A stretch of 64,000 bases of DNA from Psychromonas aquimarina ATCC BAA-1526 (lineage in GTDB: Bacteria; Pseudomonadota; Gammaproteobacteria; Enterobacterales; Psychromonadaceae). Made by a program: the position numbers and the translations under genes. Below are positions 1 through 64,000 of this stretch, piece by piece; the first letter of the stretch is position 1; the number at the start of each line of letters is the position of its first letter. The stretch is from positions 178,234-242,233 of the forward strand of contig NZ_KE386792.1 of the NCBI RefSeq assembly GCF_000428725.1, read 5' to 3'. The notes beneath the pieces are model-generated. The model had not been told where the DNA came from and searched no databases. It saw only the letters and a program-made list of their open reading frames with translations.

Positions 1-480
1 TGTGCAGAGGCGAATGTTACCCTTATTTCTCCTTTTGTTAGCCGCATTTTAGACTGGTACACAAAGAATGAAGGGCGATTTTACGCTGCCAGTGAGGATC
101 CGGGTGTTCGCTCAGTTAGCGATATTTATAATTATTACAAACAGTATGGTTATAAAACGGTGATCATGGGAGCGAGTTTTAGAAATATAGGCGAAGTGAT
201 TGAGCTTGCTGGCTGTGATCTATTGACTATTTCTCCTGCACTATTAACAGAATTACAAAACACAAAAGGTCGTTTGGTGACTAAGTTATCCGCACACAAA
301 CTAGAGAAAAAATCACAGGACACCATTCAGCCTCTTAGCGAAGCTCAGTTCCTTTGGTTACACAATCAAGATGCTATGGCCACGGAAAAACTGGCTGAGG
401 GTATTCGGAATTTTGCCTTAGATCAAAATCGACTAGAAGAAGTGCTGATACCGATGAGCACCCCAAAAGCAAGCGCCTGA
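1..480 (+). CDS. talB: Transaldolase, C-terminal part (5' end outside window)
   Basis: Transaldolase moves a dihydroxyacetone unit between sedoheptulose-7-phosphate and glyceraldehyde-3-phosphate in the non-oxidative pentose phosphate pathway (cytosol). The reading frame is open from the first base. It encodes about 159 residues matching the last half of TalB: the segment [12 protein letters not shown], then [10 protein letters not shown] and [13 protein letters not shown], followed by the helical C-terminus. The catalytic lysine would lie upstream of the window. An ATG at 160 lies inside the conserved fold and is not a start. The transketolase gene follows 35 bases later on the same strand, the usual tal-tkt arrangement, so the two are probably cotranscribed. 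Confidence 0.95.
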
Positions 481-515
481 TAAGTATATTAAACATAAAA
501 TAATAGGATAAAACA

Positions 516-2525
516 ATGACTCTCCGTAATGAATTAGCCAACGCAATTCGTGTATTAAGTATGGATGCGGTGCAGCAAGCCAAATCTGGTCACCCCGGTG
601 CCCCCATGGGAATGGCAGATATTGGTGAAGTTCTCTGGAACGATTTTTTAAAGCATAACCCCACGAACCCAGCATGGGTGGATCGCGACCGGTTTGTATT
701 ATCAAACGGTCATGGCTCAATGCTTATCTATTCACTGCTGCATCTATCGGGCTACGACCTGCCCATTGAACAGCTAAAACAATTTAGACAATTACGTTCT
801 AAAACCCCGGGGCACCCTGAATATGGTTATACTCCAGGCGTCGAAACCACCACCGGGCCATTAGGGGCAGGTATAGCCAATGCCGTGGGTATGGCCATTG
901 CGGAAAAAACCTTAGCAGCACAATTTAACCGAGCCGATTTTAATATTGTTGATCACTATACCTACTGTTTTTTAGGTGACGGCTGTTTGATGGAAGGTAT
1001 CTCTCATGAGGTTTGCTCGTTGGCCGGCACCTTAGGATTGGGTAAATTAATTGCCTTTTGGGATGACAATGGCATATCTATTGATGGTCATGTTGAGGGC
1101 TGGTTTAGCGATGATACTCCGGCTCGCTTTTCCGCTTACGGCTGGCATGTGGTCAGTGGGGTGGATGGCCATGATGCGGCTGCGATCAAGCAGGCGATAG
1201 CAGCGGCCAAGCAAGTTACGGATAAACCAACGCTTATCTGTTGTAAAACCGTGATTGGTTTTGGCTCTCCCAATAAATCTGGCAGTCATGATTGTCACGG
1301 CGCCCCGCTGGGTGATGATGAAATTGCAGCTGCTCGTCAGTACCTTAACTGGTCACATCCCCCTTTTGAAATCCCAGATCATGTTTATGATGCTTGGGAT
1401 GCGAAGGTGAAAGGAAATGATGCTGAACGAGAATGGCAGCTGCTATTTGACGCCTATCAAGAGAGCCACCCTAAACTTGCCCGTGAGTTTGAACGGCGTG
1501 TAATAAACAATGAATTGCCTTGTGATTTTGCTGAAAAAGCGGATCAATTTATTGCGCAATGCCAAGCCCAAGGTGAAAATATCGCCTCGCGTAAAGCCTC
1601 ACAAAACGCCATTGCCGCTTTTGGCGCATTATTACCGGAACTGCTGGGGGGATCGGCGGATTTAGCCGGCTCCAATTTGACCCTATGGTCTGGATCCAAG
1701 GGAATCAGCAGCGAGGATGCCAGCGGCAATTATCTATTTTACGGCGTCCGTGAATTTGGTATGAGCAGCATTATGAATGGTATCTCCCTACATAATGGTT
1801 TTATTAATTATGGGGCGACCTTTTTAATGTTTATGGAATACGCACGAAATGCGGTGCGTATGTCCGCTTTAATGGGGATTCGAAATATTTTTGTGTATAC
1901 CCATGACTCCATTGGTCAAGGGGAAGACGGCCCCACTCACCAGCCTATTGAGCAGCTGGCCAACTTGCGTTTAACGCCGAACCTGCAGACTTGGCGTCCC
2001 TGTGACGCGACCGAAAGCGCAGTGGCGTGGAAATTAGCCATTCAGCGTAATAGCGGACCAAGCGCACTTGTTTTCAGCCGACAGGATCTAATACATCAAA
2101 CGCGTGAACAACAGCAAATAGCTGCTATTGAAAAAGGCGGTTATATCCTAAGTGATAGCGAAAATACGCCAGAGCTTATCTTTATTGCCACTGGCTCGGA
2201 GGTGGAGCTGGCCAGTGCTGCTGCTAGAAAACTGCGTGAGCAAGGGCGTCAGGTACGAGTGGTTTCTATGCCTTGTACTAATCTTTTTGATGCCCAATCC
2301 AGTGACTATCAAGAGTCGGTACTACCGGCGGAAGTCAGTAATGTGATTGCTATTGAAGCAGCCCATGTGGACTTTTGGCACAAATATGTGGGGCGCAAGG
2401 GGAAAATTATCGGCATGAATCGCTTTGGTGAATCAGCGCCGGGGAGTGTGCTGCTAACACACTTTGGCTTTACTCTGGAGAACGTGCTCGCGGTGGCAAG
2501 CAAATGTTGTAGAAGAATAAGTTAG
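516..2525 (+). CDS. tkt: Transketolase
   Basis: Thiamine-diphosphate enzyme that transfers two-carbon ketol units between sugar phosphates; partner of the transaldolase just upstream. The protein has 669 residues, close to the usual 660-670. The SGHPGAPMG motif lies near residue 25. The thiamine-diphosphate motif starts with GDGCLMEG near residue 155 and ends with DDNGIS. The pyrimidine-binding domain has the [16 protein letters not shown] signature in the second half. An AGGATAA ribosome site lies before the ATG. The last few residues (SKCCRRIS) differ from the usual KAKALL-like tail, a harmless variation at the C-terminus. Confidence in function is very high. Confidence 0.97.
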
Positions 2526-2703
2526 CAGCCATTAATGTCTCTGGGGAGAGGGAGCTGGTCACACCATTGCCCTGCTCATCACTCGGCCGTGAAAATCCTC
2601 AGAGTCCTTCCAATTAGTAATACAAGATGTTGTTAATTTTAAGTTCCATTATTGATAAAATAACCTCTAAACTCTCACGTAATCCATGGGAGATAGTAAT
2701 TAC

Positions 2704-3576
2704 TTAAGGTTTAACCTTAACCTGAGTTACCTTGTAACCTTCTTTTTCCAGACGCTGCAGTATGCCGTCGGGTCCTATTAAATGCCCTGCTCCTACTAAG
2801 ATATATTCTGTCCCGGGTTCTTTAAACATGCTTTTAATTTTCGGCAGCCAGTTATTATTGCGCTGCACAAGCAGCTGTTCGTAGACTTCCGGGAAATCCT
2901 GTTTCATCTCACTTATAAACAATGCCTCCAGTTGTTTTCGATCACCGTTACGCCAGGCTGAAACAACCCCCTCATACATGGATTTGAGTTCATCGAGATC
3001 ATGCAGTGATGAACGGACAAACTCCTCTTCTTTTCCTTCTCCCATTTTAGATAAAAACGACAGCTGCTGCTCAAGGGTTTCAAGCTCACCGACAGGCATG
3101 CCGTCTGCAACGGCACGTTCATGAAAATAGGCATCTACTCCTTCTATATTCACACCTAATCGTTTCAGCTCTGTCATCTGCAGCACTGTCACTATCATGC
3201 TGGCTTTAAACGACATAAGCGAATTAACATTCATGCCTCTTTGGGAAACAGCGTCAGATAATTTTTCCATTGTCTCAGGGCTGAGCAGTTTATCTATGCG
3301 GCTGCCTGGTGCAGCTGTCATTGATTTGAGCAGTTTTCCTTGTGCCTCAGGATCAGATAAAGCGGCAATATCCGTTTCAAAAAAAATGCGGTCACTGTTC
3401 TTGTAGGCGATATCAAACTCAGGCGGCAGCGGAAAATCAGAGTGACGTAACAGGTGAACGGTTCCCCCGATATAAATACTCTCTTCCCCTAAACTTACTT
3501 TCCAAACTGAACTCTCAGCCTGCACCGTCAGGCTGCAGAAAGTTAATGCTAAGGTTTTTAATACAAATTTAAACAT
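2704..3576 (-). CDS. TraB/GumN family protein, exported
   Basis: A 290-residue protein of the TraB/GumN (COG3735) family, whose members are thought to be metal-dependent proteases of the Tiki/TraB fold; the substrate here is unknown. An N-terminal signal peptide ends near VQA at residue 20. The family signatures are visible: GTVHLL near residue 38 and VGAGHLIGPDG near residue 262, each with a conserved His. The stop follows KVKP. It lies 16 bases downstream of the GFA-family gene on the same strand, so the two may form one transcript. Nothing appears broken. Confidence 0.85.
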   Translation of the reverse strand: MFKFVLKTLALTFCSLTVQAESSVWKVSLGEESIYIGGTVHLLRHSDFPLPPEFDIAYKNSDRIFFETDIAALSDPEAQGKLLKSMTAAPGSRIDKLLSPETMEKLSDAVSQRGMNVNSLMSFKASMIVTVLQMTELKRLGVNIEGVDAYFHERAVADGMPVGELETLEQQLSFLSKMGEGKEEEFVRSSLHDLDELKSMYEGVVSAWRNGDRKQLEALFISEMKQDFPEVYEQLLVQRNNNWLPKIKSMFKEPGTEYILVGAGHLIGPDGILQRLEKEGYKVTQVKVKP

Positions 3577-3592
3577 AAAATTGTCCCATTTT

Positions 3593-4063
3593 TTATTTGC
3601 TTAGTTTCAGCCTTTCATGCCATTGCGCGATACTTTCTTGCGGGTATTCTGAAAAGCATTTGTCATTCGGCTTGCTCTCAACCTCTACCCAGTTTGCTTT
3701 GCTGCCGAGCATTATATGGCTTCTTTCCGGCGGTACTGGTAACTCGCTGTCTATTGCTGATGCAAACAGATAAACAAATTCCGGCCATCTTGGATCATAA
3801 ACCCAGAGTGCACTCGCGCAATGCTTACAAAAATTACGTTCACCGGGACTTTCTTGACCGTTTGTTACGGCATGATAGCATCCGGTATTTTCCTTGCCCT
3901 CAATTTTTAATGTACTAGCGTCTGCACTTATATTTATCGCAAAACCGCCGCCGCCGGCAGTTTTACGACATATCGAGCAGTAACATAAATTAAACGGATA
4001 CGGATAATGAGATTCAGCTTGAAATTTAACTGAGCCGCAGTGGCATGAACCTTTTAATAACAT
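3593..4063 (-). CDS. GFA-family zinc protein (CENP-V/GFA domain)
   Basis: A 156-residue cytosolic protein of the GFA/CENP-V family. The family is named after glutathione-dependent formaldehyde-activating enzyme, but most members have no proven activity, so the substrate is unknown. Zinc-ligand cysteines are visible in order: GSCHCGSV near residue 5, CYCSICRKT near residue 29 and NFCKHCAS near residue 77. A GAGGAC ribosome site precedes the ATG. It is the first gene of a probable two-gene unit with the TraB/GumN gene 16 bases downstream. The sequence gives no evidence that it handles formaldehyde. Confidence 0.85.
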   Translation of the reverse strand: MLLKGSCHCGSVKFQAESHYPYPFNLCYCSICRKTAGGGGFAINISADASTLKIEGKENTGCYHAVTNGQESPGERNFCKHCASALWVYDPRWPEFVYLFASAIDSELPVPPERSHIMLGSKANWVEVESKPNDKCFSEYPQESIAQWHERLKLSK

Positions 4064-4161
4064 AATGTCCTCACTTGGTTGTTTAAATCAACGCAGCTTT
4101 TAGCAGCGAATAACTGCAGGATAGAGTGTAAAATATAAATGAGCATTCTGCTTTTCGGTTA

Positions 4162-4515
4162 CTAATGCTGGACCGATACAGAAACTCTGAATTCCCACAT
4201 ATCATCCACCTCTCCAATTTCTAGTTTGGCCTCGCCCCCCTCAGGGTTTAGGATAAAAACCGATTGGAGAACAAAATCACCACAGGCAATGTCACTTTCA
4301 ACAAGTAGCGTATTATCTGCCTGTTCTAAAATCTGGCTTGAATAGGTACAACTATCATTACGAACTTGCTGCCAGCGCCCATCTACAATTTTCAATTGCG
4401 GACTAAAAAGCGTTTTATCATTATGTTTCATCGTCGCGGCTAAATCATAGCTTTGACTCGCATTAACGTTAACGCTTATGACCAAAAGCAGCAATACCGC
4501 CAATTTTCGACTCAT
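4162..4515 (-). CDS. Small exported protein of unknown function
   Basis: A 117-residue protein I do not recognise. It starts with a signal peptide (hydrophobic LAVLLLLVISVNV, likely cleavage after VNAS near residue 20). The mature part is predicted to be mostly beta strand and has two cysteines, in NDSCTY and IACGDF, which could form a periplasmic disulfide. A GGAAG ribosome site lies upstream of the ATG. It stands alone, with gaps of about 100 and 180 bases to its neighbours. A role in the periplasm is an inference from the signal peptide only. Confidence 0.6.
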   Translation of the reverse strand: MSRKLAVLLLLVISVNVNASQSYDLAATMKHNDKTLFSPQLKIVDGRWQQVRNDSCTYSSQILEQADNTLLVESDIACGDFVLQSVFILNPEGGEAKLEIGEVDDMWEFRVSVSVQH

Positions 4516-4697
4516 TTTTATAACTTCCTTATATTACCGGCGCCACAAACAGCTGCGCAAAATCATTTCTAACGGAGTAACCTTTAAATCTCCTATTTCA
4601 GATTCAAACTTACTCGAAATTGGAGAGCCTAAAGCATTTTGTGGTTAGACATAATATTCATCACTAACTGTCCGATTGTTTATGCTTTTTTACAAAG

Positions 4698-5129
4698 CTA
4701 ACAGTTTTTAGAGATTGTAGCTTTCACAACGCGAATTAATTCATCAAACTGTCCCCTACTACTATGATTTCGCCCAATTGAACCTTTATTACCGTTAACC
4801 TTTGTAATATAAAGTCTATATTTTGGTCTTAAAATAAATCCAAGCATGAACGCAACTGCAACACAAAAAATTGAAACGATTACTTGCGGGTCCATTGTAC
4901 TTTCTGTGATTATCTCTGGAAGTATCAAAGCTATAAGAAACCCTGGAAAAAATGAAAACAACAATCCCCAAACTGAAAGGGTTGCGCCTGCAACTAATTT
5001 ATTTTTAAAAAAGCTCTCTACAACTTCAAGATCTGCTACATTTTTAAGTTTTTCCGTATAACCGAGATACTTAAACTCTTCAGCAGTAAGGTGATATTTT
5101 CCCTTTGAATAGATAAATTTCTGTTCCAT
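4698..5129 (-). CDS. Small membrane protein of unknown function
   Basis: A 143-residue protein with two adjacent transmembrane segments (residues about 50-75, LSVWGLLFSFFPGFLIALI; and about 85-105, VIVSIFCVAVAFMLGFIL), an N-terminal cytosolic region of about 45 residues and a basic C-terminal tail. An in-frame ATG lies 54 bases upstream at 5183, but the ATG at 5129 has a good AAGGAAG ribosome site six bases away, so it is chosen. The tail pattern (YRLYITKVNG followed by a Gly-Ser-Arg stretch) resembles small proteins of unknown function that follow a membrane hairpin. No functional claim is made. Confidence 0.55.
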   Translation of the reverse strand: MEQKFIYSKGKYHLTAEEFKYLGYTEKLKNVADLEVVESFFKNKLVAGATLSVWGLLFSFFPGFLIALILPEIITESTMDPQVIVSIFCVAVAFMLGFILRPKYRLYITKVNGNKGSIGRNHSSRGQFDELIRVVKATISKNC

Positions 5130-5362
5130 GTGTACTTCCTTGTATAACGAGGCTGTAGAGTTATCCATTTCCAGCCGGATCATTTAAAAACGCACAGTAA
5201 TTTATATTTGATTGATATTCAATGGATTTCATGTATTTAATAACTAATCCTGATTACCCATAAAACTCAGTCATACTCAATAGCCTTTGTGGCAAAGCTG
5301 GCGTTCGCAGTGCTACGTACACGATTTTGAGCGCCAGGCCTTTAATCTTGACCCTGTGTCTA

Positions 5363-5408
5363 TTATCTGTTCTTCTTGCAGTTCAAAACTAAAAACCCGC
5401 CAGCGTCG
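5363..5408 (+). repeat. Dispersed intergenic repeat, copy A
   Basis: First of five related ~45-bp intergenic sequences (also 11311, 14774, 18661 and 18753). Shared core: TTCAAAACTAAA, then a few bases, then a segment close to ACCTGGCACCGTCG. This copy reads ACCCGCCAGCGTCG. It fills much of the 302-base space before the acetyltransferase gene, which otherwise shows no gene. Confidence 0.6.
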
Positions 5409-5431
5409 AATAAAATAGAGAGAAATCGAAA

Positions 5432-5995
5432 ATGAGTGAACTGCATAAGATGCTTTCGGGCGGCATTTACGACCCTAGTGATGATATATTGTCTGAGATG
5501 CGCTCAAAAGCCAGAAACCTCACCTTCAAGTACAATCAAACAACTAGAGCACAGAAAGAAGAGAGAAAAAACATTCTTACTGAACTATTCGGCAGTATTG
5601 AAGGAAACATCAAAATAGAGCCGAATTTCAATTGTGACTATGGGCAGAATATCTCCGTAGGCGATAATTTTTATGTAAACTTCGGCTGCGTAATACTGGA
5701 TTGTGCAGAGGTTAAATTCGGAAGCAATTGTTTTATCGGCCCGCAGGTTGGTATCTATACAGCCTGTCACCCAGTTAATCCAATTGAAAGAAACAGCGGT
5801 GTTGAATTTGCAAAACCGATAATTATTGGTGATAACTGCTGGATTGGCGGTCACGCAGTCATTAACCCGGGAGTTACTTTAGGTGACAATGTTGTTGTTG
5901 CCTCAGGAGCTGTTGTCACTAAAAGTTTTCCTGACAATGTCGTAATCGGCGGAAATCCCGCTCGAGTACTTAAGCAGGTAGAAACACAACAGTAA
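5432..5995 (+). CDS. Sugar O-acetyltransferase (maltose/galactoside acetyltransferase family)
   Basis: A cytosolic enzyme that moves an acetyl group from acetyl-CoA to a sugar hydroxyl. The protein has 187 residues, the normal length for Maa/LacA. After an N-terminal helical segment with the family pattern KMLSGGIYDPSD, a left-handed beta helix of hexapeptide repeats runs from about residue 60 to 180. The catalytic His is in TACHPVNP near residue 112, and the CoA-binding turn in IGDNCWIGGHAVINPGVTLG. An AGAGAGAAA stretch precedes the ATG. The true acceptor sugar cannot be read from sequence, so no symbol is given. Confidence 0.9.
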   Translation: MSELHKMLSGGIYDPSDDILSEMRSKARNLTFKYNQTTRAQKEERKNILTELFGSIEGNIKIEPNFNCDYGQNISVGDNFYVNFGCVILDCAEVKFGSNCFIGPQVGIYTACHPVNPIERNSGVEFAKPIIIGDNCWIGGHAVINPGVTLGDNVVVASGAVVTKSFPDNVVIGGNPARVLKQVETQQ

Positions 5996-6050
5996 CTGCA
6001 GCCGAACTCAATACAACTGCTGAAAAGACGTTACATTACAGGAGAATCTA

Positions 6051-6392
6051 GTGCCGCATTGTATAGTTGAGCACTCATCAGCCATAGATGGAAATACTTT
6101 AATGCCGTTAGTATTTGCAGGAGCCCTGCAGTCTACATTATTTGAAGCAGATGGAAGTGATATCAAAATAAGGACATTGTCTTACTCTAATTACCAAACC
6201 GGTAATCAGAAAATAGATTTTGTGCACGTCACTTTAAAAATACTTTCAGGGCGTAATATTGATCAAAAATCAATGCTGTCTCAATTAGTTGCAGAACAGC
6301 TAAAAAAATTAGGTTTGATTAACTGCTCTATAACGGTTGAAGTTGTAGATATTGACAGAGCAGCTTACTCCAAGGCAGTAATGCAGGCATAA
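6051..6392 (+). CDS. 5-carboxymethyl-2-hydroxymuconate isomerase family (CHMI/HpaF-like)
   Basis: A 113-residue tautomerase-superfamily protein resembling 5-carboxymethyl-2-hydroxymuconate delta-isomerase of homoprotocatechuate breakdown. It starts at GTG, with an AGGAGA ribosome site seven bases upstream. This start puts Pro directly after the initiator Met (MPHCIVEHS), as needed for the catalytic Pro-1 of the family; this is the strongest reason for choosing it. No other homoprotocatechuate genes lie nearby, so the physiological substrate may differ. It is 55 bases downstream of the acetyltransferase gene. Confidence 0.8.
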   Translation: MPHCIVEHSSAIDGNTLMPLVFAGALQSTLFEADGSDIKIRTLSYSNYQTGNQKIDFVHVTLKILSGRNIDQKSMLSQLVAEQLKKLGLINCSITVEVVDIDRAAYSKAVMQA

Positions 6393-6526
6393 CAAGCGGC
6401 CGGCTCCTACATTTTGCTCTTATAAACAGAAAACAATAAAAATACCATCAGGGCGCTCCCTGATCAAAGCCTGCTTGTCAGGCTGCTGCCGTATACTAAT
6501 ATTATCTTAGTGAAAAGGAGATTCCA

Positions 6527-7279
6527 ATGAAACGCTTAATCCTGCTTTGCCTTCTATTCCTTAATATTGGCTGGAATTCCGTCTTCGCTCAACAGGCTTT
6601 GGTTTTGGCAACTGTAAACAACTTCCCTCCTTTTAATTATATGCAGGACGATGTGTTAACAGGGATTGATATCGATATTGTCAAAGAAATGGCCAAACGT
6701 CTGAACTTAGAAATTAAGATCACCTCAGCTCCCTGGAAAGCGGTTATGCATCATATCGAAACAGGCCGGGTGGATGGAGGGTTTGCAGCATTTATGACCC
6801 CGGAACGGCAGCAGTTCAGTCTTTATACAGCCCCGCTGCATGACGAAACCATGTACCTTTTTATGAGAGAAGATAACCAGTTTCCTTTTACCTCACTGCA
6901 TGACCTGGACGGGAAAATTATCGCCAAAGAAAACGGCGCATTCATCAGCGATGCTTTTACCCAGGCCATAAACACAAATATGTTTACCGTGCATGAAGGT
7001 GATAACGTCAAGAACCTTAAGATGCTTGAGATTAATCGATTAGATGCTGTCATCGGGCATCTGGAAGTAATGCAGCACCATCTAAATACGCTCAAGCTAA
7101 ACCAGCAGATTTTCCCGCAGGCCCCCATCGGCGAGAAGCAAAGCGCTTATTTGATTCTTTCTAAAAAATCCAAATATCCAAATATCCAGAAACTCCAGCA
7201 GGAGATAAAAATCGTGTTAGAAGAGATGCACAAAGACGGAACATATCAACGTATCAGCAGCCATCATTTAATGAAGTAG
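6527..7279 (+). CDS. Periplasmic substrate-binding protein, family 3 (amino-acid type)
   Basis: A 250-residue exported binding protein of the SBP_bac_3 family. A signal peptide ends near VFA (residue 21). The family start is seen in ATVNNFPPFNYMQDDVLTGIDIDIVKEMAKRL, and the first lobe continues with GFAAFMTPERQQ. The hinge and second lobe have IIAKENGAFISDAF and DAVIGHLEVM. No permease or ATPase genes accompany it. Orphan proteins of this kind in marine gammaproteobacteria often act as solute sensors or have lost their transporter, so the role is undetermined. A strong AAGGAGA site precedes the ATG. Confidence 0.85.
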   Translation: MKRLILLCLLFLNIGWNSVFAQQALVLATVNNFPPFNYMQDDVLTGIDIDIVKEMAKRLNLEIKITSAPWKAVMHHIETGRVDGGFAAFMTPERQQFSLYTAPLHDETMYLFMREDNQFPFTSLHDLDGKIIAKENGAFISDAFTQAINTNMFTVHEGDNVKNLKMLEINRLDAVIGHLEVMQHHLNTLKLNQQIFPQAPIGEKQSAYLILSKKSKYPNIQKLQQEIKIVLEEMHKDGTYQRISSHHLMK

Positions 7280-7514
7280 TTCTACTGAATGTTTTAACAC
7301 TATGGTTCATTTAATTTCAAATTAAATGTGCATAAATATTAGACATCCCGCCCTTTTCCCAGCCTGCACCAGTAAATAATACCGCTGACAATAAATCATA
7401 CCGGACTGCATAATTAATTTTACTTGATAGCGCAGCACGTTACCTTCCCGTTACCCGGTCTTTTATAAACTAGCCCTGTCAATTCGCTGCAAACACAAAC
7501 AAAAGGAAAGGCTT

Positions 7515-8600
7515 ATGTTCTGTTCTTCTCGCTATCTGCAAAATATTGTTATCTTAAGTGCTTCAATGGCTTTGACTGCATGTTCTTCCGAGTCAGTCCC
7601 CGCCGCCGCCTCAACTACCCCGACAACAACCTCAACGGAGTCGCCGTCAGCAATAACCCCGGCCGACACAGCTAACGTACGTGTTCCAGCTGAATGGGAG
7701 CCCCAGGCTGCCGTTTGGATGCAGTATCCGGATCAATGGGAATCGGCTATGCGCCCGGCATTCGCCAGGATCGTTTCCGTCGTACAGCAGTATCAGCCGG
7801 TACATATGCTTACCCGCAGCGAGCAGGAAAAAACTCAGGCTCAGCAGTTATTAAGCGAACTAGATGTCTCTGATAAAAATATTCAGTGGCATGTTGTGCC
7901 GTTCGACAATGCCTGGATGCGTGACAACGGCCCTATTTATGTCACCAACGGTAAGAAAACCTGGATTCAAAACTGGAGTTTTGACGCCTGGGGCGGCAAC
8001 TTTGGCGGCACAGTCAGCTACAGCAAGGATAATCTTATCCCGGACTATGTCGCCAAACAGCTGAATGTCGAGTCTAAACAATACCTTGACTACATATTAG
8101 AGAAAGGTAATGTAGAGGTGAACGGCGACGGCATTCTGGTGATCAACTGGGACTGCCAGGATCAGCGTAACCCGGGTATGACTAAGCAGGAGCACGAAGC
8201 TGTCTTAAAAGAAAAGCTCGGGGTACACACCATTGTCTGGGCTTATGGTCATTACCCGGAAGACGGCACAACCGGCCACATTGACGGCACAGCGCGATTC
8301 ATCAGCAGTGATACATTAGTTATCACGGTTCTTGATGACAGTACGACAGACGATCAATTAGTGACCGATACGCAGGCGGCCGGGCTCAAAGTACTGCGTT
8401 ATAACGGCAATCCTAACTGGCTGGTAGGAAACGGCTTTATTGTTGCTATGGGCGAACAAAATGACGATTATAATAAGGAGCTGCAGGTGCGGCTGGAATC
8501 CTTCTATCCCGATAGAAATGTCTACCTGATCGACGCTTCTATTATTGCTGAAGCGGGAGGTGGTATACACTGTGTCACCAATGATCAGCCATTGTTTTAA
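7515..8600 (+). CDS. Agmatine deiminase family protein, lipoprotein
   Basis: Agmatine deiminase converts agmatine to N-carbamoylputrescine and ammonia, a step to putrescine. This 361-residue protein carries the family signatures: WMRDNGP near residue 135, GHIDGTARF near 255, and the C-terminal GGGIHC with the nucleophile Cys353. Unlike the cytosolic enzymes it begins with a lipoprotein signal (lipobox LTAC near residue 23) followed by a Ser/Thr/Pro linker, so it should sit on the envelope. It is followed after 18 bases by a response regulator and kinase, suggesting one operon. A related peptidyl-arginine deiminase activity cannot be excluded. Confidence 0.85.
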   Translation: MFCSSRYLQNIVILSASMALTACSSESVPAAASTTPTTTSTESPSAITPADTANVRVPAEWEPQAAVWMQYPDQWESAMRPAFARIVSVVQQYQPVHMLTRSEQEKTQAQQLLSELDVSDKNIQWHVVPFDNAWMRDNGPIYVTNGKKTWIQNWSFDAWGGNFGGTVSYSKDNLIPDYVAKQLNVESKQYLDYILEKGNVEVNGDGILVINWDCQDQRNPGMTKQEHEAVLKEKLGVHTIVWAYGHYPEDGTTGHIDGTARFISSDTLVITVLDDSTTDDQLVTDTQAAGLKVLRYNGNPNWLVGNGFIVAMGEQNDDYNKELQVRLESFYPDRNVYLIDASIIAEAGGGIHCVTNDQPLF

Positions 8601-8618
8601 TTCAAAAGGAGCCGTTGA

Positions 8619-9296
8619 ATGCAGATACTGTTGGTTGAAGATAATATGGACCTGGCTGAACTGATTATTGAATATCTGCAGGCCGAAGCTATTGACTGTG
8701 ATATCGCCTATAACGGCTCCATGGCCCTTAATCTCCTGGAAAGTAATTCCTACCAGGTAATTGTTTCTGATGTGATGATGCCGAAAATGGACGGCTTCAG
8801 CTTCCTGGATAAACTGCGCGGCGGCGGCAGTCACACGCCCTGTATGCTGCTCACCGCTCGAGACAAGCTGCAGGACAAACTTACCGGCTTTGAAAAAGGC
8901 GCTGATGATTATTTAGTTAAGCCTTTTGAGCTGGCCGAGCTGACCGCACGAATCAAAGTCCTGGCACATCGAACTCTCCCGTCTGCAGATAAAATTAACA
9001 TTGCCGGCCTGGAGATCGATCTGACCGCGCAGCAGGCCTGTCGAGCGGGTCAGCAGCTGATTCTAAGCGCAGCCGAATGGCGGCTGCTGGAGCTCCTGGT
9101 CAAACACAGCCCGTCAATAGTAGCCAAAGTTGATATCGAAAACTATGTCTGGGGCAGTGAAGCACCGTCCGGAGACGCACTGAAGATGCTGATTTATCGA
9201 TTACGGAAAATAGTCGATCTGCCAAATCTCAGCCCTCTTATCACCACCGTCCGCGGCCGGGGAGTGATGATAGCCGCACCGCAGGAGCAGTCCTAA
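8619..9296 (+). CDS. OmpR-family response regulator
   Basis: A 225-residue two-component response regulator. The receiver domain (residues 1-115) has the acidic pair VEDNMD, the acceptor Asp51 in IVSDVMMP and the Lys in LVKPF. The winged-helix DNA-binding domain (about 125-220) has the OmpR pattern with VDIENYVWG and VRGRGVMI. A GGAG ribosome site is present. Its stop overlaps the start of the kinase gene by one base (TAATG), so the two are translationally coupled, and the agmatine deiminase gene is 18 bases upstream. The target promoters are unknown; autoregulation of this operon is an inference. Confidence 0.93.
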   Translation: MQILLVEDNMDLAELIIEYLQAEAIDCDIAYNGSMALNLLESNSYQVIVSDVMMPKMDGFSFLDKLRGGGSHTPCMLLTARDKLQDKLTGFEKGADDYLVKPFELAELTARIKVLAHRTLPSADKINIAGLEIDLTAQQACRAGQQLILSAAEWRLLELLVKHSPSIVAKVDIENYVWGSEAPSGDALKMLIYRLRKIVDLPNLSPLITTVRGRGVMIAAPQEQS

Positions 9297-10546
9297 TGCT
9301 GCCGCGCAGTATCAGCCGTTACATTTCACTGCAGATCATTGTGCTGGTTACAGTGGTTATGCTGGTATTTATCGCCATGATCAATCTGGTGTATGACTGG
9401 GGCACCGATGATTCCGTACACTACTTTATGAGCATGAAAGCAGAAAACTATATCCAGCATAAACGTCCGTCTGAAAGTAATGCATCTATCGTGGTTTATC
9501 CTGAATACAGCAGTTTGCCCGAAACTGTTCAGAAAATATTCGAGAATCACTCCTGGCTGGAGGAGGAGCTCTATTATGACTACCAGAACGGCCGCCATCT
9601 TTACCTGCTGCCCTACTATAATCCCGGCACAGAGCAGCTGCTTTTCGTATTACACATCTATAATGAGTCGCCCGATACTGCCATGCCCGGCCTGACTATT
9701 GGTGGAATGACTGCTATGTTAGCCCTGGTCCTAGCGGTGCTGAGTATCGGCGTTATTTACAACCTAGGCTGGTCTGTATTAAGGCCTGTCAAAGCATTAC
9801 GCGAATGGAACCGCCAGATAGCCTCAAAAGATCTACAATCTAAAAACACACAGCGGCGTCCCGATTTCCGTTTTGACGAGCTCAATGAAGTGGCCGGGCA
9901 GATCCAAAGCTCACTGACCGAAATCAGTCAGCGCAACGAAAAAGAAAAGCAGTTATTACGCGCTTTAAGTCACGAGCTGAGAACGCCTCTGGCAATCACT
10001 AAAGCTTCATTAGAGCTGATCAACAAAACCGAACCGCAGCTGACGGCAAAACTCAGCAGTAAGCTGAGCAAGATCCAGCGAGCCAATACTAATATGTGCG
10101 CCACCAGCGAAACCCTGCTGTGGTTATGGTCCGATGACTTAGCTCAGTTTGAAACTCAGCCAGTCAACCTTGGTGAAGTCATTAAACATGAGCTGGAGCA
10201 CAACCGCTATTTAGCCGCCGATAAACTGCTGGATATCAGCCTGTTTGAGCAGGAAGCGATGATTGAGGCTAACCCGGTACTGGTACAGATACTGGTGCGT
10301 AATTTGGTTAGAAATGCCCTGCAGTATAGCTCGGAAGGTAAACTGTTGATCGATTATCAACCTGATGCGGGGTTAACAATCACAAATCCAGTCGCTGTTG
10401 AAACTGATCATAGCAATGAATTTAATGATTACGGCTATGGTGTAGGGCTGTACCTGGTCACCACTCTTTGCCAGAAAACGGGCTGGCAGTGCACAATTTC
10501 ACAAGAGACTAAGCAGTTTAAAGTTCAAATAGGTAAATTTGTTTAA
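9296..10546 (+). CDS. Sensor histidine kinase
   Basis: A 416-residue inner-membrane histidine kinase, partner of the response regulator it overlaps by one base. The first transmembrane helix is near residues 10-33, a periplasmic sensor region spans about 34-135, and the second helix about 138-160. A HAMP-like linker follows. The dimerisation helix has the phospho-acceptor His226 in LSHELRTPL. The ATP domain has the N box (LVRNLVRNAL) and a degenerate glycine box (YGYGVGLYLV). Loss of a strict DxGxG motif is noted, but the core looks functional. The stimulus is unknown; a link to agmatine or putrescine is suggested only by the neighbouring gene. Confidence 0.9.
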   Translation: MLPRSISRYISLQIIVLVTVVMLVFIAMINLVYDWGTDDSVHYFMSMKAENYIQHKRPSESNASIVVYPEYSSLPETVQKIFENHSWLEEELYYDYQNGRHLYLLPYYNPGTEQLLFVLHIYNESPDTAMPGLTIGGMTAMLALVLAVLSIGVIYNLGWSVLRPVKALREWNRQIASKDLQSKNTQRRPDFRFDELNEVAGQIQSSLTEISQRNEKEKQLLRALSHELRTPLAITKASLELINKTEPQLTAKLSSKLSKIQRANTNMCATSETLLWLWSDDLAQFETQPVNLGEVIKHELEHNRYLAADKLLDISLFEQEAMIEANPVLVQILVRNLVRNALQYSSEGKLLIDYQPDAGLTITNPVAVETDHSNEFNDYGYGVGLYLVTTLCQKTGWQCTISQETKQFKVQIGKFV

Positions 10547-10654
10547 TAACCCCTGCTTGTCATATCGACAGCAAGGGCTCTACATCGTTTATCAAAGAGT
10601 ACTGTCTCTGGATCGCAGACCATCAAGAGACAGCGCAGAACGTGAAACTAGTGA

Positions 10655-11170
10655 TTATAGGAATTTATCTAAGGTTCGATATCTAATCTGGCGAATATTC
10701 TGCACGCCTTTCGCATTTTTATGGACAGCATTAAAACTTAACATTTCCGGGAGCCAGATAAGATTATTAGCTAAATCCAGAATTTCCCAGCCGACGGGTG
10801 AGCCGAGTCCAATACAGCCGTTCTTATTTCCGGCGGCACAGCCTGCTCCTGTTGCCAGCATCCCATGGATAAGCTTTGGTTTACCATCTGTTAAAGAAAA
10901 AAAGCCAAGAAAACTGCCCTGCGGTACTTTCCACATCTCCTCACGAGAAGAAATAACCGGATCATCCATACTGACAAAGTGTGAAAAACTTTCACTGGTT
11001 ATGCTTTTAAGAGTCGGATTCTTGGCCTCACTTATTCCTTTTGAATCAAATGCACAAGTAACAACCGCATCCCAGCACATTTGGCTGGACAGCTTTAAAA
11101 AACCGTCTGAGTTTTTATTTGTAGCGCAATACGCGGCTCTTTCAGCAGCTATCTTTCCTTTTATAAACAT
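10655..11170 (-). CDS. Hypothetical protein with conserved-looking Cys/His pattern
   Basis: A 171-residue protein I do not recognise. The start at 11170 is preferred over 11176 because GAGGA lies seven bases before it. Visible features: cysteines in AYCATNK, QMCWDAVVTCAF, GCAAG and NGCIG, and a histidine in LIHGMLATGAG. A CW motif followed by a His about 70 residues later is reminiscent of papain-like or NlpC/P60-like cysteine hydrolases, but this is only a resemblance. There is no signal peptide. It converges on the kinase gene. The opposite strand is also open here (10539-11195), but that product has no family pattern and begins inside the kinase. Confidence 0.5.
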   Translation of the reverse strand: MFIKGKIAAERAAYCATNKNSDGFLKLSSQMCWDAVVTCAFDSKGISEAKNPTLKSITSESFSHFVSMDDPVISSREEMWKVPQGSFLGFFSLTDGKPKLIHGMLATGAGCAAGNKNGCIGLGSPVGWEILDLANNLIWLPEMLSFNAVHKNAKGVQNIRQIRYRTLDKFL

Positions 11171-11310
11171 ATGCATTTCCTCATTAGTATTCTGAGCTAA
11201 GCATCATATCTTAATTTTCAAAACTGAGCATAAATAGAATTACAATCAGAAAAAATTTGACTAGAGATTTTAAGCATCAGGGACAGATATTTATCTTGTC
11301 CCAGTACCTT

Positions 11311-11355
11311 TTATCTGCCTTATTGAAACTCAAAACTAAAGACCTGGCACCGTCG
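11311..11355 (+). repeat. Dispersed intergenic repeat, copy B
   Basis: Second copy of the ~45-bp repeat family: TTATCTG, then TTGAAACTCAAAACTAAA, then GACCTGGCACCGTCG, the form closest to consensus. It lies in the 391 to 416-base space between the Cys/His protein and the PEP-CTERM gene. Confidence 0.65.
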
Positions 11356-11505
11356 TTTTCTGCAGCTTCCAACGAATAAGCAGCAGTTGATGGAATATTT
11401 CCAGATATAAGAGATGACAGCAAAATCTCGCGTGTCTCGTCCTCAGAGCTGAGCCTAATCCGCAGACATCAGTTCAACAAACACCTGTGCAGATTTTTAG
11501 ATCTT

Positions 11506-11565
11506 CTAGGGCCTGTTTATCTTTGCTCTTTGCCCCCAGCAGGATCAAAGATAAACAGGCCCTAG
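11506..11565. repeat. Perfect 20-bp inverted repeat with 20-base loop
   Basis: The arms CTAGGGCCTGTTTATCTTTG (11506-11525) and CAAAGATAAACAGGCCCTAG (11546-11565) are exact reverse complements around a 20-base loop. The hairpin lies 21 bases beyond the stop of the PEP-CTERM gene, so it could stop transcription, but there is no T-run. The inner part of the arm resembles GGGTCTGTTGATCTTTG at 14691-14707 (15 of 17 bases), which suggests ends of a miniature or solo transposable element. Confidence 0.65.
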
Positions 11566-11586
11566 GTGCTAGATATGATCACTGAG

Positions 11587-12216
11587 CTACGATGCCGAAA
11601 CGTGGAAATTACGTCGCTTAAATCCTAATCCTAGCAGAGCGAGGCCCAGAATTGCGAGGGCTGGGGGCTCTGGTATTTTCACAAGCAGAGACGCGACTAT
11701 ACCATCGGATTGTCCTTTAGGAGCAAATCCGCCATATTGAACCCATCCCTCGTCTCCATCAATCGAGACTACTGCGTAGCACGACATAGTAATATCAGCA
11801 TGGCACTCGCCGTCGTTACCGTAAAACAATCGTGAGTCAGGCTCTGCTGACCAGGCTTGAAATGTGTCTCTGAACCAGGTAACGCCAGCATAGTTATCTG
11901 TCGACCATCCGGACTCTGCAATGGATCCCAGCAGTGTTTCTGCTTCGGAGCGAGCGGCATACCTCCAGTCAGTACCTTCAAAAGGATACAGAGGATTCAC
12001 GCTGCCTATTGTTCCGTCAAGCTGGGGTTCGATCCAGTTTCTGGACTGATCTAACGTATATGGCAACTCCAACCATTCAAGACCGCCGAGATTGATACCC
12101 AGGCTGTCGGATGCTTCGTCTGCGATCACAGTTGCCCGTGTGCTGCTTATCATTCCTATTGTTAGTATAAGTAGAAGAGCAAAACTGGTCGTTTTGTGAA
12201 TAACGAGTGATGCCAT
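11587..12216 (-). CDS. PEP-CTERM sorting-domain protein
   Basis: A 209-residue exported protein. It has an N-terminal signal peptide (FALLLILTIGMISSTRAT) and a C-terminal PEP-CTERM sorting signal: the motif IPEPPALAIL, a hydrophobic helix, then GFKRRN. Such proteins are processed by an exosortase and often end up in the extracellular matrix. The middle part has aromatic and acidic residues typical of surface proteins (YGNDGECHADITMSCYA has a cysteine pair). No exosortase gene lies in the window, so the sorting machinery must be elsewhere or absent. The specific function is unknown. A perfect hairpin lies just downstream. Confidence 0.8.
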   Translation of the reverse strand: MASLVIHKTTSFALLLILTIGMISSTRATVIADEASDSLGINLGGLEWLELPYTLDQSRNWIEPQLDGTIGSVNPLYPFEGTDWRYAARSEAETLLGSIAESGWSTDNYAGVTWFRDTFQAWSAEPDSRLFYGNDGECHADITMSCYAVVSIDGDEGWVQYGGFAPKGQSDGIVASLLVKIPEPPALAILGLALLGLGFKRRNFHVSAS

Positions 12217-12704
12217 AACAACTCTCCTTAGTTAGTTAATCGGGCAATCTCACATTAGATGTAGCAATGATTGCACCAGATTAGAAACAACCATAAAAAA
12301 CAGACTGTTAAGTGTCCCTGCAAATTTACCGACGGGCGAAGTGTAAGATATCTCGACGTTTGGGGTTATTGATGGAAAATCAAGATGTTCACGGACCGGA
12401 GGATCGCTTATGGTCTGCTGAAACTCCTGCAGCGAAAACACAGGCCGTCATATCTTTTTGTGCGTACTAAACATGCAAGATTACATCTTCAGTGAAAAGC
12501 GCCGGAAGTTCAATTTCAGAGTCGCCAGTGCCGCTGCGCGGTTAAAACTGCACTTCCAAATATAAAAACAGCTCCTTAGTTTTACAGCTGCAGTCACAAT
12601 GGGATTGTTATCTTTTAAAGTGGCAGGGTTAGAAAAGGCTCTATTTTTCTCAGTGTCGATCGGCCAATACCTTTAATATTCAAGCCATGCTTTGAACACT
12701 ACCA
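12217..12704. other. Intergenic region with a short weak reading frame
   Basis: This 488-base stretch holds no gene I can support. On the minus strand a 63-codon open frame (12250-12441) has no clear ribosome site and no recognised family. It could be a remnant, but nothing proves it. The left end carries the promoter region of the PEP-CTERM gene. Confidence 0.4.
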
Positions 12705-14588
12705 CTATTTCAGCACATCTAATACTTCATCCAACAGTTTTTTCTGAGATTCAATACTCATCTCAATCACTTTGGCGTCACGGAAATCTTGCTCTGTTTT
12801 AATTAACAGCTCAGCATTGTAGTTGTAGGTTTCACCGCCCTCTATTTGAGAGGTTATTTTGTCGCCAGCCATAAACCCTTTTTTGAATTTTTCTTGTCCT
12901 TCAAGCCTGCTTAGTTCTAAACTCCCCTCTTTCAAGAAATATAAACTATTGCTGCTTTCACTCTCCCGTTCTGTCTCCTGGAATCGGTACTCACCTAAAC
13001 CATGATATATTTTTTCGCGCAGATACTCTTTGCTGTCACGGTTTTGTTTCATCGCCTGCATTGAAAAATCCTGAATAACCGCACTCACTTCATATTTTTC
13101 ATTTAATCGATGATCTCGTTCACTAATACCGCCGCGCATCACGCCGTCAAATTGAACTGTGCGTGTTTGTTTTACGGCATCTTTAATCCCGTCAGGGGTT
13201 GTTTCAACAGCAACGCTAGTTCGCTGTTTTAAATCAATCTGGTAACCGGTTTTAAGATCCTGCCCCCCCTGACTGATCATACCGCCTTCATTACTCATAA
13301 AATTCGCACTAAAATCAACCATACGGTTAAAGCCTTCTTTAAACCGGGCTTTATCTTCATCTTTCAAACCTAAACGGGTGCTCTGTTCATGATTCATTTT
13401 AGTAAACAGTGTATCGGCTAACGTTCTCGCCTGATCAAACTTTTTATCCGCTTTATCAAGGCTTTTACCAAGATCTTCAGCTAAATTCATAAAATTTGTC
13501 AGCGTATTTTTAAACAGATCACTGCTTCTATCTTTTTCTTTTTCGTTTTCATTAAATTTATAACTTGCATCAGCGGCTTCTTCAATCAAATCTAAATACT
13601 GAGCCAGTTCATACTCATTTGTTGTACCGCCAAATTTTGAATTTAAACTGAATTTAGCCATCACCTGATTATCCTGAGTCCAGCTCCCCTGCAGATTCTG
13701 ATCTCGGCCGTCCTGGTCATAATAATATTCAATTGTTTGACCACTGCCTTTAAGATTTAATGAAAAATCAGCTAGCTGCCTGCCGTTAAACTCTTTAATT
13801 CCCATTATTTCATTTAGATCACCGCCCGCTAATAAACTGTCCGAAGCACTGCCGACAGCATTCATCAGATCGCTCAAAGCTTCGTGTTCACTGGCCGATA
13901 AGTCTCCTTCAACTTCATATTTCACACTAATTTCATCACCACGCGTTAAATCAAATACACCACGGCTTTGCCTGATTGAAATACTTATTTCATCACCTTC
14001 TCTAGTGGTTACCTGTAGAGAGAACTCTTTTTTATGATCCGTTGTTTTATCAAACTGTTCATCCACACCAATCTTCGAGCTTAATTCTGTTACACCTAAA
14101 CGAGTATAACTCTGGCTTTCGCTGATATAGCTTTCCGTGGCCGGATCAAGTTTACTTAACCCGGCTAATATATTACGTGTTTCACTGTAAGCCTCTTCTG
14201 CACCGCGGCTGATTCGATCCATTAATGAATTAAGCTGTTCGGCGCTTTCCCCCTGGGCTTTACCGTAATTAACACGGCGAGTCACTTTATCAATAAATGC
14301 TTTATGGGGCTCTGGTTCACCTTGTTCATTTTGACTATAAATTGTCACCCGATTATCGACGGCAGATTCATAAACCTGGTTGAGTTTCTGTGGAGAGTAT
14401 TCATGCAGCGCAGAACGTAGAATTTGTTTAGTTCTTCTTATATCTTCCGCACTTTGCGGCGCTTCTACAGCTACTTTAGGAGCAGCCGCTGCCATGCTTA
14501 CTTCTGTCTTGCCGACACTGAGATTGTGTTTCTGTAATGGTACAGCATCGGTTAACAAAGGACTGGACAGATCAAAATGAACGTTCAT
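12705..14588 (-). CDS. Large protein of unknown function under FliA (sigma-28) control
   Basis: A 627-residue, highly charged soluble protein without signal peptide or membrane helix. I do not recognise a named domain. The N-terminal ~35 residues look flexible; then there is a helical segment (SAEDIRRTKQILRSALHEY), a charged helical middle (residues ~340-400, rich in Glu, Lys and Asp) and a mostly beta region between (LQVTTREGDEISISIRQ). A GGAG site precedes the ATG. Its promoter matches the E. coli FliA consensus at all 16 defined positions, so expression with late flagellar genes is very likely. A role in motility or chemotaxis is inferred from this promoter alone. The promoter region is duplicated at 18788. 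Confidence 0.75.
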   Translation of the reverse strand: MNVHFDLSSPLLTDAVPLQKHNLSVGKTEVSMAAAAPKVAVEAPQSAEDIRRTKQILRSALHEYSPQKLNQVYESAVDNRVTIYSQNEQGEPEPHKAFIDKVTRRVNYGKAQGESAEQLNSLMDRISRGAEEAYSETRNILAGLSKLDPATESYISESQSYTRLGVTELSSKIGVDEQFDKTTDHKKEFSLQVTTREGDEISISIRQSRGVFDLTRGDEISVKYEVEGDLSASEHEALSDLMNAVGSASDSLLAGGDLNEIMGIKEFNGRQLADFSLNLKGSGQTIEYYYDQDGRDQNLQGSWTQDNQVMAKFSLNSKFGGTTNEYELAQYLDLIEEAADASYKFNENEKEKDRSSDLFKNTLTNFMNLAEDLGKSLDKADKKFDQARTLADTLFTKMNHEQSTRLGLKDEDKARFKEGFNRMVDFSANFMSNEGGMISQGGQDLKTGYQIDLKQRTSVAVETTPDGIKDAVKQTRTVQFDGVMRGGISERDHRLNEKYEVSAVIQDFSMQAMKQNRDSKEYLREKIYHGLGEYRFQETERESESSNSLYFLKEGSLELSRLEGQEKFKKGFMAGDKITSQIEGGETYNYNAELLIKTEQDFRDAKVIEMSIESQKKLLDEVLDVLK

Positions 14589-14620
14589 TAAGTAACTCCA
14601 AAGAACAAAGATTGACTCTG

Positions 14621-14647
14621 TTATCGGCTTGAAAACAGTAAACTTTA
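14621..14647 (-). promoter_or_regulatory. Perfect sigma-28 (FliA) promoter
   Basis: On the minus strand: TAAAGTTT (14647-14640), an 11-base spacer, then GCCGATAA (14628-14621). This equals the E. coli FliA consensus at every defined position. The predicted start of transcription is about 25 bases before the ATG at 14588. Confidence 0.85.
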
Positions 14648-14773
14648 GCTGTTATTCACTGTTAAGTGACTATAATTTGACGCAGTGTTGGGGTCTGTTG
14701 ATCTTTGCCGGCTGAATTTCGTTCAACAAAAAGCAAAGCGCAAGACTTGAGCTCATACATTGAGCAAGTTTTT

Positions 14774-14820
14774 TTATCTGTTCTTCTCGAAATTAAAAAC
14801 TTAAATACCTGACCATGTCG
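14774..14820 (+). repeat. Dispersed intergenic repeat, copy C
   Basis: Third, more diverged copy of the ~45-bp family: TTATCTGTTCTTCTCGAAAT, then TAAAAACTTAAATACCTGAC and CATGTCG. It lies in the 400-base space between two divergent genes, after the FliA promoter region and a 17-mer (14691-14707) related to the inverted repeat at 11506. Confidence 0.55.
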
Positions 14821-14988
14821 ATGCTATTTACTGTTCCTCTTTATTGACTTTTCCCCGTCGAATTTAGTAAAAACTGACATTGTAGCAGTGACATTTATAC
14901 AACTAAAACTTGACACGAACCGCCGTTAAGCCCACTTTTAGCTGTGGGAAGAAGTTTATAAAAACAACTCTAAGAGTAGGGATATTTG

Positions 14989-16098
14989 ATGCATAAAGTC
15001 ATTCCAGCACCAAGTACTGAACTAATAAAGTACCTAATTCTTTCCACCATTTTATTCACATCTTTATTGTTAAGTTCGATTTTTTGTCTTGCGGCAGCCC
15101 CCAGTCAACAGACAGAAGAGATCACTTTTCTGACTTGGGGAGATTATATAAATCCCGAGCTAGTCACTCAATTTGAAGCCGAATATAATGCCAAAGTTAA
15201 TTTTGTCTATTTCGAATCAGACAATGGTCGAGATGAAATATTAATCAACACGAATGCTTTTGGTTACGACATACTGCTGGTGGATTCCACAAATCTAATA
15301 TCCTACAAAAAACTGGGCTGGATCAATGATTTTGACCCACAAGCAGCCCCCAATATTAACTATGCACAGTTACCTGAGTTATCCAATCTAGATAAAGAAG
15401 CTCAATTCTGTACCCCTTACGCTTGGGGAACCACAGGTATTGCTTATCGTAAGGATCTTGTCCCAGAACCGATTACCAGTTGGAAACAGGTCTTCTCTCC
15501 CGCCCCTGAATTACAGGGGAAAATACTGATGTCCAGCATGAGCACAGAGGTCGTCGGCATGGCGCTGAAATCTCTGGGTTATTCCATGGCCAGCTCAAAC
15601 TCTCAAGAGCTTGAGCAAGCACGGCAGCTGCTGCTTGCCCAAGCCCCTTCAGTCGCAGGGTATTCACCTATTGCCAGCGATACCAAAACAGCAAAACTGG
15701 TCACAGGGCAGGCCAGTGTCACGCTTACATATAGTGGAGACGCACTAATGCTGCATGCGCTAGAGCCGCAAGTTGAATATCTTGTGCCTAAAGAAGGCGG
15801 CGCTGTCTGGGCTGATTTTATCTGCCTGTCAGCACAAGCAGGCAACGTTAAATTAGCACATCACTTTATTGATTTTATTAATCGCCCTAAGCAGGCGGCT
15901 GATAATGCCTTATATCTTTTCAATGCCACCCCAAACTCGGAAGCTGAAAAACTGCTGCCCAGTGAATTCTTAAACAATTCAATTATCTACCCGGATGAAG
16001 CCTTAATTGCACAATCTGAAACCTATCAGCTGCTTTCTCCGCGCACGATCAAAAAGCACAATAGCATAATGAGGGAGCTGAAAGAGCTCACTAAATAA
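14989..16098 (+). CDS. nspS: PotD-like periplasmic polyamine-binding protein (NspS-like)
   Basis: A 369-residue exported protein of the spermidine/putrescine-binding family. The start at ATG 14989 is chosen over TTG 14986 because AGGGA lies six bases before it. A long hydrophobic signal segment ends near CLAAA (residue ~36). The family beginning is seen in EITFLTWGDYINPELVTQFE, with AWGTTGIAYRKD near residue 145. There are no PotABC transporter genes. Instead it is followed after 32 bases by a membrane GGDEF-EAL protein. This is the gene order of Vibrio cholerae nspS-mbaA, where NspS binds norspermidine or spermidine and controls MbaA. The sensor role is inferred from that arrangement. Confidence 0.8.
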   Translation: MHKVIPAPSTELIKYLILSTILFTSLLLSSIFCLAAAPSQQTEEITFLTWGDYINPELVTQFEAEYNAKVNFVYFESDNGRDEILINTNAFGYDILLVDSTNLISYKKLGWINDFDPQAAPNINYAQLPELSNLDKEAQFCTPYAWGTTGIAYRKDLVPEPITSWKQVFSPAPELQGKILMSSMSTEVVGMALKSLGYSMASSNSQELEQARQLLLAQAPSVAGYSPIASDTKTAKLVTGQASVTLTYSGDALMLHALEPQVEYLVPKEGGAVWADFICLSAQAGNVKLAHHFIDFINRPKQAADNALYLFNATPNSEAEKLLPSEFLNNSIIYPDEALIAQSETYQLLSPRTIKKHNSIMRELKELTK

Positions 16099-16130
16099 CT
16101 CTATTATTCATACATGGATTGGTAATTAAT

Positions 16131-18575
16131 ATGCTCTTGAGACCCAAAATTGCACTATCCATTTTACCCGTTATACTGCTGCAGATTATTGTATTGGTTA
16201 TCCCTTCCTTCCTGCTTTATCAGGAGTATTTTGCTGAGCAGATTAAAGAGCATATTAGTGATTCCATCTCTCAAGTAGAAAACACCCTGCAGCTGCAGTT
16301 AAATACAATGCAGGCTAACAGCTTACTATTTTCGCAAAGTGCAATACTTAATCGTTATCTGCGGACTGAAGATGAAATCATACGCTTCAATATTATGCAT
16401 AAAGTGTTAGCAAATCAGTTTGCCTCGTTTATGGATGCCTATCCTGAATATATTGAAATTAGCCTGGTAATGCTGGACGGTTATGAGGAAGTGAGCTTAC
16501 TTAAGAATTCCGGCAGCAACCTTAGTGATGAAGAGCAAGATAATTTATATTTTAAAAACATTGCAAAATCACCACATAATTTCACCATCATTCCACAGAT
16601 CAACCCCGATACAAAACAGTGGGTTTTGGTGTTAGCTCGAAAAGTTTTTCAAAAAAACATCATTGAGCAGTCAACCTCCACTAAAGAGGAACTCAAGGCT
16701 TACCTTATTATTAAAACCAGCTTTGATTTTATCGATAACATCATTACCAGTAATAGCTTGATAGAGCATGGTTTTATGGTGCTGCAGGACACTAAGGGCA
16801 GGCCTATTTTAATCAATGGCGATAAAAAACTCACGAGCAGCTCCCTGTCTGAGTTATTTACAACCATGCCCCGCAACCATGTGCTGCAGCTTACCGACTG
16901 GGCACTGCAGAAAAAAAACTATATTGTCGGGCAAAAGGAGCTATTCAACGGCTTATTCTTCAGCATTGGCTGGTCTAAATCGGAATTAACTCATCTATTA
17001 AAAGAGATGGGCTATACCTCTTTAATCAGTTCTTTTCTGGTGATGCTGGTCAGTGCCGCAACGCTGTTTTGGCTGCTTAATAAACTATTGATTCACCCAA
17101 TTCTTAAGTTAGGTCTTTCTGCCCAAGAAATGGGAGTGAAGGGCGGGCGTTGGTCATTCTATTCAAAATCTCATGACGAACTACACGATCTGGCTAATAC
17201 CATCAAAGATATGGGCATAGGGCTGCTTAGACAAAAACAAAAAGTACATGAAACAGCTTATATTGACAGCCTCACTAAATTACCTAACCGCCGCCAGTTT
17301 ACTGATGCGCTAAATCACCACTATTGTAGATCCAATTATCAAATACCCAATATCGCTTTACTATTTATTGATTTAGACGGGTTTAAAGAGGTCAATGATA
17401 ACTTTGGTCATGTGACTGGGGATCACCTGCTGATGGCCGTCGCCAAACGACTAAAGCATGCACTGCGGGCAGAGGACTATATTAACCCTGGGCGGCATAA
17501 AATTGCGCGTTTAGGGGGGGATGAGTTCACCGTTTTATTAACAGGTACAAATGACCGTCATGCAGCAGAGCATATTGCTAAGCGGATTCTTAAGGTATTA
17601 AGTACCTCCTTTATGATAGCGGAACGGGAATTTTTAATTGGTGCAAGTATTGGCATCGCTATCGCAAAAGAGACGGGAGAAAGCGCTATCGATCTTCTTA
17701 AAAATGCTGATACGGCCATGTATGAAGCTAAAATGATGGGCAAAAATACCTATCGCTTCTTCAGCAAAACAGCCGCTTTAAAATCATTAAAAGCGATGGA
17801 GATAAAAGAAGATCTGCGCCGTGCTATCCATAATAACGAACTGCAGTTGAACTACCAGCCGCAAATCTGCAGCAAAAGCGGAAAAATGGTTGGCTGCGAA
17901 GCCCTCGTACGCTGGCACAAACCCGGTAAGGGCTGGATACCACCAGATGTATTTATCCCTATTGCTGAAGAATCTGGGTTAATTATCTCTCTAGGGCGAT
18001 GGGTAATACTGGAAGCATGTCATCAGGTAAAATTGTGGCAGGCAATGGGCATCCCCGTAGTACCGGTGTGGGTAAACGTATCCTGTGTGCAGCTGGAAAG
18101 AGAAGATATGCATAGCGTCATTATTGACTGCCTAATGGAAACCGGGCTGAGTGCAGAGTTATTAGCAGTGGAAATCACTGAATCCAGTATTATGCAGGGT
18201 GAAGATTCGATTCTTCAACTGCAGAAAATTCAATCTTCCGGTATTCAAATAGCACTGGATGATTTTGGTACAGGATACTCCTCATTAAGCGCATTAAGAG
18301 GGTTACCCATTAACAAACTGAAAATAGATAAAAGTTTTATTACGGATTTAAATAGTGGTGATGACGGTAAAGCAATTGTTTCCGCTATTATTGCCATGGC
18401 ACATCAACTTCATCTACAAGTAGTCGCGGAAGGGGTAGAAACAGCCGAGGAATTCAATTTCCTGAAACAGTATAGTGCAGATATTATTCAGGGCTATTAT
18501 TTCAGTAAACCACTGCTGCCTAATGAGATCAGCGAAAGATTCGCAAAGCATATAAAAATTAAGGCGGCGGGATAA
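16131..18575 (+). CDS. mbaA: Membrane GGDEF-EAL protein (MbaA-like c-di-GMP enzyme)
   Basis: An 814-residue inner-membrane protein that can make and break cyclic di-GMP. ATG 16131 is chosen; a TTG at 16119 would add four residues. The first transmembrane helix is near residues 9-28, a large periplasmic sensor region follows, and the second helix is near 292-316, then a HAMP-like linker. The GGDEF domain has RLGGDEF; the RxxD inhibitory site is not visible. The EAL domain has intact CEALVRW, EITESS, LDDFGTGYSS and VVAEGVE, so the phosphodiesterase should be active. The NspS-like gene lies 32 bases upstream, suggesting that polyamine binding tunes the enzyme balance. Confidence 0.9.
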   Translation: MLLRPKIALSILPVILLQIIVLVIPSFLLYQEYFAEQIKEHISDSISQVENTLQLQLNTMQANSLLFSQSAILNRYLRTEDEIIRFNIMHKVLANQFASFMDAYPEYIEISLVMLDGYEEVSLLKNSGSNLSDEEQDNLYFKNIAKSPHNFTIIPQINPDTKQWVLVLARKVFQKNIIEQSTSTKEELKAYLIIKTSFDFIDNIITSNSLIEHGFMVLQDTKGRPILINGDKKLTSSSLSELFTTMPRNHVLQLTDWALQKKNYIVGQKELFNGLFFSIGWSKSELTHLLKEMGYTSLISSFLVMLVSAATLFWLLNKLLIHPILKLGLSAQEMGVKGGRWSFYSKSHDELHDLANTIKDMGIGLLRQKQKVHETAYIDSLTKLPNRRQFTDALNHHYCRSNYQIPNIALLFIDLDGFKEVNDNFGHVTGDHLLMAVAKRLKHALRAEDYINPGRHKIARLGGDEFTVLLTGTNDRHAAEHIAKRILKVLSTSFMIAEREFLIGASIGIAIAKETGESAIDLLKNADTAMYEAKMMGKNTYRFFSKTAALKSLKAMEIKEDLRRAIHNNELQLNYQPQICSKSGKMVGCEALVRWHKPGKGWIPPDVFIPIAEESGLIISLGRWVILEACHQVKLWQAMGIPVVPVWVNVSCVQLEREDMHSVIIDCLMETGLSAELLAVEITESSIMQGEDSILQLQKIQSSGIQIALDDFGTGYSSLSALRGLPINKLKIDKSFITDLNSGDDGKAIVSAIIAMAHQLHLQVVAEGVETAEEFNFLKQYSADIIQGYYFSKPLLPNEISERFAKHIKIKAAG

Positions 18576-18660
18576 AACACTAGCAAAGAATAAGGAGAAA
18601 CAGCCCAGCCTTTTTCAAGTAAGCCCCGTGGTGTGTATTAGTTCAGACTAGATCGGACAT

Positions 18661-18697
18661 TTCTTCTTGAAATTCAAAACTCAATACCCGGCACCGG
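18661..18697 (+). repeat. Dispersed intergenic repeat, copy D
   Basis: Fourth copy of the ~45-bp family: TTCTTCTTGAAATTCAAAAC, then TCAATACCCGGCACCGG. It lies about 85 bases after the GGDEF-EAL stop. Confidence 0.55.
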
Positions 18698-18752
18698 AAT
18701 TTTACATTCAAACCAAGTTTTTTCGCTCATTTTCGAAAGTATATAAACACCC

Positions 18753-18783
18753 GAATTAAAAACTAAAGACCTGGCACCATCAA
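18753..18783 (+). repeat. Dispersed intergenic repeat, copy E (truncated)
   Basis: Fifth copy, lacking the left part: GAATTAAAAACTAAAGACCT, then GGCACCATC. It directly abuts the duplicated FliA promoter segment that begins at about 18788. Confidence 0.6.
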
Positions 18784-18787
18784 TGCG

Positions 18788-18882
18788 TTAAATAGCTCCA
18801 AAGAACAAAGACTGACTTTGTTATCGGCTTGAAAACAGTAAACTTTAACTATCATTTATTATTAAATGACAACAACTTGACT
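18788..18882 (-). promoter_or_regulatory. Duplicated, orphan sigma-28 promoter region
   Basis: This segment aligns without gaps to 14588-14682 (exact offset 4200; I count 76 of 90 identical bases over 18791-18880). It keeps TAAAGTTT (18847-18840), the 11-base spacer and GCCGATAA (18828-18821). The similarity stops where the start codon of the original gene would be, and no gene follows on the minus strand. Confidence 0.75.
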
Positions 18883-19429
18883 TAAGAGGGTAAGTTAGCG
18901 GCCCCAAAAAGGTTCATGACAGGGATATCGCGGCTTCTCTTTTGTCATATTAATAAAGGTAATGATTTGAAATAGCTTAACGTATGGATCTCCTACCTTT
19001 TATTCTACCTTTTCTGTCTATTCAAGGGATATATACGACATCTCAGTTACAAAATAAGCAGCCGTAAGATAAAACAGCTGGCTCCTGAAATCATTGAAAA
19101 GCACTTTCCTTCAAACAATGCATCTCAATTAAGGTATCTACAATATTTTTGCGCTCACTATCATGTTAGAGACGGGTGATATTCATCGATTTATAAAGTA
19201 GAAAACTAGGCTTCATATTGTCGCTGCTTAGCAGAAATGTTAAAGATCGATTAATATTAATATCAAGATTCGTTTTCGTGGGTTGCGATAGTGAATATTA
19301 CTGAGGAGCCCGGTCAAGGGATACTGCACGCCTGGAGCTGTGCTGGCTCAGTCAGGCAGCGGGCAGCTCTACAGCGACGCATTGAGAGAAAACCACATCA
19401 ACGCAACCGTTTGAAAGGAGAGTGGGACT
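18883..19429. other. Intergenic region without supported gene
   Basis: This stretch of about 550 bases lies between the duplicated promoter and the broken binding-protein gene. Short open frames occur (for example 19291-19515 on the plus strand), but they lack family patterns and the last one overlaps the real start region at 19430. No terminator or clear operator was seen. Confidence 0.4.
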
Positions 19430-20109
19430 ATGAGCTGCAGACGTATTTTTGGAGTTGCTGTAATAGCTTTAGGATTAGCTGCCTATGCCTCCCTTGGGAT
19501 GGGACAACCAGTTAAGAAGGTCAGATTAGTAATTGATCCTTGGTATCCCTGGGTGATTGGGCAGCCAAGCGGAGATAATCCTAGCGGAGGAGTTGGAGTA
19601 GAACTAATCGAAGAATTGTTCAAACGAATCGGAGTGGAGACTGAAATCAATTTGTTTCCTTTTAAACGGGTAATAACCTACCTGGAGGCAGGTAAAGCTG
19701 ACGGAAGCTGGCTTATTACTAAGAATAGCGCACGAGAAAAGTTTGTGATTTTTAGTGACCCTTTGTTTTCCGATTATTATTATTTGTATTATTCAGACAA
19801 GCGTAAAACTCCCTTTGAATGGAATACATGGGAAGATTTGAAACACTATGAAATTGGGCTGACATCTGGATTTGACTACGGAGAAGAGTTGATTTCATCA
19901 TATTAAACCAGTCTGTCAGTAATGCCATGCTGCATAATAATGCTGAATTTAAGGGAAGAGTCCGTTCAGCCTCTAAACCCATCAAGAAGACTGTGTTTTA
20001 TGTTTTATTTTCCAAGAAATCTCCGGCAAAATCTTTAATGCCTCAAGTAAATATTACGATTGAGCAGATGAGGCAAGACGGCAGTATTGAGAAAATTCTA
20101 AACCGCTGA
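19430..20109 (+). pseudogene. Broken periplasmic substrate-binding protein gene (family 3)
   Basis: The first part (19430-19906, 158 residues) has an AGGAGAG ribosome site, a signal peptide ending near LGMG, and a family-3 binding-protein start (VIDPWYPWVI, GVGVELIEELFKRIG). It runs into a stop after FDYGEELISSY. The C-terminal part continues in another frame, from about 19905 to 20109, with AMLHNNAEFKGRVRS, VFYVLFSKKSP and QMRQDGSIEKILNR, a typical end of this family. The two parts total about 225 residues against the usual 260 or so, so roughly 40-50 residues of the second lobe were deleted, with a change of frame. It is therefore a pseudogene rather than two genes. Confidence 0.8.
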
Positions 20110-20429
20110 AAATAAGAGACTCAAAGAAAGAAAATAAAAAAAACGAGATCCCCATTATCTCTTTGAATATAAAGTTAACGCGATTATGCTTTGCTATTTC
20201 AACACCAAAATAAAAATTGGAAAGCTCCCCACTTCGCACTGTGTTGGCTTGAAACAGACATAATCAACTAAATTCACTCCCACCTCAATTTACCAAGCAG
20301 TAAAGAAATACTTGTACATTTACATACAATAAATCCCTATTCCCATAAACAAAAGCTAAGTAACATATCTTTTAACACTGAAGGATCGAATAAAAATAAT
20401 GTTAATTACAACAAAAGGGAATAAGTACA
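20110..20429. other. AT-rich promoter region, no gene
   Basis: This 320-base region is AT-rich and probably contains the promoter of the peptidase lipoprotein gene that starts at 20430. No repeat, terminator or gene is evident. Confidence 0.4.
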
Positions 20430-21914
20430 ATGAAATCGAGAATAACAATAATATATACCTTATTGATAGCTGGTTCCTTGCTCGCTGGCTGCAATAATAA
20501 AAATAATGATAAAACTCCTAGTACTACAACTCCCAGTACTGCAGCTCCCAGCACTACAACTCCTAGTGCTATGACTTATCGTGACACGACTTGTAAAGAT
20601 ATGCTTAACAATTTATCCGTACCGGAAAATGCAGCTTGTGGTTACTTTACCGTTCCAGAAAAACACGCAGTTAATACTCAGCCGGCTTCTAGCAAAACAT
20701 TAGATATTGCCGTATTGAAGCTGACTTCATCCAGCAGCAGTAAGCAGCTGGATCCAGTTGTTTTCCTGCAGGGAGGTCCTGGGGCCTCTGCAATTTCTAG
20801 TATTGAAGCGTTTACTCAATCCCCCGCAAAGTTTTTACTGGCTGATCGAGATGTATATCTAGTCGATCAGCGAGGTACTGGTTACTCCAAACCTGCATTA
20901 ACATGTACAGAGTATCAAGGAGAAGCTGGAACCTTCAAGCAGGTCAAAGCCTGTAAGGAACGCCTGACAAAACAAGGTATTGATTTTACTGCTTATCAGA
21001 GTGTGCAAAGCGCTTATGACTTTATTTCTTTAAGAAAAGTACTCAAGCTTGAAAGCTGGAACCTTTACGGAGTTTCATACGGAACACGATTAGCAGCGAC
21101 CATCATGCGTGAAGATCCGAGTGGTATCAGAAGTGTGATTCTAGATGGTGTCTTTCCTATCGAAGTTAACGGGATATCTGATACTCCCTGGTCAGTTTAT
21201 GCCGCCCTAGACCGAGTTATTGAAAACTGTAGAACATCCTTACAGTGTAATCCCGCAGAGCTAAAACAGACAATAGAGTCAATTATCCTTCGATTACAAA
21301 ATTACGGTCGAGAGCGCGAAGCTGAAGATTTTATAAAATTAGTGCAGAATGCGCTAGGTGAAACAGATCCAGATCTGTTAACTATTATAGAAGCGATCAA
21401 TCAAGATTTAGACTTAATTAAGAAGCTCACTGATGCCAACAAAGATAACGAAAAATTTTACGCCCCAATGGCTCTGTCAATTGTCTGCTCCGAGGAATAT
21501 CCATACCTTAATCAAACAGCTTTAGCAGGTTCAAATAATCAAAACTGGTCAACAACAACACATATATCTGCGGATAAAATCCGTCATATGGGCTTTGATG
21601 AAGACAGCTGTAAAGCGTGGAATATTAAAGCAGCTGATTCTATAGAAACAGAGCCCGTGACGAGTAATTTACCGACACTTATATTGAATGGTGCTAATGA
21701 TCCGCAAACACCGCCGGCCTGGGGACATTTAGCCGCAAAAAATATCCCTTACTCGCAGGTTTTTACCAATCCACATGGTGACCATGGTCAGTTATTCAGT
21801 GAAAATATTCACCGCAGCTGTATTGATAAAGTCATACAGGAGTTTTTAATCTCTCCGACAAAAACGGTGACAACCCGGTGTACCAAGCACATCCCTGAAT
21901 TTTCTTATAATTAA
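20430..21914 (+). CDS. S33-family alpha/beta hydrolase lipoprotein (tripeptidyl aminopeptidase-like)
   Basis: A 494-residue envelope lipoprotein of peptidase family S33, related to secreted tripeptidyl aminopeptidases. The lipobox is LLAGC near residue 21. It is followed by an Asn/Lys stretch and a short tandem repeat of a Pro-Ser-Thr-Thr-Thr type unit (residues ~30-48). The oxyanion region FLQGGPGAS lies near 112. The nucleophile Ser216 is in GVSYGTRLA, the acid is in NGANDPQTPP near 425, and the His is in NPHGDHGQL near 448. The C-terminal part matches the TAP-like domain. The substrate is likely small peptides, but this is inferred from family. It is a single gene, ending at a hairpin. Confidence 0.88.
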   Translation: MKSRITIIYTLLIAGSLLAGCNNKNNDKTPSTTTPSTAAPSTTTPSAMTYRDTTCKDMLNNLSVPENAACGYFTVPEKHAVNTQPASSKTLDIAVLKLTSSSSSKQLDPVVFLQGGPGASAISSIEAFTQSPAKFLLADRDVYLVDQRGTGYSKPALTCTEYQGEAGTFKQVKACKERLTKQGIDFTAYQSVQSAYDFISLRKVLKLESWNLYGVSYGTRLAATIMREDPSGIRSVILDGVFPIEVNGISDTPWSVYAALDRVIENCRTSLQCNPAELKQTIESIILRLQNYGREREAEDFIKLVQNALGETDPDLLTIIEAINQDLDLIKKLTDANKDNEKFYAPMALSIVCSEEYPYLNQTALAGSNNQNWSTTTHISADKIRHMGFDEDSCKAWNIKAADSIETEPVTSNLPTLILNGANDPQTPPAWGHLAAKNIPYSQVFTNPHGDHGQLFSENIHRSCIDKVIQEFLISPTKTVTTRCTKHIPEFSYN

Positions 21915-22022
21915 CCATTCGGGAGCTGGTATTTTGTTTTTTAGGAGTAAATACAATATGTGTATTTACAATCCCGGCAAGCATGAAACAAGCTCTTATA
22001 GGTTTGATTAAATTTGTATTTA

Positions 22023-22056
22023 CCTAAAGTTTACCGGCAGCCTGCCGGTTTTAGGT
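22023..22056 (+). terminator. Hairpin after the S33 peptidase gene (overlaps a FliA-like match)
   Basis: ACCGGCA (22033-22039) and TGCCGGT (22043-22049) form a seven-pair stem with a three-base loop, and CCTAAA and TTTAGG can extend it. It lies about 110 bases beyond the peptidase stop. The same bases contain TAAAGTTT, 11 bases, then GCCGGTTT, a 13 of 16 match to a FliA promoter, so the site may serve either role. Confidence 0.5.
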
Positions 22057-22083
22057 GAATACTTAAACTTAAGGCGATAGAAA

Positions 22084-22512
22084 ATGAATCTCAATATGGG
22101 CTTGATGCATACGCAGCTGCAGATGAACCGTCAGGGTACTCTACAGATTAAACACTCAGCGGCAGCCGAAGAACGGCTCACGAAGTCTGAAACGGATAAA
22201 AAAAACGATAGCGATAAAGAAGATAAGGTCAGCCTTTCTGTTGAAGGTCAGCAGAAACAGGCGGCAGAAGCCAATGCAGCAGAGAAAAAAGGGGCCGGCA
22301 GTGGTGCCGATATGGCTATTGCCTGGATCAAAGAACAGATTGAACAGATCAAAAAAAAGCTAGAAGAGCTGCAGGGTAATGACAGCCCGAAAGCCGAAGA
22401 ACAGCGTAAGATGCTTAATGATCAATTAGCCGTACTCAATGAGGCTCTGCTTAGCGCCTTAGAAAAGAAAGCGGCAGCCGTCAAAAACAGCCAGTCAGCA
22501 ATTGGGGGGTAA
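22084..22512 (+). CDS. FlxA-like coiled-coil protein
   Basis: A 142-residue cytosolic protein with a polar, low-complexity N-terminal half (Lys, Asp, Ala, Glu) and a C-terminal coiled coil (IKEQIEQIKKKLEELQG, then EEQRKMLNDQLAVLNEALLS). This composition and layout resemble the FlxA-like family. In E. coli flxA is a FliA-dependent gene of unknown function. A ribosome site AAGGCG precedes the ATG. A FliA-like promoter match lies about 35 bases upstream, although it coincides with a hairpin. A motility connection is therefore plausible but unproven. There is no signal peptide, and the protein could also be a generic coiled-coil protein. Confidence 0.6.
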   Translation: MNLNMGLMHTQLQMNRQGTLQIKHSAAAEERLTKSETDKKNDSDKEDKVSLSVEGQQKQAAEANAAEKKGAGSGADMAIAWIKEQIEQIKKKLEELQGNDSPKAEEQRKMLNDQLAVLNEALLSALEKKAAAVKNSQSAIGG

Positions 22513-22559
22513 TTACTCTACAGCGCTAAGCAGCTAATTCAGGTACGCATGATTTTAAA

Positions 22560-23528
22560 TTAATTAAAAACATCCTTAAAGAGTGACAGCAGCAGCTCAG
22601 GCTCTACCGCAACTTCTTCCTGCGTTGGCGCGACAGCCTGCCAGCTTCCAGCATTCTCGGCAATAACAAATGAGAAGGGGTAGAGCTCTTCGGTTCCCAT
22701 GCGAATGTCGGTGACAATCAGTTTATTATCTCTGCTGTCAAAACGCAGATAACCACGGCTTATCCACTCGAGCTGTTTAAGATGTGTGGTTTGTAATCCT
22801 TTGATTAATTCTCGATTATGTTTATAGGCATGCCATTGCAGCGGTTGGTCTCTGCCTAATAGTGACAACGCTTCATAATATTTGTCATCATGATAGCTCA
22901 CCACCCGCCACAGCAGGGTATTAAACGGCGTCGGCACAATTAATACCTGACCATTTTCAGCAGTTTCATCATTTTTAATCTGCCTGCTGACAGACCATTG
23001 CGCATATTGTCCAAAGCCTAAATATAAACAGCTTAAAAAGAGTGCTGCTGAATTGATCCGCTGCCATTTTAAAGTGTTGCGGCTAAACCATAAGCCTAAT
23101 ATCGCTATCAGCAGCGGCAGGGTATACAAGGGATCGATAATAAAGATACTGTTCCATGCGATAGGGAGAGTTGATAACGGCCAGAATAGTTGAGTGCCGT
23201 AGGAAGTGAAAGCATCCAGTAACGGGTGGGTAATTAAAGGCAGGAAAATAACCGCAAAGAGAGTGCCTTTATGATCCGCATAGTGAGGCTTAAGCTTAAT
23301 AGTGAGCAGATAAATAATAATAGAGAGTGCAGTTAATACAAACAGCGAGTGACTGAACGAACGATGAAAAACATAGTTTTCCACAACGCCGCCGTAATCA
23401 ACAAACACATCTAAATCAGGCACGGTACCTAATACAGCACCGGCTATCAGCACCTTACGTCCGAAAACTTTACTTCCAGCCGCACCCGCAATACTGGCAC
23501 CTAATGCGAGCTGAGTTAATGAATCCAT
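22560..23528 (-). CDS. Membrane-bound metal-dependent hydrolase family protein (YdjM/DUF457-like)
   Basis: A 322-residue inner-membrane protein of the YdjM/YbcI type. The N-terminus shows the family pattern MDSLTQLALGASIAG, then the metal-ligand motifs VPDLDVFVDYGG and FHRSFSHSLF with conserved Asp and His residues, and THPLLDAFTSYG near residue 110. Four or five transmembrane helices follow to about residue 185. The C-terminal ~130 residues are soluble. The substrate is unknown; no member activity is firmly assigned. It converges on the FlxA-like gene, with 47 bases between stops. Confidence 0.82.
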   Translation of the reverse strand: MDSLTQLALGASIAGAAGSKVFGRKVLIAGAVLGTVPDLDVFVDYGGVVENYVFHRSFSHSLFVLTALSIIIYLLTIKLKPHYADHKGTLFAVIFLPLITHPLLDAFTSYGTQLFWPLSTLPIAWNSIFIIDPLYTLPLLIAILGLWFSRNTLKWQRINSAALFLSCLYLGFGQYAQWSVSRQIKNDETAENGQVLIVPTPFNTLLWRVVSYHDDKYYEALSLLGRDQPLQWHAYKHNRELIKGLQTTHLKQLEWISRGYLRFDSRDNKLIVTDIRMGTEELYPFSFVIAENAGSWQAVAPTQEEVAVEPELLLSLFKDVFN

Positions 23529-23544
23529 GCCCTGATTCCCCTGA

Positions 23545-23870
23545 TATACCTATGATACTTCAAGATGCAAAGTCAGCAAGGCAAATTGTGCCGAGATGCT
23601 AGACATAAAATTGAACCTTTCGAGCGATTAACTACGTTAATCCTCTTTCGGTAGAATTAAAATAAAGACTTTAATTCTTTTATAGTTATTCTACATAGAA
23701 ATTTTATAACAACGCAGATTGGTACAAGCTGCCTTGCCCTGCGGGCGTTAGCTCGAAAACCAGCCCTGCGTTGCAGCAATCGAAAAGTGAATAACAATTA
23801 CCTCATACTGCGCCTTGATCTGGTGTTCGAGCTGGCGCCTGACAAAGTATCTTGAGGTAACATAGGTATA
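23545..23870. repeat. 326-bp palindromic miniature element (MITE-like)
   Basis: The ends are inverted: TATACCTATGATACTTCAAG (23545-23564) on the left, and on the right the complement reads TATACCTATGTTACCTCAAG (23870-23851), 18 of 20 identical. Inside, CAACGCAG and CTGCGTTG form a further stem. There is no coding capacity. This element explains most of the 566 to 781-base gap between the YdjM-like and DUF2061 genes. Confidence 0.7.
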
Positions 23871-24094
23871 AACTTCAATAATAGGTTATAACAAATTATT
23901 TAGACGATTTGTTATAACCTGCCCTTAAAAAAACGAAACCTCGTTTAAAACGGCGGCTTACTGCTGTTACATTGTCACTCACCGGTAAATTTTCCAGCGC
24001 AGAGTGCGGCTTTGCTACTTCAGTCAAAACAATAGCGTACAGGCTCAGCTTTTACTACTTTACCTGCATTTCAGCAGGATGTTTATGCAGATAG

Positions 24095-24313
24095 TTAATT
24101 AACAGGCACAATGCTCGCGCTGTTATTTTCCGCGCTCTGCTTTTTAGATTCAATTTTTTTCCAGACTTTTTCATGAAAGTAAAACACAACGGTATTCACC
24201 GCCGGTTCAATTAGAGCAACCGCCCCGCCGATCACTATGCTGCCGGTTAATAAATAAGTAATCGTAAAAGCTACTGAGAAATGTAATATTGCAAAAGTCA
24301 TTGTCTTTTTCAT
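24095..24313 (-). CDS. DUF2061 small membrane protein
   Basis: A 72-residue membrane protein of the DUF2061 family. The start at 24313 has a GAGGG ribosome site seven bases away; an open frame extends upstream to 24472, but that part crosses the regulatory palindrome and lacks a ribosome site. Two hydrophobic segments (AILHFSVAFTITYLLTG and IVIGGAVALIEPAVNTVVFY) flank a short loop, followed by the family pattern FHEKVWKKIE. Function is unknown. A very good Fur box lies 34 bases upstream, so expression probably rises under iron limitation. The last ~15 residues are polar. Confidence 0.85.
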   Translation of the reverse strand: MKKTMTFAILHFSVAFTITYLLTGSIVIGGAVALIEPAVNTVVFYFHEKVWKKIESKKQSAENNSASIVPVN

Positions 24314-24347
24314 GCTCGAGCCCTCTTTAGTTAATATTAAAAACACA

Positions 24348-24374
24348 CCCAAATGATAGTGATTATCATTTGGG
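24348..24374 (-). promoter_or_regulatory. Fur box upstream of the DUF2061 gene
   Basis: A perfect palindrome with 11-base arms, CCCAAATGATA and TATCATTTGGG, around GTGAT. The centre AATGATAGTGATTATCATT fits the Fur consensus (repeats of GATAAT in both orientations). It lies 34 bases before the DUF2061 start codon, in promoter position. Confidence 0.75.
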
Positions 24375-24552
24375 TTGTAAACACCCGTATAATAAATTTT
24401 TCTTTTTAACGACATCAAGCTGATAATCCCAAGCAACACTGAATAGGAGCATTCTATTGCAATGACAAACACAATCGAATGTAACTATCATTATTTGAGA
24501 TTTATGATTTACCAGTTGCTTTCAAAAAGTAGTCATTAGGAGAACAATATGA

Positions 24553-24840
24553 GTGCAGCAGAGCCGCCTGCCTGTAGTTAACCGGTCGAATAAACTCATC
24601 GGCATGGTATCGCAGGTTGACTGTCATAAAGCACTGTTAGTGAGTGGTTACCACTGCGATCAGCCGGTAAAAGTCAACGATATGATGGCAAAATCTTACC
24701 CGATACTTAATCCGCAGGACAGACTTGCAGAAGCGGCGATTAAAACTCAGGAAGAAAGCGCAGATATTTTTGCAGTGCTGGAAGAAAGCAGGCTGGTGGG
24801 AATAGTAAAGCACGTGGATTTATTAACCCTGTTAAATTAA
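24553..24840 (+). pseudogene. CBS-domain protein gene lacking its 5' end
   Basis: The 95-residue open frame (GTG at 24553) matches the C-terminal three quarters of small two-CBS-domain proteins: SRLPVVNRSNKLIGMVSQVD, then CHKALLVSGYHCDQP, and the second CBS ending ESRLVGIVKHVDLLTLL. The first ~40 residues (the opening helix and strand of CBS1) are missing. An AGGAGA site is followed by ATG at 24549, but that frame stops after ten codons, four bases out of phase. The gene thus looks truncated and disconnected from its original start. A short protein from GTG could still be made. Confidence 0.65.
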
Positions 24841-24993
24841 AACCTCTCTTTATATTCGCCGGCTTAACGATAGTCCTAGTTTCAAAGAACCACCTTGGAA
24901 GTGAGTGCCAACTAGCCATGCGGTTTCATAGTGTTTCAACAGACCCATTTTTCTTTGTTTCACTCTATAAACAGGAAATAATATGCCAGGGAG

Positions 24994-25026
24994 AACTCAA
25001 TCACCAGACCTGGCGATTGAGTTTTT
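24994..25026 (+). terminator. Rho-independent terminator after the CBS remnant
   Basis: AACTCAATC (24994-25002) pairs with GATTGAGTT (25015-25023), with an inner CCAG/CTGG pairing and a following T-run. It is oriented on the plus strand and would end transcription coming from the CBS remnant. Confidence 0.7.
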
Positions 25027-25039
25027 ACAGACAGGCGGC

Positions 25040-25561
25040 TTATATGGCCCGTAATACACTCTTATATAATGCGCCGGCCATACTTTTAGGTGATGAATTA
25101 TCACCTAAGGGCAAATTTATATACACGGCTTTCTTACCGTAAAGTTCTCTATAAGCTTTTTCTTTAAATGCTAACGGCTGTTTAATATAAACACTCAAAT
25201 TATCTTTAATGCTCTTGGCAAAGTCTCTGTTTTCATCACCTTTATAATAAACACCTTCACTTCCCGGCTCTGCATGCAGGTTAATCAACATACAATCAGG
25301 AGCATTACTGACAATATCAACCCGCTCATCCAGGCTTATGTAATCATCAGCGCTTCTAACGTTATTAACCTCTATTCCCTGAGCTTCTAACAGTGGTTCA
25401 AGCTGCTTTGCGACCTCTAAAACAAACTGACTTTCCAAAATACTGTCACGCATAAAGCCGCCGTCTCTGCCTCCATGCCCGGCATTGAGGTTAAGACACA
25501 GCTCTTCTGACACAGCATTTAAAGAAAAAAAAGCGCATGCTATAACAATATACTTATTCAT
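25040..25561 (-). CDS. N-acetylmuramoyl-L-alanine amidase-like protein (Amidase_3)
   Basis: A 173-residue exported protein with the amidase_3 fold, which cuts the bond between muramic acid and L-alanine in peptidoglycan. A short signal peptide ends near AVSEE (residue ~18). Zinc ligands are seen: His in LNLNAGHGGRDGG (residue ~29), Glu in ESQFVLEV (residue ~44) and His in MLINLHAEPGS (residue ~95). The family version of the first motif usually has Asp-Ala-Gly-His. The length fits a bare catalytic domain with no cell-wall-binding module. The C-terminal catalytic Glu is not obvious, so activity is uncertain. Confidence 0.75.
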   Translation of the reverse strand: MNKYIVIACAFFSLNAVSEELCLNLNAGHGGRDGGFMRDSILESQFVLEVAKQLEPLLEAQGIEVNNVRSADDYISLDERVDIVSNAPDCMLINLHAEPGSEGVYYKGDENRDFAKSIKDNLSVYIKQPLAFKEKAYRELYGKKAVYINLPLGDNSSPKSMAGALYKSVLRAI

Positions 25562-25648
25562 TTATATTCCTCTGCATAAAGATTACTACTGCCTCTGCAT
25601 GAGCTGAAACAGTCGTTATTAAAATTGATAAAGCTTTGTAAGCAGCAG

Positions 25649-26845
25649 CTAACCAGCAATGCGTCTCCACAGCTCTTCAACAGGTCCCATTTTTCTTCGC
25701 TTTAACCACTCGATAGACAGGAAAAGCTGCACGGCAATAATCACCAAACTAAGCATATAGACCTGAAAGAGAGGCACTTCAGCAAACAAACCAAATCCCT
25801 GAAAGATCACATAACCAATGATCGACTGCAGGATATAATTAGTCAGCGGTACACGGCCTAATGTCTGCAGCCACCTGCCGACAAGGGTCTGCTGCAGATA
25901 ATTTCCCGAATATGCAATAAGAGCAATATAGCCTAGAGACATGCCGGTAACAGAAATAACATAAAGAAACTCCTTCACCAGAGTTGCGTTCATTTTACTG
26001 AAACCATAATCATAATAACTGGCACCGGTTTTTATCAGCCCCAGCGGCAGAGCAACAAGCACAGCAAATATCATCAGACGTTTCTGCAGGAGAGATGAGC
26101 GGGTTGATTCAGTAAAAAAACGGATCTGCCCGAAGTAATACCCCATAATAAACATGCCCATAATCCGCAGTAATCTGCCGCTGTTAATATTTCCCTGCAG
26201 TCCTATCAGCATGCGGTCAAAATTGGCATCAAACCATAACCCCTGCTGATAAAGGCTAAGCAATACACTCTTGTTCGATTCCGGTGCAAAAGATAAATTC
26301 AGCGATATAGACCACAGCGCATTAACAATATCCAGCAGCAGCGGTGTCAGCAGCAAAGCCAGCGACAGTTTAAGAAGATGTTCAGGTTCCCAGTTCTTGA
26401 GCAGCAGCAGTACTAACCCTATCAGAGCGTAATAGCGCAGGATATCTCCCCACCAGATAAACACGGCATGAATACAGCCGATAAGAAAAAGAATCAGCTG
26501 CCGTTTGATAAAATAGCGGGAAAATGACGGATAGCGGCTGTTCGCCCTGCTGTACAGAATATAAAAGCCAAGCCCGAATAAAAAAGAGTAGATAAAATAA
26601 AACTTGCCGTGAACCAGCAGGCGGGTGAGAAATAAAACCGCTTCATCGAAGATGCTGGTATTAAGCAGATCCCCTCTTACACTAACCGGGCTGTCTAGGT
26701 AGCCGCTGTACCAGAGGATATTTGCAAACAAAATGCCGATTAATGCAAATCCTCTGAGCATATCAACAGACTGGATCCTCTGCTTTTTTTCTTTTTTTGT
26801 TGTTATATTTATTGATTTAGCATCAAGGTTCACAGCCTGCTGCAT
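25649..26845 (-). CDS. DUF418 family membrane protein (YeiB-like)
   Basis: A 398-residue inner-membrane protein of the DUF418/YeiB family. The N-terminal signature RIQSVDMLRGFALIGILFAN matches the family, and about ten hydrophobic segments follow. The C-terminal DUF418 region has LGRVPLTNYILQSIIGYVIF, then FLSIEWLKRRKMGPVEELWRR. The function is unknown; membership of the acyltransferase-related membrane fold is suggested by the first helix. An AAGGAT ribosome site precedes the ATG. A Fur-like palindrome lies about 250 bases upstream (27094), which could make it iron-regulated. Confidence 0.88.
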   Translation of the reverse strand: MQQAVNLDAKSINITTKKEKKQRIQSVDMLRGFALIGILFANILWYSGYLDSPVSVRGDLLNTSIFDEAVLFLTRLLVHGKFYFIYSFLFGLGFYILYSRANSRYPSFSRYFIKRQLILFLIGCIHAVFIWWGDILRYYALIGLVLLLLKNWEPEHLLKLSLALLLTPLLLDIVNALWSISLNLSFAPESNKSVLLSLYQQGLWFDANFDRMLIGLQGNINSGRLLRIMGMFIMGYYFGQIRFFTESTRSSLLQKRLMIFAVLVALPLGLIKTGASYYDYGFSKMNATLVKEFLYVISVTGMSLGYIALIAYSGNYLQQTLVGRWLQTLGRVPLTNYILQSIIGYVIFQGFGLFAEVPLFQVYMLSLVIIAVQLFLSIEWLKRRKMGPVEELWRRIAG

Positions 26846-27093
26846 TGTTTATCCTTTATATTAGAAAATATTGGTTTGCTGTTGATGGCAGAAAAAAACA
26901 GAGCAAACAGGTAAACCATACTTATTATATCTTTATGATTTTGAAGTTCTGATCCGGCCTCTAACTTTTAGCATTCTGATTTCATTTAAAATATTATTCT
27001 GTCGTTAAAGTCACTACATGTTCAAAATCTAACCCCGTCAATCGGATAAACACTGACATAAAATCAACCTGGCGCCCACATATAAAAGATTAT

Positions 27094-27113
27094 TGATTAT
27101 CATTGATAATCAT
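27094..27113 (-). promoter_or_regulatory. Fur-like palindrome upstream of the DUF418 gene
   Basis: TGATTATCATTGATAATCAT is close to the Fur consensus. It lies in the 399-base gap between the symporter terminator and the DUF418 gene, about 250 bases before the DUF418 start, farther than usual. The rest of the gap shows no gene. Confidence 0.5.
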
Positions 27114-27171
27114 AAAGGTGAAATTCGGGGAACATGCTTTCTCCTTTACCTATCAAACAGCTTTTCTGAGC

Positions 27172-27216
27172 AAATAAAAAAGCCTGTGCACTGAATAGAA
27201 TCAGCGGCACAGGCTT
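27172..27216 (-). terminator. Rho-independent terminator of the AGCS symporter gene
   Basis: On the minus strand AAGCCTGTGC (27216-27207) pairs with GCACAGGCTT (27189-27180), followed by a T-rich run. It lies about 30 bases beyond the symporter stop. Confidence 0.85.
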
Positions 27217-27244
27217 GTTTTTTTAGTCTATGATTTTGTAAAGC

Positions 27245-28627
27245 TTAGCTTTGCGCCTGCAGCTCACCATCATCACTTATATCTACGTTTTTATCTGTAT
27301 CAAAGAACAGTTTAGTTTCTGCAATAACAACATGACGTAACGCAATTAAACCGATCAGGTTAGGAACTGCCATTAAACCGTTAACGATATCGGCAATAAT
27401 CCAGATCATATCCAGATGCAGGAATGCACCCGATGCCACTAAAGCTACAAAAATCACTTTATAAGTCAGTATGCCTTTGGTGCCGAACAGATAAACAACA
27501 CAGCGTTCACCATAATAGTTCCAGCCCAAAATGGTGGTAAAGGCAAAGAATATCAAACCGATAGAAACCAGTAACGGACCAACTGTCTGCGAATCCAGAC
27601 CAACGGCAAATGCATGCGTAGTCATCTGCGCACCCGCTAAATCTGTCTGCCATGCACCGGTTAAGATAAGTGCCAGCCCGGTCATGGTACAAATAATAAT
27701 GGTGTCAAAGAAGGTGCCCGTCATAGAGATAAGGCCCTGCTTTACGCAGGAATCTGTTTTAGCCGCGGCGGCCGCCATCGGCGCACTACCTAAGCCCGAT
27801 TCATTTGAAAACACCCCTCGCGCCACACCCGACTGAATGGCCAGCATAATACCGGCACCTAAGAAACCGCCTGTCGCGGCTGTTGATGTGAAAGCTGAAG
27901 CAACCACAAGCTGCAGGGCATCAAGCAGATGCTCGGCATTAGTAATAAGTACACTTAAACAGGCCAGGATATAAAACAGCGCCATAGTCGGCACGACTTT
28001 TCCGGCTACTTTAGCAATGGATTTGATCCCGCCCAGGGTAACAACGGCAACTAATATCGTCAGCACTGCTGCAGAGATTTCCCGTGATACACCAAAAGAA
28101 ATTTCAGATGCGTCGAGAATGGCATTTACCTGCGGAAACGTACCAATACCAAAACAGGCTACGCCCAGCGCAAATACCGCAAACATAACCGCCAGCGCTT
28201 TCGAGCCTACGCCGTACTGCAGGTAATACATAGGTCCGCCGACCATCTGGCCGTTCGAGTCTACTTTGCGGTATTTAACTGCAAGCAGACACTCTGCATA
28301 CTTTGTTGCCATACCGAATACAGCAGCCAGCCACATCCAGAATAGTGCGCCGGGACCGCCTAGTTTTATAGCAGTCGCAACACCGACAATATTACCCGTT
28401 CCGATTGTCGCCGAAAGCGCGGTACATAGTGCGGCAAAGCTGGATATATCACCGCTGCCGGATTTATCTTTACTGAAAACCATCTTAAGTGCTGTAGGCA
28501 GGTGACGGAACTGCAGTAAACCTAAGCGGAAAGTGTAATAAACACCTGTTCCGACCAGCAGAATAAGCAGCGGCGGTCCCCAGATAAAACTGTCGACGGT
28601 TTGTAATAAAGATTGAAGATTGTTCAT
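27245..28627 (-). CDS. Sodium:alanine/glycine symporter (AGCS family)
   Basis: A 460-residue inner-membrane symporter that brings in alanine or glycine with sodium. The length and the many hydrophobic helices fit the AGCS family. Typical segments are seen: FAALCTALSATIGTGNIVGV near residue 65, GGPGALFWMWLAAVFGMATK near 88, and a conserved block near 270-285 (GVARGVFSNESGLGSAPMAA). The long leader on the minus strand contains a tandem glycine riboswitch, so glycine is the likely signal and substrate. Vibrio cholerae VC1422 has the same gene-riboswitch arrangement. An AAGGGGAAATC ribosome site precedes the ATG. Confidence 0.93.
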   Translation of the reverse strand: MNNLQSLLQTVDSFIWGPPLLILLVGTGVYYTFRLGLLQFRHLPTALKMVFSKDKSGSGDISSFAALCTALSATIGTGNIVGVATAIKLGGPGALFWMWLAAVFGMATKYAECLLAVKYRKVDSNGQMVGGPMYYLQYGVGSKALAVMFAVFALGVACFGIGTFPQVNAILDASEISFGVSREISAAVLTILVAVVTLGGIKSIAKVAGKVVPTMALFYILACLSVLITNAEHLLDALQLVVASAFTSTAATGGFLGAGIMLAIQSGVARGVFSNESGLGSAPMAAAAAKTDSCVKQGLISMTGTFFDTIIICTMTGLALILTGAWQTDLAGAQMTTHAFAVGLDSQTVGPLLVSIGLIFFAFTTILGWNYYGERCVVYLFGTKGILTYKVIFVALVASGAFLHLDMIWIIADIVNGLMAVPNLIGLIALRHVVIAETKLFFDTDKNVDISDDGELQAQS

Positions 28628-28748
28628 GATTTCCCCTTAATAAAAAGTAAATTTAAGGAGAAGAGGGAAAGGGCAATAGATCCATAGAAAAATTCTATAG
28701 ACTATAGCTAAGCATTTCATTGTGCATTAGTTTGTGTAGCTTTCCACT

Positions 28749-29169
28749 CCTCTGTCCTTTTGCCTGAGAGTTTCACCCTAAACATTTAGGGCTTGCTCCT
28801 TCGGCGGCCGAATAAATACCAAATCCAATAATTTTCTATTCATTTATGCTGGTTAAAATGAATGCTGGCTTCGTTGTTGATTTTGTAATTAGAATAACTA
28901 GTTACTGCAATCAACGCCTTGCTTTCATCCATTTTTCCTACGCCTAAATAGATCACCTAATTAATGGAATTGGTATACCGGCTCTCTCCAGAGGTTCCTC
29001 CAACTACAGTCCTCGCTTCGCTCATCTAAACATTTCTGTTTAGCGCTATTCAAAATGAATAGAAAGCACCTGAAAGATTTAACTATGTAACTACCTGCGC
29101 TGCATAGTCTTGCTTCTTCGGTAAGCTAAAACGCCAACTTAATCAACGTCTTAACTATTCTCCTGTAGT
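28749..29169 (-). ncRNA. Tandem glycine riboswitch, second aptamer split by an insertion
   Basis: Reading the minus strand, aptamer 1 starts with ACTACAG (29169-29163), has ACCGAAGAAGCAAG and ATCTTTCAGG, and closes with CTGTAGT (29009-29003). A linker GGAGGAA leads to aptamer 2: CCTCTGGAGAGAGCCGG (28994-28978), then a ~165-base element, then CGGCCGCCGAAGGAGCAAG, CTCTCAGGCAAAAGGAC and closing CAGAGG (28754-28749). These are the conserved cores of the gcvT/glycine aptamer, with both P1 helices perfectly paired. The leader precedes the AGCS symporter gene, about 120 bases before its ATG. Aptamer 1 also carries ~55 extra bases before GGACTGTAGT. Confidence 0.88.
28815..28979. mobile_element. ~165-bp palindromic MITE inside the riboswitch P3 loop
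   Basis: The ends are inverted: AATACCAAATCCAATAATT (28815-28833) against TATACCAATTCCATTAATT (28979-28961 on the other strand), 16 of 19 identical. The interior is also largely palindromic (for example GTTGATT and AATCAAC). It codes for nothing. It sits exactly between GAGAGAGCCGG and CGGCCGCCGAAGG of the second glycine aptamer. Confidence 0.75.
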
Positions 29170-29532
29170 CTTCATCGGACCTGAGGCGGGTATAATATAA
29201 GAGCGAATACAAATAACAAGTAATTTTATGATTTAATTGAGATGAATTTAGGGGTTTAAGGGGAAATGAACTAAGTTAGCCGCAGCTGAAGCTATAGAGC
29301 AGCGCATCTATAAGCAGATGCGCAAGTGACATTTCCTTAGTAAATACCTGATAATTAGTTGCTGATTCACTGAAAAAACAAACCTTTTATCAGGATTTAA
29401 AATCCTTGACCCCGCAGGCTGCATGCATCGCGATACTAGTGATAAACTGCTTATAAAGATGACATTATAGGAGCGGTAAGTCATACCTGTTTGAAGATGT
29501 TTTCTGCACCAAAACTTCAATAGGGACATTAA
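29170..29532. other. Promoter regions, no gene
   Basis: This stretch of about 360 bases should hold the minus-strand promoter of the riboswitch leader (TATATTATACC near 29190) and the plus-strand promoter of the pilin gene. A 78-codon minus-strand frame at 29308-29544 has no family pattern and overlaps the pilin start. Confidence 0.4.
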
Positions 29533-30045
29533 ATGAGAAAACAAAACAGCGGCTTTACCCTGATCGAACTGGTCATAGTGATCATCATATTAGGCGTTCT
29601 GGCAGCAACTGCACTGCCCAAATTCATCAATTTACAATCCGATGCCTTTAAAAGCCAGCTGGCGGCCGCTTCGGCTTCGATGAAAACGAGTGTTCTGCTT
29701 TTTAATTCAAAGTCTAGAATATCGGGCGGCGGTGATGACCGAGTGGTTTACTCAGGCATAGTAGGTGCCGCCCATCAGCCCTGGGCTGCCAGTTCCAACG
29801 GCACTTCTCCCAGTACTGCTTATACTAATCCGCCGGAAATTTTTAAAGCAGCAGGGATGGATACTGCCGACTGGTCCTACCGTATTTATGTTGCAGGTAC
29901 TTATCAAGTAGCGGCGAGTCCGAAGCAGAAACTCGATAGTGCACAACCCACCTTAGCCCAGGTGACAGCAACAGACTGCTATATCCATTATAAATGGGAA
30001 ACTTCGGGTACGCCCACTATTCAGTTATTCGATGACGGATGCTGA
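29533..30045 (+). CDS. Type IV pilin-like protein (MSHA-type)
   Basis: A 170-residue type IV prepilin. The leader MRKQNSG is followed by the cleavage and methylation site FTLIELVIVIIILGVLAA, with Glu at position +5, and by ALPKFINLQSDA as in MSHA pilins. The C-terminal part has a cysteine pair (TDCYIHYK and DDGC), forming the usual D-loop. No pilus-assembly genes lie nearby, so it is an orphan pilin that would use an assembly system encoded elsewhere. An AGGGAC site precedes the ATG. Confidence 0.88.
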   Translation: MRKQNSGFTLIELVIVIIILGVLAATALPKFINLQSDAFKSQLAAASASMKTSVLLFNSKSRISGGGDDRVVYSGIVGAAHQPWAASSNGTSPSTAYTNPPEIFKAAGMDTADWSYRIYVAGTYQVAASPKQKLDSAQPTLAQVTATDCYIHYKWETSGTPTIQLFDDGC

Positions 30046-30061
30046 TTAGAAGTACATACAT

Positions 30062-31009
30062 TTATCTTTCACAAACCGGCAGCTGCAGAGAATAAGCGGC
30101 GCCGCCCGTGGGAGTCAGATCCACGCTGCGCACAATATCGATACAGTACCCCTGCAGATCAATCTGATAGCCGTACTTTTCTGCATACTGATATAAACCG
30201 TCCCATGCGGCTTCAAAGCCGACATCAGAGGTAACATAAACTTCACAACAAAGGTAGTAACCTTCACGCAGAATATGGCTGGCTTCAGACGCCTGCCTAA
30301 CCTGTTCACCTACAATTAAGTCTATCTCCTGCCACTGGTTTTCCATCTGCGCAGCAGGGGTGATCGTAACCAGTTTAGTGACCTGCTCCCCCAGCTGTTC
30401 ACAGGCCAGCTCCCAGTCAAAATCATTTCTTATCTGCCCTTTTAAACTGCGCCGAGGGTGCCAGATCAGCTCACAGGGCATTTTTTCAGCCAGCTTCTGC
30501 TCCATACTCATCCCCTGGGCAGGATGAGCAAGTTTAGCGATAAGCGCTGAGGTTTGCGCGACTGTTCCTGTGCGGGTAAGTTCCCGTATTGCTTTGCCGG
30601 TAAGATTTAATTCCCGCTTAAGGGCCTTAGCTAATGCCTGTGATGAAGAGTAACCAGCTTCCAAAGCAATCTCGGTGATATTCTTACCCGGCGCATCAAA
30701 GAGCATACTGACCGCTGTCTGCAGTCTCACCCGGTTTAAGTACTGTCCCGGAGTCTCATTAAAAAGCTCGCTGAATTGACGATGAAAATGAAACGGTGAA
30801 ATCGCACTTTGCCTGGCAATCTCCTCCCATGTTAATGACTCGGCAAGTGAGTCATGAATCAAAGTCAGCGCCTTAAGAAAACGTTCCTGCAGATGCACGG
30901 GCAGCGTCTCTAACAGTGCGGCTTCAGGCACCAGTACATAAACACCCTGGTTATTTTCCAGCAGTGATTTTTTACCGCCGTTTTCTTTAAAGTTATTTTT
31001 TTCGAGCAT
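30062..31009 (-). CDS. AraC-family regulator with GyrI-like effector domain
   Basis: A transcription regulator of about 315 residues. The start is uncertain: ATG 31009 is given, while GTG 31051 would add 14 residues; neither has a good ribosome site. The two helix-turn-helix motifs of AraC/XylS lie at about residues 45-140 (LTWEEIARQSAISPFHFHRQF and KNITEIALEAGYSSSQALAKAL). The C-terminal part (about 180-315) resembles the GyrI-like small-molecule-binding domain, ending near YCIDIVRSVDLTPTG. It is the last gene after the MFP-RND efflux pair on the same strand, so it probably controls that pump in response to a toxic compound. Confidence 0.85.
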   Translation of the reverse strand: MLEKNNFKENGGKKSLLENNQGVYVLVPEAALLETLPVHLQERFLKALTLIHDSLAESLTWEEIARQSAISPFHFHRQFSELFNETPGQYLNRVRLQTAVSMLFDAPGKNITEIALEAGYSSSQALAKALKRELNLTGKAIRELTRTGTVAQTSALIAKLAHPAQGMSMEQKLAEKMPCELIWHPRRSLKGQIRNDFDWELACEQLGEQVTKLVTITPAAQMENQWQEIDLIVGEQVRQASEASHILREGYYLCCEVYVTSDVGFEAAWDGLYQYAEKYGYQIDLQGYCIDIVRSVDLTPTGGAAYSLQLPVCER

Positions 31010-31077
31010 AGTACAGTCAATGTAAAGGACAATAACTTTACTATGCTCCACGACGCAGCTAAACGCAATGCCCCCAT

Positions 31078-34000
31078 TCAGACTGCGCTGAGCTTCTCGT
31101 GCTCCTCCCCCTGCTCAAGCGGCAGTTTATCGCGGCAGAACACACCTAATAACAGCGGAATCAGCAGCAGCGTTACGCTGGTTGCAAACAACTCGCCAAA
31201 TACCAGAGAAACAGCGGCCGGCTTGAGGTACTGCGCCTGCTCAGATGAATCGCTAAGCAGCGGCAGCAGACCGCATACTGTGGTAACAGTGGTTAAAAAT
31301 ATCGCCCTTAAGCGGTTTTTACCCGCTTTAATAAGCGCCTCGTTGAGAGGCATCCCCGAACGATGATAGTCGTTAAAGCGGGTGATCAGCACCAGAGAAT
31401 CATTAATTACAATGCCGGTCATCGCCATCATGCCGAACATAGACAAGATGCTGATCGGCATATTCATAACCCCATGGCCGAAAATAGCACCGGCAAAGCC
31501 GAAAGGGATCACCGACATAATAATAAACGGCTGCCAGTAAGACTTCAGCGGTATCGCAAGCAGTGCGTAGATCAGCAGCAGGGTTAAAATCATCGCCGAT
31601 TTGAAACCCGACTGTACCTCGCCGATTTCGTCAAACTCTCCGGCGGCTTTAATACTCACCCCAGGATAAGTCCGCTCTAATTCAACAAAATCATGCGCTA
31701 ACTGCTCTAAGGTCATTTCCGGCGATTGAATATCCCGATCCTGACGCCAGTATAGATTCACAACCTGCTCACGGTTACGTCGATAAAGCTGTTCCGGCTC
31801 CTGCTCATAACTGACTTTAACAACATCGGCCAGTAATATTGATTTTCCGCTGGACAGAATAAACGGCGAATTCAATAACTGCTGCACGCTGGATTTCTTA
31901 TCTCGGCTGTAACGTATAATAACTTTCGTTTCCTGACCTCTCTGCAGCAGCCTGTGTACTTCCCGCTGACCAAAGGCGCCGCCCGCAATCTGGGCAATAC
32001 CGCTTTGAGTAAGACCCAGCTGAGTACCGAACTCATTCAGTTTTAGACGAATCTGGAGCATGCCTCCCTGACCGTCATGGTACACATCATTCACTCCGGC
32101 AACTGCCTCAATGCGTGCTGTTAATGACTGTGCAGCTAATATCGCCAGTTTACGGTCATCACTGGAAAGCGTTATCGATAAACCGCCGCCAAGTTCCTCT
32201 CCGGCAGAAAAACGTGCCGAATACACACCTTCAATATCACCGCTTAAAACCTTCCATTTATTCAGCAGTAAATTATTCGGCAGCTTAGTCAAGGCTTCAG
32301 AGGTAAGCTCGGCAGTCGCTTCAATTTCCCCCTCTCCGTCGGACCAGACCAGTAAATTGCTGATTGGATTTTCATCCAGCTGATGATCAAGCTTTAAATC
32401 GCTATCCAGGCTTAAAGCGGCTTTTTCAAGCTGAGCAGCTGCTTTAGCCTGTAAAGCCGGCGGCGCGCCGTCCTGCAGGTTTACTTTCGCGGTAATATAA
32501 CGCCCGGGAATATCAGGAAATACAGCACTGCGGATAACCCCTTTGGACCACAGACCGTATGCCAGCACCACCAGCGCAAAAAAAGTGATAAATGAGGCGC
32601 CTTTATTGCGTAAAACCTGCCTTAACAGCGGTTCGTAAACTGATAAATTGAACCAGGTTAAGCCCGCTTGTGCTTTAGCCTGCACTTTTTCTATGCGGCC
32701 GGCTTTAGTGCTTTTAGGTTTTACAGCCGCCAGATGGGCCGGCAGAATGAACTTACTTTCAATCAGCGAAAATAACAGCGCGAAGATCACCACCGCAGAA
32801 AAGCCTGCCAGCAGTTTAGCCAGTTCATTATCAATCCATAACATCGGAGAAAATGCGGCAATGGTAGTCAGTACGCCGAATACAGTAGCAACACTGACCG
32901 ACTTAACCCCATACCAGGCGGCATCAGCCGGCTTTTTATAACGGCTGCGCGCAGAGTGAATACTCTCTCCCACTACCACAGCATCATCAACCAGGATCCC
33001 CAGCACTAAAATAAAACCGAATAAAGTAATATCATTAAGGCTGTAATTCATCACCCCCATGGCGGCAAAGGTGCCGCACAGTGCAACAGGTATTCCTACT
33101 GCGACCCAGAATGCCAGCTTTAAATCTAAAAACAGCCCAAGCAGGACCAGAATAATCAGCAGCCCCTGCCAGGCATTGTCACCTAAGCGGTTGAGCTGAT
33201 CTTTAATATAGGGCGCCATATCAGCCATAACAGAAAGTGAAATATCATCGGGCAGACGTGCCCTTTCTTTTTCCAACACCTCTTGTACGGCTCTGCTGAC
33301 ATCAAGCAGATTATCCTGTTTACTGGTTGATACCAGCAGCGCAATCGCCGTTTGGCCATTGTTGCGTACAATAGAGTCAGAAGCTTCGTATTGTCTTGAA
33401 ATCGACGCGACATCACTTAATTTAATACTGCCGGAGGGCGAGGCAATTACTTCAATCTGTCCTAAACGCTGCAGGTTATCAGCATAACCGTCACCACGCA
33501 GTATCATTCGCCCGCGCTGGCTTTTAATCTCACCGGAACGCGTCTGCAGCGACATCTGTTCAATACGCGCCGCCAGCTCTGCTAAACTCAAACCATAATT
33601 ACGCAGCTGCGCCTGATCCGGCTCTATCACCAGCAGCGGCGCATTCGCCCCCCAGTTTGCCACACTGGAGATCTCAGGGTGCTTTTTCAGCGCTAATTCA
33701 ACCTGACGCGCAACGGGCTGCAGCTCACTGTCCAGCCTGTCCCCGGAAACAATTACAAAAGCCGCCAGATTGGAGAATTCATCTCTGTACACCTGCGGTC
33801 TTTCCGCCTGTTCAGGAAAAGCATCAATGCTGTTAATCCGGTTACGTACATCTTCAATCAGCCTGTTAAGATCTCTTTTAGAGGTTTTGCGCACTCTGAC
33901 CGTCGCCATGCCCTCAGTCGATTCACTGGTAACCTGCTTGATACCGCTAAGACCGCTTATCGCTTCTTCGATACGCTGGGTAATACTGTCATCTATCTGC

Positions 34001-34173
34001 CTTGCCGTTCCTCCGGGATAAGCCGCCGAAATAATCAGACTTGAAGGTTCGATCTGCGGAAACGACTCAACTCTTAAGCGCCCGGCTGAAAGCACACCAC
34101 CGACAATAATAGCCAGCATCAGCAGGTTAGCGCCGACCGGGTTATCTAAAAACCACTTTGTTAACCATTTCAT
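31078..34173 (-). CDS. RND efflux transporter permease
   Basis: A 1031-residue inner-membrane pump of the RND superfamily (AcrB/MexF fold), which exports drugs or other toxic compounds using the proton gradient. The N-terminus shows the first helix DNPVGANLLMLAIIVGGVLS and the periplasmic pattern SAAYPGGTARQIDDSITQRIE. The proton-relay region has LGILVDDAVVVGESI near residue 395. The second half repeats the fold and has GIVINDSLVLITRFND near 940. It overlaps the membrane-fusion gene by four bases (ATGA), so the two are translationally coupled. No outer-membrane channel gene is nearby, so a shared TolC-like protein is probably used. Confidence 0.95.
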   Translation of the reverse strand: MKWLTKWFLDNPVGANLLMLAIIVGGVLSAGRLRVESFPQIEPSSLIISAAYPGGTARQIDDSITQRIEEAISGLSGIKQVTSESTEGMATVRVRKTSKRDLNRLIEDVRNRINSIDAFPEQAERPQVYRDEFSNLAAFVIVSGDRLDSELQPVARQVELALKKHPEISSVANWGANAPLLVIEPDQAQLRNYGLSLAELAARIEQMSLQTRSGEIKSQRGRMILRGDGYADNLQRLGQIEVIASPSGSIKLSDVASISRQYEASDSIVRNNGQTAIALLVSTSKQDNLLDVSRAVQEVLEKERARLPDDISLSVMADMAPYIKDQLNRLGDNAWQGLLIILVLLGLFLDLKLAFWVAVGIPVALCGTFAAMGVMNYSLNDITLFGFILVLGILVDDAVVVGESIHSARSRYKKPADAAWYGVKSVSVATVFGVLTTIAAFSPMLWIDNELAKLLAGFSAVVIFALLFSLIESKFILPAHLAAVKPKSTKAGRIEKVQAKAQAGLTWFNLSVYEPLLRQVLRNKGASFITFFALVVLAYGLWSKGVIRSAVFPDIPGRYITAKVNLQDGAPPALQAKAAAQLEKAALSLDSDLKLDHQLDENPISNLLVWSDGEGEIEATAELTSEALTKLPNNLLLNKWKVLSGDIEGVYSARFSAGEELGGGLSITLSSDDRKLAILAAQSLTARIEAVAGVNDVYHDGQGGMLQIRLKLNEFGTQLGLTQSGIAQIAGGAFGQREVHRLLQRGQETKVIIRYSRDKKSSVQQLLNSPFILSSGKSILLADVVKVSYEQEPEQLYRRNREQVVNLYWRQDRDIQSPEMTLEQLAHDFVELERTYPGVSIKAAGEFDEIGEVQSGFKSAMILTLLLIYALLAIPLKSYWQPFIIMSVIPFGFAGAIFGHGVMNMPISILSMFGMMAMTGIVINDSLVLITRFNDYHRSGMPLNEALIKAGKNRLRAIFLTTVTTVCGLLPLLSDSSEQAQYLKPAAVSLVFGELFATSVTLLLIPLLLGVFCRDKLPLEQGEEHEKLSAV

Positions 34174-35306
34174 TGCACTGCTTCCTGATGATGCTGAGGA
34201 GATACCCGCTGCCCTTCAAGCATTGAAGCTAACGGAAACTGCACGATACTCCTCGCCTCTTCAGGATCATGGATAAATGTCACCCAGGCGCTGTCTGCTC
34301 CCTGTTCAAGAAGCTCTACGCTCTGTACTGCCAGCTTGTTATCCGCATCAACAATCCAGATCTGCCCGTCTCTGGTTAGTGCACTGCCTGGTACCTGCAC
34401 CGCATTCTGCTGAGGATCCAGGGTGATCTTTACCCAGACCTGCTGCTCCGGAAGCAGCCTTGGCGAACTTGAATAGGGCCCGGCAACAGACAATACTATT
34501 TGACGCTGACGGGTTTTCTGATCCGCCTGCGGAGCAATATAACGCAGCAGCCCCGGCCACTCCCGCCCCTGGCGGTCAATAACCATTATTGTCGGTCTCG
34601 ACAACCCGCGGCTTAATAGCCCCCATTTCGATTCAGACACCGGCACCTGCACATCAATACTGTCACTCGAGGTTAGGGTAAATAAACTTTGACCGCTTTC
34701 AACATACTGACCGGGGCTGACATCGCGGCGAATAATCATTGCATCAAACGGCGCGCTGACCGCTGCGTCCGAAAGCTGTTTGCGGGTACTTTTGAGTGCC
34801 TGCTTTGCCTGCTCCAGCGCGGCGGCCGCCAAAGCAATCTGCGGCTCTTTACGCGCATAAGCGGAGCTGTTCTGCTTAGACAGCATTTTAAGCGCAACAG
34901 TCTGTTCGTGCTGTTCACGCAGCAGATTGAGTTCAGCCTGTTTAATCTGACTTTGCGCCTCGGCAACCCGGGATGTCAAGTGAGTAGTATCCAGCGCCAG
35001 TAACTGCTGATCTTTTTTAACCAGGCTGCTTGGCTCTAATGTTTTGTCCAGATGCACCACATCACCGCTCACCTGTGCTTTGACTTCCGACAGCCAGCGC
35101 GCATGAGTCGTGCCCAGTAAAGTGACACTAGGCACAAAACTTCCGGGTGTAGCATGGACAACAGTTACCGGCTGATATATCTGGGAGGCGGGCTGAACGG
35201 GAGCGCTTTGCGGCTCAATAATAAGTACCGCGGCGGCCGCTGAAGCAAACAGCAGCAGTGAGATTAGAATAAGTTTAAGTCGTTGATGATTTTTGAAAAT
35301 GGCCAC
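34170..35306 (-). CDS. RND efflux periplasmic adaptor (membrane fusion protein)
   Basis: A 378-residue membrane-fusion protein that links the RND pump to the outer-membrane channel. It starts at GTG with GAGGG eight bases upstream. An N-terminal hydrophobic anchor (LILISLLLFASAAAAVLII) is followed by the lipoyl half-motif VKAQVSGDVVHLDKTLEPSS, an alpha-helical hairpin (about residues 115-190) and the second half-motif SAPFDAMIIRRDVSPGQYV. The C-terminal beta domains follow. It is the first gene of the three-gene efflux unit, and the next gene overlaps it by four bases. Confidence 0.93.
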   Translation of the reverse strand: MAIFKNHQRLKLILISLLLFASAAAAVLIIEPQSAPVQPASQIYQPVTVVHATPGSFVPSVTLLGTTHARWLSEVKAQVSGDVVHLDKTLEPSSLVKKDQQLLALDTTHLTSRVAEAQSQIKQAELNLLREQHEQTVALKMLSKQNSSAYARKEPQIALAAAALEQAKQALKSTRKQLSDAAVSAPFDAMIIRRDVSPGQYVESGQSLFTLTSSDSIDVQVPVSESKWGLLSRGLSRPTIMVIDRQGREWPGLLRYIAPQADQKTRQRQIVLSVAGPYSSSPRLLPEQQVWVKITLDPQQNAVQVPGSALTRDGQIWIVDADNKLAVQSVELLEQGADSAWVTFIHDPEEARSIVQFPLASMLEGQRVSPQHHQEAVQ

Positions 35307-35583
35307 TAAACTGCCCTCCCTGGTAATAGACAGGGTAATTATGACGGCAGCGGCTTTATAAAAAGTGTCTCAGTTTGCTGTTCGGCACAACTGTTGATTA
35401 TATCCCGGCAGGAGCTGCGAGCATTAAAATGACCAGAAAGACTTTCTATCAGGCCGATAACACCAGAAAATTCAGACACTTTTATTATAAAAACCATCTG
35501 AACTTATAAACATCAAAGATGCAGCTGCTAACTTCAAACCACGCTTACTGCCTGAAAAACAATCAAAATCATCACTACAGATC

Positions 35584-35636
35584 TGATTAAAAATTAATCA
35601 CGCAATCATCAACAGACAACTTGAGGTCAAAGTTGT
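35584..35636. promoter_or_regulatory. Two operator-like palindromes in a divergent intergenic region
   Basis: TGATTAA-AAA-TTAATCA (35584-35600) and ACAACTT-GAGGTCA-AAGTTGT (35616-35636) are perfect inverted repeats, 16 bases apart. They lie in the 459-base gap between the efflux operon and the POT-like transporter gene and could be operators for either side. No gene is seen in the gap. Confidence 0.4.
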
Positions 35637-35765
35637 GAATTAAAAGGCGTCTGCTTAGCAAAGTTTTCCCTTTTTGCGATAAACATCAATTTGTGACATT
35701 ACATCTCTGTTAGTATGCGCCCCGTTTAAAATTCTCTTAACCACGAATTTATTAAGGATTATGTA

Positions 35766-37241
35766 ATGTGGAATAAACTCAACAAGTCTATGATGTTCTG
35801 TCAGATGATGTTTGGACTTTCTTTCTATGGGGTGATGGTCATTCTGACCAGATTCTTTTTAGAAAACTTAAATTACAGCGAAGCAGACACTATGATGGTG
35901 GTCGGCGCGTTTTCATCAATCGGGCCGTTATTTGCTATCGCCGGCGGTTTTATCGCTGACAAATTTTTAGGTGCTTACCGTTCATTAACCATCGCTTATC
36001 TTGGTTTTGCAGCCGGTTATGCTTTACTGGTGCTTGGCGCATCAACCGTTAACGTGCCCATGAGCTTATGCGGTATCGCGCTGGCAAGTTATGCCCGCGG
36101 CTTAATGTCCCCTTCTTACCCAAGCTTATACAAGCGTACTTTTGCCAGCCAGGAAGATTTTGAAAACGGCTACCCGGTGAACTATTCAGTTAATAATATC
36201 GGTGCTCTTTTAGGTCAATACCTGTTCCCGATGTTTGTACTGGCGATTGGTTTCTACGGCAGCTTCTTTTTATCTGCACTGTTAGCTTTCTGTGCTCTGG
36301 TGCTTCTTGTAGTATTCCGTAAGCCGTTACGAGGCGTTGGTGCAGACATTGACAAGCAGCCGGTCAGCACTAAAAACTGGCTGACCTTTGCTGTCGTTTC
36401 TGCCGCTATGATCGGTTTAGTATTCTTTATGTTCTCTAATATGGACATTGGTCAGAATATTGTTTACGCCATTGGTGCGGCCGCAATTGGTTACTTTATC
36501 TCGCTGATGTTCAAAGCCAAAAAGTCTGACGCATTAAAGATGGGCAGTATTCTTATTATGACCGTGCTGACCACAGCTTTTTTTGTCTACTACGGCCAGA
36601 TGATGACATCAATGACCATGGTAACCATCAATACAATGCGCGGTGATCTGTTCGGCATTATCCCTATCGCACCTGAAGCATCCATGGCGATGAACCCGTT
36701 ATGGTGTATTGTGGCCGGTCCGGTAATCGCCCTTTTATTCTCTTCATTAGAAAAGAAAAACATCAACTTCTCTACGGCAACTAAAATCGGCTTTGCATTT
36801 ATCCTTACCGCAATTGCTTTCGGCATCTTAGCCTTTGCAGTAATGACTATCGGCAGTGATGTTATTATCCGCCCTGAGGTTTTTCTGGTGATCCACTTCT
36901 TCCAGGCGTTTGCTGAGGTTATTGTAGGCAGTCTGGTGGTGGCATTTATCCTCTCAGTTGCACCAAAACATATCGAAAACTTCTCGGTCAGCCTGTTCTC
37001 TGTTGCTATTGCAATGAGCGGTATTGTCGGCGCGGTATTCTCAACTTCTATTGCACTTGAAAAAGGCCAGGAGATCACCCAGGAGATTGTCCAGCAGGTC
37101 TACGGCGACTACTTCAGCACATTAACATTCTGGGCTGTTGTAATGGTAGCAGTGGCATTCGGCGCATCAGTCGTTATTCGTAAAATGCTTGAAAAATGTG
37201 ATGATTCAGACGATCTTAATCTTGCTGAAGCAGAAAGCTAA
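35766..37241 (+). CDS. POT-like major facilitator transporter (peptide/H+ symporter family)
   Basis: A 491-residue inner-membrane protein with about 14 hydrophobic helices. The N-terminal region FYGVMVILTRFFLENLNYSE, then GGFIADKFLGAYRSLTIAYL and YALLVLGAS, has the layout of proton-dependent oligopeptide transporters (POT/PTR2). The strict ExxERFxYY motif of helix 1 is not conserved, so substrates may differ from those of classical di- and tripeptide carriers. An AAGGAT site precedes the ATG, and a strong terminator follows the stop. It stands alone on the plus strand. Confidence 0.82.
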   Translation: MWNKLNKSMMFCQMMFGLSFYGVMVILTRFFLENLNYSEADTMMVVGAFSSIGPLFAIAGGFIADKFLGAYRSLTIAYLGFAAGYALLVLGASTVNVPMSLCGIALASYARGLMSPSYPSLYKRTFASQEDFENGYPVNYSVNNIGALLGQYLFPMFVLAIGFYGSFFLSALLAFCALVLLVVFRKPLRGVGADIDKQPVSTKNWLTFAVVSAAMIGLVFFMFSNMDIGQNIVYAIGAAAIGYFISLMFKAKKSDALKMGSILIMTVLTTAFFVYYGQMMTSMTMVTINTMRGDLFGIIPIAPEASMAMNPLWCIVAGPVIALLFSSLEKKNINFSTATKIGFAFILTAIAFGILAFAVMTIGSDVIIRPEVFLVIHFFQAFAEVIVGSLVVAFILSVAPKHIENFSVSLFSVAIAMSGIVGAVFSTSIALEKGQEITQEIVQQVYGDYFSTLTFWAVVMVAVAFGASVVIRKMLEKCDDSDDLNLAEAES

Positions 37242-37291
37242 AACAGCTGATCTACTAAAATATCAGCGTAGTTAACTGCGAAAAAATATAC

Positions 37292-37326
37292 AAAAAGGGA
37301 CAAGCATTGTGCGAGTCCCTTTTTTA
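37292..37326 (+). terminator. Bidirectional rho-independent terminator
   Basis: AAAAAGGGAC (37292-37301) pairs with GTCCCTTTTT (37315-37324) around a 13-base loop, with T-runs on both strands. It separates the converging POT-like and aldo-keto reductase genes. Confidence 0.88.
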
Positions 37327-37355
37327 TATTAATTGCGGCACTGCAGCGCAAAAGC

Positions 37356-38369
37356 TTAAGCAGAGATTTCATTAATCATAATAAGCTCTTCTTGAGTGAA
37401 GTTCAGGTTTTTTAATGCGCCGGCCGCGCTGCAGATCTGCTCTTTTTTGCTCGCGCCGATTAGGCAGGAAGTAACAGCAGGATTATGCAGAGTCCAGGCG
37501 ACAGCCATTTGTGCAAGGTTTTGACCACGCGCCAGAGCCAGTTCATTTAATGCTTTCACTTTTGTTATTTTATCAGGAGTAATATGCTGTTCATTCAAAT
37601 GCACTATTTCCGAACGGGCGGCTCTTGAGTTCTCTGGAACCCCTTGTAGATATTTATCGGTTAACAGGCCCTGTGCCAGCGGAGAAAACACAATAGATCC
37701 TACTGCCTGCTCCCTTAAAACATCGGTTAAACCGTCTTCTATCCAGCGGTCAAACAGATTGTAACGGGGCTGATGAATCAGCAGAGGCGTGCCTAATTCA
37801 CGTAAAATTTCAACCGCTTTTTGAGTTTGCTCCGCCTGATAGTTAGATATTCCCACATACAGCGCACGCCCGGAACGTACAATAAAATCAAGAGCCTGCA
37901 TACTTTCTTCTAAGGGCGTATCAGGATCGGGTTTATGATGATAAAAAATATCAAAGTAATCGAGTCCGGTTCGTTTTAAACTTTGATCACAGCTTGAGAC
38001 TAAATACTTTCGTGAACCGCCGATACCGTAAGGTCCTGCCCACATATCATAACCAGCTTTGCTGGAAATCAGTAATTCATCGCGATAAGGCAGTAGATCC
38101 CGCTTTAAAATTTGTCCGAAAGTACTTTCTGCAGCACCATAACTAGGGCCGTAATTATTGGCTAAGTCAAAGTGATTGATCCCCAGGTCAAAAGCAGTAT
38201 GTAACAGGGCTCTAGCATTGCTTAGCGAATCAGTCTCACCAAAATTCTGCCATAAACCTAACGATAACCTGGGCAGTAAAATACCGCTGCTGCCGCAGCG
38301 CTGGTAGTGCATTTGTGTATATCTGTCTGGCTGTGCGCAATAAAGAGTATTGGGTTGATCGGTCAGCAT
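37356..38369 (-). CDS. Aldo/keto reductase, YghZ/Gpr type
   Basis: A 337-residue NADPH-dependent aldo-keto reductase close to E. coli YghZ (L-glyceraldehyde 3-phosphate reductase). The start given here reproduces the family N-terminus, with RYTQMHYQRCGSSGILLP. Catalytic residues are visible: Asp in NHFDLANNYGP, Tyr in the same motif, Lys in LLISSKAGYDMW and His in FYHHKPDPDTP. The C-terminal cofactor region has PAVTSCLIGASKKEQ. A GAGGA site precedes the ATG. The protein probably detoxifies reactive aldehydes, but the physiological substrate is not fixed by sequence. Confidence 0.92.
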   Translation of the reverse strand: MLTDQPNTLYCAQPDRYTQMHYQRCGSSGILLPRLSLGLWQNFGETDSLSNARALLHTAFDLGINHFDLANNYGPSYGAAESTFGQILKRDLLPYRDELLISSKAGYDMWAGPYGIGGSRKYLVSSCDQSLKRTGLDYFDIFYHHKPDPDTPLEESMQALDFIVRSGRALYVGISNYQAEQTQKAVEILRELGTPLLIHQPRYNLFDRWIEDGLTDVLREQAVGSIVFSPLAQGLLTDKYLQGVPENSRAARSEIVHLNEQHITPDKITKVKALNELALARGQNLAQMAVAWTLHNPAVTSCLIGASKKEQICSAAGALKNLNFTQEELIMINEISA

Positions 38370-38438
38370 TTTATTTCCTCATCATATAATACCAAAACAG
38401 TGACTTGCTCATTCTTCAACCAGTGTATATTAAACACA

Positions 38439-38648
38439 TCAAATAGCGGTATAAAATTGACAATGCTTATATGTCAAATATATATCCCCATGTAACACTT
38501 GGGATCTGAAAGATCCACCTCCCCCTAGTTCAATGTTTTTAACCACTGCATGCTTTGGCACTACTGCCCAGCTCTCACCAAGTTTCAGCAGTTCAAGCAG
38601 GGCATTCATGTTTTCATTCGCTGAACAGCAGCTGCTGCAAATGCACAT
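38439..38648 (-). pseudogene. Remnant of a LysR-type regulator (C-terminal fragment)
   Basis: The middle of this short frame encodes ENMNALLELLKLGESWAVVP, then KHAV. This corresponds to ENMNIFLSLLSSGEGWAFVP and RHAV near the C-terminus of the intact LysR protein at 41043-41936. Only about 35 residues of similarity remain, with unrelated sequence on both sides, so this is a degenerate fragment. It lies between the aldo-keto reductase and the beta-barrel gene, suggesting that a regulator gene once stood here and was duplicated or lost. Confidence 0.6.
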
Positions 38649-38765
38649 ATCTGTTCATAACCAGTATTCATAGTGAGGATTCAACCCTGCAAACATGATT
38701 TATACCTGAGATTATTACATGGCACTCTAGTCCTCGAGAAACCAAACTAGAAAGAGTGATACAAC

Positions 38766-39419
38766 ATGAAAAAAATCTTAGTGACTGCAGCATTAGCTAT
38801 CTCAACTCAAGCGTATTCTGCTGATCATCTTATTGAGTTCAAGTCTGAAAAACGGGGCGACCACTTTGAGCGTCACTTTGCCGAACTTCATAGCGCCTGG
38901 GGTCAACAAGGCTGGGGAGTGCTAAATACGACCCTTGAGCTCAACGGCACCACAACCCAGGCAGGGACAACTACAAATATTCATCCCGGCTTTACCTATC
39001 TTCTTCCTGTTACTGAAAATTTTTTAGTCGGAGCGGCGGCGAAATACAACTACAAAGCAGGTAAAGACGATGCAGTAAAAGCAGGCATAGGCTGGGCTTA
39101 TACCGGATTTGAACAAATCCAGCTGGCAGGACAAGTCCGCTACGACCATCAACTTGGCGGCGGCGGTTTTGATTTGCTCAGAACTGACATTATTGTAGGT
39201 TTTCCCCTCTCCGAACAGGGTTATGTAACCACTACTTCAACAAACATGAGCCCGGTTGAAGGTGAAGCTGAAGCATGGCAGGAATATGAGCTTGAATTTA
39301 AGTACACCGGTTTCGACGGTATTCACCCCTACCTTGCAACCACCATTACCACTGACAATGATCCTTTAGGTCAAGGCGACAACGCCTTTATCTTCGGTAT
39401 TTACATTCCATTTAATTAG
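38766..39419 (+). CDS. Outer-membrane beta-barrel-like protein (KdgM-like)
   Basis: A 217-residue exported protein. The signal peptide ends near AYSA (residue 19). The mature part is rich in alternating hydrophobic and polar strands with aromatic ends (GWGVLNTTLELNG, FLVGAAAKYNYKAG, QLAGQVRYDHQLGG) and ends in FIFGIYIPFN, a terminal strand ending near Phe as in outer-membrane barrels. Size and layout resemble small KdgM-type porins, but the similarity is only structural. The serine hydrolase gene follows nine bases later, so the two are probably one operon. Confidence 0.65.
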   Translation: MKKILVTAALAISTQAYSADHLIEFKSEKRGDHFERHFAELHSAWGQQGWGVLNTTLELNGTTTQAGTTTNIHPGFTYLLPVTENFLVGAAAKYNYKAGKDDAVKAGIGWAYTGFEQIQLAGQVRYDHQLGGGGFDLLRTDIIVGFPLSEQGYVTTTSTNMSPVEGEAEAWQEYELEFKYTGFDGIHPYLATTITTDNDPLGQGDNAFIFGIYIPFN

Positions 39420-39428
39420 GAGTCCAGC

Positions 39429-40634
39429 ATGAAAACAACAATTACCCTGTTAACCGCCCTGCTTTCGACCGGGGCTTTCGCAGTCACCACAGAGCAGCGT
39501 CAGCACTACATGGATGAAATGAGCTTAGTCAAGTTTATGACTCCGAGTGAAGAGGCCAGCTATTACTGGCAGAACCTGCCTGAAGTAATGCCGTCTGCAG
39601 TAATTGCACGTGAGGGGGGAATTAAGCCTCTTGAACGAAACAATAAATCCAATATCACCAGCACTGCCATTAAAGGACAAAAACTTGCCGATATTCTACT
39701 GTCTGATGATGCACCGCTTGAAGCATTGATGGTGATTGAAAAAGGTGTCGTCACCTATGAACACTTCAACATTGATCCGAGACAAAAACACGTTTGGATG
39801 AGCAACGCAAAAACAGTTGCCGGCCTGCTGGTTGCGATGCTTGAAGAAGAAGGTCGAATAAACGTTCAGCAGCAGCTAGGGAAATACATCCCTGATGTCA
39901 CAGGCACTGCCTGGGAAAGCATAAAAGTTATCGATGTACTGAACCAGCAGAGCGGGTTAGATCTTGAAGAAAGCGATGCGACTCGTTACAACCCTGATCA
40001 TTATGTCTCACAGTTTTTCCAGTCTGAAGTTATCGGTGACGACTATTTAAAGAATTTACTTAAAGTTCCGGCAGTTAAGGAGCCTGGGCAAGCCTTTGAA
40101 TATTCATCGCTAAACACACAGATGTTAGGCCTGCTTATCAGCTCGGTAAGCAAAAAAAGATTGTCGGAAGTTTTTGAAGAGCGAATCTGGTCGAAAGCGG
40201 GCATGACAGGTGACGGTGTCTTAGCAATGTCACCAACAGGGTATGAGATCATTCATGGAGTACTGTCATCAAATTTGGAAGACATGATGCGCTACGGGCT
40301 CCTGCATACACCTTCCTGGAACAAAACAGCAGAGAAACAGGTCATTTCAGATCGGATACTTAAAACTATTCGAGCCTCCATTACCCCGGATGTATTCAAT
40401 AAAAGTGATTCATCTAAGCGTTTTATCGCCATGACAGGGGAAGAGCCCTTAGGCTCATCTTATCAGTGGGACCAAATCTGGCAGGACGGCGATATGTATA
40501 AATCAGGGATGCGTGGTCAGGGGATTTACGTTTCACCTGATAAAGATATTGTTATCGGCTGGTTCAGCCGGAAAGACTCAGAAATCCATGCAGCCTCTTT
40601 TGCAAGGCAGTACGCCAAATCAATGACTAAGTAA
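39429..40634 (+). CDS. Serine hydrolase, beta-lactamase/class C-like
   Basis: A 401-residue exported enzyme of the serine beta-lactamase-like fold (EstB/NylB/AmpC relatives). A signal peptide ends near FAVT (residue 20). The catalytic SxxK motif is Ser125-Asn-Ala-Lys128 in WMSNAKTVAG. The Tyr motif is YSSLNTQ near residue 225. A loop GMRGQGIYVSP near 358 takes the place of the KTG strand. Many such proteins are esterases or amide hydrolases rather than beta-lactamases, and the substrate is unknown. The barrel gene lies nine bases upstream. A perfect hairpin follows the stop. Confidence 0.85.
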   Translation: MKTTITLLTALLSTGAFAVTTEQRQHYMDEMSLVKFMTPSEEASYYWQNLPEVMPSAVIAREGGIKPLERNNKSNITSTAIKGQKLADILLSDDAPLEALMVIEKGVVTYEHFNIDPRQKHVWMSNAKTVAGLLVAMLEEEGRINVQQQLGKYIPDVTGTAWESIKVIDVLNQQSGLDLEESDATRYNPDHYVSQFFQSEVIGDDYLKNLLKVPAVKEPGQAFEYSSLNTQMLGLLISSVSKKRLSEVFEERIWSKAGMTGDGVLAMSPTGYEIIHGVLSSNLEDMMRYGLLHTPSWNKTAEKQVISDRILKTIRASITPDVFNKSDSSKRFIAMTGEEPLGSSYQWDQIWQDGDMYKSGMRGQGIYVSPDKDIVIGWFSRKDSEIHAASFARQYAKSMTK

Positions 40635-40645
40635 CGGATTCAGCA

Positions 40646-40680
40646 CAACCAAAAGGTCTAGCGCTGACCTTTTGGTTGTT
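40646..40680 (+). terminator. Hairpin terminator after the serine hydrolase gene
   Basis: CAACCAAAAGGTC (40646-40658) and GACCTTTTGGTTG (40666-40678) form a perfect 13-pair stem with a seven-base loop. The following bases are T-rich but interrupted by G, so this is probably a terminator. Confidence 0.65.
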
Positions 40681-41042
40681 GTTGTCATTTCATTTAAATA
40701 TATTTGTTCTACGCTATCAATCTCTGCGACTTAGAATACCAGCCGCTGTTTCAGCACAAAATATTTCCTTATCTACCAAGATAGCTATGACACTCTTCAC
40801 AACAATTGATCTAATCTGGGGATCCCCTGGATTAACGTCAAGAGCACACAAAAAATGCGGCAGAATAGGGGAATTTTACAATTCGAATGCTAGACGCGTA
40901 ACATCTATGACCAATATTCACTGCTTTAAGGAGAAAGCAGTGAAAGACCGAAAAACCGGAGAGATCCGTACGGCTCGTTTAACCCGACAGGAGCATCATG
41001 CATTGTATATTTTAAATTACCTTTAAACAATTGAGTCCTCAG
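40681..41042. other. Intergenic region without supported gene
   Basis: This stretch of about 360 bases lies before the LysR gene. The plus strand is open from 40676 to 41026 (116 codons), but the product shows no family pattern and overlaps the terminator, so it is not called. Confidence 0.4.
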
Positions 41043-41936
41043 ATGAATATAAGTTATGAACAAATACGGGCATTTGTTTCAGTAGCAGAAACAGGCTCAT
41101 TCAGCGCGGCGGCTAAGCTGCTTAACCGCCATAGAACAACGTTAGGACAAGTGATCAGTAACTTGGAAATTGAAACAAACTTAACCTTATTTGACCGTTC
41201 AGGTAAATTTCCAGTGTTAACTGAGCACGGCAAATCTTTGTATAATCACGCCAAAAATTTAGCAGAATATACGCAGTCATTTGAACATATCTGCCAAAGC
41301 GTAGAGAAAGGTATTGAAAGTGATATTACGGTTTATCATACCGATTTGCTGCCGGTTTCATTAATACAGCAGGTGATGAAAACAATCCGTAAAGAGTATA
41401 AAAAGGTCAATATTCACTGGCTTCATAAAAGTAATGCAGAAACCCTTGCGGGGCTAAAAAACGGCAAGGTTGATATCGGGTTAGTGCTGATACACGATAC
41501 TAATTCGATCACCCCAACTGATTATGTGTATCTATTAAGTATGCCGTTTTGCTTATGTGCAGCACCTGATGCACCTATTTTTGCAAAGGCTAATGTCTCT
41601 TTAAATGAAATGAAAAAAAACCGCCAGTTAGTATTAGAAGATTATTTTAATGCCGGCATTGAAAAAATAGTCACTGTCTCTAACTATTATCAACGTATTG
41701 AAAATATGAATATTTTCCTGTCGCTGTTAAGCTCCGGGGAAGGCTGGGCATTTGTACCCAGACACGCAGTACAAGAGATGCTCAATAATAAGGTGCTGAA
41801 AGAGTTCACGGTAAAAGAATTAAATACTGCAGTGCGTTTTCCCCTTGCGATCTGGTCAACACATCAGTCTCAAAAAGGACCTGTCCGCCGGCGGTTGATT
41901 GAGCTTCTAAGTGAATTATCAAAGCAGTACAACTAG
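41043..41936 (+). CDS. LysR-type transcription regulator
   Basis: A 297-residue LysR regulator. The start is ATG 41043; a TTG at 41031 would add four residues, and neither has a strong ribosome site. The N-terminal helix-turn-helix is seen in AFVSVAETGSFSAAAKLLNR, followed by RTTLGQVISNLEIETNLTLF. The effector domain covers about residues 90-295. It lies between a barrel-hydrolase operon and an Ntn-hydrolase gene, either of which may be its target. A fragment similar to its C-terminus remains at 38439-38648, on the other side of the barrel gene. Confidence 0.9.
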   Translation: MNISYEQIRAFVSVAETGSFSAAAKLLNRHRTTLGQVISNLEIETNLTLFDRSGKFPVLTEHGKSLYNHAKNLAEYTQSFEHICQSVEKGIESDITVYHTDLLPVSLIQQVMKTIRKEYKKVNIHWLHKSNAETLAGLKNGKVDIGLVLIHDTNSITPTDYVYLLSMPFCLCAAPDAPIFAKANVSLNEMKKNRQLVLEDYFNAGIEKIVTVSNYYQRIENMNIFLSLLSSGEGWAFVPRHAVQEMLNNKVLKEFTVKELNTAVRFPLAIWSTHQSQKGPVRRRLIELLSELSKQYN

Positions 41937-42044
41937 CTCTATATCGAAACATATGTGTGGATTTGATCCATCAAAGGTGATTTAACCTGCTGAGCTTTCT
42001 TTACTATTATCCCATTCATCAATTATTAGATGAACGGAGAAAAT

Positions 42045-43037
42045 ATGAGAAAGCACACATTAAAAGCCGCAGTAATCGCCGGATTAGTAAGTTCAAGTAT
42101 TGCACAAGCTTGTACATCTGTTGCCTGGCACACTGATCTGGGAGTTTTCACTTCCCGAACCAATGACTGGGTGGAAGCAACCAATCCGGTACTGGGTAAT
42201 ATTAATAAGGGCAGTTTTCGCTCAGTTCAAGGCAATGGTTTAGGTGACTTATACAAAGTTAAATATAATATTGTTGCTGTTTTAGCATATGGCGAGCTGC
42301 TGCATGACGGGGTTAACAGTCAGGGATTACAGGTTAATACACTGTTTTATAACCCGATGACACTCTCTGGCGACTTACAGCCGGATTCTATTACGCAATT
42401 TTCTTTCGGTGAATATATCCTCGCTAATTATAAATCTGTTGAGCAGGCTGTTAACGAAATTCCTAAGTTAGATATAGCAGATATGCAGCTTGACGGCATG
42501 CCGATGGATATAAAATTACACTGGTCGCTGACCGATAAATCCGGCGACCGTGCGGTTATTGAGATGGATGAAGACGGATTAAAAGTTTATCGCGGAGAAG
42601 AGGCGAATGTGATGACCAACGACCCGTCGTTAGCCGTACATTTGAAAAATAAAAAGATGCATCAAGCTTCATGGAAAAAAGCAGACCGCAACACCAATTT
42701 TGGCTCAACGGGTAATGCCAATGCAGAAAGCCGTTATTTACATGCCGGTTATTTTAAAAGTAAATTAACAGAGCCGAGCAGCATTCAAAATGGTTTGATG
42801 AAAATAGCCAGTGTGCCCTATCGAGTTCCCGTTGACGCGCCCTATAAAGATTTTGGTAAAGGCATGACCGGTTACGCTACTGAATGGACCTTATCACAAA
42901 GCTTAACCAGCGGCGAAAGTGTTATGGAGTACAACTTTGGAGATAACTGGAATACCGTCAAATTCAATGTTTATGAATTAATGGGCAAAGAATTCAGAAA
43001 ACCGCTGTCAGACAATAATATCAGCTCATTATTTTAG
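42045..43037 (+). CDS. Linear amide C-N hydrolase, choloylglycine hydrolase family
   Basis: A 330-residue exported N-terminal-nucleophile hydrolase related to penicillin V acylase and bile salt hydrolase. ATG 42045 is chosen because CGGAGA lies just before it; an in-frame ATG at 42030 would place residues before the signal peptide. The signal peptide ends at AQA, so Cys23 becomes the N-terminal nucleophile (CTSVAWHTDLG, then SRTNDWVE). Other family residues: GVNSQGLQVNTLFYN near 80 and the NDPS motif near 185. In marine bacteria such enzymes may act on N-acyl homoserine lactones, but this is not shown by sequence. A terminator follows. Confidence 0.9.
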   Translation: MRKHTLKAAVIAGLVSSSIAQACTSVAWHTDLGVFTSRTNDWVEATNPVLGNINKGSFRSVQGNGLGDLYKVKYNIVAVLAYGELLHDGVNSQGLQVNTLFYNPMTLSGDLQPDSITQFSFGEYILANYKSVEQAVNEIPKLDIADMQLDGMPMDIKLHWSLTDKSGDRAVIEMDEDGLKVYRGEEANVMTNDPSLAVHLKNKKMHQASWKKADRNTNFGSTGNANAESRYLHAGYFKSKLTEPSSIQNGLMKIASVPYRVPVDAPYKDFGKGMTGYATEWTLSQSLTSGESVMEYNFGDNWNTVKFNVYELMGKEFRKPLSDNNISSLF

Positions 43038-43064
43038 TTATAAAATAAAAGACGGAGCAGATAT

Positions 43065-43094
43065 GCAGGCTCAATATTTGGAGCCTGCTTTTTT
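43065..43094 (+). terminator. Rho-independent terminator of the Ntn-hydrolase gene
   Basis: GCAGGCTC (43065-43072) pairs with GAGCCTGC (43081-43088), followed by TTTTTT. Confidence 0.9.
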
Positions 43095-43265
43095 ATCATG
43101 ATCTGATTTAAACATAACCGGTTAACTCAAAACCAGCTCCATTCCTTAGAAATATTCAATAACTAAGGCTCACCTGTATATTCAAACTCAAGGGCTTAGA
43201 TATTAAGCCCTTTTGTCTGAATTAGGCCAAATTCATCAGCAGCCATCTCCACAACTTGACAGCTT

Positions 43266-43493
43266 TTAACAGCTAGGCAGTGAATGAAAACAGGCGGCTG
43301 AACTGCTTAGGTGTTTCCAGTCATTCTCTTCTACAAAAAACTTCGCCAGAATCTTGCCGCAATGCTTAGTCAGGTGCCAGACAGGCAGCGTGTCGTTTTT
43401 CTCGACATATATAGGCCAGCCAGTATTAAACGAAATAATTTTTGCGGCTAAATGAGCAGCTTGTTCAGGATTCGGTACGTGTATAATTTTCAT
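43266..43493 (-). CDS. Small hypothetical protein
   Basis: A possible 75-residue cytosolic protein (MKIIHVPNPEQAAHLAAKII, then a Trp/His/Cys-containing middle part and a Cys-rich end). I do not recognise it. There is no clear ribosome site before the ATG, and the frame lies alone between two unrelated genes. The amino-acid makeup looks protein-like, which is the only support. Confidence 0.35.
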   Translation of the reverse strand: MKIIHVPNPEQAAHLAAKIISFNTGWPIYVEKNDTLPVWHLTKHCGKILAKFFVEENDWKHLSSSAACFHSLPSC

Positions 43494-43622
43494 CGGGCAG
43501 TTTTATTTCTTAGTTAAGCTCGGCAGTATAACTACTGTTAGCGGCGGCCTAGGCAGTCATAGTATTTCCTGATTACGTACAAGACTAAATAAGTAATCAG
43601 GTATTTATTTAAACAGTACGGA

Positions 43623-44648
43623 TTAACGCAGTAACAAATGCTGAAACGGCGCCCTGCGGAGCAGCTTAATTAAAGCTAATGAAACAAAGAAGGCGGCCAG
43701 CGGAGTAATAATACTCGCTAGATTGTGATCCATCTGTATTATTCCATTAATATTCATCATCACTATTACTACCAGCATATGCACCAGATAGATCCCCAGG
43801 CTGTGCTGCGCTAAGTTCTGCAGCCAGCGGTAATTTCCCCAGTTAGGGTGATTTAACAGCAGCATAAACATGCCTAATGTCCAGAACAGTGTTCCGAATA
43901 GAAAATCATGTACGCTGAAGTTCTGCCCGAAATAGGTAAGGTAATAGGCTTCACAAAAGTGAATGACGATACCCGTGACAATAAACAGCCAGGCTCCAAT
44001 ATTCGTCATGGTAAATTCTCGGCGGCGTATTTCAAATCCAACAGCAACAAACAGGGTTGAAAAAAACGGTCCGTTTCTGGTAAAGATCGGTGCGCTCAGT
44101 TCGGTCATCGGCTGGTAAGATCCTGCGGCGGCACCATAAATAAACAGCCCGGCAGCTATGGTTAATAACCAGCGCAGCTGCTTAGTCACCAGCAGCAGAG
44201 CGATAATTGCAACGGCACAAACTAATGCCGGCAAGAACCACAGATGAACAAGCCCGCCTTCAAACAAGCTGTTTACTGGTGACGCGGCTAAACTTTGCCA
44301 GTAACTTAAGCGTTCCGCCAGATAGCCGTTCTGACTTAAAGCCAGAGCGTTTATAGGGAATAACAGGTAAATAACACTCCAGCTCAGCCATATTTTCAAC
44401 AGCGGCAGTGAATAATTTTTAAAATGTTTCAGTGGTGCTTCAATTAACTTAGGGGCAATAAAATAACCTGAAATAATAAAGAATAAGGGGACAGCAAAAC
44501 GGCTGATTTGATTGAGAAACAGGCCGAAACTAGTATCTTCTCCCGTTCCAAAAATGGTAGAGATAAACGGGCGGGTATGGATAAATATGATAGCAATAAT
44601 CGCTAATAGTCGTCCCAGCTCGATACTGGACATCTTCTTCTGCTGCAT
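43623..44648 (-). CDS. Acyltransferase family 3 membrane protein
   Basis: A 341-residue inner-membrane protein of the acyltransferase-3 family (OafA/NolX/WecH type), which transfers acyl groups to sugars or other surface molecules. About ten hydrophobic helices are present. The N-terminal signature is SSIELGRLLAIIAIIFIHTRPF, with the family Arg and His. A second pattern is RFAVPLFFIISGYFIA near residue 50. The acceptor is unknown. An AGGAAAG site precedes the ATG. It stands alone, with a 418-base gap upstream. Confidence 0.88.
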   Translation of the reverse strand: MQQKKMSSIELGRLLAIIAIIFIHTRPFISTIFGTGEDTSFGLFLNQISRFAVPLFFIISGYFIAPKLIEAPLKHFKNYSLPLLKIWLSWSVIYLLFPINALALSQNGYLAERLSYWQSLAASPVNSLFEGGLVHLWFLPALVCAVAIIALLLVTKQLRWLLTIAAGLFIYGAAAGSYQPMTELSAPIFTRNGPFFSTLFVAVGFEIRRREFTMTNIGAWLFIVTGIVIHFCEAYYLTYFGQNFSVHDFLFGTLFWTLGMFMLLLNHPNWGNYRWLQNLAQHSLGIYLVHMLVVIVMMNINGIIQMDHNLASIITPLAAFFVSLALIKLLRRAPFQHLLLR

Positions 44649-45066
44649 GGTTTCTTTCCTAGAATTGACAAATAAAGCGCCTGGAATACTGTTAATTCAG
44701 CCGCGGCAGTAAATTACCCCAGCTTTGCGGCAATGCAGTCATCATTACGATTCTGTTATTTATCATTTTCATTCTTTATTGTTTTTATTTGATAAGTCTC
44801 AAATTTAAAATAACAACGGATATCTAAATAAAGCAGTAAACTGACGGGTAGTACTGAAGAAAAAATGAGCACGGGAGCGGCGGCCTGAACTGTTATTACA
44901 ATGCAGAGACAGGAAATAAGGTCTTGTTAGATCTATTATTTGCTGTCTTTAATAAAATCATATGAGCAGAAAAGACTCTAAGTGAAAGAAAAAGAAGAAT
45001 CGAGCTGTGCCTAAGCTTCCTGCAGGACTGCTTACAGCCCTGCTTTTTACCCGTCTTGATATGCGC
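44649..45066. other. Gap with a plus-strand terminator but no plus-strand gene
   Basis: This 418-base stretch holds no protein gene. Near its right end GCAGGACTG (45022-45030) pairs with CAGCCCTGC (45035-45043), followed by TTTTT, a good terminator for transcription on the plus strand. Since no plus-strand gene lies upstream, a small RNA may end here. Confidence 0.45.
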
Positions 45067-46473
45067 TTATAAATCGAAAATATCATCTAACTCAGTCTCA
45101 TTATTTGCAGCTCCTGCATTTTTCAAAAGCTTAATAATTTCACTATGATCTTTTTCGTAGGCAATATCTAACGCCGAGTTTCCCTCTTTATTTTTTGTAT
45201 CAATTTCAATCTTTGGCTGTGCAAGCAGTAACTTCACCACTTCAGTATTACCTTGATGACTAGCGTAAAATAAAGCACTGCTTCCTGTCCTGTCGCTTTT
45301 ATTAATATCAATTTCTTTTTTATTTAACAGCAGTTTAATCACGGGAAGTTGATTATGAACCGCGGCTGCAGTCAGTACTGTCCACCCGGTTACTGAATTA
45401 TTAATATCCAGTTTAGGGTAAGCAAGCAGCAGTTTAACGGCCTCAATATTCCCATTTCTGGCAGCGGTATTTATAGGCGAAGATTTATGTACATCTATAT
45501 CAGGGTGACTCAGCAGAAGTTTGATAACCTCTGTATCATTACGATAACTTGCCCACATTAAAGTAGTATCTCCCGCCATGTCGACTTTGTTTACATCAAT
45601 ATCGGGATCAGCAAGCAGCAGTTTAAGCACCTCTATGTGCTTTCCGTACACGGCTTTATCTAAAGCTGTTTCTTTACGTTCATCAACTTTATTTATATCA
45701 AGTTTTGGCTGTGCAAGCAGCTGCTTAACCACTTCGCTATGACCATTAGATGATGCTCTTAATAAAGGTGTATATTTATCATCTCCAACTGCTTGGTTTA
45801 TATCAATTTTTGGGTGGGTAAGCAGAAGTTTAACAATTACGCTTTGTCCCAGTGAGGATGCACTCAATAAAGCAGTTGTGGGATACTTCTCACTCGTTAT
45901 TTTATTTACATCAATATCAGGATGAGCAAGCAGCAGCTTAACGACTTCTGTTTTTTTCGAATAACTTGCCATTGATAATGCAGTATTATTTCTGTTATTA
46001 GCTTTATTTACATCAATATTAGGATGAGCAAGCAGCAGCTTTACTACTTCCGTTTTTCCCTGCTTAGATGCCGCCGCTAAAGCTGTACCGTTGAACATAC
46101 TGCCAGCTTGATTTATATCAATATCTGCGTGTGCCAGTAAAAGCTTAACAACTTCGGCGTCTCCGCGATACGATGCCAGCCATAGTGCTGTTATTTCGAT
46201 TTTTCGGTTTACATCAATATCCGGGTGCGCAAGTAGAAGCTTTATTATTGCAATTCTCTTTCCAGAAACGGCGCTCAATAAAGCAGTCCTTTTTTCTGCA
46301 TCTTGTTTATTTACATCAAGGCTTGTAGATGAAAGGGCAAGCTGAACTTTTTCGACATTACCTTCTGCACTGTATTTTACAAAATTTGCGGCCGCCTCAT
46401 CGTTTGGTGACTGAGCATAGCTGCCTGAAACAGTTAAAAGCAGCATAAATAATAGTGTTATTTTTAACTTCAT
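45067..46473 (-). CDS. Exported ankyrin-repeat protein
   Basis: A 468-residue periplasmic protein. A signal peptide (ITLLFMLLLTVSGSYA) is followed by about 13 ankyrin repeats of 33-36 residues from near residue 35 to the end. Each has the second-helix pattern EVVKLLLAHP and the loop DIDVNK. The repeats are also similar at DNA level, so copy number may change by recombination. Ankyrin proteins bind other proteins, and the partner is unknown. The large secreted protein gene upstream ends 48 bases before it on the same strand, so the two are likely cotranscribed and may interact. Confidence 0.9.
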   Translation of the reverse strand: MKLKITLLFMLLLTVSGSYAQSPNDEAAANFVKYSAEGNVEKVQLALSSTSLDVNKQDAEKRTALLSAVSGKRIAIIKLLLAHPDIDVNRKIEITALWLASYRGDAEVVKLLLAHADIDINQAGSMFNGTALAAASKQGKTEVVKLLLAHPNIDVNKANNRNNTALSMASYSKKTEVVKLLLAHPDIDVNKITSEKYPTTALLSASSLGQSVIVKLLLTHPKIDINQAVGDDKYTPLLRASSNGHSEVVKQLLAQPKLDINKVDERKETALDKAVYGKHIEVLKLLLADPDIDVNKVDMAGDTTLMWASYRNDTEVIKLLLSHPDIDVHKSSPINTAARNGNIEAVKLLLAYPKLDINNSVTGWTVLTAAAVHNQLPVIKLLLNKKEIDINKSDRTGSSALFYASHQGNTEVVKLLLAQPKIEIDTKNKEGNSALDIAYEKDHSEIIKLLKNAGAANNETELDDIFDL

Positions 46474-46521
46474 TTTGAATCCCCTATCGTTACTGAAACA
46501 GTACTTAAATATGTAATTTTA

Positions 46522-48186
46522 CTATTGTTCAAGCTTGCTGCTGTCTTCAACATAATTTTGGTCATACCAATATTTCATTGTGAAAGTACATGTCTTTTTC
46601 GACAGTTTTATTTTACCCGTCCCAAAATGGAAGAAACTGCCTGCAGAACAATCACAGGAAGAGCGGTCAACATCTACATTGGCAAATATAGTCTTGCCTT
46701 TGACCTTAACAGAGTGACGATAAGACTGGAGACCAAGATTATTGTAGGCCTGCGAGCAGCTATAAGCATTAAAGGCTTTAGTGTTTGCCTCTCGCTGCGT
46801 TGAAGCGCGTTTTGTCGGCCCGCTGGAACTTATCGTTGAAATAACTTTCCGTGTAAGATCATTAAATTTCCATCTATATTCAAACAGGTAATAGTTTGGA
46901 TCACCTAAATCTTTCTCACAAGAGATACTCTGGAGTTCCGGTCCTTCTAAAAATCCATCCCTTTCTCTGGCATGAGCATAACGCATCTGATTTTTGGCTT
47001 TATCACAGGTTTCATATCCTGCATTTAAAATCTTACGTTGCTCTGAATTCCATTCATACAAGCTGCTGCCGGGAAGTGCAGGCCTGTTTTTTATCTGCAT
47101 CTGCTTTTTAGCTATCCAGTCATCAGCAAGCAGTTTTTCTTTTATATTTAGGGATTTTCTACTTTTGGCGGCAGAGGTGACAGCAGAAATATTTCGAGAA
47201 TAGACCTTATCAATTTCTGTTCTTTTATTCTCAAATACCTGCTGATTGTTAGAAATAACCAGATTTTCTGGTATTTTTTTTGCCTTAAATTTTTTATAAA
47301 TAATGCGTAGTGTTTTCATTTTCTCAATAGGATCACTAATTTCATTGGTTTTATTAAGCTTTCTTGTTAACGAAGATACATCTGTTTTGTACTGTTTTCT
47401 AAGATTATCAAAATGATCTGTAAGCGTTGAATTAAGCTCTCTAGAAACCTTTTCTGCGGCTGTTTTTTTATTCAACCAATGCTTCACTGCAGACAAATCG
47501 TACTGGACAGTTATTAAACGCGGCGATACAAGTTCGATATATTCAGCCGACTGAGAATTATTTTTTTCTTTAAACCAGCTTTTGGCTTTATCTGCATTGA
47601 TATAATTTCTATCAACATCAATTTTTCTCCACTTTTTTTCAGAAACAGGATGAATTATCTGACTGACGGCAGCGCCTAAAAATAACCGATCCCATTTCGG
47701 GCTGGACGGCAAATTAAAGCTGCTCTCATTACCCGCTTTACTCATCACACCAGGATCACAGACAAAATAAGGGATTTCCTGCTTATAGCCGAAAGACCCG
47801 CTTCTCAGACGACTCAATAACCTCACATTGTAAATTCTGATTTTGTCTAAAATTTCTTGCGGGATATAGTTTTCACTGTCTTTGCTGGTTGTAGAGGTAA
47901 ACAATGTCGTTTTTTTATCATTTTGATTAACTCTGATGCGCACCTGAGTCACTTTGTCCCACTTTGCAATACAGTCGTAAACGGGTTCGTCGAGTAATGT
48001 CCAAATCTTCCAGGAAATATGAATTTTTGTATTAACACCTTCCTTCATCTTTCCACTTGAATCAGCATATAACCAGGGAAAGTAGCTTTCCGTAGACAGC
48101 TTACCGTTAAACGAAACAGCCCATACGCTGCTTATTGTTAGTAGGGTGATAATAGAAAATAGTAATGACTGTTTAAATAACGTCAT
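46522..48186 (-). CDS. Large exported protein of unknown function
   Basis: A 554-residue protein I do not recognise. The signal peptide is FSIITLLTISSVWA, cleaved near residue 23. The middle part (about 225-350) is Lys-rich and helical; the C-terminal part contains several cysteines (KCDCSAG-like pattern in SSCDCSAGSFF and KTCTFTMKYW) that may form disulfides. Cysteines also occur in YDCIAKW and YFVCDPG near the start. A GGGGGAAG site precedes the ATG. It is the first gene of a probable pair with the ankyrin protein. Confidence 0.65.
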   Translation of the reverse strand: MTLFKQSLLFSIITLLTISSVWAVSFNGKLSTESYFPWLYADSSGKMKEGVNTKIHISWKIWTLLDEPVYDCIAKWDKVTQVRIRVNQNDKKTTLFTSTTSKDSENYIPQEILDKIRIYNVRLLSRLRSGSFGYKQEIPYFVCDPGVMSKAGNESSFNLPSSPKWDRLFLGAAVSQIIHPVSEKKWRKIDVDRNYINADKAKSWFKEKNNSQSAEYIELVSPRLITVQYDLSAVKHWLNKKTAAEKVSRELNSTLTDHFDNLRKQYKTDVSSLTRKLNKTNEISDPIEKMKTLRIIYKKFKAKKIPENLVISNNQQVFENKRTEIDKVYSRNISAVTSAAKSRKSLNIKEKLLADDWIAKKQMQIKNRPALPGSSLYEWNSEQRKILNAGYETCDKAKNQMRYAHARERDGFLEGPELQSISCEKDLGDPNYYLFEYRWKFNDLTRKVISTISSSGPTKRASTQREANTKAFNAYSCSQAYNNLGLQSYRHSVKVKGKTIFANVDVDRSSCDCSAGSFFHFGTGKIKLSKKTCTFTMKYWYDQNYVEDSSKLEQ

Positions 48187-48530
48187 CGCTTCCCCCTTAT
48201 TACATATTTAGGACAGGCCCATGTATTTTTAATAGCCGAATAATAAAAAAGATATAGCAAATTAGGGAAAAGTCGAAAAGTCAGTGTGAAAAGTAGGAGG
48301 CGTGTATGTTTATTTTTATAAGCAAAATATTACATCAAAAAGCACTTATCAGCTCAATAACAAACAGCTGTTATTACCCGCTTAATACATAACTGAGAGT
48401 GATAGATGATATAAATGGAGCAGATGTTTCTGCGCTGCGCCCTGCTTTACAATAAACCCTTTAAAACTTAACAGCTTTAACCCTGTTTATCCGGCCAAGT
48501 AACACTGCTTTGCTTATTTTAGAGGTGCTT
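48187..48530. other. Divergent promoter region, no gene
   Basis: This 344-base AT-rich region separates two divergent genes and should hold both promoters. No repeat, hairpin or recognised operator was seen. Confidence 0.45.
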
Positions 48531-49280
48531 ATGAAACTCAGACAACAATTATTACCTGCATTATTTTTTGGTTTTTTATCCATTTCACAGATAAATGCAG
48601 CCACAGTCACTTTAAAAGACGGGCAGAATTTTACCGGGCAGATAAAAAGCCAGGACAGTGAAACACTTATACTCGATGCCAAGGGCATTGAAATGCGCCT
48701 GCCGGTCAGCAGTATCGCTTTCATTGATATGAGCGATAACAGTCTGAAAGCCGCCGATAAACCCGCTGAAAAAACCACTACAGCAGCAGACAGCAGTACA
48801 CCGGCAGCCGTCAATGCCGGTACAGCATTGACGGTGCGTATGTCGGAATCCGTCAACAGCCGTCATAATAAAAGCGGACAACGTTTTACTGCAATACTGG
48901 AAACGAACCTGATGGCGGGTGATGTTATTGCTGCTCCGAAAGGTGCTAAAGTCTACGGTCTGTTAACGGATGTCAAAAAAGCAGGACGAATAGCAGGCTC
49001 AGCTTCTATGACTATGCAGCTGACCGGGATTTCGGTAAATGATGTAATGGTCGATATTAAAACCCAAAGTATCAGCGGCGAAGGTATTAATACAGCTAGA
49101 ACTACCGCGGCAAGGACAGCAAGGACAGCCGCTGTCGGCGGACTGATTGACGGCAGTGACGGCGCAAAAACCGGTGCTAAAGTCGGACTCGGTCTGGCGG
49201 TTCTAACCAAAGGCAACGATATTCAAATGCCTAAAGACGAGTTAATTGATTTTGTTTTAGCCGCTCCGCTTAATATCTAA
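48531..49280 (+). CDS. Exported protein with LSM-like N-terminal region, unknown function
   Basis: A 249-residue exported protein. ATG 48531 is chosen because GAGG lies five bases upstream; an in-frame TTG at 48510 is rejected. A signal peptide ends near INAA (residue ~23). Residues 24-70 (TVTLKDGQNFTGQIKSQDSE, then a strand pair) resemble a small beta-barrel of LSM type seen in other exported proteins. After an Ala/Thr-rich linker, a second beta domain runs from about 95 to 175 (TALTVRMSESVNSRHNKSGQ), followed by a Gly/Ala-rich stretch. A possible envelope role is inferred from the signal peptide only. A terminator follows. Confidence 0.72.
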   Translation: MKLRQQLLPALFFGFLSISQINAATVTLKDGQNFTGQIKSQDSETLILDAKGIEMRLPVSSIAFIDMSDNSLKAADKPAEKTTTAADSSTPAAVNAGTALTVRMSESVNSRHNKSGQRFTAILETNLMAGDVIAAPKGAKVYGLLTDVKKAGRIAGSASMTMQLTGISVNDVMVDIKTQSISGEGINTARTTAARTARTAAVGGLIDGSDGAKTGAKVGLGLAVLTKGNDIQMPKDELIDFVLAAPLNI

Positions 49281-49293
49281 ATATCAAAAAATG

Positions 49294-49318
49294 AAACCCG
49301 GTTTTATGCCGGGTTTTG
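49294..49318. terminator. Bidirectional terminator
   Basis: AAACCCGG (49294-49301) pairs with CCGGGTTT (49309-49316), with A-rich bases before and T-rich bases after. It lies between converging genes. Confidence 0.8.
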
Positions 49319-49328
49319 TTATGCTCAA

Positions 49329-50711
49329 TCAGGCAGTCGCCAGCGTTAAATTATTCATCCAGTAACGTTTTAAGTAGCGCTGGAAACACAAAGTAAATTT
49401 TACTAACTCTTCTGCCAGCATCAGCATATAGACGTATTTAAAATCCCAGTCTAAGATGAAGGCTGCAAATGCGGTAAGCGGTACACCTACCATCCACATG
49501 GAGATAAAATCCATACGTAAACAAAAGTGATTATCGCCGCCGGCACGCAGAATACCGTTGATAATGATCATATTAAGCATACGCAGCCATATCGCACAAC
49601 AAAGTACGGTCAGCGCAGGTGATGCAAGCGGATACAGTTCCGCACTGGTCAGATTTAACCCGGACAAAATCACATCTTTAGCGAATAAAAGCATCAGTCC
49701 GACACACAAACCAAATACCAGTACCGTTTTGATAAAAAACTTCGACATCTTAAACGCCTCAGCAAATTCATCCCGGCCTAAGGACTGCCCAAGCAGTACA
49801 GAGCAGGCCACTGAAATGCCGAAAAACAGTGAATAACATAAGGATTCAAAGGGCCCTATCATACTGAAGACAGCCAGCTCTGTTGTGCCCATATGCCCGA
49901 AAATCATCTGATATACCAGTGTACCAATTGCCCATACCACTGCGCTGGCCGTAGAAGGAACAGCAATATGTTTGTATGATGCCCATAACTTCGCTGAATT
50001 AGTCAAGGTTTCTGCAGTAAGCAGCCAGTGTCTGCGCCAGTATAAAAAGCCGAATATAAATACCACCTGCAGCAGGCGCGAAATCGTTGTCGCTAAAGCC
50101 GCACCTGCAACTCCCATTGCCGGAACACCGAATCCGCCTTTAATAAGCCAGAAATTCAAGGCAATATTAACGATAATTGTCAGCGCCCCCAGATATAAAG
50201 GCGTGAGAGTATCACCAGTAGAGCGCAGAGCTGACTCAGAAACAATAATCAGGTGGGTCAAAATCAAAACCGGAAAACTGTACCACAGGTAAGTTGAGCC
50301 TAACTCAATAACCTTTAAATCCGTTGTCTGCAGCATCATTATAGTGCCGGAAAACAAGGTGATGCCTAAAGTGACCGGCACTAATATTTTGGCACCGCAG
50401 TTCATCACCAGCATGGTAATGGTTTTCGCTGAACTGCGGTCATTGCGGCCCCAGTACTGGGCCACTAATACCCCGTTGGCTGATGCCATTCCTGCCATTA
50501 TCATGATTGCAACAAAATGCCATTTTGAGGCGATTCCAACAGATGCAGTTGCTTCGTTGCCGAAATCACTGACCATTAACACATCCGCCATTGCTAAGAC
50601 GGCAACCAGTGCACTTTGCACTGCAACGGGAAACCCAAGCTTGATCACCTTAGATAACATACCGTCAGGTGTGGATTTACTGCTTGAATTGAGGTAGTTT
50701 TTAAAAGTCAT
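49329..50711 (-). CDS. MATE-family efflux transporter
   Basis: A 460-residue inner-membrane pump of the MATE family with 12 predicted helices, which exports cationic compounds using sodium or proton gradients. The family pattern is seen in LGFPVAVQSALVAVLAMADV near residue 28 and again in the second half (VPSTASAVVWAIGTLVYQMI). An AAGGAG site precedes the ATG. A divergent AraC-family gene starts 52 bases away, the usual arrangement for a regulator and its target. The substrate is unknown. Confidence 0.93.
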   Translation of the reverse strand: MTFKNYLNSSSKSTPDGMLSKVIKLGFPVAVQSALVAVLAMADVLMVSDFGNEATASVGIASKWHFVAIMIMAGMASANGVLVAQYWGRNDRSSAKTITMLVMNCGAKILVPVTLGITLFSGTIMMLQTTDLKVIELGSTYLWYSFPVLILTHLIIVSESALRSTGDTLTPLYLGALTIIVNIALNFWLIKGGFGVPAMGVAGAALATTISRLLQVVFIFGFLYWRRHWLLTAETLTNSAKLWASYKHIAVPSTASAVVWAIGTLVYQMIFGHMGTTELAVFSMIGPFESLCYSLFFGISVACSVLLGQSLGRDEFAEAFKMSKFFIKTVLVFGLCVGLMLLFAKDVILSGLNLTSAELYPLASPALTVLCCAIWLRMLNMIIINGILRAGGDNHFCLRMDFISMWMVGVPLTAFAAFILDWDFKYVYMLMLAEELVKFTLCFQRYLKRYWMNNLTLATA

Positions 50712-50763
50712 ATGTGCTCCTTATTTTGCAGGGCAACTATAGTTGAAGAGGATTTGAAAGAAA

Positions 50764-51654
50764 ATGTGCGAAAATAGACAAAACCTGTGCGAATCCGTCA
50801 TCAGAAAAATATCGCCTAAATCACAATGGCAGGAAGATGTCTATCTGGCGGATGCCTGTAAAGAACGATTTCTGACCAGCTCAGATATTCCCGAACTGAG
50901 CCAGGAGCAGATATTTATGGCTGGAATGGCCGAGCTTGCCGACGGCTACCATGTCGAGCGCTGCGGCGCTACAGTTCATACCATAATTTTTACCTTAGAA
51001 GGCAGCGGCATTTTAACCACGGCAGAGCGTGTTGAATTGATCGAACCTTATACTTTACTGATTATTCCTGCGCATACCCCTTTCCGCTTTGAACTGAATC
51101 CGGTTGATAACTACTGGAAGATGGTCTGGCTGCTTCCTCAGGAAACAGATAAATGGAAGCAGTTTGCAGAACTGGGACCAACAATTCTGCCCTATCACCA
51201 GTGTGAGCAGATATGGTCTCTGCTGAATTTGATTCACTGCGAAATAAACGGCAGAACAGGTTTTCGGCGCTTACTAGTCAGCGAACTGAACCTGAAACTG
51301 ACAGGTGTCGAATCAAAATCCACCAGCTCAGTATCACGTGTGCATACCCTGTTTAATGAAGTACAAAGTCAGCTACATCTACCGTGGACAGTGAAAGAGA
51401 TGGCGGCAAAATGTTTTATCAGTGAAGAGCAACTGAACCGGATTTCAAAAAATTTATACGCTATGTCCCCCAGGACCAGGCTGATTCAGTTACGTATGGA
51501 GAAAGCGGCAGATTTACTGCAGTACCGCGAGTGGACAATTTCGATGATCGCACAGCGTTTAGGTTATAGAGATCCTTACAATTTTTCCCATAGGTTCAGG
51601 AAGTACTTCAGCTGTTCACCAAGCCGTTATAGAAAGAATATTCTAAAAAATTGA
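50764..51654 (+). CDS. AraC-family transcription regulator
   Basis: A 296-residue regulator. The N-terminal half is a cupin-like sensor (residues about 35-130, with HTIIFTLEGSGILTTAE and LLIIPAHTPFRFEL). The C-terminal half has the two helix-turn-helix motifs (VKEMAAKCFISEEQLNRISK and ISMIAQRLGYRDPYNFSHRF). The gene is divergent from the MATE pump with only 52 bases between them, so it probably controls that pump. The inducer is unknown. Confidence 0.92.
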   Translation: MCENRQNLCESVIRKISPKSQWQEDVYLADACKERFLTSSDIPELSQEQIFMAGMAELADGYHVERCGATVHTIIFTLEGSGILTTAERVELIEPYTLLIIPAHTPFRFELNPVDNYWKMVWLLPQETDKWKQFAELGPTILPYHQCEQIWSLLNLIHCEINGRTGFRRLLVSELNLKLTGVESKSTSSVSRVHTLFNEVQSQLHLPWTVKEMAAKCFISEEQLNRISKNLYAMSPRTRLIQLRMEKAADLLQYREWTISMIAQRLGYRDPYNFSHRFRKYFSCSPSRYRKNILKN

Positions 51655-51834
51655 AGCTGACATTATGCAGCTCTTTTTTAGACAATAGTCAATTCCCTTC
51701 TATCGAGCAACAAAACATAACAAACTCAACAAACGCCGTGAAAATTACCTATAATTATAGTCATCGAAAAATAAGCGGGCAAATCTAAACCAACCTCAAA
51801 ATAACAACTGTTAATAGAAAGAGGAGAAAATCCA

Positions 51835-52884
51835 ATGAATGAGTTCAAAGGACTAAATGTGCTGGTTTGTGATGACTCTATCACCAATACTGTCATTCTG
51901 ATGCATTTAGTCGAACAAGAAATGAATGTTAATGTTGAAGCTCTTACCGAGCCGCAAAAAATTGAATCAACATTATCCGAACAACCCTTTGATTTAATTC
52001 TGCTTAATTTAGAAATGCCCGGCATAAAGGGTATTGATGTGATCGATATTGTCAGAAAATCCTATGAACTAGAACAGCTGCCTATTCTGCTTATCAGCGG
52101 TGCCGAAAGTAAAGAAATTCGCAATAAAGCTTTAATGAATGGTGCAAACGATTTTTTGAATAAACCTTTTGATCAAATTGAAGTTATATTACGGGTTAAA
52201 AATTTACTGCAGACACGCAAAAATCACATTACACATACAGCTGGTAAATACCAGGTTGAACAGCTGGTAGAAGAACGGACACGAGAATTAAATCTATCAA
52301 TTAAAGGGCTTCTGTACAGCCTGGCAGCGGCGGGAGAGCTGAAAGACAATGGTAAGGGTAAACATGCCCAGAGAGTTGGAAAATATGCACGTATATTAGC
52401 GGAAGGTGCGGGATTTCCGATAGAACTAATAGAGATGATCGAGCTGACAGCCCCTCTTCATGATATTGGAAAGATTGCTACGCCCGAAAATATTTTATTA
52501 AAACCCGGCAGGCTCAACGGGGAAGAGAAGGAGATCATGCATCAACACACAGTTAAAAGCGATTCTCTAATCAGCTCAGTTAACTCTCCGCTAATTCAAA
52601 TGGTGCAGACTATTGCAGCAGGTCACCATGAGTGCTGGGACGGCAGCGGCTATCCCAAAAAACTGTTAGGTGAATCAATACCAGTTGAAGCACGTATTAC
52701 CGCAATTGCAGATGTTTTTGATGCATTAACCAGCAAAAGACCTTATAAAGATGCCTGGTCACTCGATAATGCAGTTAATTTTATTAAGTATCAGGCTGGA
52801 AAAATGTTTGACCCGTTATTAGTGGCGGTGTTTGTGCAGCAGCAGTCGAAAATCGTAAAAGTGATGCATGAGTTAGCAGACTAA
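51835..52884 (+). CDS. HD-GYP c-di-GMP phosphodiesterase with pseudo-receiver
   Basis: A 349-residue cytosolic protein. The C-terminal HD-GYP domain (about residues 165-340) has the metal ligands HDIGKIATPENILLKPGRL and HHECWDGSGYP, as in active c-di-GMP phosphodiesterases. The N-terminal receiver (1-125) keeps the acidic pair CDDS and the Lys in FLNKPF, but the phospho-acceptor position is Asn58 (LLNLEMPG) instead of Asp. Phosphorylation there is therefore unlikely, and the domain may signal by binding only. An AGGAG site precedes the ATG. It stands alone. Confidence 0.92.
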   Translation: MNEFKGLNVLVCDDSITNTVILMHLVEQEMNVNVEALTEPQKIESTLSEQPFDLILLNLEMPGIKGIDVIDIVRKSYELEQLPILLISGAESKEIRNKALMNGANDFLNKPFDQIEVILRVKNLLQTRKNHITHTAGKYQVEQLVEERTRELNLSIKGLLYSLAAAGELKDNGKGKHAQRVGKYARILAEGAGFPIELIEMIELTAPLHDIGKIATPENILLKPGRLNGEEKEIMHQHTVKSDSLISSVNSPLIQMVQTIAAGHHECWDGSGYPKKLLGESIPVEARITAIADVFDALTSKRPYKDAWSLDNAVNFIKYQAGKMFDPLLVAVFVQQQSKIVKVMHELAD

Positions 52885-53149
52885 TTAACTCAACTTATAA
52901 ATAATGATAGATACAAGTCTTGCTCTTTAAGAGAAAACAGGGCTTGTATCATACAAAGCTTGTTTAAAGAGCTGTCCCAGAATCGATATCCTCTTCTAAA
53001 TATTTAAGACCACTCCACATAAAAACTAACAATACATAACTATTTCTTATGTATTGTATACAAGACAGTTTATTTATTAGGCGCTGATACTCATTCAATA
53101 TACACATCTCAAAACAAAACAGATATTTACAGATTATCAGGAGTTCCAC

Positions 53150-54271
53150 ATGCCAAAAACATTTAAACTGTCACTACTGACACTTGCCGGCCTTACCGCG
53201 GCCGCCCCCAGCTTTGCCGGCGGGCTTGCATTATCACAAATAGGGACAGCTGAAAGTGTTGCCACTGCCGGTGTTGCCGGTGTTACCAATAATCGTGATT
53301 CATCAGCAGTGATCAGCAACCCTGCCGGTTTATCGGGTATTGAACACAACAGCACTGTTCTTGGTGTACAGTATTTGAATTCAGAAAGTGAATTTGAACG
53401 TAATCTGGGCAGCGGTACAACCGCTAAATCGGATCAGTTTCTTCCACACCTGTCTTTTGCACAGCGTATCAATGAAAACTGGGTCGCAGGTTTATCTGTA
53501 CATTCCCCCGGCGGACTCGGAGTGGAATACAGTAACGGTTTAACAGGAGGAGTTAACGGAGCCAGTCTGGTTGATGAAAACAGCATTGAAATGCTCAATC
53601 TTACAGCATCAGCTTCTTACCAGGTTAATCAGCAGCTTGCCTTGGGTGCTTCCATAATCGCACAGTATGCTTCCGTCAGCACTGAATTTTCAGCAGGGCA
53701 GGAGCAGGGAGATATAGATGCTGATAACTGGTCTCCTTCCTTTGCACTAGGTGCCGTTTACCAGGCATCTGATGCTACCCACCTTGGATTAACTTATAAC
53801 TACGGCGGAAAACATAAGTTAGATCTGGACACTGCGATCACAGGGCTTAACGAACAAGACTTAAACTGGCCGCAAAGTATTGAAGCTGGTCTGCAGCATC
53901 AAGTTAATCAAGACCTTGCTCTAATGTTAAGCGCAAACTGGCGGCAGTGGAGCCGCTTAGGTGACGATTTTAAAGATACCTACGGCGCTGGTATTGCGAT
54001 GAGTTATCAGATGAGCGACTGGACTGTGCAGACAGGTTTCAGTATTGACTCCAGCCCGCTTAACTCAAAGGATCGCGGTCACGCATTACCCCTGGATCAG
54101 CAGTGGCGTTTAGGTGTAGGTGGTACGAAGACGCTAAGTAACGGTATGGGGCTTGGATTAGCTTACCAGTATCAGTCTCTAGGTGACGGCGATATTACAG
54201 GCAGCCTGCTGAATAAAGGCCACTACGATACTAACCGAGTTCACTTTATCACCGGCTCTTTAAGCTTTTAA
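53150..54271 (+). CDS. FadL/OmpP1-family outer-membrane protein
   Basis: A 373-residue outer-membrane barrel of the FadL/TodX family, which admits long-chain fatty acids or other hydrophobic compounds. The signal peptide ends near SFA (residue 23). The N-terminal hatch region has the family pattern GGLALSQIGTAESVATAG, then SAVISNPAGLSGI with the NPAG motif. Beta strands continue to the end, HFITGSLSF, which ends in Phe. It is shorter than E. coli FadL, as usual for OmpP1-type members. An AGGAG site precedes the ATG. A terminator follows. Confidence 0.9.
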   Translation: MPKTFKLSLLTLAGLTAAAPSFAGGLALSQIGTAESVATAGVAGVTNNRDSSAVISNPAGLSGIEHNSTVLGVQYLNSESEFERNLGSGTTAKSDQFLPHLSFAQRINENWVAGLSVHSPGGLGVEYSNGLTGGVNGASLVDENSIEMLNLTASASYQVNQQLALGASIIAQYASVSTEFSAGQEQGDIDADNWSPSFALGAVYQASDATHLGLTYNYGGKHKLDLDTAITGLNEQDLNWPQSIEAGLQHQVNQDLALMLSANWRQWSRLGDDFKDTYGAGIAMSYQMSDWTVQTGFSIDSSPLNSKDRGHALPLDQQWRLGVGGTKTLSNGMGLGLAYQYQSLGDGDITGSLLNKGHYDTNRVHFITGSLSF

Positions 54272-54287
54272 TCGTTTATTAATTGAT

Positions 54288-54326
54288 AGTTCAGCATAAT
54301 AATTTTTGTGCTGAACTTTTTTTTTA
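54288..54326 (+). terminator. Rho-independent terminator of the FadL-family gene
   Basis: AGTTCAGCA (54288-54296) pairs with TGCTGAACT (54309-54317), followed by eight or nine T. Confidence 0.92.
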
Positions 54327-54365
54327 TCTTCTTATTAAAAACTGCCGTTTCCGATACTGCTGAGA

Positions 54366-55253
54366 TTATTCAATAATTCCAACCGTCACAGGAAGTACTT
54401 CTGCAGACTCATCATCCAGCATAGCAAACACACTTTCGTAACCCTGTTTAGGCAACCAGCCTAATTCGCGCTGCGCCAGCGATGAATCATAAACACGATC
54501 CAGTTTTCCAGGTAAACACCAGCCTCGTTCTGTAAACTCCTGTGCAAGTTTCGGCACATACTCTTGAATAACTTGATCTGCATTTAGATACAACTCTTTG
54601 CAGCATGTTTTTTTAAATGGTGTTTTACCGGAGATTATATAGCGTCTAAAACCTGATAGACGTTTCTCTACTGCACAGGCATGAGCACTGGCGGCATCCC
54701 GCGCATCAATACCGCGCGTTAATCGATAGACAGCCATTAAGTTTGCCGGCTCAGGGAAACAACGAGACATCTGCAGAACAGTAACAGGTAAAGCAAACAG
54801 GTTTGAGATATCTTCCAGAAGCTGCTCAGCTTTAATTTTTGACCTATGGTAAATAGTTTTTGGCCTTGGAGTAACGCTTTCATTTATCCAGCCCGCCGTG
54901 CCATTAGGTGTTGATGCACAGCCATAAAGAGCTGTGGTACTGGTAAAAACAAAATGTTTAACCCCCTTCTCCACTGCCAGTAAGGCTAACCGCTCCGTTG
55001 CTTTAATATTAATTTCTGCAAATTCATTATCAGATACCAGCCCAACATGAGGGGCATGCAGTGCGGCGGTATGAATAATCACTTCCACGCCCTGTAAAGC
55101 TTTAGTTAATAAAGCAGTATCACGGATATCTCCGACATAGTCAGCTGTTGAACATGGCGTTCTATCGATCCCGACTACCTGGTGTTTTTTCATAAGCTTA
55201 ATATAAACTGCGCGCCCTACCCGGCCCGCAGTTCCTGTAATTAATATTTTCAA
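54366..55253 (-). CDS. NAD-dependent epimerase/dehydratase (SDR family)
   Basis: A 295-residue cytosolic short-chain dehydrogenase of the extended (epimerase) type. It starts at TTG with GGGGGA upstream; this start gives the normal beta strand KILITGTAGRVGRAVYIKL with the glycine motif for NAD. The catalytic pair is YHRSK near residue 135. Residues ~60-90 (EVIIHTAALHAPHVG) form the cofactor pocket. The substrate is unknown; a nucleotide-sugar or small aldehyde is possible. It converges on the FadL-family gene. Confidence 0.88.
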   Translation of the reverse strand: MKILITGTAGRVGRAVYIKLMKKHQVVGIDRTPCSTADYVGDIRDTALLTKALQGVEVIIHTAALHAPHVGLVSDNEFAEINIKATERLALLAVEKGVKHFVFTSTTALYGCASTPNGTAGWINESVTPRPKTIYHRSKIKAEQLLEDISNLFALPVTVLQMSRCFPEPANLMAVYRLTRGIDARDAASAHACAVEKRLSGFRRYIISGKTPFKKTCCKELYLNADQVIQEYVPKLAQEFTERGWCLPGKLDRVYDSSLAQRELGWLPKQGYESVFAMLDDESAEVLPVTVGIIE

Positions 55254-55525
55254 TTTATCCCCCTTGTTTGAGCATAGTAGCTAGGAAAAAGCAAAATCCT
55301 GAGCAGCCGAAGCTTTAGCAAATTATATGTTAAGGGTAAAAAACTCGATAGAAAAACCTTTATGCAGCACATGCATAAATCATGATTCATGTAACGGCTA
55401 AAAAGAGTTACAAAGAGTTAGATGCGTTTTCTATAGCGGGATTAAGCAGGTCGAAGATTAGGAGGAAGCGTTTAGGGATATCAGCGCTTGCAGACAGTTA
55501 ATAATCCGTTTCAGTACGCTAAGGT

Positions 55526-55556
55526 CAAAAAAGCCAATCCTGGCAGGATTGGCTTG
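55526..55556 (-). terminator. Rho-independent terminator of the alkylsulfatase gene
   Basis: On the minus strand AAGCCAATCCT pairs with AGGATTGGCTT, followed by TTTT. It lies about 25 bases beyond the sulfatase stop. The remaining part of the 328-base gap shows no gene. Confidence 0.88.
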
Positions 55557-55581
55557 ATAAAGGGTTTATACAGATTCAGTA

Positions 55582-57648
55582 TTAGTGGTCATGGCCGTCA
55601 TGGTTTTCTGATGTTTGATAAAGCTGAGCATCTACTTCCTGGCCTTTAGCCGGGCGAGGTACAATTTCAAAGGTTTCATCAAACTCTACCATTGAGGCAG
55701 CCAGTTTTTCCAACACTGATTTATCCCCCTGAATGCCTGCCTGACCACTTTCAAACAGTTTTTCTAGTGTCGTCTGCTGCAGAATAATCTTAGTGACGTC
55801 GCTGCGGTTAATAAACAGGGCTGCATCCGCTTTCTGCTGCTTTTCAACTTTAATATTGTTTAAGTTACCGTTCGACATCTCAACGAAGAATACGTTTTTA
55901 GTATCCGGCAGCACCACATTTAAGGTAAATGGTGTGTGCTGTGCTCTTAATGAGTCTACTTTAACCGCCATATAGTCTAATAAGTTTTCAATGGTCATTT
56001 CAGAAAGCACGTCAGCAGAAGCAGTTTTCGAGGCGCCCGGCAGCGTTCCAACACGTAACTCCTGCGCACCGGTTAAATAAGTATTTCTCCAGCCAGCTCC
56101 TTCTGACTGATACCCCAGCTGCTCGTATGTATCGGCTAATAGTTTACGTACTTCTTTATTATCCGGCTCAACTTGAATAACTTTGTTTAATGCTGTTGCA
56201 GCAAAGCGGTATTCACCTTTATTAAAATCAGCTTGAGCTTTCTGCAGAATCATCTGACTGCCGCCCATATATTCTACAAACTTTGCAGATTCAGCTTTGA
56301 TCGGCAGTGGGTTCAGGTTTGCCGGATTCATATCAAAGTAACCAAGGTACATGTTGTATACCGCACGCGCATTATGTGAATAAGTACCGTGGTAACCGTT
56401 GGTGTGCCAACTCTGCTGAATGCTGTCCGGCATTACCTCGTAAATTTTATCACCCAGATCCTGCATCACATAACCGTCATTGGCTAAACGCAGCGTCTGG
56501 TTATGGGTAAAACCGTACGCATCCCGCTGCATTTTCAGGTACTCTGAAATTTCACCGTTACCCCAGATTGGTGATGAGTGTGAAGCAAACAATACATCTG
56601 TCTGCTTCCCCCAGGTCACTAACATCTCGTTAATTTTCTTCGACCACTTGAGAGAATCACGTACTTTAGCACCGCGTAAGGTATAGATATTGTGCATTCC
56701 CTGGTAAGTTAATTCCCCCGTCCATAGCGCTTTCATACTTGGAATATAAGTCACCATTTCCGATGCGGCTTCAGTACCCGATGCATCCATAAACTGCATC
56801 TCTAAACCATCAATAACTAAGGTTTCAATCTCTTCGTTATGGTTCAATTCGTAATCTGGTAATACATAGGTAATTTCACCTTTGGATAACCCTTTTGCTA
56901 AAGCCGCATCAACAATACCATGCTCATGACGATTAAGTGTTGCACCGTATTGATAAGCAGCGCGGCGTGACATGGCGTTGCCGGCTAAGACGTTTTCATC
57001 AACAATCTCTTTAGTAATATGTCTAGAGCCGTATACTTTTACGTCTGGATAAGCCGTTTTTATGGCACGCGAGCCGCCAAAGTGATCCGCATGTGAGTGT
57101 GAATAGATCATAGCAACAATCGGCAGTTTCCCCCCTTGCGGTACATTTTCCTGGAAGAATTTCAGTGACTGCGCTGCTGATTCTTTTGTTAATAATACAT
57201 CGTAAGCAATCCAGCCGTTATCACTGCGGATAAATGAGATAGACGAAAGATCTGTACCTCGTACCTGATAAATTTTACCCGGTACCACTTCATATAAACC
57301 TTCGGCAGCCTGATTAAGTACTGCCTGGCGCCATAATGACGGGTTCACTGAATCTGGGGCGTTATCAGCATTTGCACTATCAGGATCAATAAAATTAAAG
57401 CTGTTGCGGATAATGTCTCCCGAGGCTTTATCAAGTTCGGCAATTAAACCACGGTTATTATTTTCAAAGGCACGCAGATCTTTAAAATTAAGTGTTTCAG
57501 CAAACTCGTTATTGTATTCAATGGTTGCCTGGCTGGCGTTTTTGCCGCCTTGTTCGCCAATGCTGTTTAAATGTGCATGGTTATGATCTGCAGCCGTAAC
57601 ACCAAAAGAGATAGAAGAAATTAAGACAGATAGAATTGACTTTTTCAT
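55582..57648 (-). CDS. Alkyl sulfatase (SdsA/YjcS type, metallo-beta-lactamase fold)
   Basis: A 688-residue exported enzyme that cleaves primary alkyl sulfates such as SDS into alcohol and sulfate. The signal peptide ends near VTAA (residue 20). The metallo-beta-lactamase motif is SHSHADHFGG near residue 190, with further ligands in ASGTEAASEMV and SHSSPIWG. A dimerisation domain is near residues 440-530, and the SCP2-like C-terminal domain binds the alkyl chain (about 560-670). A His-rich tail (NHDGHDH) closes the protein. The LysR gene upstream on the same strand is a likely regulator. Confidence 0.93.
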   Translation of the reverse strand: MKKSILSVLISSISFGVTAADHNHAHLNSIGEQGGKNASQATIEYNNEFAETLNFKDLRAFENNNRGLIAELDKASGDIIRNSFNFIDPDSANADNAPDSVNPSLWRQAVLNQAAEGLYEVVPGKIYQVRGTDLSSISFIRSDNGWIAYDVLLTKESAAQSLKFFQENVPQGGKLPIVAMIYSHSHADHFGGSRAIKTAYPDVKVYGSRHITKEIVDENVLAGNAMSRRAAYQYGATLNRHEHGIVDAALAKGLSKGEITYVLPDYELNHNEEIETLVIDGLEMQFMDASGTEAASEMVTYIPSMKALWTGELTYQGMHNIYTLRGAKVRDSLKWSKKINEMLVTWGKQTDVLFASHSSPIWGNGEISEYLKMQRDAYGFTHNQTLRLANDGYVMQDLGDKIYEVMPDSIQQSWHTNGYHGTYSHNARAVYNMYLGYFDMNPANLNPLPIKAESAKFVEYMGGSQMILQKAQADFNKGEYRFAATALNKVIQVEPDNKEVRKLLADTYEQLGYQSEGAGWRNTYLTGAQELRVGTLPGASKTASADVLSEMTIENLLDYMAVKVDSLRAQHTPFTLNVVLPDTKNVFFVEMSNGNLNNIKVEKQQKADAALFINRSDVTKIILQQTTLEKLFESGQAGIQGDKSVLEKLAASMVEFDETFEIVPRPAKGQEVDAQLYQTSENHDGHDH

Positions 57649-57900
57649 ATAATCACCATTTATTGTGTGTGAGTAAAACTCACAAAAATTAAATTATTTC
57701 AGCAGTAACAAAGTTAAGATAAATCCTGCTCTGCTTTGATGAGGTAACTATACGTAGGAGGGATTAATATAAGAACAGGCCAGAGATTATGCTTAGCATA
57801 AGCACTGCTTATACTAAAAAAACACCATAAAAGTCAGCAGACATGGTGGTTTTAACGTTATTAATAAACCGTATTTATAAATTAAGCAGCTTATTAATAA

Positions 57901-58755
57901 TTAATTAGTTTGCTGGTTATTAATTTTACAGCGGATCAGTTCACGCAGTTTTTTGTGCTCGCTGTCTTTACTATAACGTTTATGATAAAGCAGAAAATAT
58001 TCAATCGGTTTCATTGCAAACGGCGGATCAATCACTTGTAAATTTAGTGCTTCGGCAATATGACTCATGCCCTCGGGAACAGCGGCAATATAATCGGTAT
58101 TCTGCACCGCCAGCATCATATTAGCCGGGCTGGAGACCTGTACTCTAATATTTCGATCCGCGCTGACTGGACTTTCAGAAAAATACTCTATGGCGCGCAT
58201 ATTATGACGCTTAAGCTTCATTGCCACATGGCCGGACTGATTATACTGCTCAAGACTGATATGCCCCTGAACCGTTGGATGGTCCTGACGGCAGATCAGT
58301 TTAAGGCACTCTTTACGTACTGATTCGCAAACAAAGCTATTATCTTTTTGAGTAATATTATCAATCACTAAATCCGCTTTACGCATACGTAAATCGTTAA
58401 AGGTTTCTTCTTCGCTGTCACGTGCTTCAATCAGCTGGATCTGGTTAATATCACTAAGCATCAGCAGAATACTTTCCGGAGCATAGACCACAAACTCACC
58501 TTTATTGCCTAAGGCGTTATCAACAATATCAAGAATGTCTGCAACCTGAGCGTAAAAACTTTTTGCACTGAGGGTCGGCGTTAAATTACGCCCGCTGCGG
58601 ATAAATAACGGGTAATCAAGATAGTTTTCTAAGCGCTTGATAGAACCGCTGATCGCAGGCTGCGACACATTTAAAAAATCAGCCGCTTTAGTAATTGAGT
58701 TCAATTCATAGACCTTCACAAAAGGTTTGATCAGATTCATATCAAAGTCGTTCAT
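57901..58755 (-). CDS. LysR-type transcription regulator
   Basis: A 284-residue LysR regulator. The N-terminal helix-turn-helix is seen in YELNSITKAADFLNVSQPAI, then SGSIKRLENYLDYPLFIRSG. The effector domain follows from about residue 88. A GAGGA site precedes the ATG. It lies 252 bases upstream of the alkylsulfatase gene on the same strand, so it may regulate that gene or itself; the spacing leaves room for a separate sulfatase promoter. Confidence 0.92.
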   Translation of the reverse strand: MNDFDMNLIKPFVKVYELNSITKAADFLNVSQPAISGSIKRLENYLDYPLFIRSGRNLTPTLSAKSFYAQVADILDIVDNALGNKGEFVVYAPESILLMLSDINQIQLIEARDSEEETFNDLRMRKADLVIDNITQKDNSFVCESVRKECLKLICRQDHPTVQGHISLEQYNQSGHVAMKLKRHNMRAIEYFSESPVSADRNIRVQVSSPANMMLAVQNTDYIAAVPEGMSHIAEALNLQVIDPPFAMKPIEYFLLYHKRYSKDSEHKKLRELIRCKINNQQTN

Positions 58756-59045
58756 TTTTTATCCTCAGCACCATTCGATAACAGCATGCACATAAATTGA
58801 GCTTCATATTATATTAAATAACAAAATTTGGCATTTAACTAACAAGCAGAAAGTGCTGCGGGCGGCTGTTATTACTTTTTATCATTGAAGAACAGCCGCG
58901 TACCGCTGCTGTATCGGAATGTGCAGTTTGGGTATTGAAAACACCGGGAGTGAAGTCATTCACTGTCTTCTATATTTTACTGAAATGACACAGTTTTTTT
59001 TAAATCTAGCAAATTAAAACGATCTCTATAAATCACACAACTTAC

Positions 59046-59079
59046 TAGGGCATGCTGACCTTGCATTCAGCATGCCCTA
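59046..59079. other. Strong 13-bp hairpin after the chemoreceptor gene
   Basis: TAGGGCATGCTGA (59046-59058) and TCAGCATGCCCTA (59067-59079) are exact inverted repeats with an eight-base loop. There is no T-run on either strand, so it may stabilise the 3' end or be a small repeat. The rest of the 359-base gap (58756-59114) holds the LysR promoter and no gene. Confidence 0.6.
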
Positions 59080-59114
59080 ATGGCTCCGCCAACAAAAGCA
59101 TCAACGAAACACCG

Positions 59115-61022
59115 CTATAATTTAAACCGCCCGACAATACTCATAAGTTGATTATTTATATTGGAAATATTTTCTGCTTCTGAAAATGTTTCTTTCCCGT
59201 TGTTATCCAGCTCACCGACAATTTCACTGATGGCTGACATATTGCGGCTTACTTCTTGAGTAACACAGCTTTGCTCTTCAGCGGCTGTAGCAATTTGGGT
59301 GCTCAAATCATTCATCTCACCAACAAACTGGGTCACTGTGCCAAGGCTTTCAGTCACACCGCTCATACCATTTGCTGTTTCCTGGCAGCGCTCTTTGGTC
59401 GTATCCATTGCATCTACAACCGATTGATTTCCTTTTAGCAAGCTGCTGAGAGCGGACTCAATTTCTTCGGTACTGTCCTTTGTTCTACTAGCCAGATTCC
59501 GCACTTCGTCAGCAACCACGGCAAATCCTCGTCCTTGCTCTCCCGCACGAGCCGCTTCTATTGCAGCATTAAGCGCCAGTAAATTGGTCTGCTCTGCAAT
59601 TGCTCCAATAACGCTGAGAATCGCATTTATCCCGTCAGTTTCATCACTCATCTGCTGTACATTTAGTGCAGTCGAATCTACATCCTGTACCAATGCAGTA
59701 ACTGTCTGCTGGGCCTGGTTTACCGTTGATTGTGATAAATCACTTGCGTCACTCGCCTTTTGAGTTAACTGCGCAGTATTAGCGGCATCTGTCGCCATTG
59801 CATCTGCAGTCGCACTCATCTCTTCGACTGCAGCGACAATCTGCTCTGTTTCAGAAACATGGTTTTTCAACATAGAAGTATTCTGCGCTGACATACCTTT
59901 CAGCCCGTTTACATTATCCTGCAGGTTGACAGATGCGCCTTGAATTTCCAGCATCATGGTCTGCAGACTTTCAATAAACTTATTTACACCATCGGAAATC
60001 TGCCCAAGATCATCTCGGGTTGCCACTTCTAAGCGCTGAGTTAAATCTCCATCTCCTTGAGATAATCCTACTATGGTTTTTTTCAAATCAAGAATAGGTC
60101 GATACAGAATTTGAATTACAAAAAACGCAATCGCAAGACTTAATAAACACGCGCTCAGTGATACAACAATCGCATTGAATTTAACATCTTCTAACTGGGA
60201 AAATGCCACCGCTTTATCCAGGCCTACGGCGAAATACCAGTTTTTGTCTCCTACCTTAATCTGTTTAGAAAACATCAGTTTTTCGACACCATTTAAAGTG
60301 TATTCCTGCAGCGCATTATTTTGCTGAGTTGCTTTAGTCAATACATCTTTAAGTGATTGAATATTCGCCCCTTTATCTCCGACTTTCAATGCAGCAGAGC
60401 TAGACGCCAGAATTGATGTATCTTCAGTCATGATGATAGCCGCAGAACCGGGTATCTGGGCTGCATTTTTTACCATTTCATTCAGAAAACCCAGCTTCAT
60501 ATCAACAGAAATCATGCCGTTAAATGTTTGTTCGACGATACTTATCCAGTAGACATCACCATCAGAGCTTAAATAAGGTTCAGTCACTGAAGTTCCGCTG
60601 CTTTTAAAGGCTGCCTGATACCAGGACCTTGTCGTTACATCACCATCATATTTATGATTCGGCCAGGTAGGAGCGGTCTGGTTCCAATAAGCATCACCAT
60701 TTTTAAATCCGATTACAGCACTGTTTAAATTTGCCGCGTTAGCTATCATTTTTGCTTGTTCGATAATCTCTTCGGGAGTGCCTTGGATACCTTTATTTTT
60801 GAACTGATCTGCTAATTTCCCTATCGCATTCACTTTTTCACCAAGCAGCACTTCAACGAGTTTTGCCTGATCCGAGACATAACTACTTGTAGAGTCACTT
60901 ATCATCCCTGTAATCGTATTAGACTCCTTTGTATAAGATATGTAACTTGATATAGACACCGAAAGTGCCACTAAAACTAATATAGATATAAGCAGTAAAT
61001 TTTTGAATCCAAGGTTCTTCAT
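59115..61022 (-). CDS. Methyl-accepting chemotaxis protein
   Basis: A 635-residue chemoreceptor. ATG 61022 is chosen because the first transmembrane helix follows directly ([20 protein letters not shown]); an open frame extends 26 codons upstream without a ribosome site. The periplasmic region (about 35-275) looks like a dCache sensor, with [20 protein letters not shown] and [10 protein letters not shown], as in receptors for amino acids. The second helix is near 283-305, then HAMP. The signalling hairpin has [20 protein letters not shown] and [12 protein letters not shown]. There is no C-terminal CheR-binding pentapeptide. The ligand is unknown. Confidence 0.93.
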
Positions 61023-61155
61023 AAAGGTCCGTCCTATTGATAAATACCTAGAGTAATTATGGGAAAATATTCCCACTTTACAAACCACAAGGTCAACCAA
61101 TCATCACTTACACACAAAAGTGGAGCCTGTAGCACACTACTAAAAGCGTGTTAAT

Positions 61156-61185
61156 AAAAAGCCCCTATCACTAATAGGGTGGCAT
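61156..61185 (-). terminator. Orphan terminator on the minus strand
   Basis: On the minus strand CCCTAT and ATAGGG form a six-pair stem with loop TAGTG, followed by GCTTTTTATT. It lies upstream of the chemoreceptor start, and no minus-strand gene precedes it. The surrounding region (61023-61536) shows no protein gene. Confidence 0.45.
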
Positions 61186-61536
61186 GGTGTGCTGAGCAAA
61201 TATTTCTGATCACTAATTAGTCGTTTTGCAGGGGGCGAAAGATAGTTTCTTACGTTCGGCTTAGGAAGAAGCGAGCGTGGGAATTTTTACTAGCAGAGGC
61301 GCTTGGTACACAGAGTAACTTAGGTTTTTGTACTCTGCCCCAAACTTACTTAGCCGACCAATGGCTTATACGCTCTGCCTTGTGTGCTCTGTAATAGTTT
61401 GTAATATTTTTTTTTGAAGATTGGTCTAATATCCACATGTAATGTAATGATTTAAAAGAATAATAAGGTATGAATATCCGATCTTTCTCGCACAGAGACT
61501 ATTAGCCCGTTATTAGGGTGTTATGGAATTATGCAC

Positions 61537-61761
61537 ATGAAAGTAATCTAGGTTTCCTTAATATGTCTGGTTCTTTCTTCTAGTTTCTATGCCCAACAAG
61601 GATTTCATGGTTCAACAGAAGCGAGGGCAGGGATCAATTACGGTACTGCAGGGAGCAGATTAGATTATGCAGTTACTGACTATGCATACTTCGCTTTGGG
61701 CCTAGACAGAGTTCCAGCTGTTGGAATTCAATATTACTTACGAGAGCCTGATGTCTTTTAG
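61537..61761 (+). pseudogene. Small exported protein frame interrupted by an amber codon
   Basis: The frame from ATG 61537 to the stop at 61759-61761 has 74 codons and one internal TAG at codon 5 (61549-61551). Translated through, it gives a convincing signal peptide (MKVI, stop, VSLICLVLSSSFYAQQ) and a mature part of about 50 residues with alternating polar and aromatic residues (RAGINYGTAGSRLDYAVTDY, then FALGLDRVPAVGIQYYL). This looks like a short exported beta-rich protein or the remnant of an outer-membrane protein. A single base change would restore the frame. No family was recognised. Confidence 0.5.
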
Positions 61762-61848
61762 CGCCTTAAATTATCTTTATGCTATGGCTTCAAAATTAAG
61801 GAGAAATGGAGAAGCCTGTATACATCAAGGTGCGCGCAAGGGGTTACC

Positions 61849-63519
61849 ATGTTGAAAAATAAAAAGTATTTAATAATTGACGACTTCGAGACTGCAATAG
61901 CAATAATGCGTACTATGCTTAATTCCGCTAATGTTACAAATGATGATATAGACAGCACTACGGACAGCATGAAAGCCATCCGTTTGTTAGCCAATCATAA
62001 ATATGATGTCGTTCTTTGTGATTATAATATGCGTCACCATATTGATGGCGGGCTTATCTTCGATGAAGTCAAACAGCGTAAATTAATTCCTAGTGATGCT
62101 GTTTTTATTTGTGTCACAGGTGACAATTCGGAAGCTGTTGTTACCCACTTTATTGAGCTTGAACTTGATGATTATTTGTTAAAACCGTTTCGCTTTTCGG
62201 AATTCATTGGGCGGATAGAAAGAGTTGTCATTCGGAAAACAGAGTTATCTGGATTATTGCAGTCGGTTGAAAATAAAGATTATCAATCAGGACTCGATTT
62301 CTGTGCCATTTATAGAGGGCTCTATCCAAATTACTCAGGTTATATTAATCGAATTAATGGCGACTGCTTACTGCGTTTGAAACGTCACAATGATGCTAGG
62401 ATTTTTTATGAGCAGGCGTGTAAAAACACGGAACTTGCATGGCCGCAAATTGGTTTAGGCCAGGCTCTACAAGGGTTAGGAGAGCTTGATAAAGCAGAAA
62501 GCATCTTCCAGAAAATATTAACCAAACACCCGAAACAACCTTTAGCCAGAAGAAGTTTAGCCCACTGCATGATGATGAGAAATGAAACGCCGCAAGCATT
62601 GGCACAGTTCAATATTCTACATAAAGTTAACCCCGCGAACCCGCTTCGTGAGCTGATTATCGCGAATCTGTATGCAGTTCTTCAGGAGCATGAGAAAGCA
62701 GCCTATGGATATCAGCGATTCATTGCTAAAGTGACCGGAACCAGTCGATATAGTAGTGGTATCACAGTCAATATTTCTATTTCTTTATTACTAGCAAGTC
62801 TATACACCTATGATAATAAAGAACACGCCGATCTGGTTAATGAAGCCAGGCATAATATCTATGAACTCAATTCAGACATGGAAAAGGCGGCTGTTGAACC
62901 TGATACTGAATTGAGTATATTAACAGGTTTTGGGATTCTGGCATGCCTGGAAGGCGATATTAAGAATTGCTTCATTGTTGCGAGTAAAATCGAGACTGAC
63001 AGCAGAGAAGTGACGGACTTTTACACCGTGCTGAATATGGCAAGACTGTATGGTTTCTGCGGTATGCCCGATTTATATGAGAAAGCCATGCTGCAGGCGA
63101 GAAAACTCTGCGGACAGACTGATGATGATGTACTGATGCTAAGCCTGGTTAAGTTGTTAGATAGTTGTCAGAAACAAATCAAACAACGTTTAAAAAACGG
63201 TAAAAAGTTGACCGCTACAGCATTAGTTCATCGTCAGAATAACCGTGCCAATCAGGCGGCAGAGGATGCCTACAAGGCCTTTACTATGGTGCCTTTCCAC
63301 TTTCAACCTTGCCTGCTGATTCTTGAACTAACCGCCTTATCAACACCAGCAATGTTAAGCCCTGCAGAAACAAGAGATATTCTTGAATCCTGCTACTGGG
63401 TCTATTGTAATGATAAGCGGCCAAGCTATGATGAAAAAAAACGGGCTAAAGAGTTATTTGATATGGCTATAGTAAGGGTTGGAAAGGTTGTACACAAAAA
63501 AATGGTAAGTACAGCTTGA
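61849..63519 (+). CDS. Response regulator with TPR repeats
   Basis: A 556-residue cytosolic protein. The receiver domain (residues 1-125) has the acidic pair IIDDFE, the acceptor Asp58 in VVLCDYNM and the Lys in LLKPFRF, so it should be phosphorylated. Tetratricopeptide repeats follow from about residue 140 to 300 (for example AWPQIGLGQALQGLGELDKA, then ESIFQKIL), and more helices continue to the end. There is no DNA-binding or enzyme domain, so output is probably through protein contacts. REC-TPR proteins of this type occur in Vibrio and Shewanella. The partner kinase is not nearby. An AAGGGG site precedes the ATG. Confidence 0.9.
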   Translation: MLKNKKYLIIDDFETAIAIMRTMLNSANVTNDDIDSTTDSMKAIRLLANHKYDVVLCDYNMRHHIDGGLIFDEVKQRKLIPSDAVFICVTGDNSEAVVTHFIELELDDYLLKPFRFSEFIGRIERVVIRKTELSGLLQSVENKDYQSGLDFCAIYRGLYPNYSGYINRINGDCLLRLKRHNDARIFYEQACKNTELAWPQIGLGQALQGLGELDKAESIFQKILTKHPKQPLARRSLAHCMMMRNETPQALAQFNILHKVNPANPLRELIIANLYAVLQEHEKAAYGYQRFIAKVTGTSRYSSGITVNISISLLLASLYTYDNKEHADLVNEARHNIYELNSDMEKAAVEPDTELSILTGFGILACLEGDIKNCFIVASKIETDSREVTDFYTVLNMARLYGFCGMPDLYEKAMLQARKLCGQTDDDVLMLSLVKLLDSCQKQIKQRLKNGKKLTATALVHRQNNRANQAAEDAYKAFTMVPFHFQPCLLILELTALSTPAMLSPAETRDILESCYWVYCNDKRPSYDEKKRAKELFDMAIVRVGKVVHKKMVSTA

Positions 63520-64000
63520 ACCCTCCCCCCTCTTCCGGAGTTGAACTCAGTTTATTTTAATTCTTAACTGGAAAAGCTCCGACCTTCCAGGGTAGGTAGT
63601 ACACCTCGCTTTAAGCTCAACGCGCAGCACTGCTGTGCGCGGTTAAGCCTCTACAGTCTGCCAGTAAGAGCAGACGTTATTACGACTTTTGGGGAACCAA
63701 CACTGCGCAGTTTTATTCTGAGATCATGCTGACAATACAGCACCTTCAAATTGAATAGCTAAGACCCCCCTGCTACAGAAACCCAAGGTTTTATGCCCCG
63801 AACCGAGTTAGAAATGAATATTTATTTGCAAGGCAAAAGGCAGGACACGATCCGAATGGCACTGAGCTTTTCCACCTTTTAACAGCCCGATTAGCAACTG
63901 ACCATGCAGGCCTAATGGATGAGTGACATATTGCCTTCAAGCAGCTCAATCAATTCTTTTTGTGAGCAGTTACTTGAATAACTATCTACTCGGCAGCAAG
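63520..64000. other. Terminal non-coding region
   Basis: In the last ~480 bases I see no supported gene on either strand. A weak hairpin (GCGCA and TGCGC, near 63630) is present. The sequence may contain the start of a repeat that continues outside the window. Confidence 0.35.

Follow-up and report, generated by a model that had tools for sequence, protein, structure and literature searches.

A miniature inverted-repeat element within the P2 helix of a tandem glycine riboswitch in Psychromonas aquimarina

Peripheral riboswitch stems vary in length between species, and to our knowledge the origin of a long stem extension has seldom been seen. A mobile repeat co-transcribed with riboswitches is described for the pneumococcal trp leader, in which a BOX element lies between two T boxes and which, in the portion of that paper available, its authors think is still functional (PMC3049150). 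The Correia elements (CREE) of Neisseria are likewise MITEs, of about 150 bp, that can form hairpins in mRNA leaders; they lie outside riboswitches, and the accessible text reports their cleavage by RNase III (PMC2649163). Riboswitches made by MITEs have been called conceivable in the available sections of a review (PMC10969869). For the host RNA, the nearest described system is the Vibrionaceae type of tandem glycine riboswitch (RF00504), which belongs to transporter genes and has aptamers 1 and 2 ahead of an AGCS symporter gene. The Vibrionaceae glycine riboswitches studied control transporters and, in the part of the study available, have the more conserved aptamer 2 (PMC6944388), so that an insert in this aptamer sits in the one thought to matter most.

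We analysed 64,000 nucleotides of the Psychromonas aquimarina ATCC BAA-1526 genome (hereafter the window), in which a tandem glycine riboswitch with the same core lies upstream of an AGCS symporter gene whose start codon is the ATG at 28627 (Table 1). The position of the P2 loop is the same as in relatives, whereas in the window a 159-bp transposable element occupies that loop in aptamer 2. The BOX element sits between two riboswitches and the Correia elements outside them; this element sits inside the ligand-binding domain. Neither the riboswitch nor this type of element is new in itself, and what is new is their combination inside that domain; in the open-access literature searched we found no described case of a MITE inside a riboswitch aptamer. 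The reading that we favour, and consider likely, is that a recent, self-folding MITE extends P2 of an otherwise intact aptamer 2, and that glycine control, as an OFF switch, has most likely been kept.

Table 1. Coordinates of the interrupted riboswitch, its surroundings and a related insertion sequence
Feature	Coordinates	Strand	Basis
AGCS sodium:alanine symporter family protein, 460 aa, intact frame	27245..28627	-	PF01235, E 1.4e-136
Inferred expression platform	28633..28759	-	Folds of own and relatives' leaders
Aptamer 2 of tandem glycine riboswitch, interrupted	28749..28994	-	RF00504, 41.5 bits; 49/49 invariant columns kept
Aptamer 2, P1 5' strand CCTCTG	28994-28989	-	Sequence
Aptamer 2, P1 3' strand CAGAGG	28754-28749	-	Sequence
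Aptamer 2, P2 5' strand GCCG	28979..28982	-	Sequence, G006 alignment, P2 covariation in relatives
Aptamer 2, P2 3' strand CGGC	28807..28810	-	Sequence, G006 alignment, P2 covariation
Left flanking trinucleotide GTA (the four empty sites have TTA)	28976..28978	-	G006 comparison, empty sites
Miniature inverted-repeat element, 159 bp, TACCAATTCC...GGATTTGGTA, IS630-like ends	28817..28975	-	Genomic copies, boundaries, DDE_3 element ends
Right flanking trinucleotide TTT, then ATT of old P2 loop	28814..28816	-	G006 comparison
Aptamer 1, divergent, extra stretch between P3a and P1	28997..29175	-	25.1 bits, below gathering score
IS630-like insertion sequence, same genus	G004:C1:6413-7546		1134 bp, two transposase frames, HTH and DDE_3 domains

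The element, its genomic copies and its empty sites

The element has the termini TACCAA...TTGGTA. A preliminary description of this locus had reported an insert of about 165 bases with inverted ends; the inverted ends (16 of 19 positions identical) stand, and the repeat unit is shorter, at 159 bp. The window's genome contains at least 40 scored matches to the element at E 0.001 or better, itself included (77 candidates), as well as 53 exact end motifs. Of the 24 genomes examined from the genus, the window's own among them, 23 carry the element; neither the plasmid nor the phage collection returned a match. It is short, carries terminal inverted repeats and is dispersed in many copies, and it is therefore a MITE. 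A target-site duplication is present at the level of the family: of the 26 copies with usable flanks (30 loci, less 3 that are partial and 1 lying at a contig end), 19 have the same three bases on both sides, either TTA or TAA. The riboswitch copy belongs to the other 7, its flanks GTA and TTT being unlike each other and unlike TTA; nonetheless, exactly 3 bases have been gained beyond the element.

MITEs derived from IS630 are defined by ends common to an autonomous IS630 element and by a TA target; the duplication of the present family reads TWA, not plain TA. A DDE_3 insertion sequence in another genome of the genus (G004), flanked by TAA and TTA, has similar ends, both of which match the left end of the 159-bp element (94% over 18 bp and 85% over 27 bp). 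The two differ in size, the G004 element having 1134 bp and two transposase frames versus 159 bp for the riboswitch element. We use the label IS630-like on the strength of the DDE_3 and HTH domains and of the features of the IS630 family. In the window's genome the related transposase is represented by three fragments, two of them at the start of a contig.

By Rfam search, the riboswitch was found in 5 of 24 genomes of the genus, and the other four are all empty at the insertion site (TTAACT in G006, TTAGCT in G018, TTAAAT in G001 and TTAATT in G007). The closest of these by DNA match is G006; its leader is collinear with that of the window except that exactly 162 bp are missing, corresponding to the 159-bp element and 3 further bases. 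Both comparisons proposed in the preliminary description, with other genomic copies of the insert and with the same leader in relatives, thus bear out an insertion. An assembly artefact is unlikely: each flank supplies one half of the same aptamer, and a false join at a repeat is made improbable by the collinearity of both flanks with G006 and by the position of the site inside a 436-kb contig.

The riboswitch copy has 0 private substitutions among the 27 copies compared (drawn from the 30 loci of the window's genome by an end-to-end match of at least 85%, with one further copy from G018 and one from G006), 7 of the 27 having none. Because of this the insertion into the riboswitch is probably young. 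In a copy of that age an intact core is to be expected even without selection, so the retained core cannot prove selection.

Other properties of the family were examined across its copies. A preference for hairpin loops was rejected, since joined empty sites of the 26 copies with usable flanks (riboswitch copy included) had a mean of 6.5 spanning pairs versus 7.1 at 2913 control TWA positions (one-sided p = 0.70). Rfam scans for recurrent insertion into structured RNAs, covering 53 further loci (52 holding the element, 11 of them matching only in part, and L053 without it), returned one SRP RNA, two tRNAs and no riboswitch, so that within this sample such insertion is not recurrent. A promoter or terminator inside 28817-28975 was rejected within the reach of a consensus scan, which gave no promoter-like site and no terminator. 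Length variants also occur: a 68-bp short version retains both ends (L189, G000:C28:48546-48613), and two longer copies of 182 bp, 80-81% identical, coexist in the genome (L029 and L030).

The interrupted helix, its conservation and its predicted fold

Read along the minus strand, aptamer 2 runs CCTCTG, GAGAGA, GCCG, insert, CGGC, CGCCGAAGGAGCAAG, the remaining core and CAGAGG. The preliminary description had assigned the insert to the P3 loop, which the Rfam structure line and covariation among relatives correct to P2. In the structure line the interrupted helix is the first hairpin after P1, and P3 starts downstream of that hairpin. In the aptamer 2 sequences of 21 relatives, all 4 of its 4 pairs show changes on both sides, with 100% of cells paired. 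A motif search of 24 loci had located 23 aptamers (none in L092); the alignment leaves out two of them, L080 (Psychromonas antarctica), which is the same as G001, and L095. We take the first hairpin after P1 to be P2 of the usual glycine riboswitch numbering. Stems named P2 and P3 appear in the available part of earlier work on glycine riboswitches (PMC6944388).

The identification of the RNA as the second aptamer of a tandem glycine riboswitch preceding an AGCS symporter was confirmed by the RF00504 score and by the PF01235 match (Table 1). Equally sound was the observation that the CCTCTG/CAGAGG P1, the GCCG/CGGC pairing and the core bases are kept: with the 21 relatives as reference, all 49 of 49 invariant columns are retained, as are 61 of the 62 columns conserved at 90% or more, the last being the first loop base, outside the mapping, which is G instead of T.

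At minimum energy the interrupted aptamer is predicted to keep P1, P2 and P3, with the insert as one long imperfect hairpin on P2 that contains many bulges and internal loops (folding z of -5.2 for the insert alone and -5.75 for the aptamer with insert). The single hairpin had been anticipated in the preliminary description, which stacked it on P3; the prediction stacks it on P2. Mean helix probabilities for P1, P2, outer P3 and inner P3 were 0.997, 0.993, 0.997 and 0.898 in the window versus 0.996, 0.989, 0.991 and 0.896 in the empty G006 leader. With 100 shuffled inserts the corresponding means were 0.87, 0.41, 0.78 and 0.84, and all four exceeded 0.8 in 27% of cases. When placed in the aptamer in the same orientation, 26 other copies of the element fold like the riboswitch copy, and copies in reverse orientation do slightly worse (0.91, 0.87, 0.94 and 0.90). 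As shuffled inserts spoil P2 and other copies do not, the self-complementarity of the element, not its exact letters, is predicted to preserve the fold of the aptamer; secondary-structure prediction of this kind ignores tertiary contacts between the aptamers.

Covariance searches gave a different picture of the same RNA. Neither RF00504 nor a model built from the 21 relatives aligned both flanks as one aptamer, an outcome that the preliminary description had named as refuting its reading. In both models the position of the 5' strand was taken by the end of the element: the 41.5 bits from RF00504 (gathering score 32) were obtained with the 5' strand misplaced in this way, and the model of relatives gave 61.9 bits for the 3' part and, separately, 7.6 bits for the 5' part. 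In our reading, the failure to join the flanks reflects the penalty that these covariance models place on an insertion of 162 bases, since RF00504 gives 70.6-74.6 bits to the four empty congeners, whose flanks are nearly identical to those of the window. In practical terms this is a blind spot, the covariance searches used having misplaced half of an interrupted aptamer.

The spacing from GGAGA to CCGAAG is 185 nt in the window versus at most 48 nt across a wider set of symporter loci, measured at the 56 of 80 that gave a hit in a simple motif search. In an RF00504 survey of the order (295 genomes, the window's own included), 85 genomes had matches above the cut-off and 7 more had sub-threshold matches only; the best match per genome reached 48.6 bits or more in 84 of the 85, the exception at 41.5 bits being the window's genome, and with one best match taken per genome an interrupted aptamer beside a strong one would escape. 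The length of this loop also varies naturally: in four Vibrio species (L085, L088, L089 and L109) the aptamer 2 P2 loop, the same loop as that of the insert, is 14 nt longer (TACTACTTYGTTGTAG).

In aptamer 1, a long P2 occurs in 19 of the 25 leaders compared (counting the window's genome, and P. antarctica twice). All four congeners share, in varying form, the extra stretch that separates P3a from the P1 3' strand, and P3b is present in the window's genome and G006 and absent from G018, G001 and G007. A type IV pilin-like gene (FTLIELVIVIIILG motif), which we take to be MSHA-like, adjoins the riboswitch on the opposite strand at 29533-30045 (+).

Expression platform and the fate of glycine control

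In minimum-energy folds of the leaders of the window, G006 and G018, the P1 3' strand with GGAGTGGAAAG pairs with CTTTCCCTCTTCTCC; in an alternative pairing, CTCCTTAA could pair with TTAAGGGG of the ribosome-binding site (28640-28633). The two helices exclude each other, which suggests that the leader is a translational OFF switch. Twenty-four leaders were submitted to this analysis, of which L092 and L095 yielded no platform and G001 only a fragment (folded as L080), leaving the window's own and those of 20 relatives. Among the relatives, the P1-side helix is the minimum-energy form in 13 of 20, the helix over the ribosome-binding site in 3 of 20 (L079, L084 and L086) and other shapes in 4 of 20 (L090, L091, L094 and L097).

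On the favoured reading, the P2 loop of aptamer 2, six bases long, would recently have received a non-autonomous IS630-like MITE at its TTA. The element being one long inverted repeat, the RNA copied from it would fold up by itself and stack on P2 as an extension of about 160 nt, with P1, P2, P3 and every conserved core base left in place. Glycine would then stabilise P1 and free the CUCCUUAA pyrimidine stretch to cover the ribosome-binding site (OFF), with folding time or cooperativity possibly altered by the insert. The symporter is thus probably still under glycine control, perhaps in altered form; we infer glycine binding, OFF control and a mild effect of the insertion.

The opposite outcome, that the insertion breaks or weakens the switch, would have aptamer 2 fold too slowly or fail to dock with aptamer 1, the symporter escape glycine control and the core persist as the relic of a very recent event. 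The riboswitch copy without private substitutions and the change of both flanking trinucleotides are consistent with it, and the greater conservation of aptamer 2 for transporters, as far as the available text of that study goes, means that a disturbance there would matter (PMC6944388). Predicted helix probabilities equal to those of the empty G006 leader, however, together with the retention of every invariant aptamer position and an intact symporter frame, argue against a broken switch, which we regard as unlikely. Still less of our confidence goes to the idea that the insert adds regulation of its own, either through RNase III cutting the long hairpin, which would leave an aptamer of two RNA pieces, or through a change in mRNA stability. 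The binding of Correia elements in mRNA by RNase III, which can also cleave them according to the accessible text (PMC2649163), speaks for such a role, as does the folding of the insert as one long imperfect hairpin, but the many bulges and internal loops that interrupt this hairpin speak against it. That the insert is instead a lineage-specific piece of the leader and no mobile element at all would fit its position within the leader and its predicted folding with it; this is refuted by the matches in the genome (at least 40, itself included) and the empty sites in four other congeners, to which are added ends like those of an insertion sequence, and we give it practically no weight.

Implications

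An element tolerated in a riboswitch helix is what the locus suggests, and 'tolerated' marks the limit of what the sequence supports. More speculatively, the MITE hairpin may act within a functional aptamer 2 as one of its working helices and alter how it responds, whether by slowing its folding, by changing its cooperativity with aptamer 1 or through nicking by RNase III into an aptamer of two pieces; we put this forward tentatively and think it less probable than not by a clear distance. If it were true, mobile DNA could remodel a ligand-sensing RNA without breaking the riboswitch. Here, for one riboswitch extension, one can examine the family to which the element belongs, its target, and the site both empty and filled. 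The locus thereby offers a natural and direct test: it could show whether function survives when a self-folding mobile element enters a ligand-binding RNA, and how large a piece of foreign RNA such a domain tolerates.
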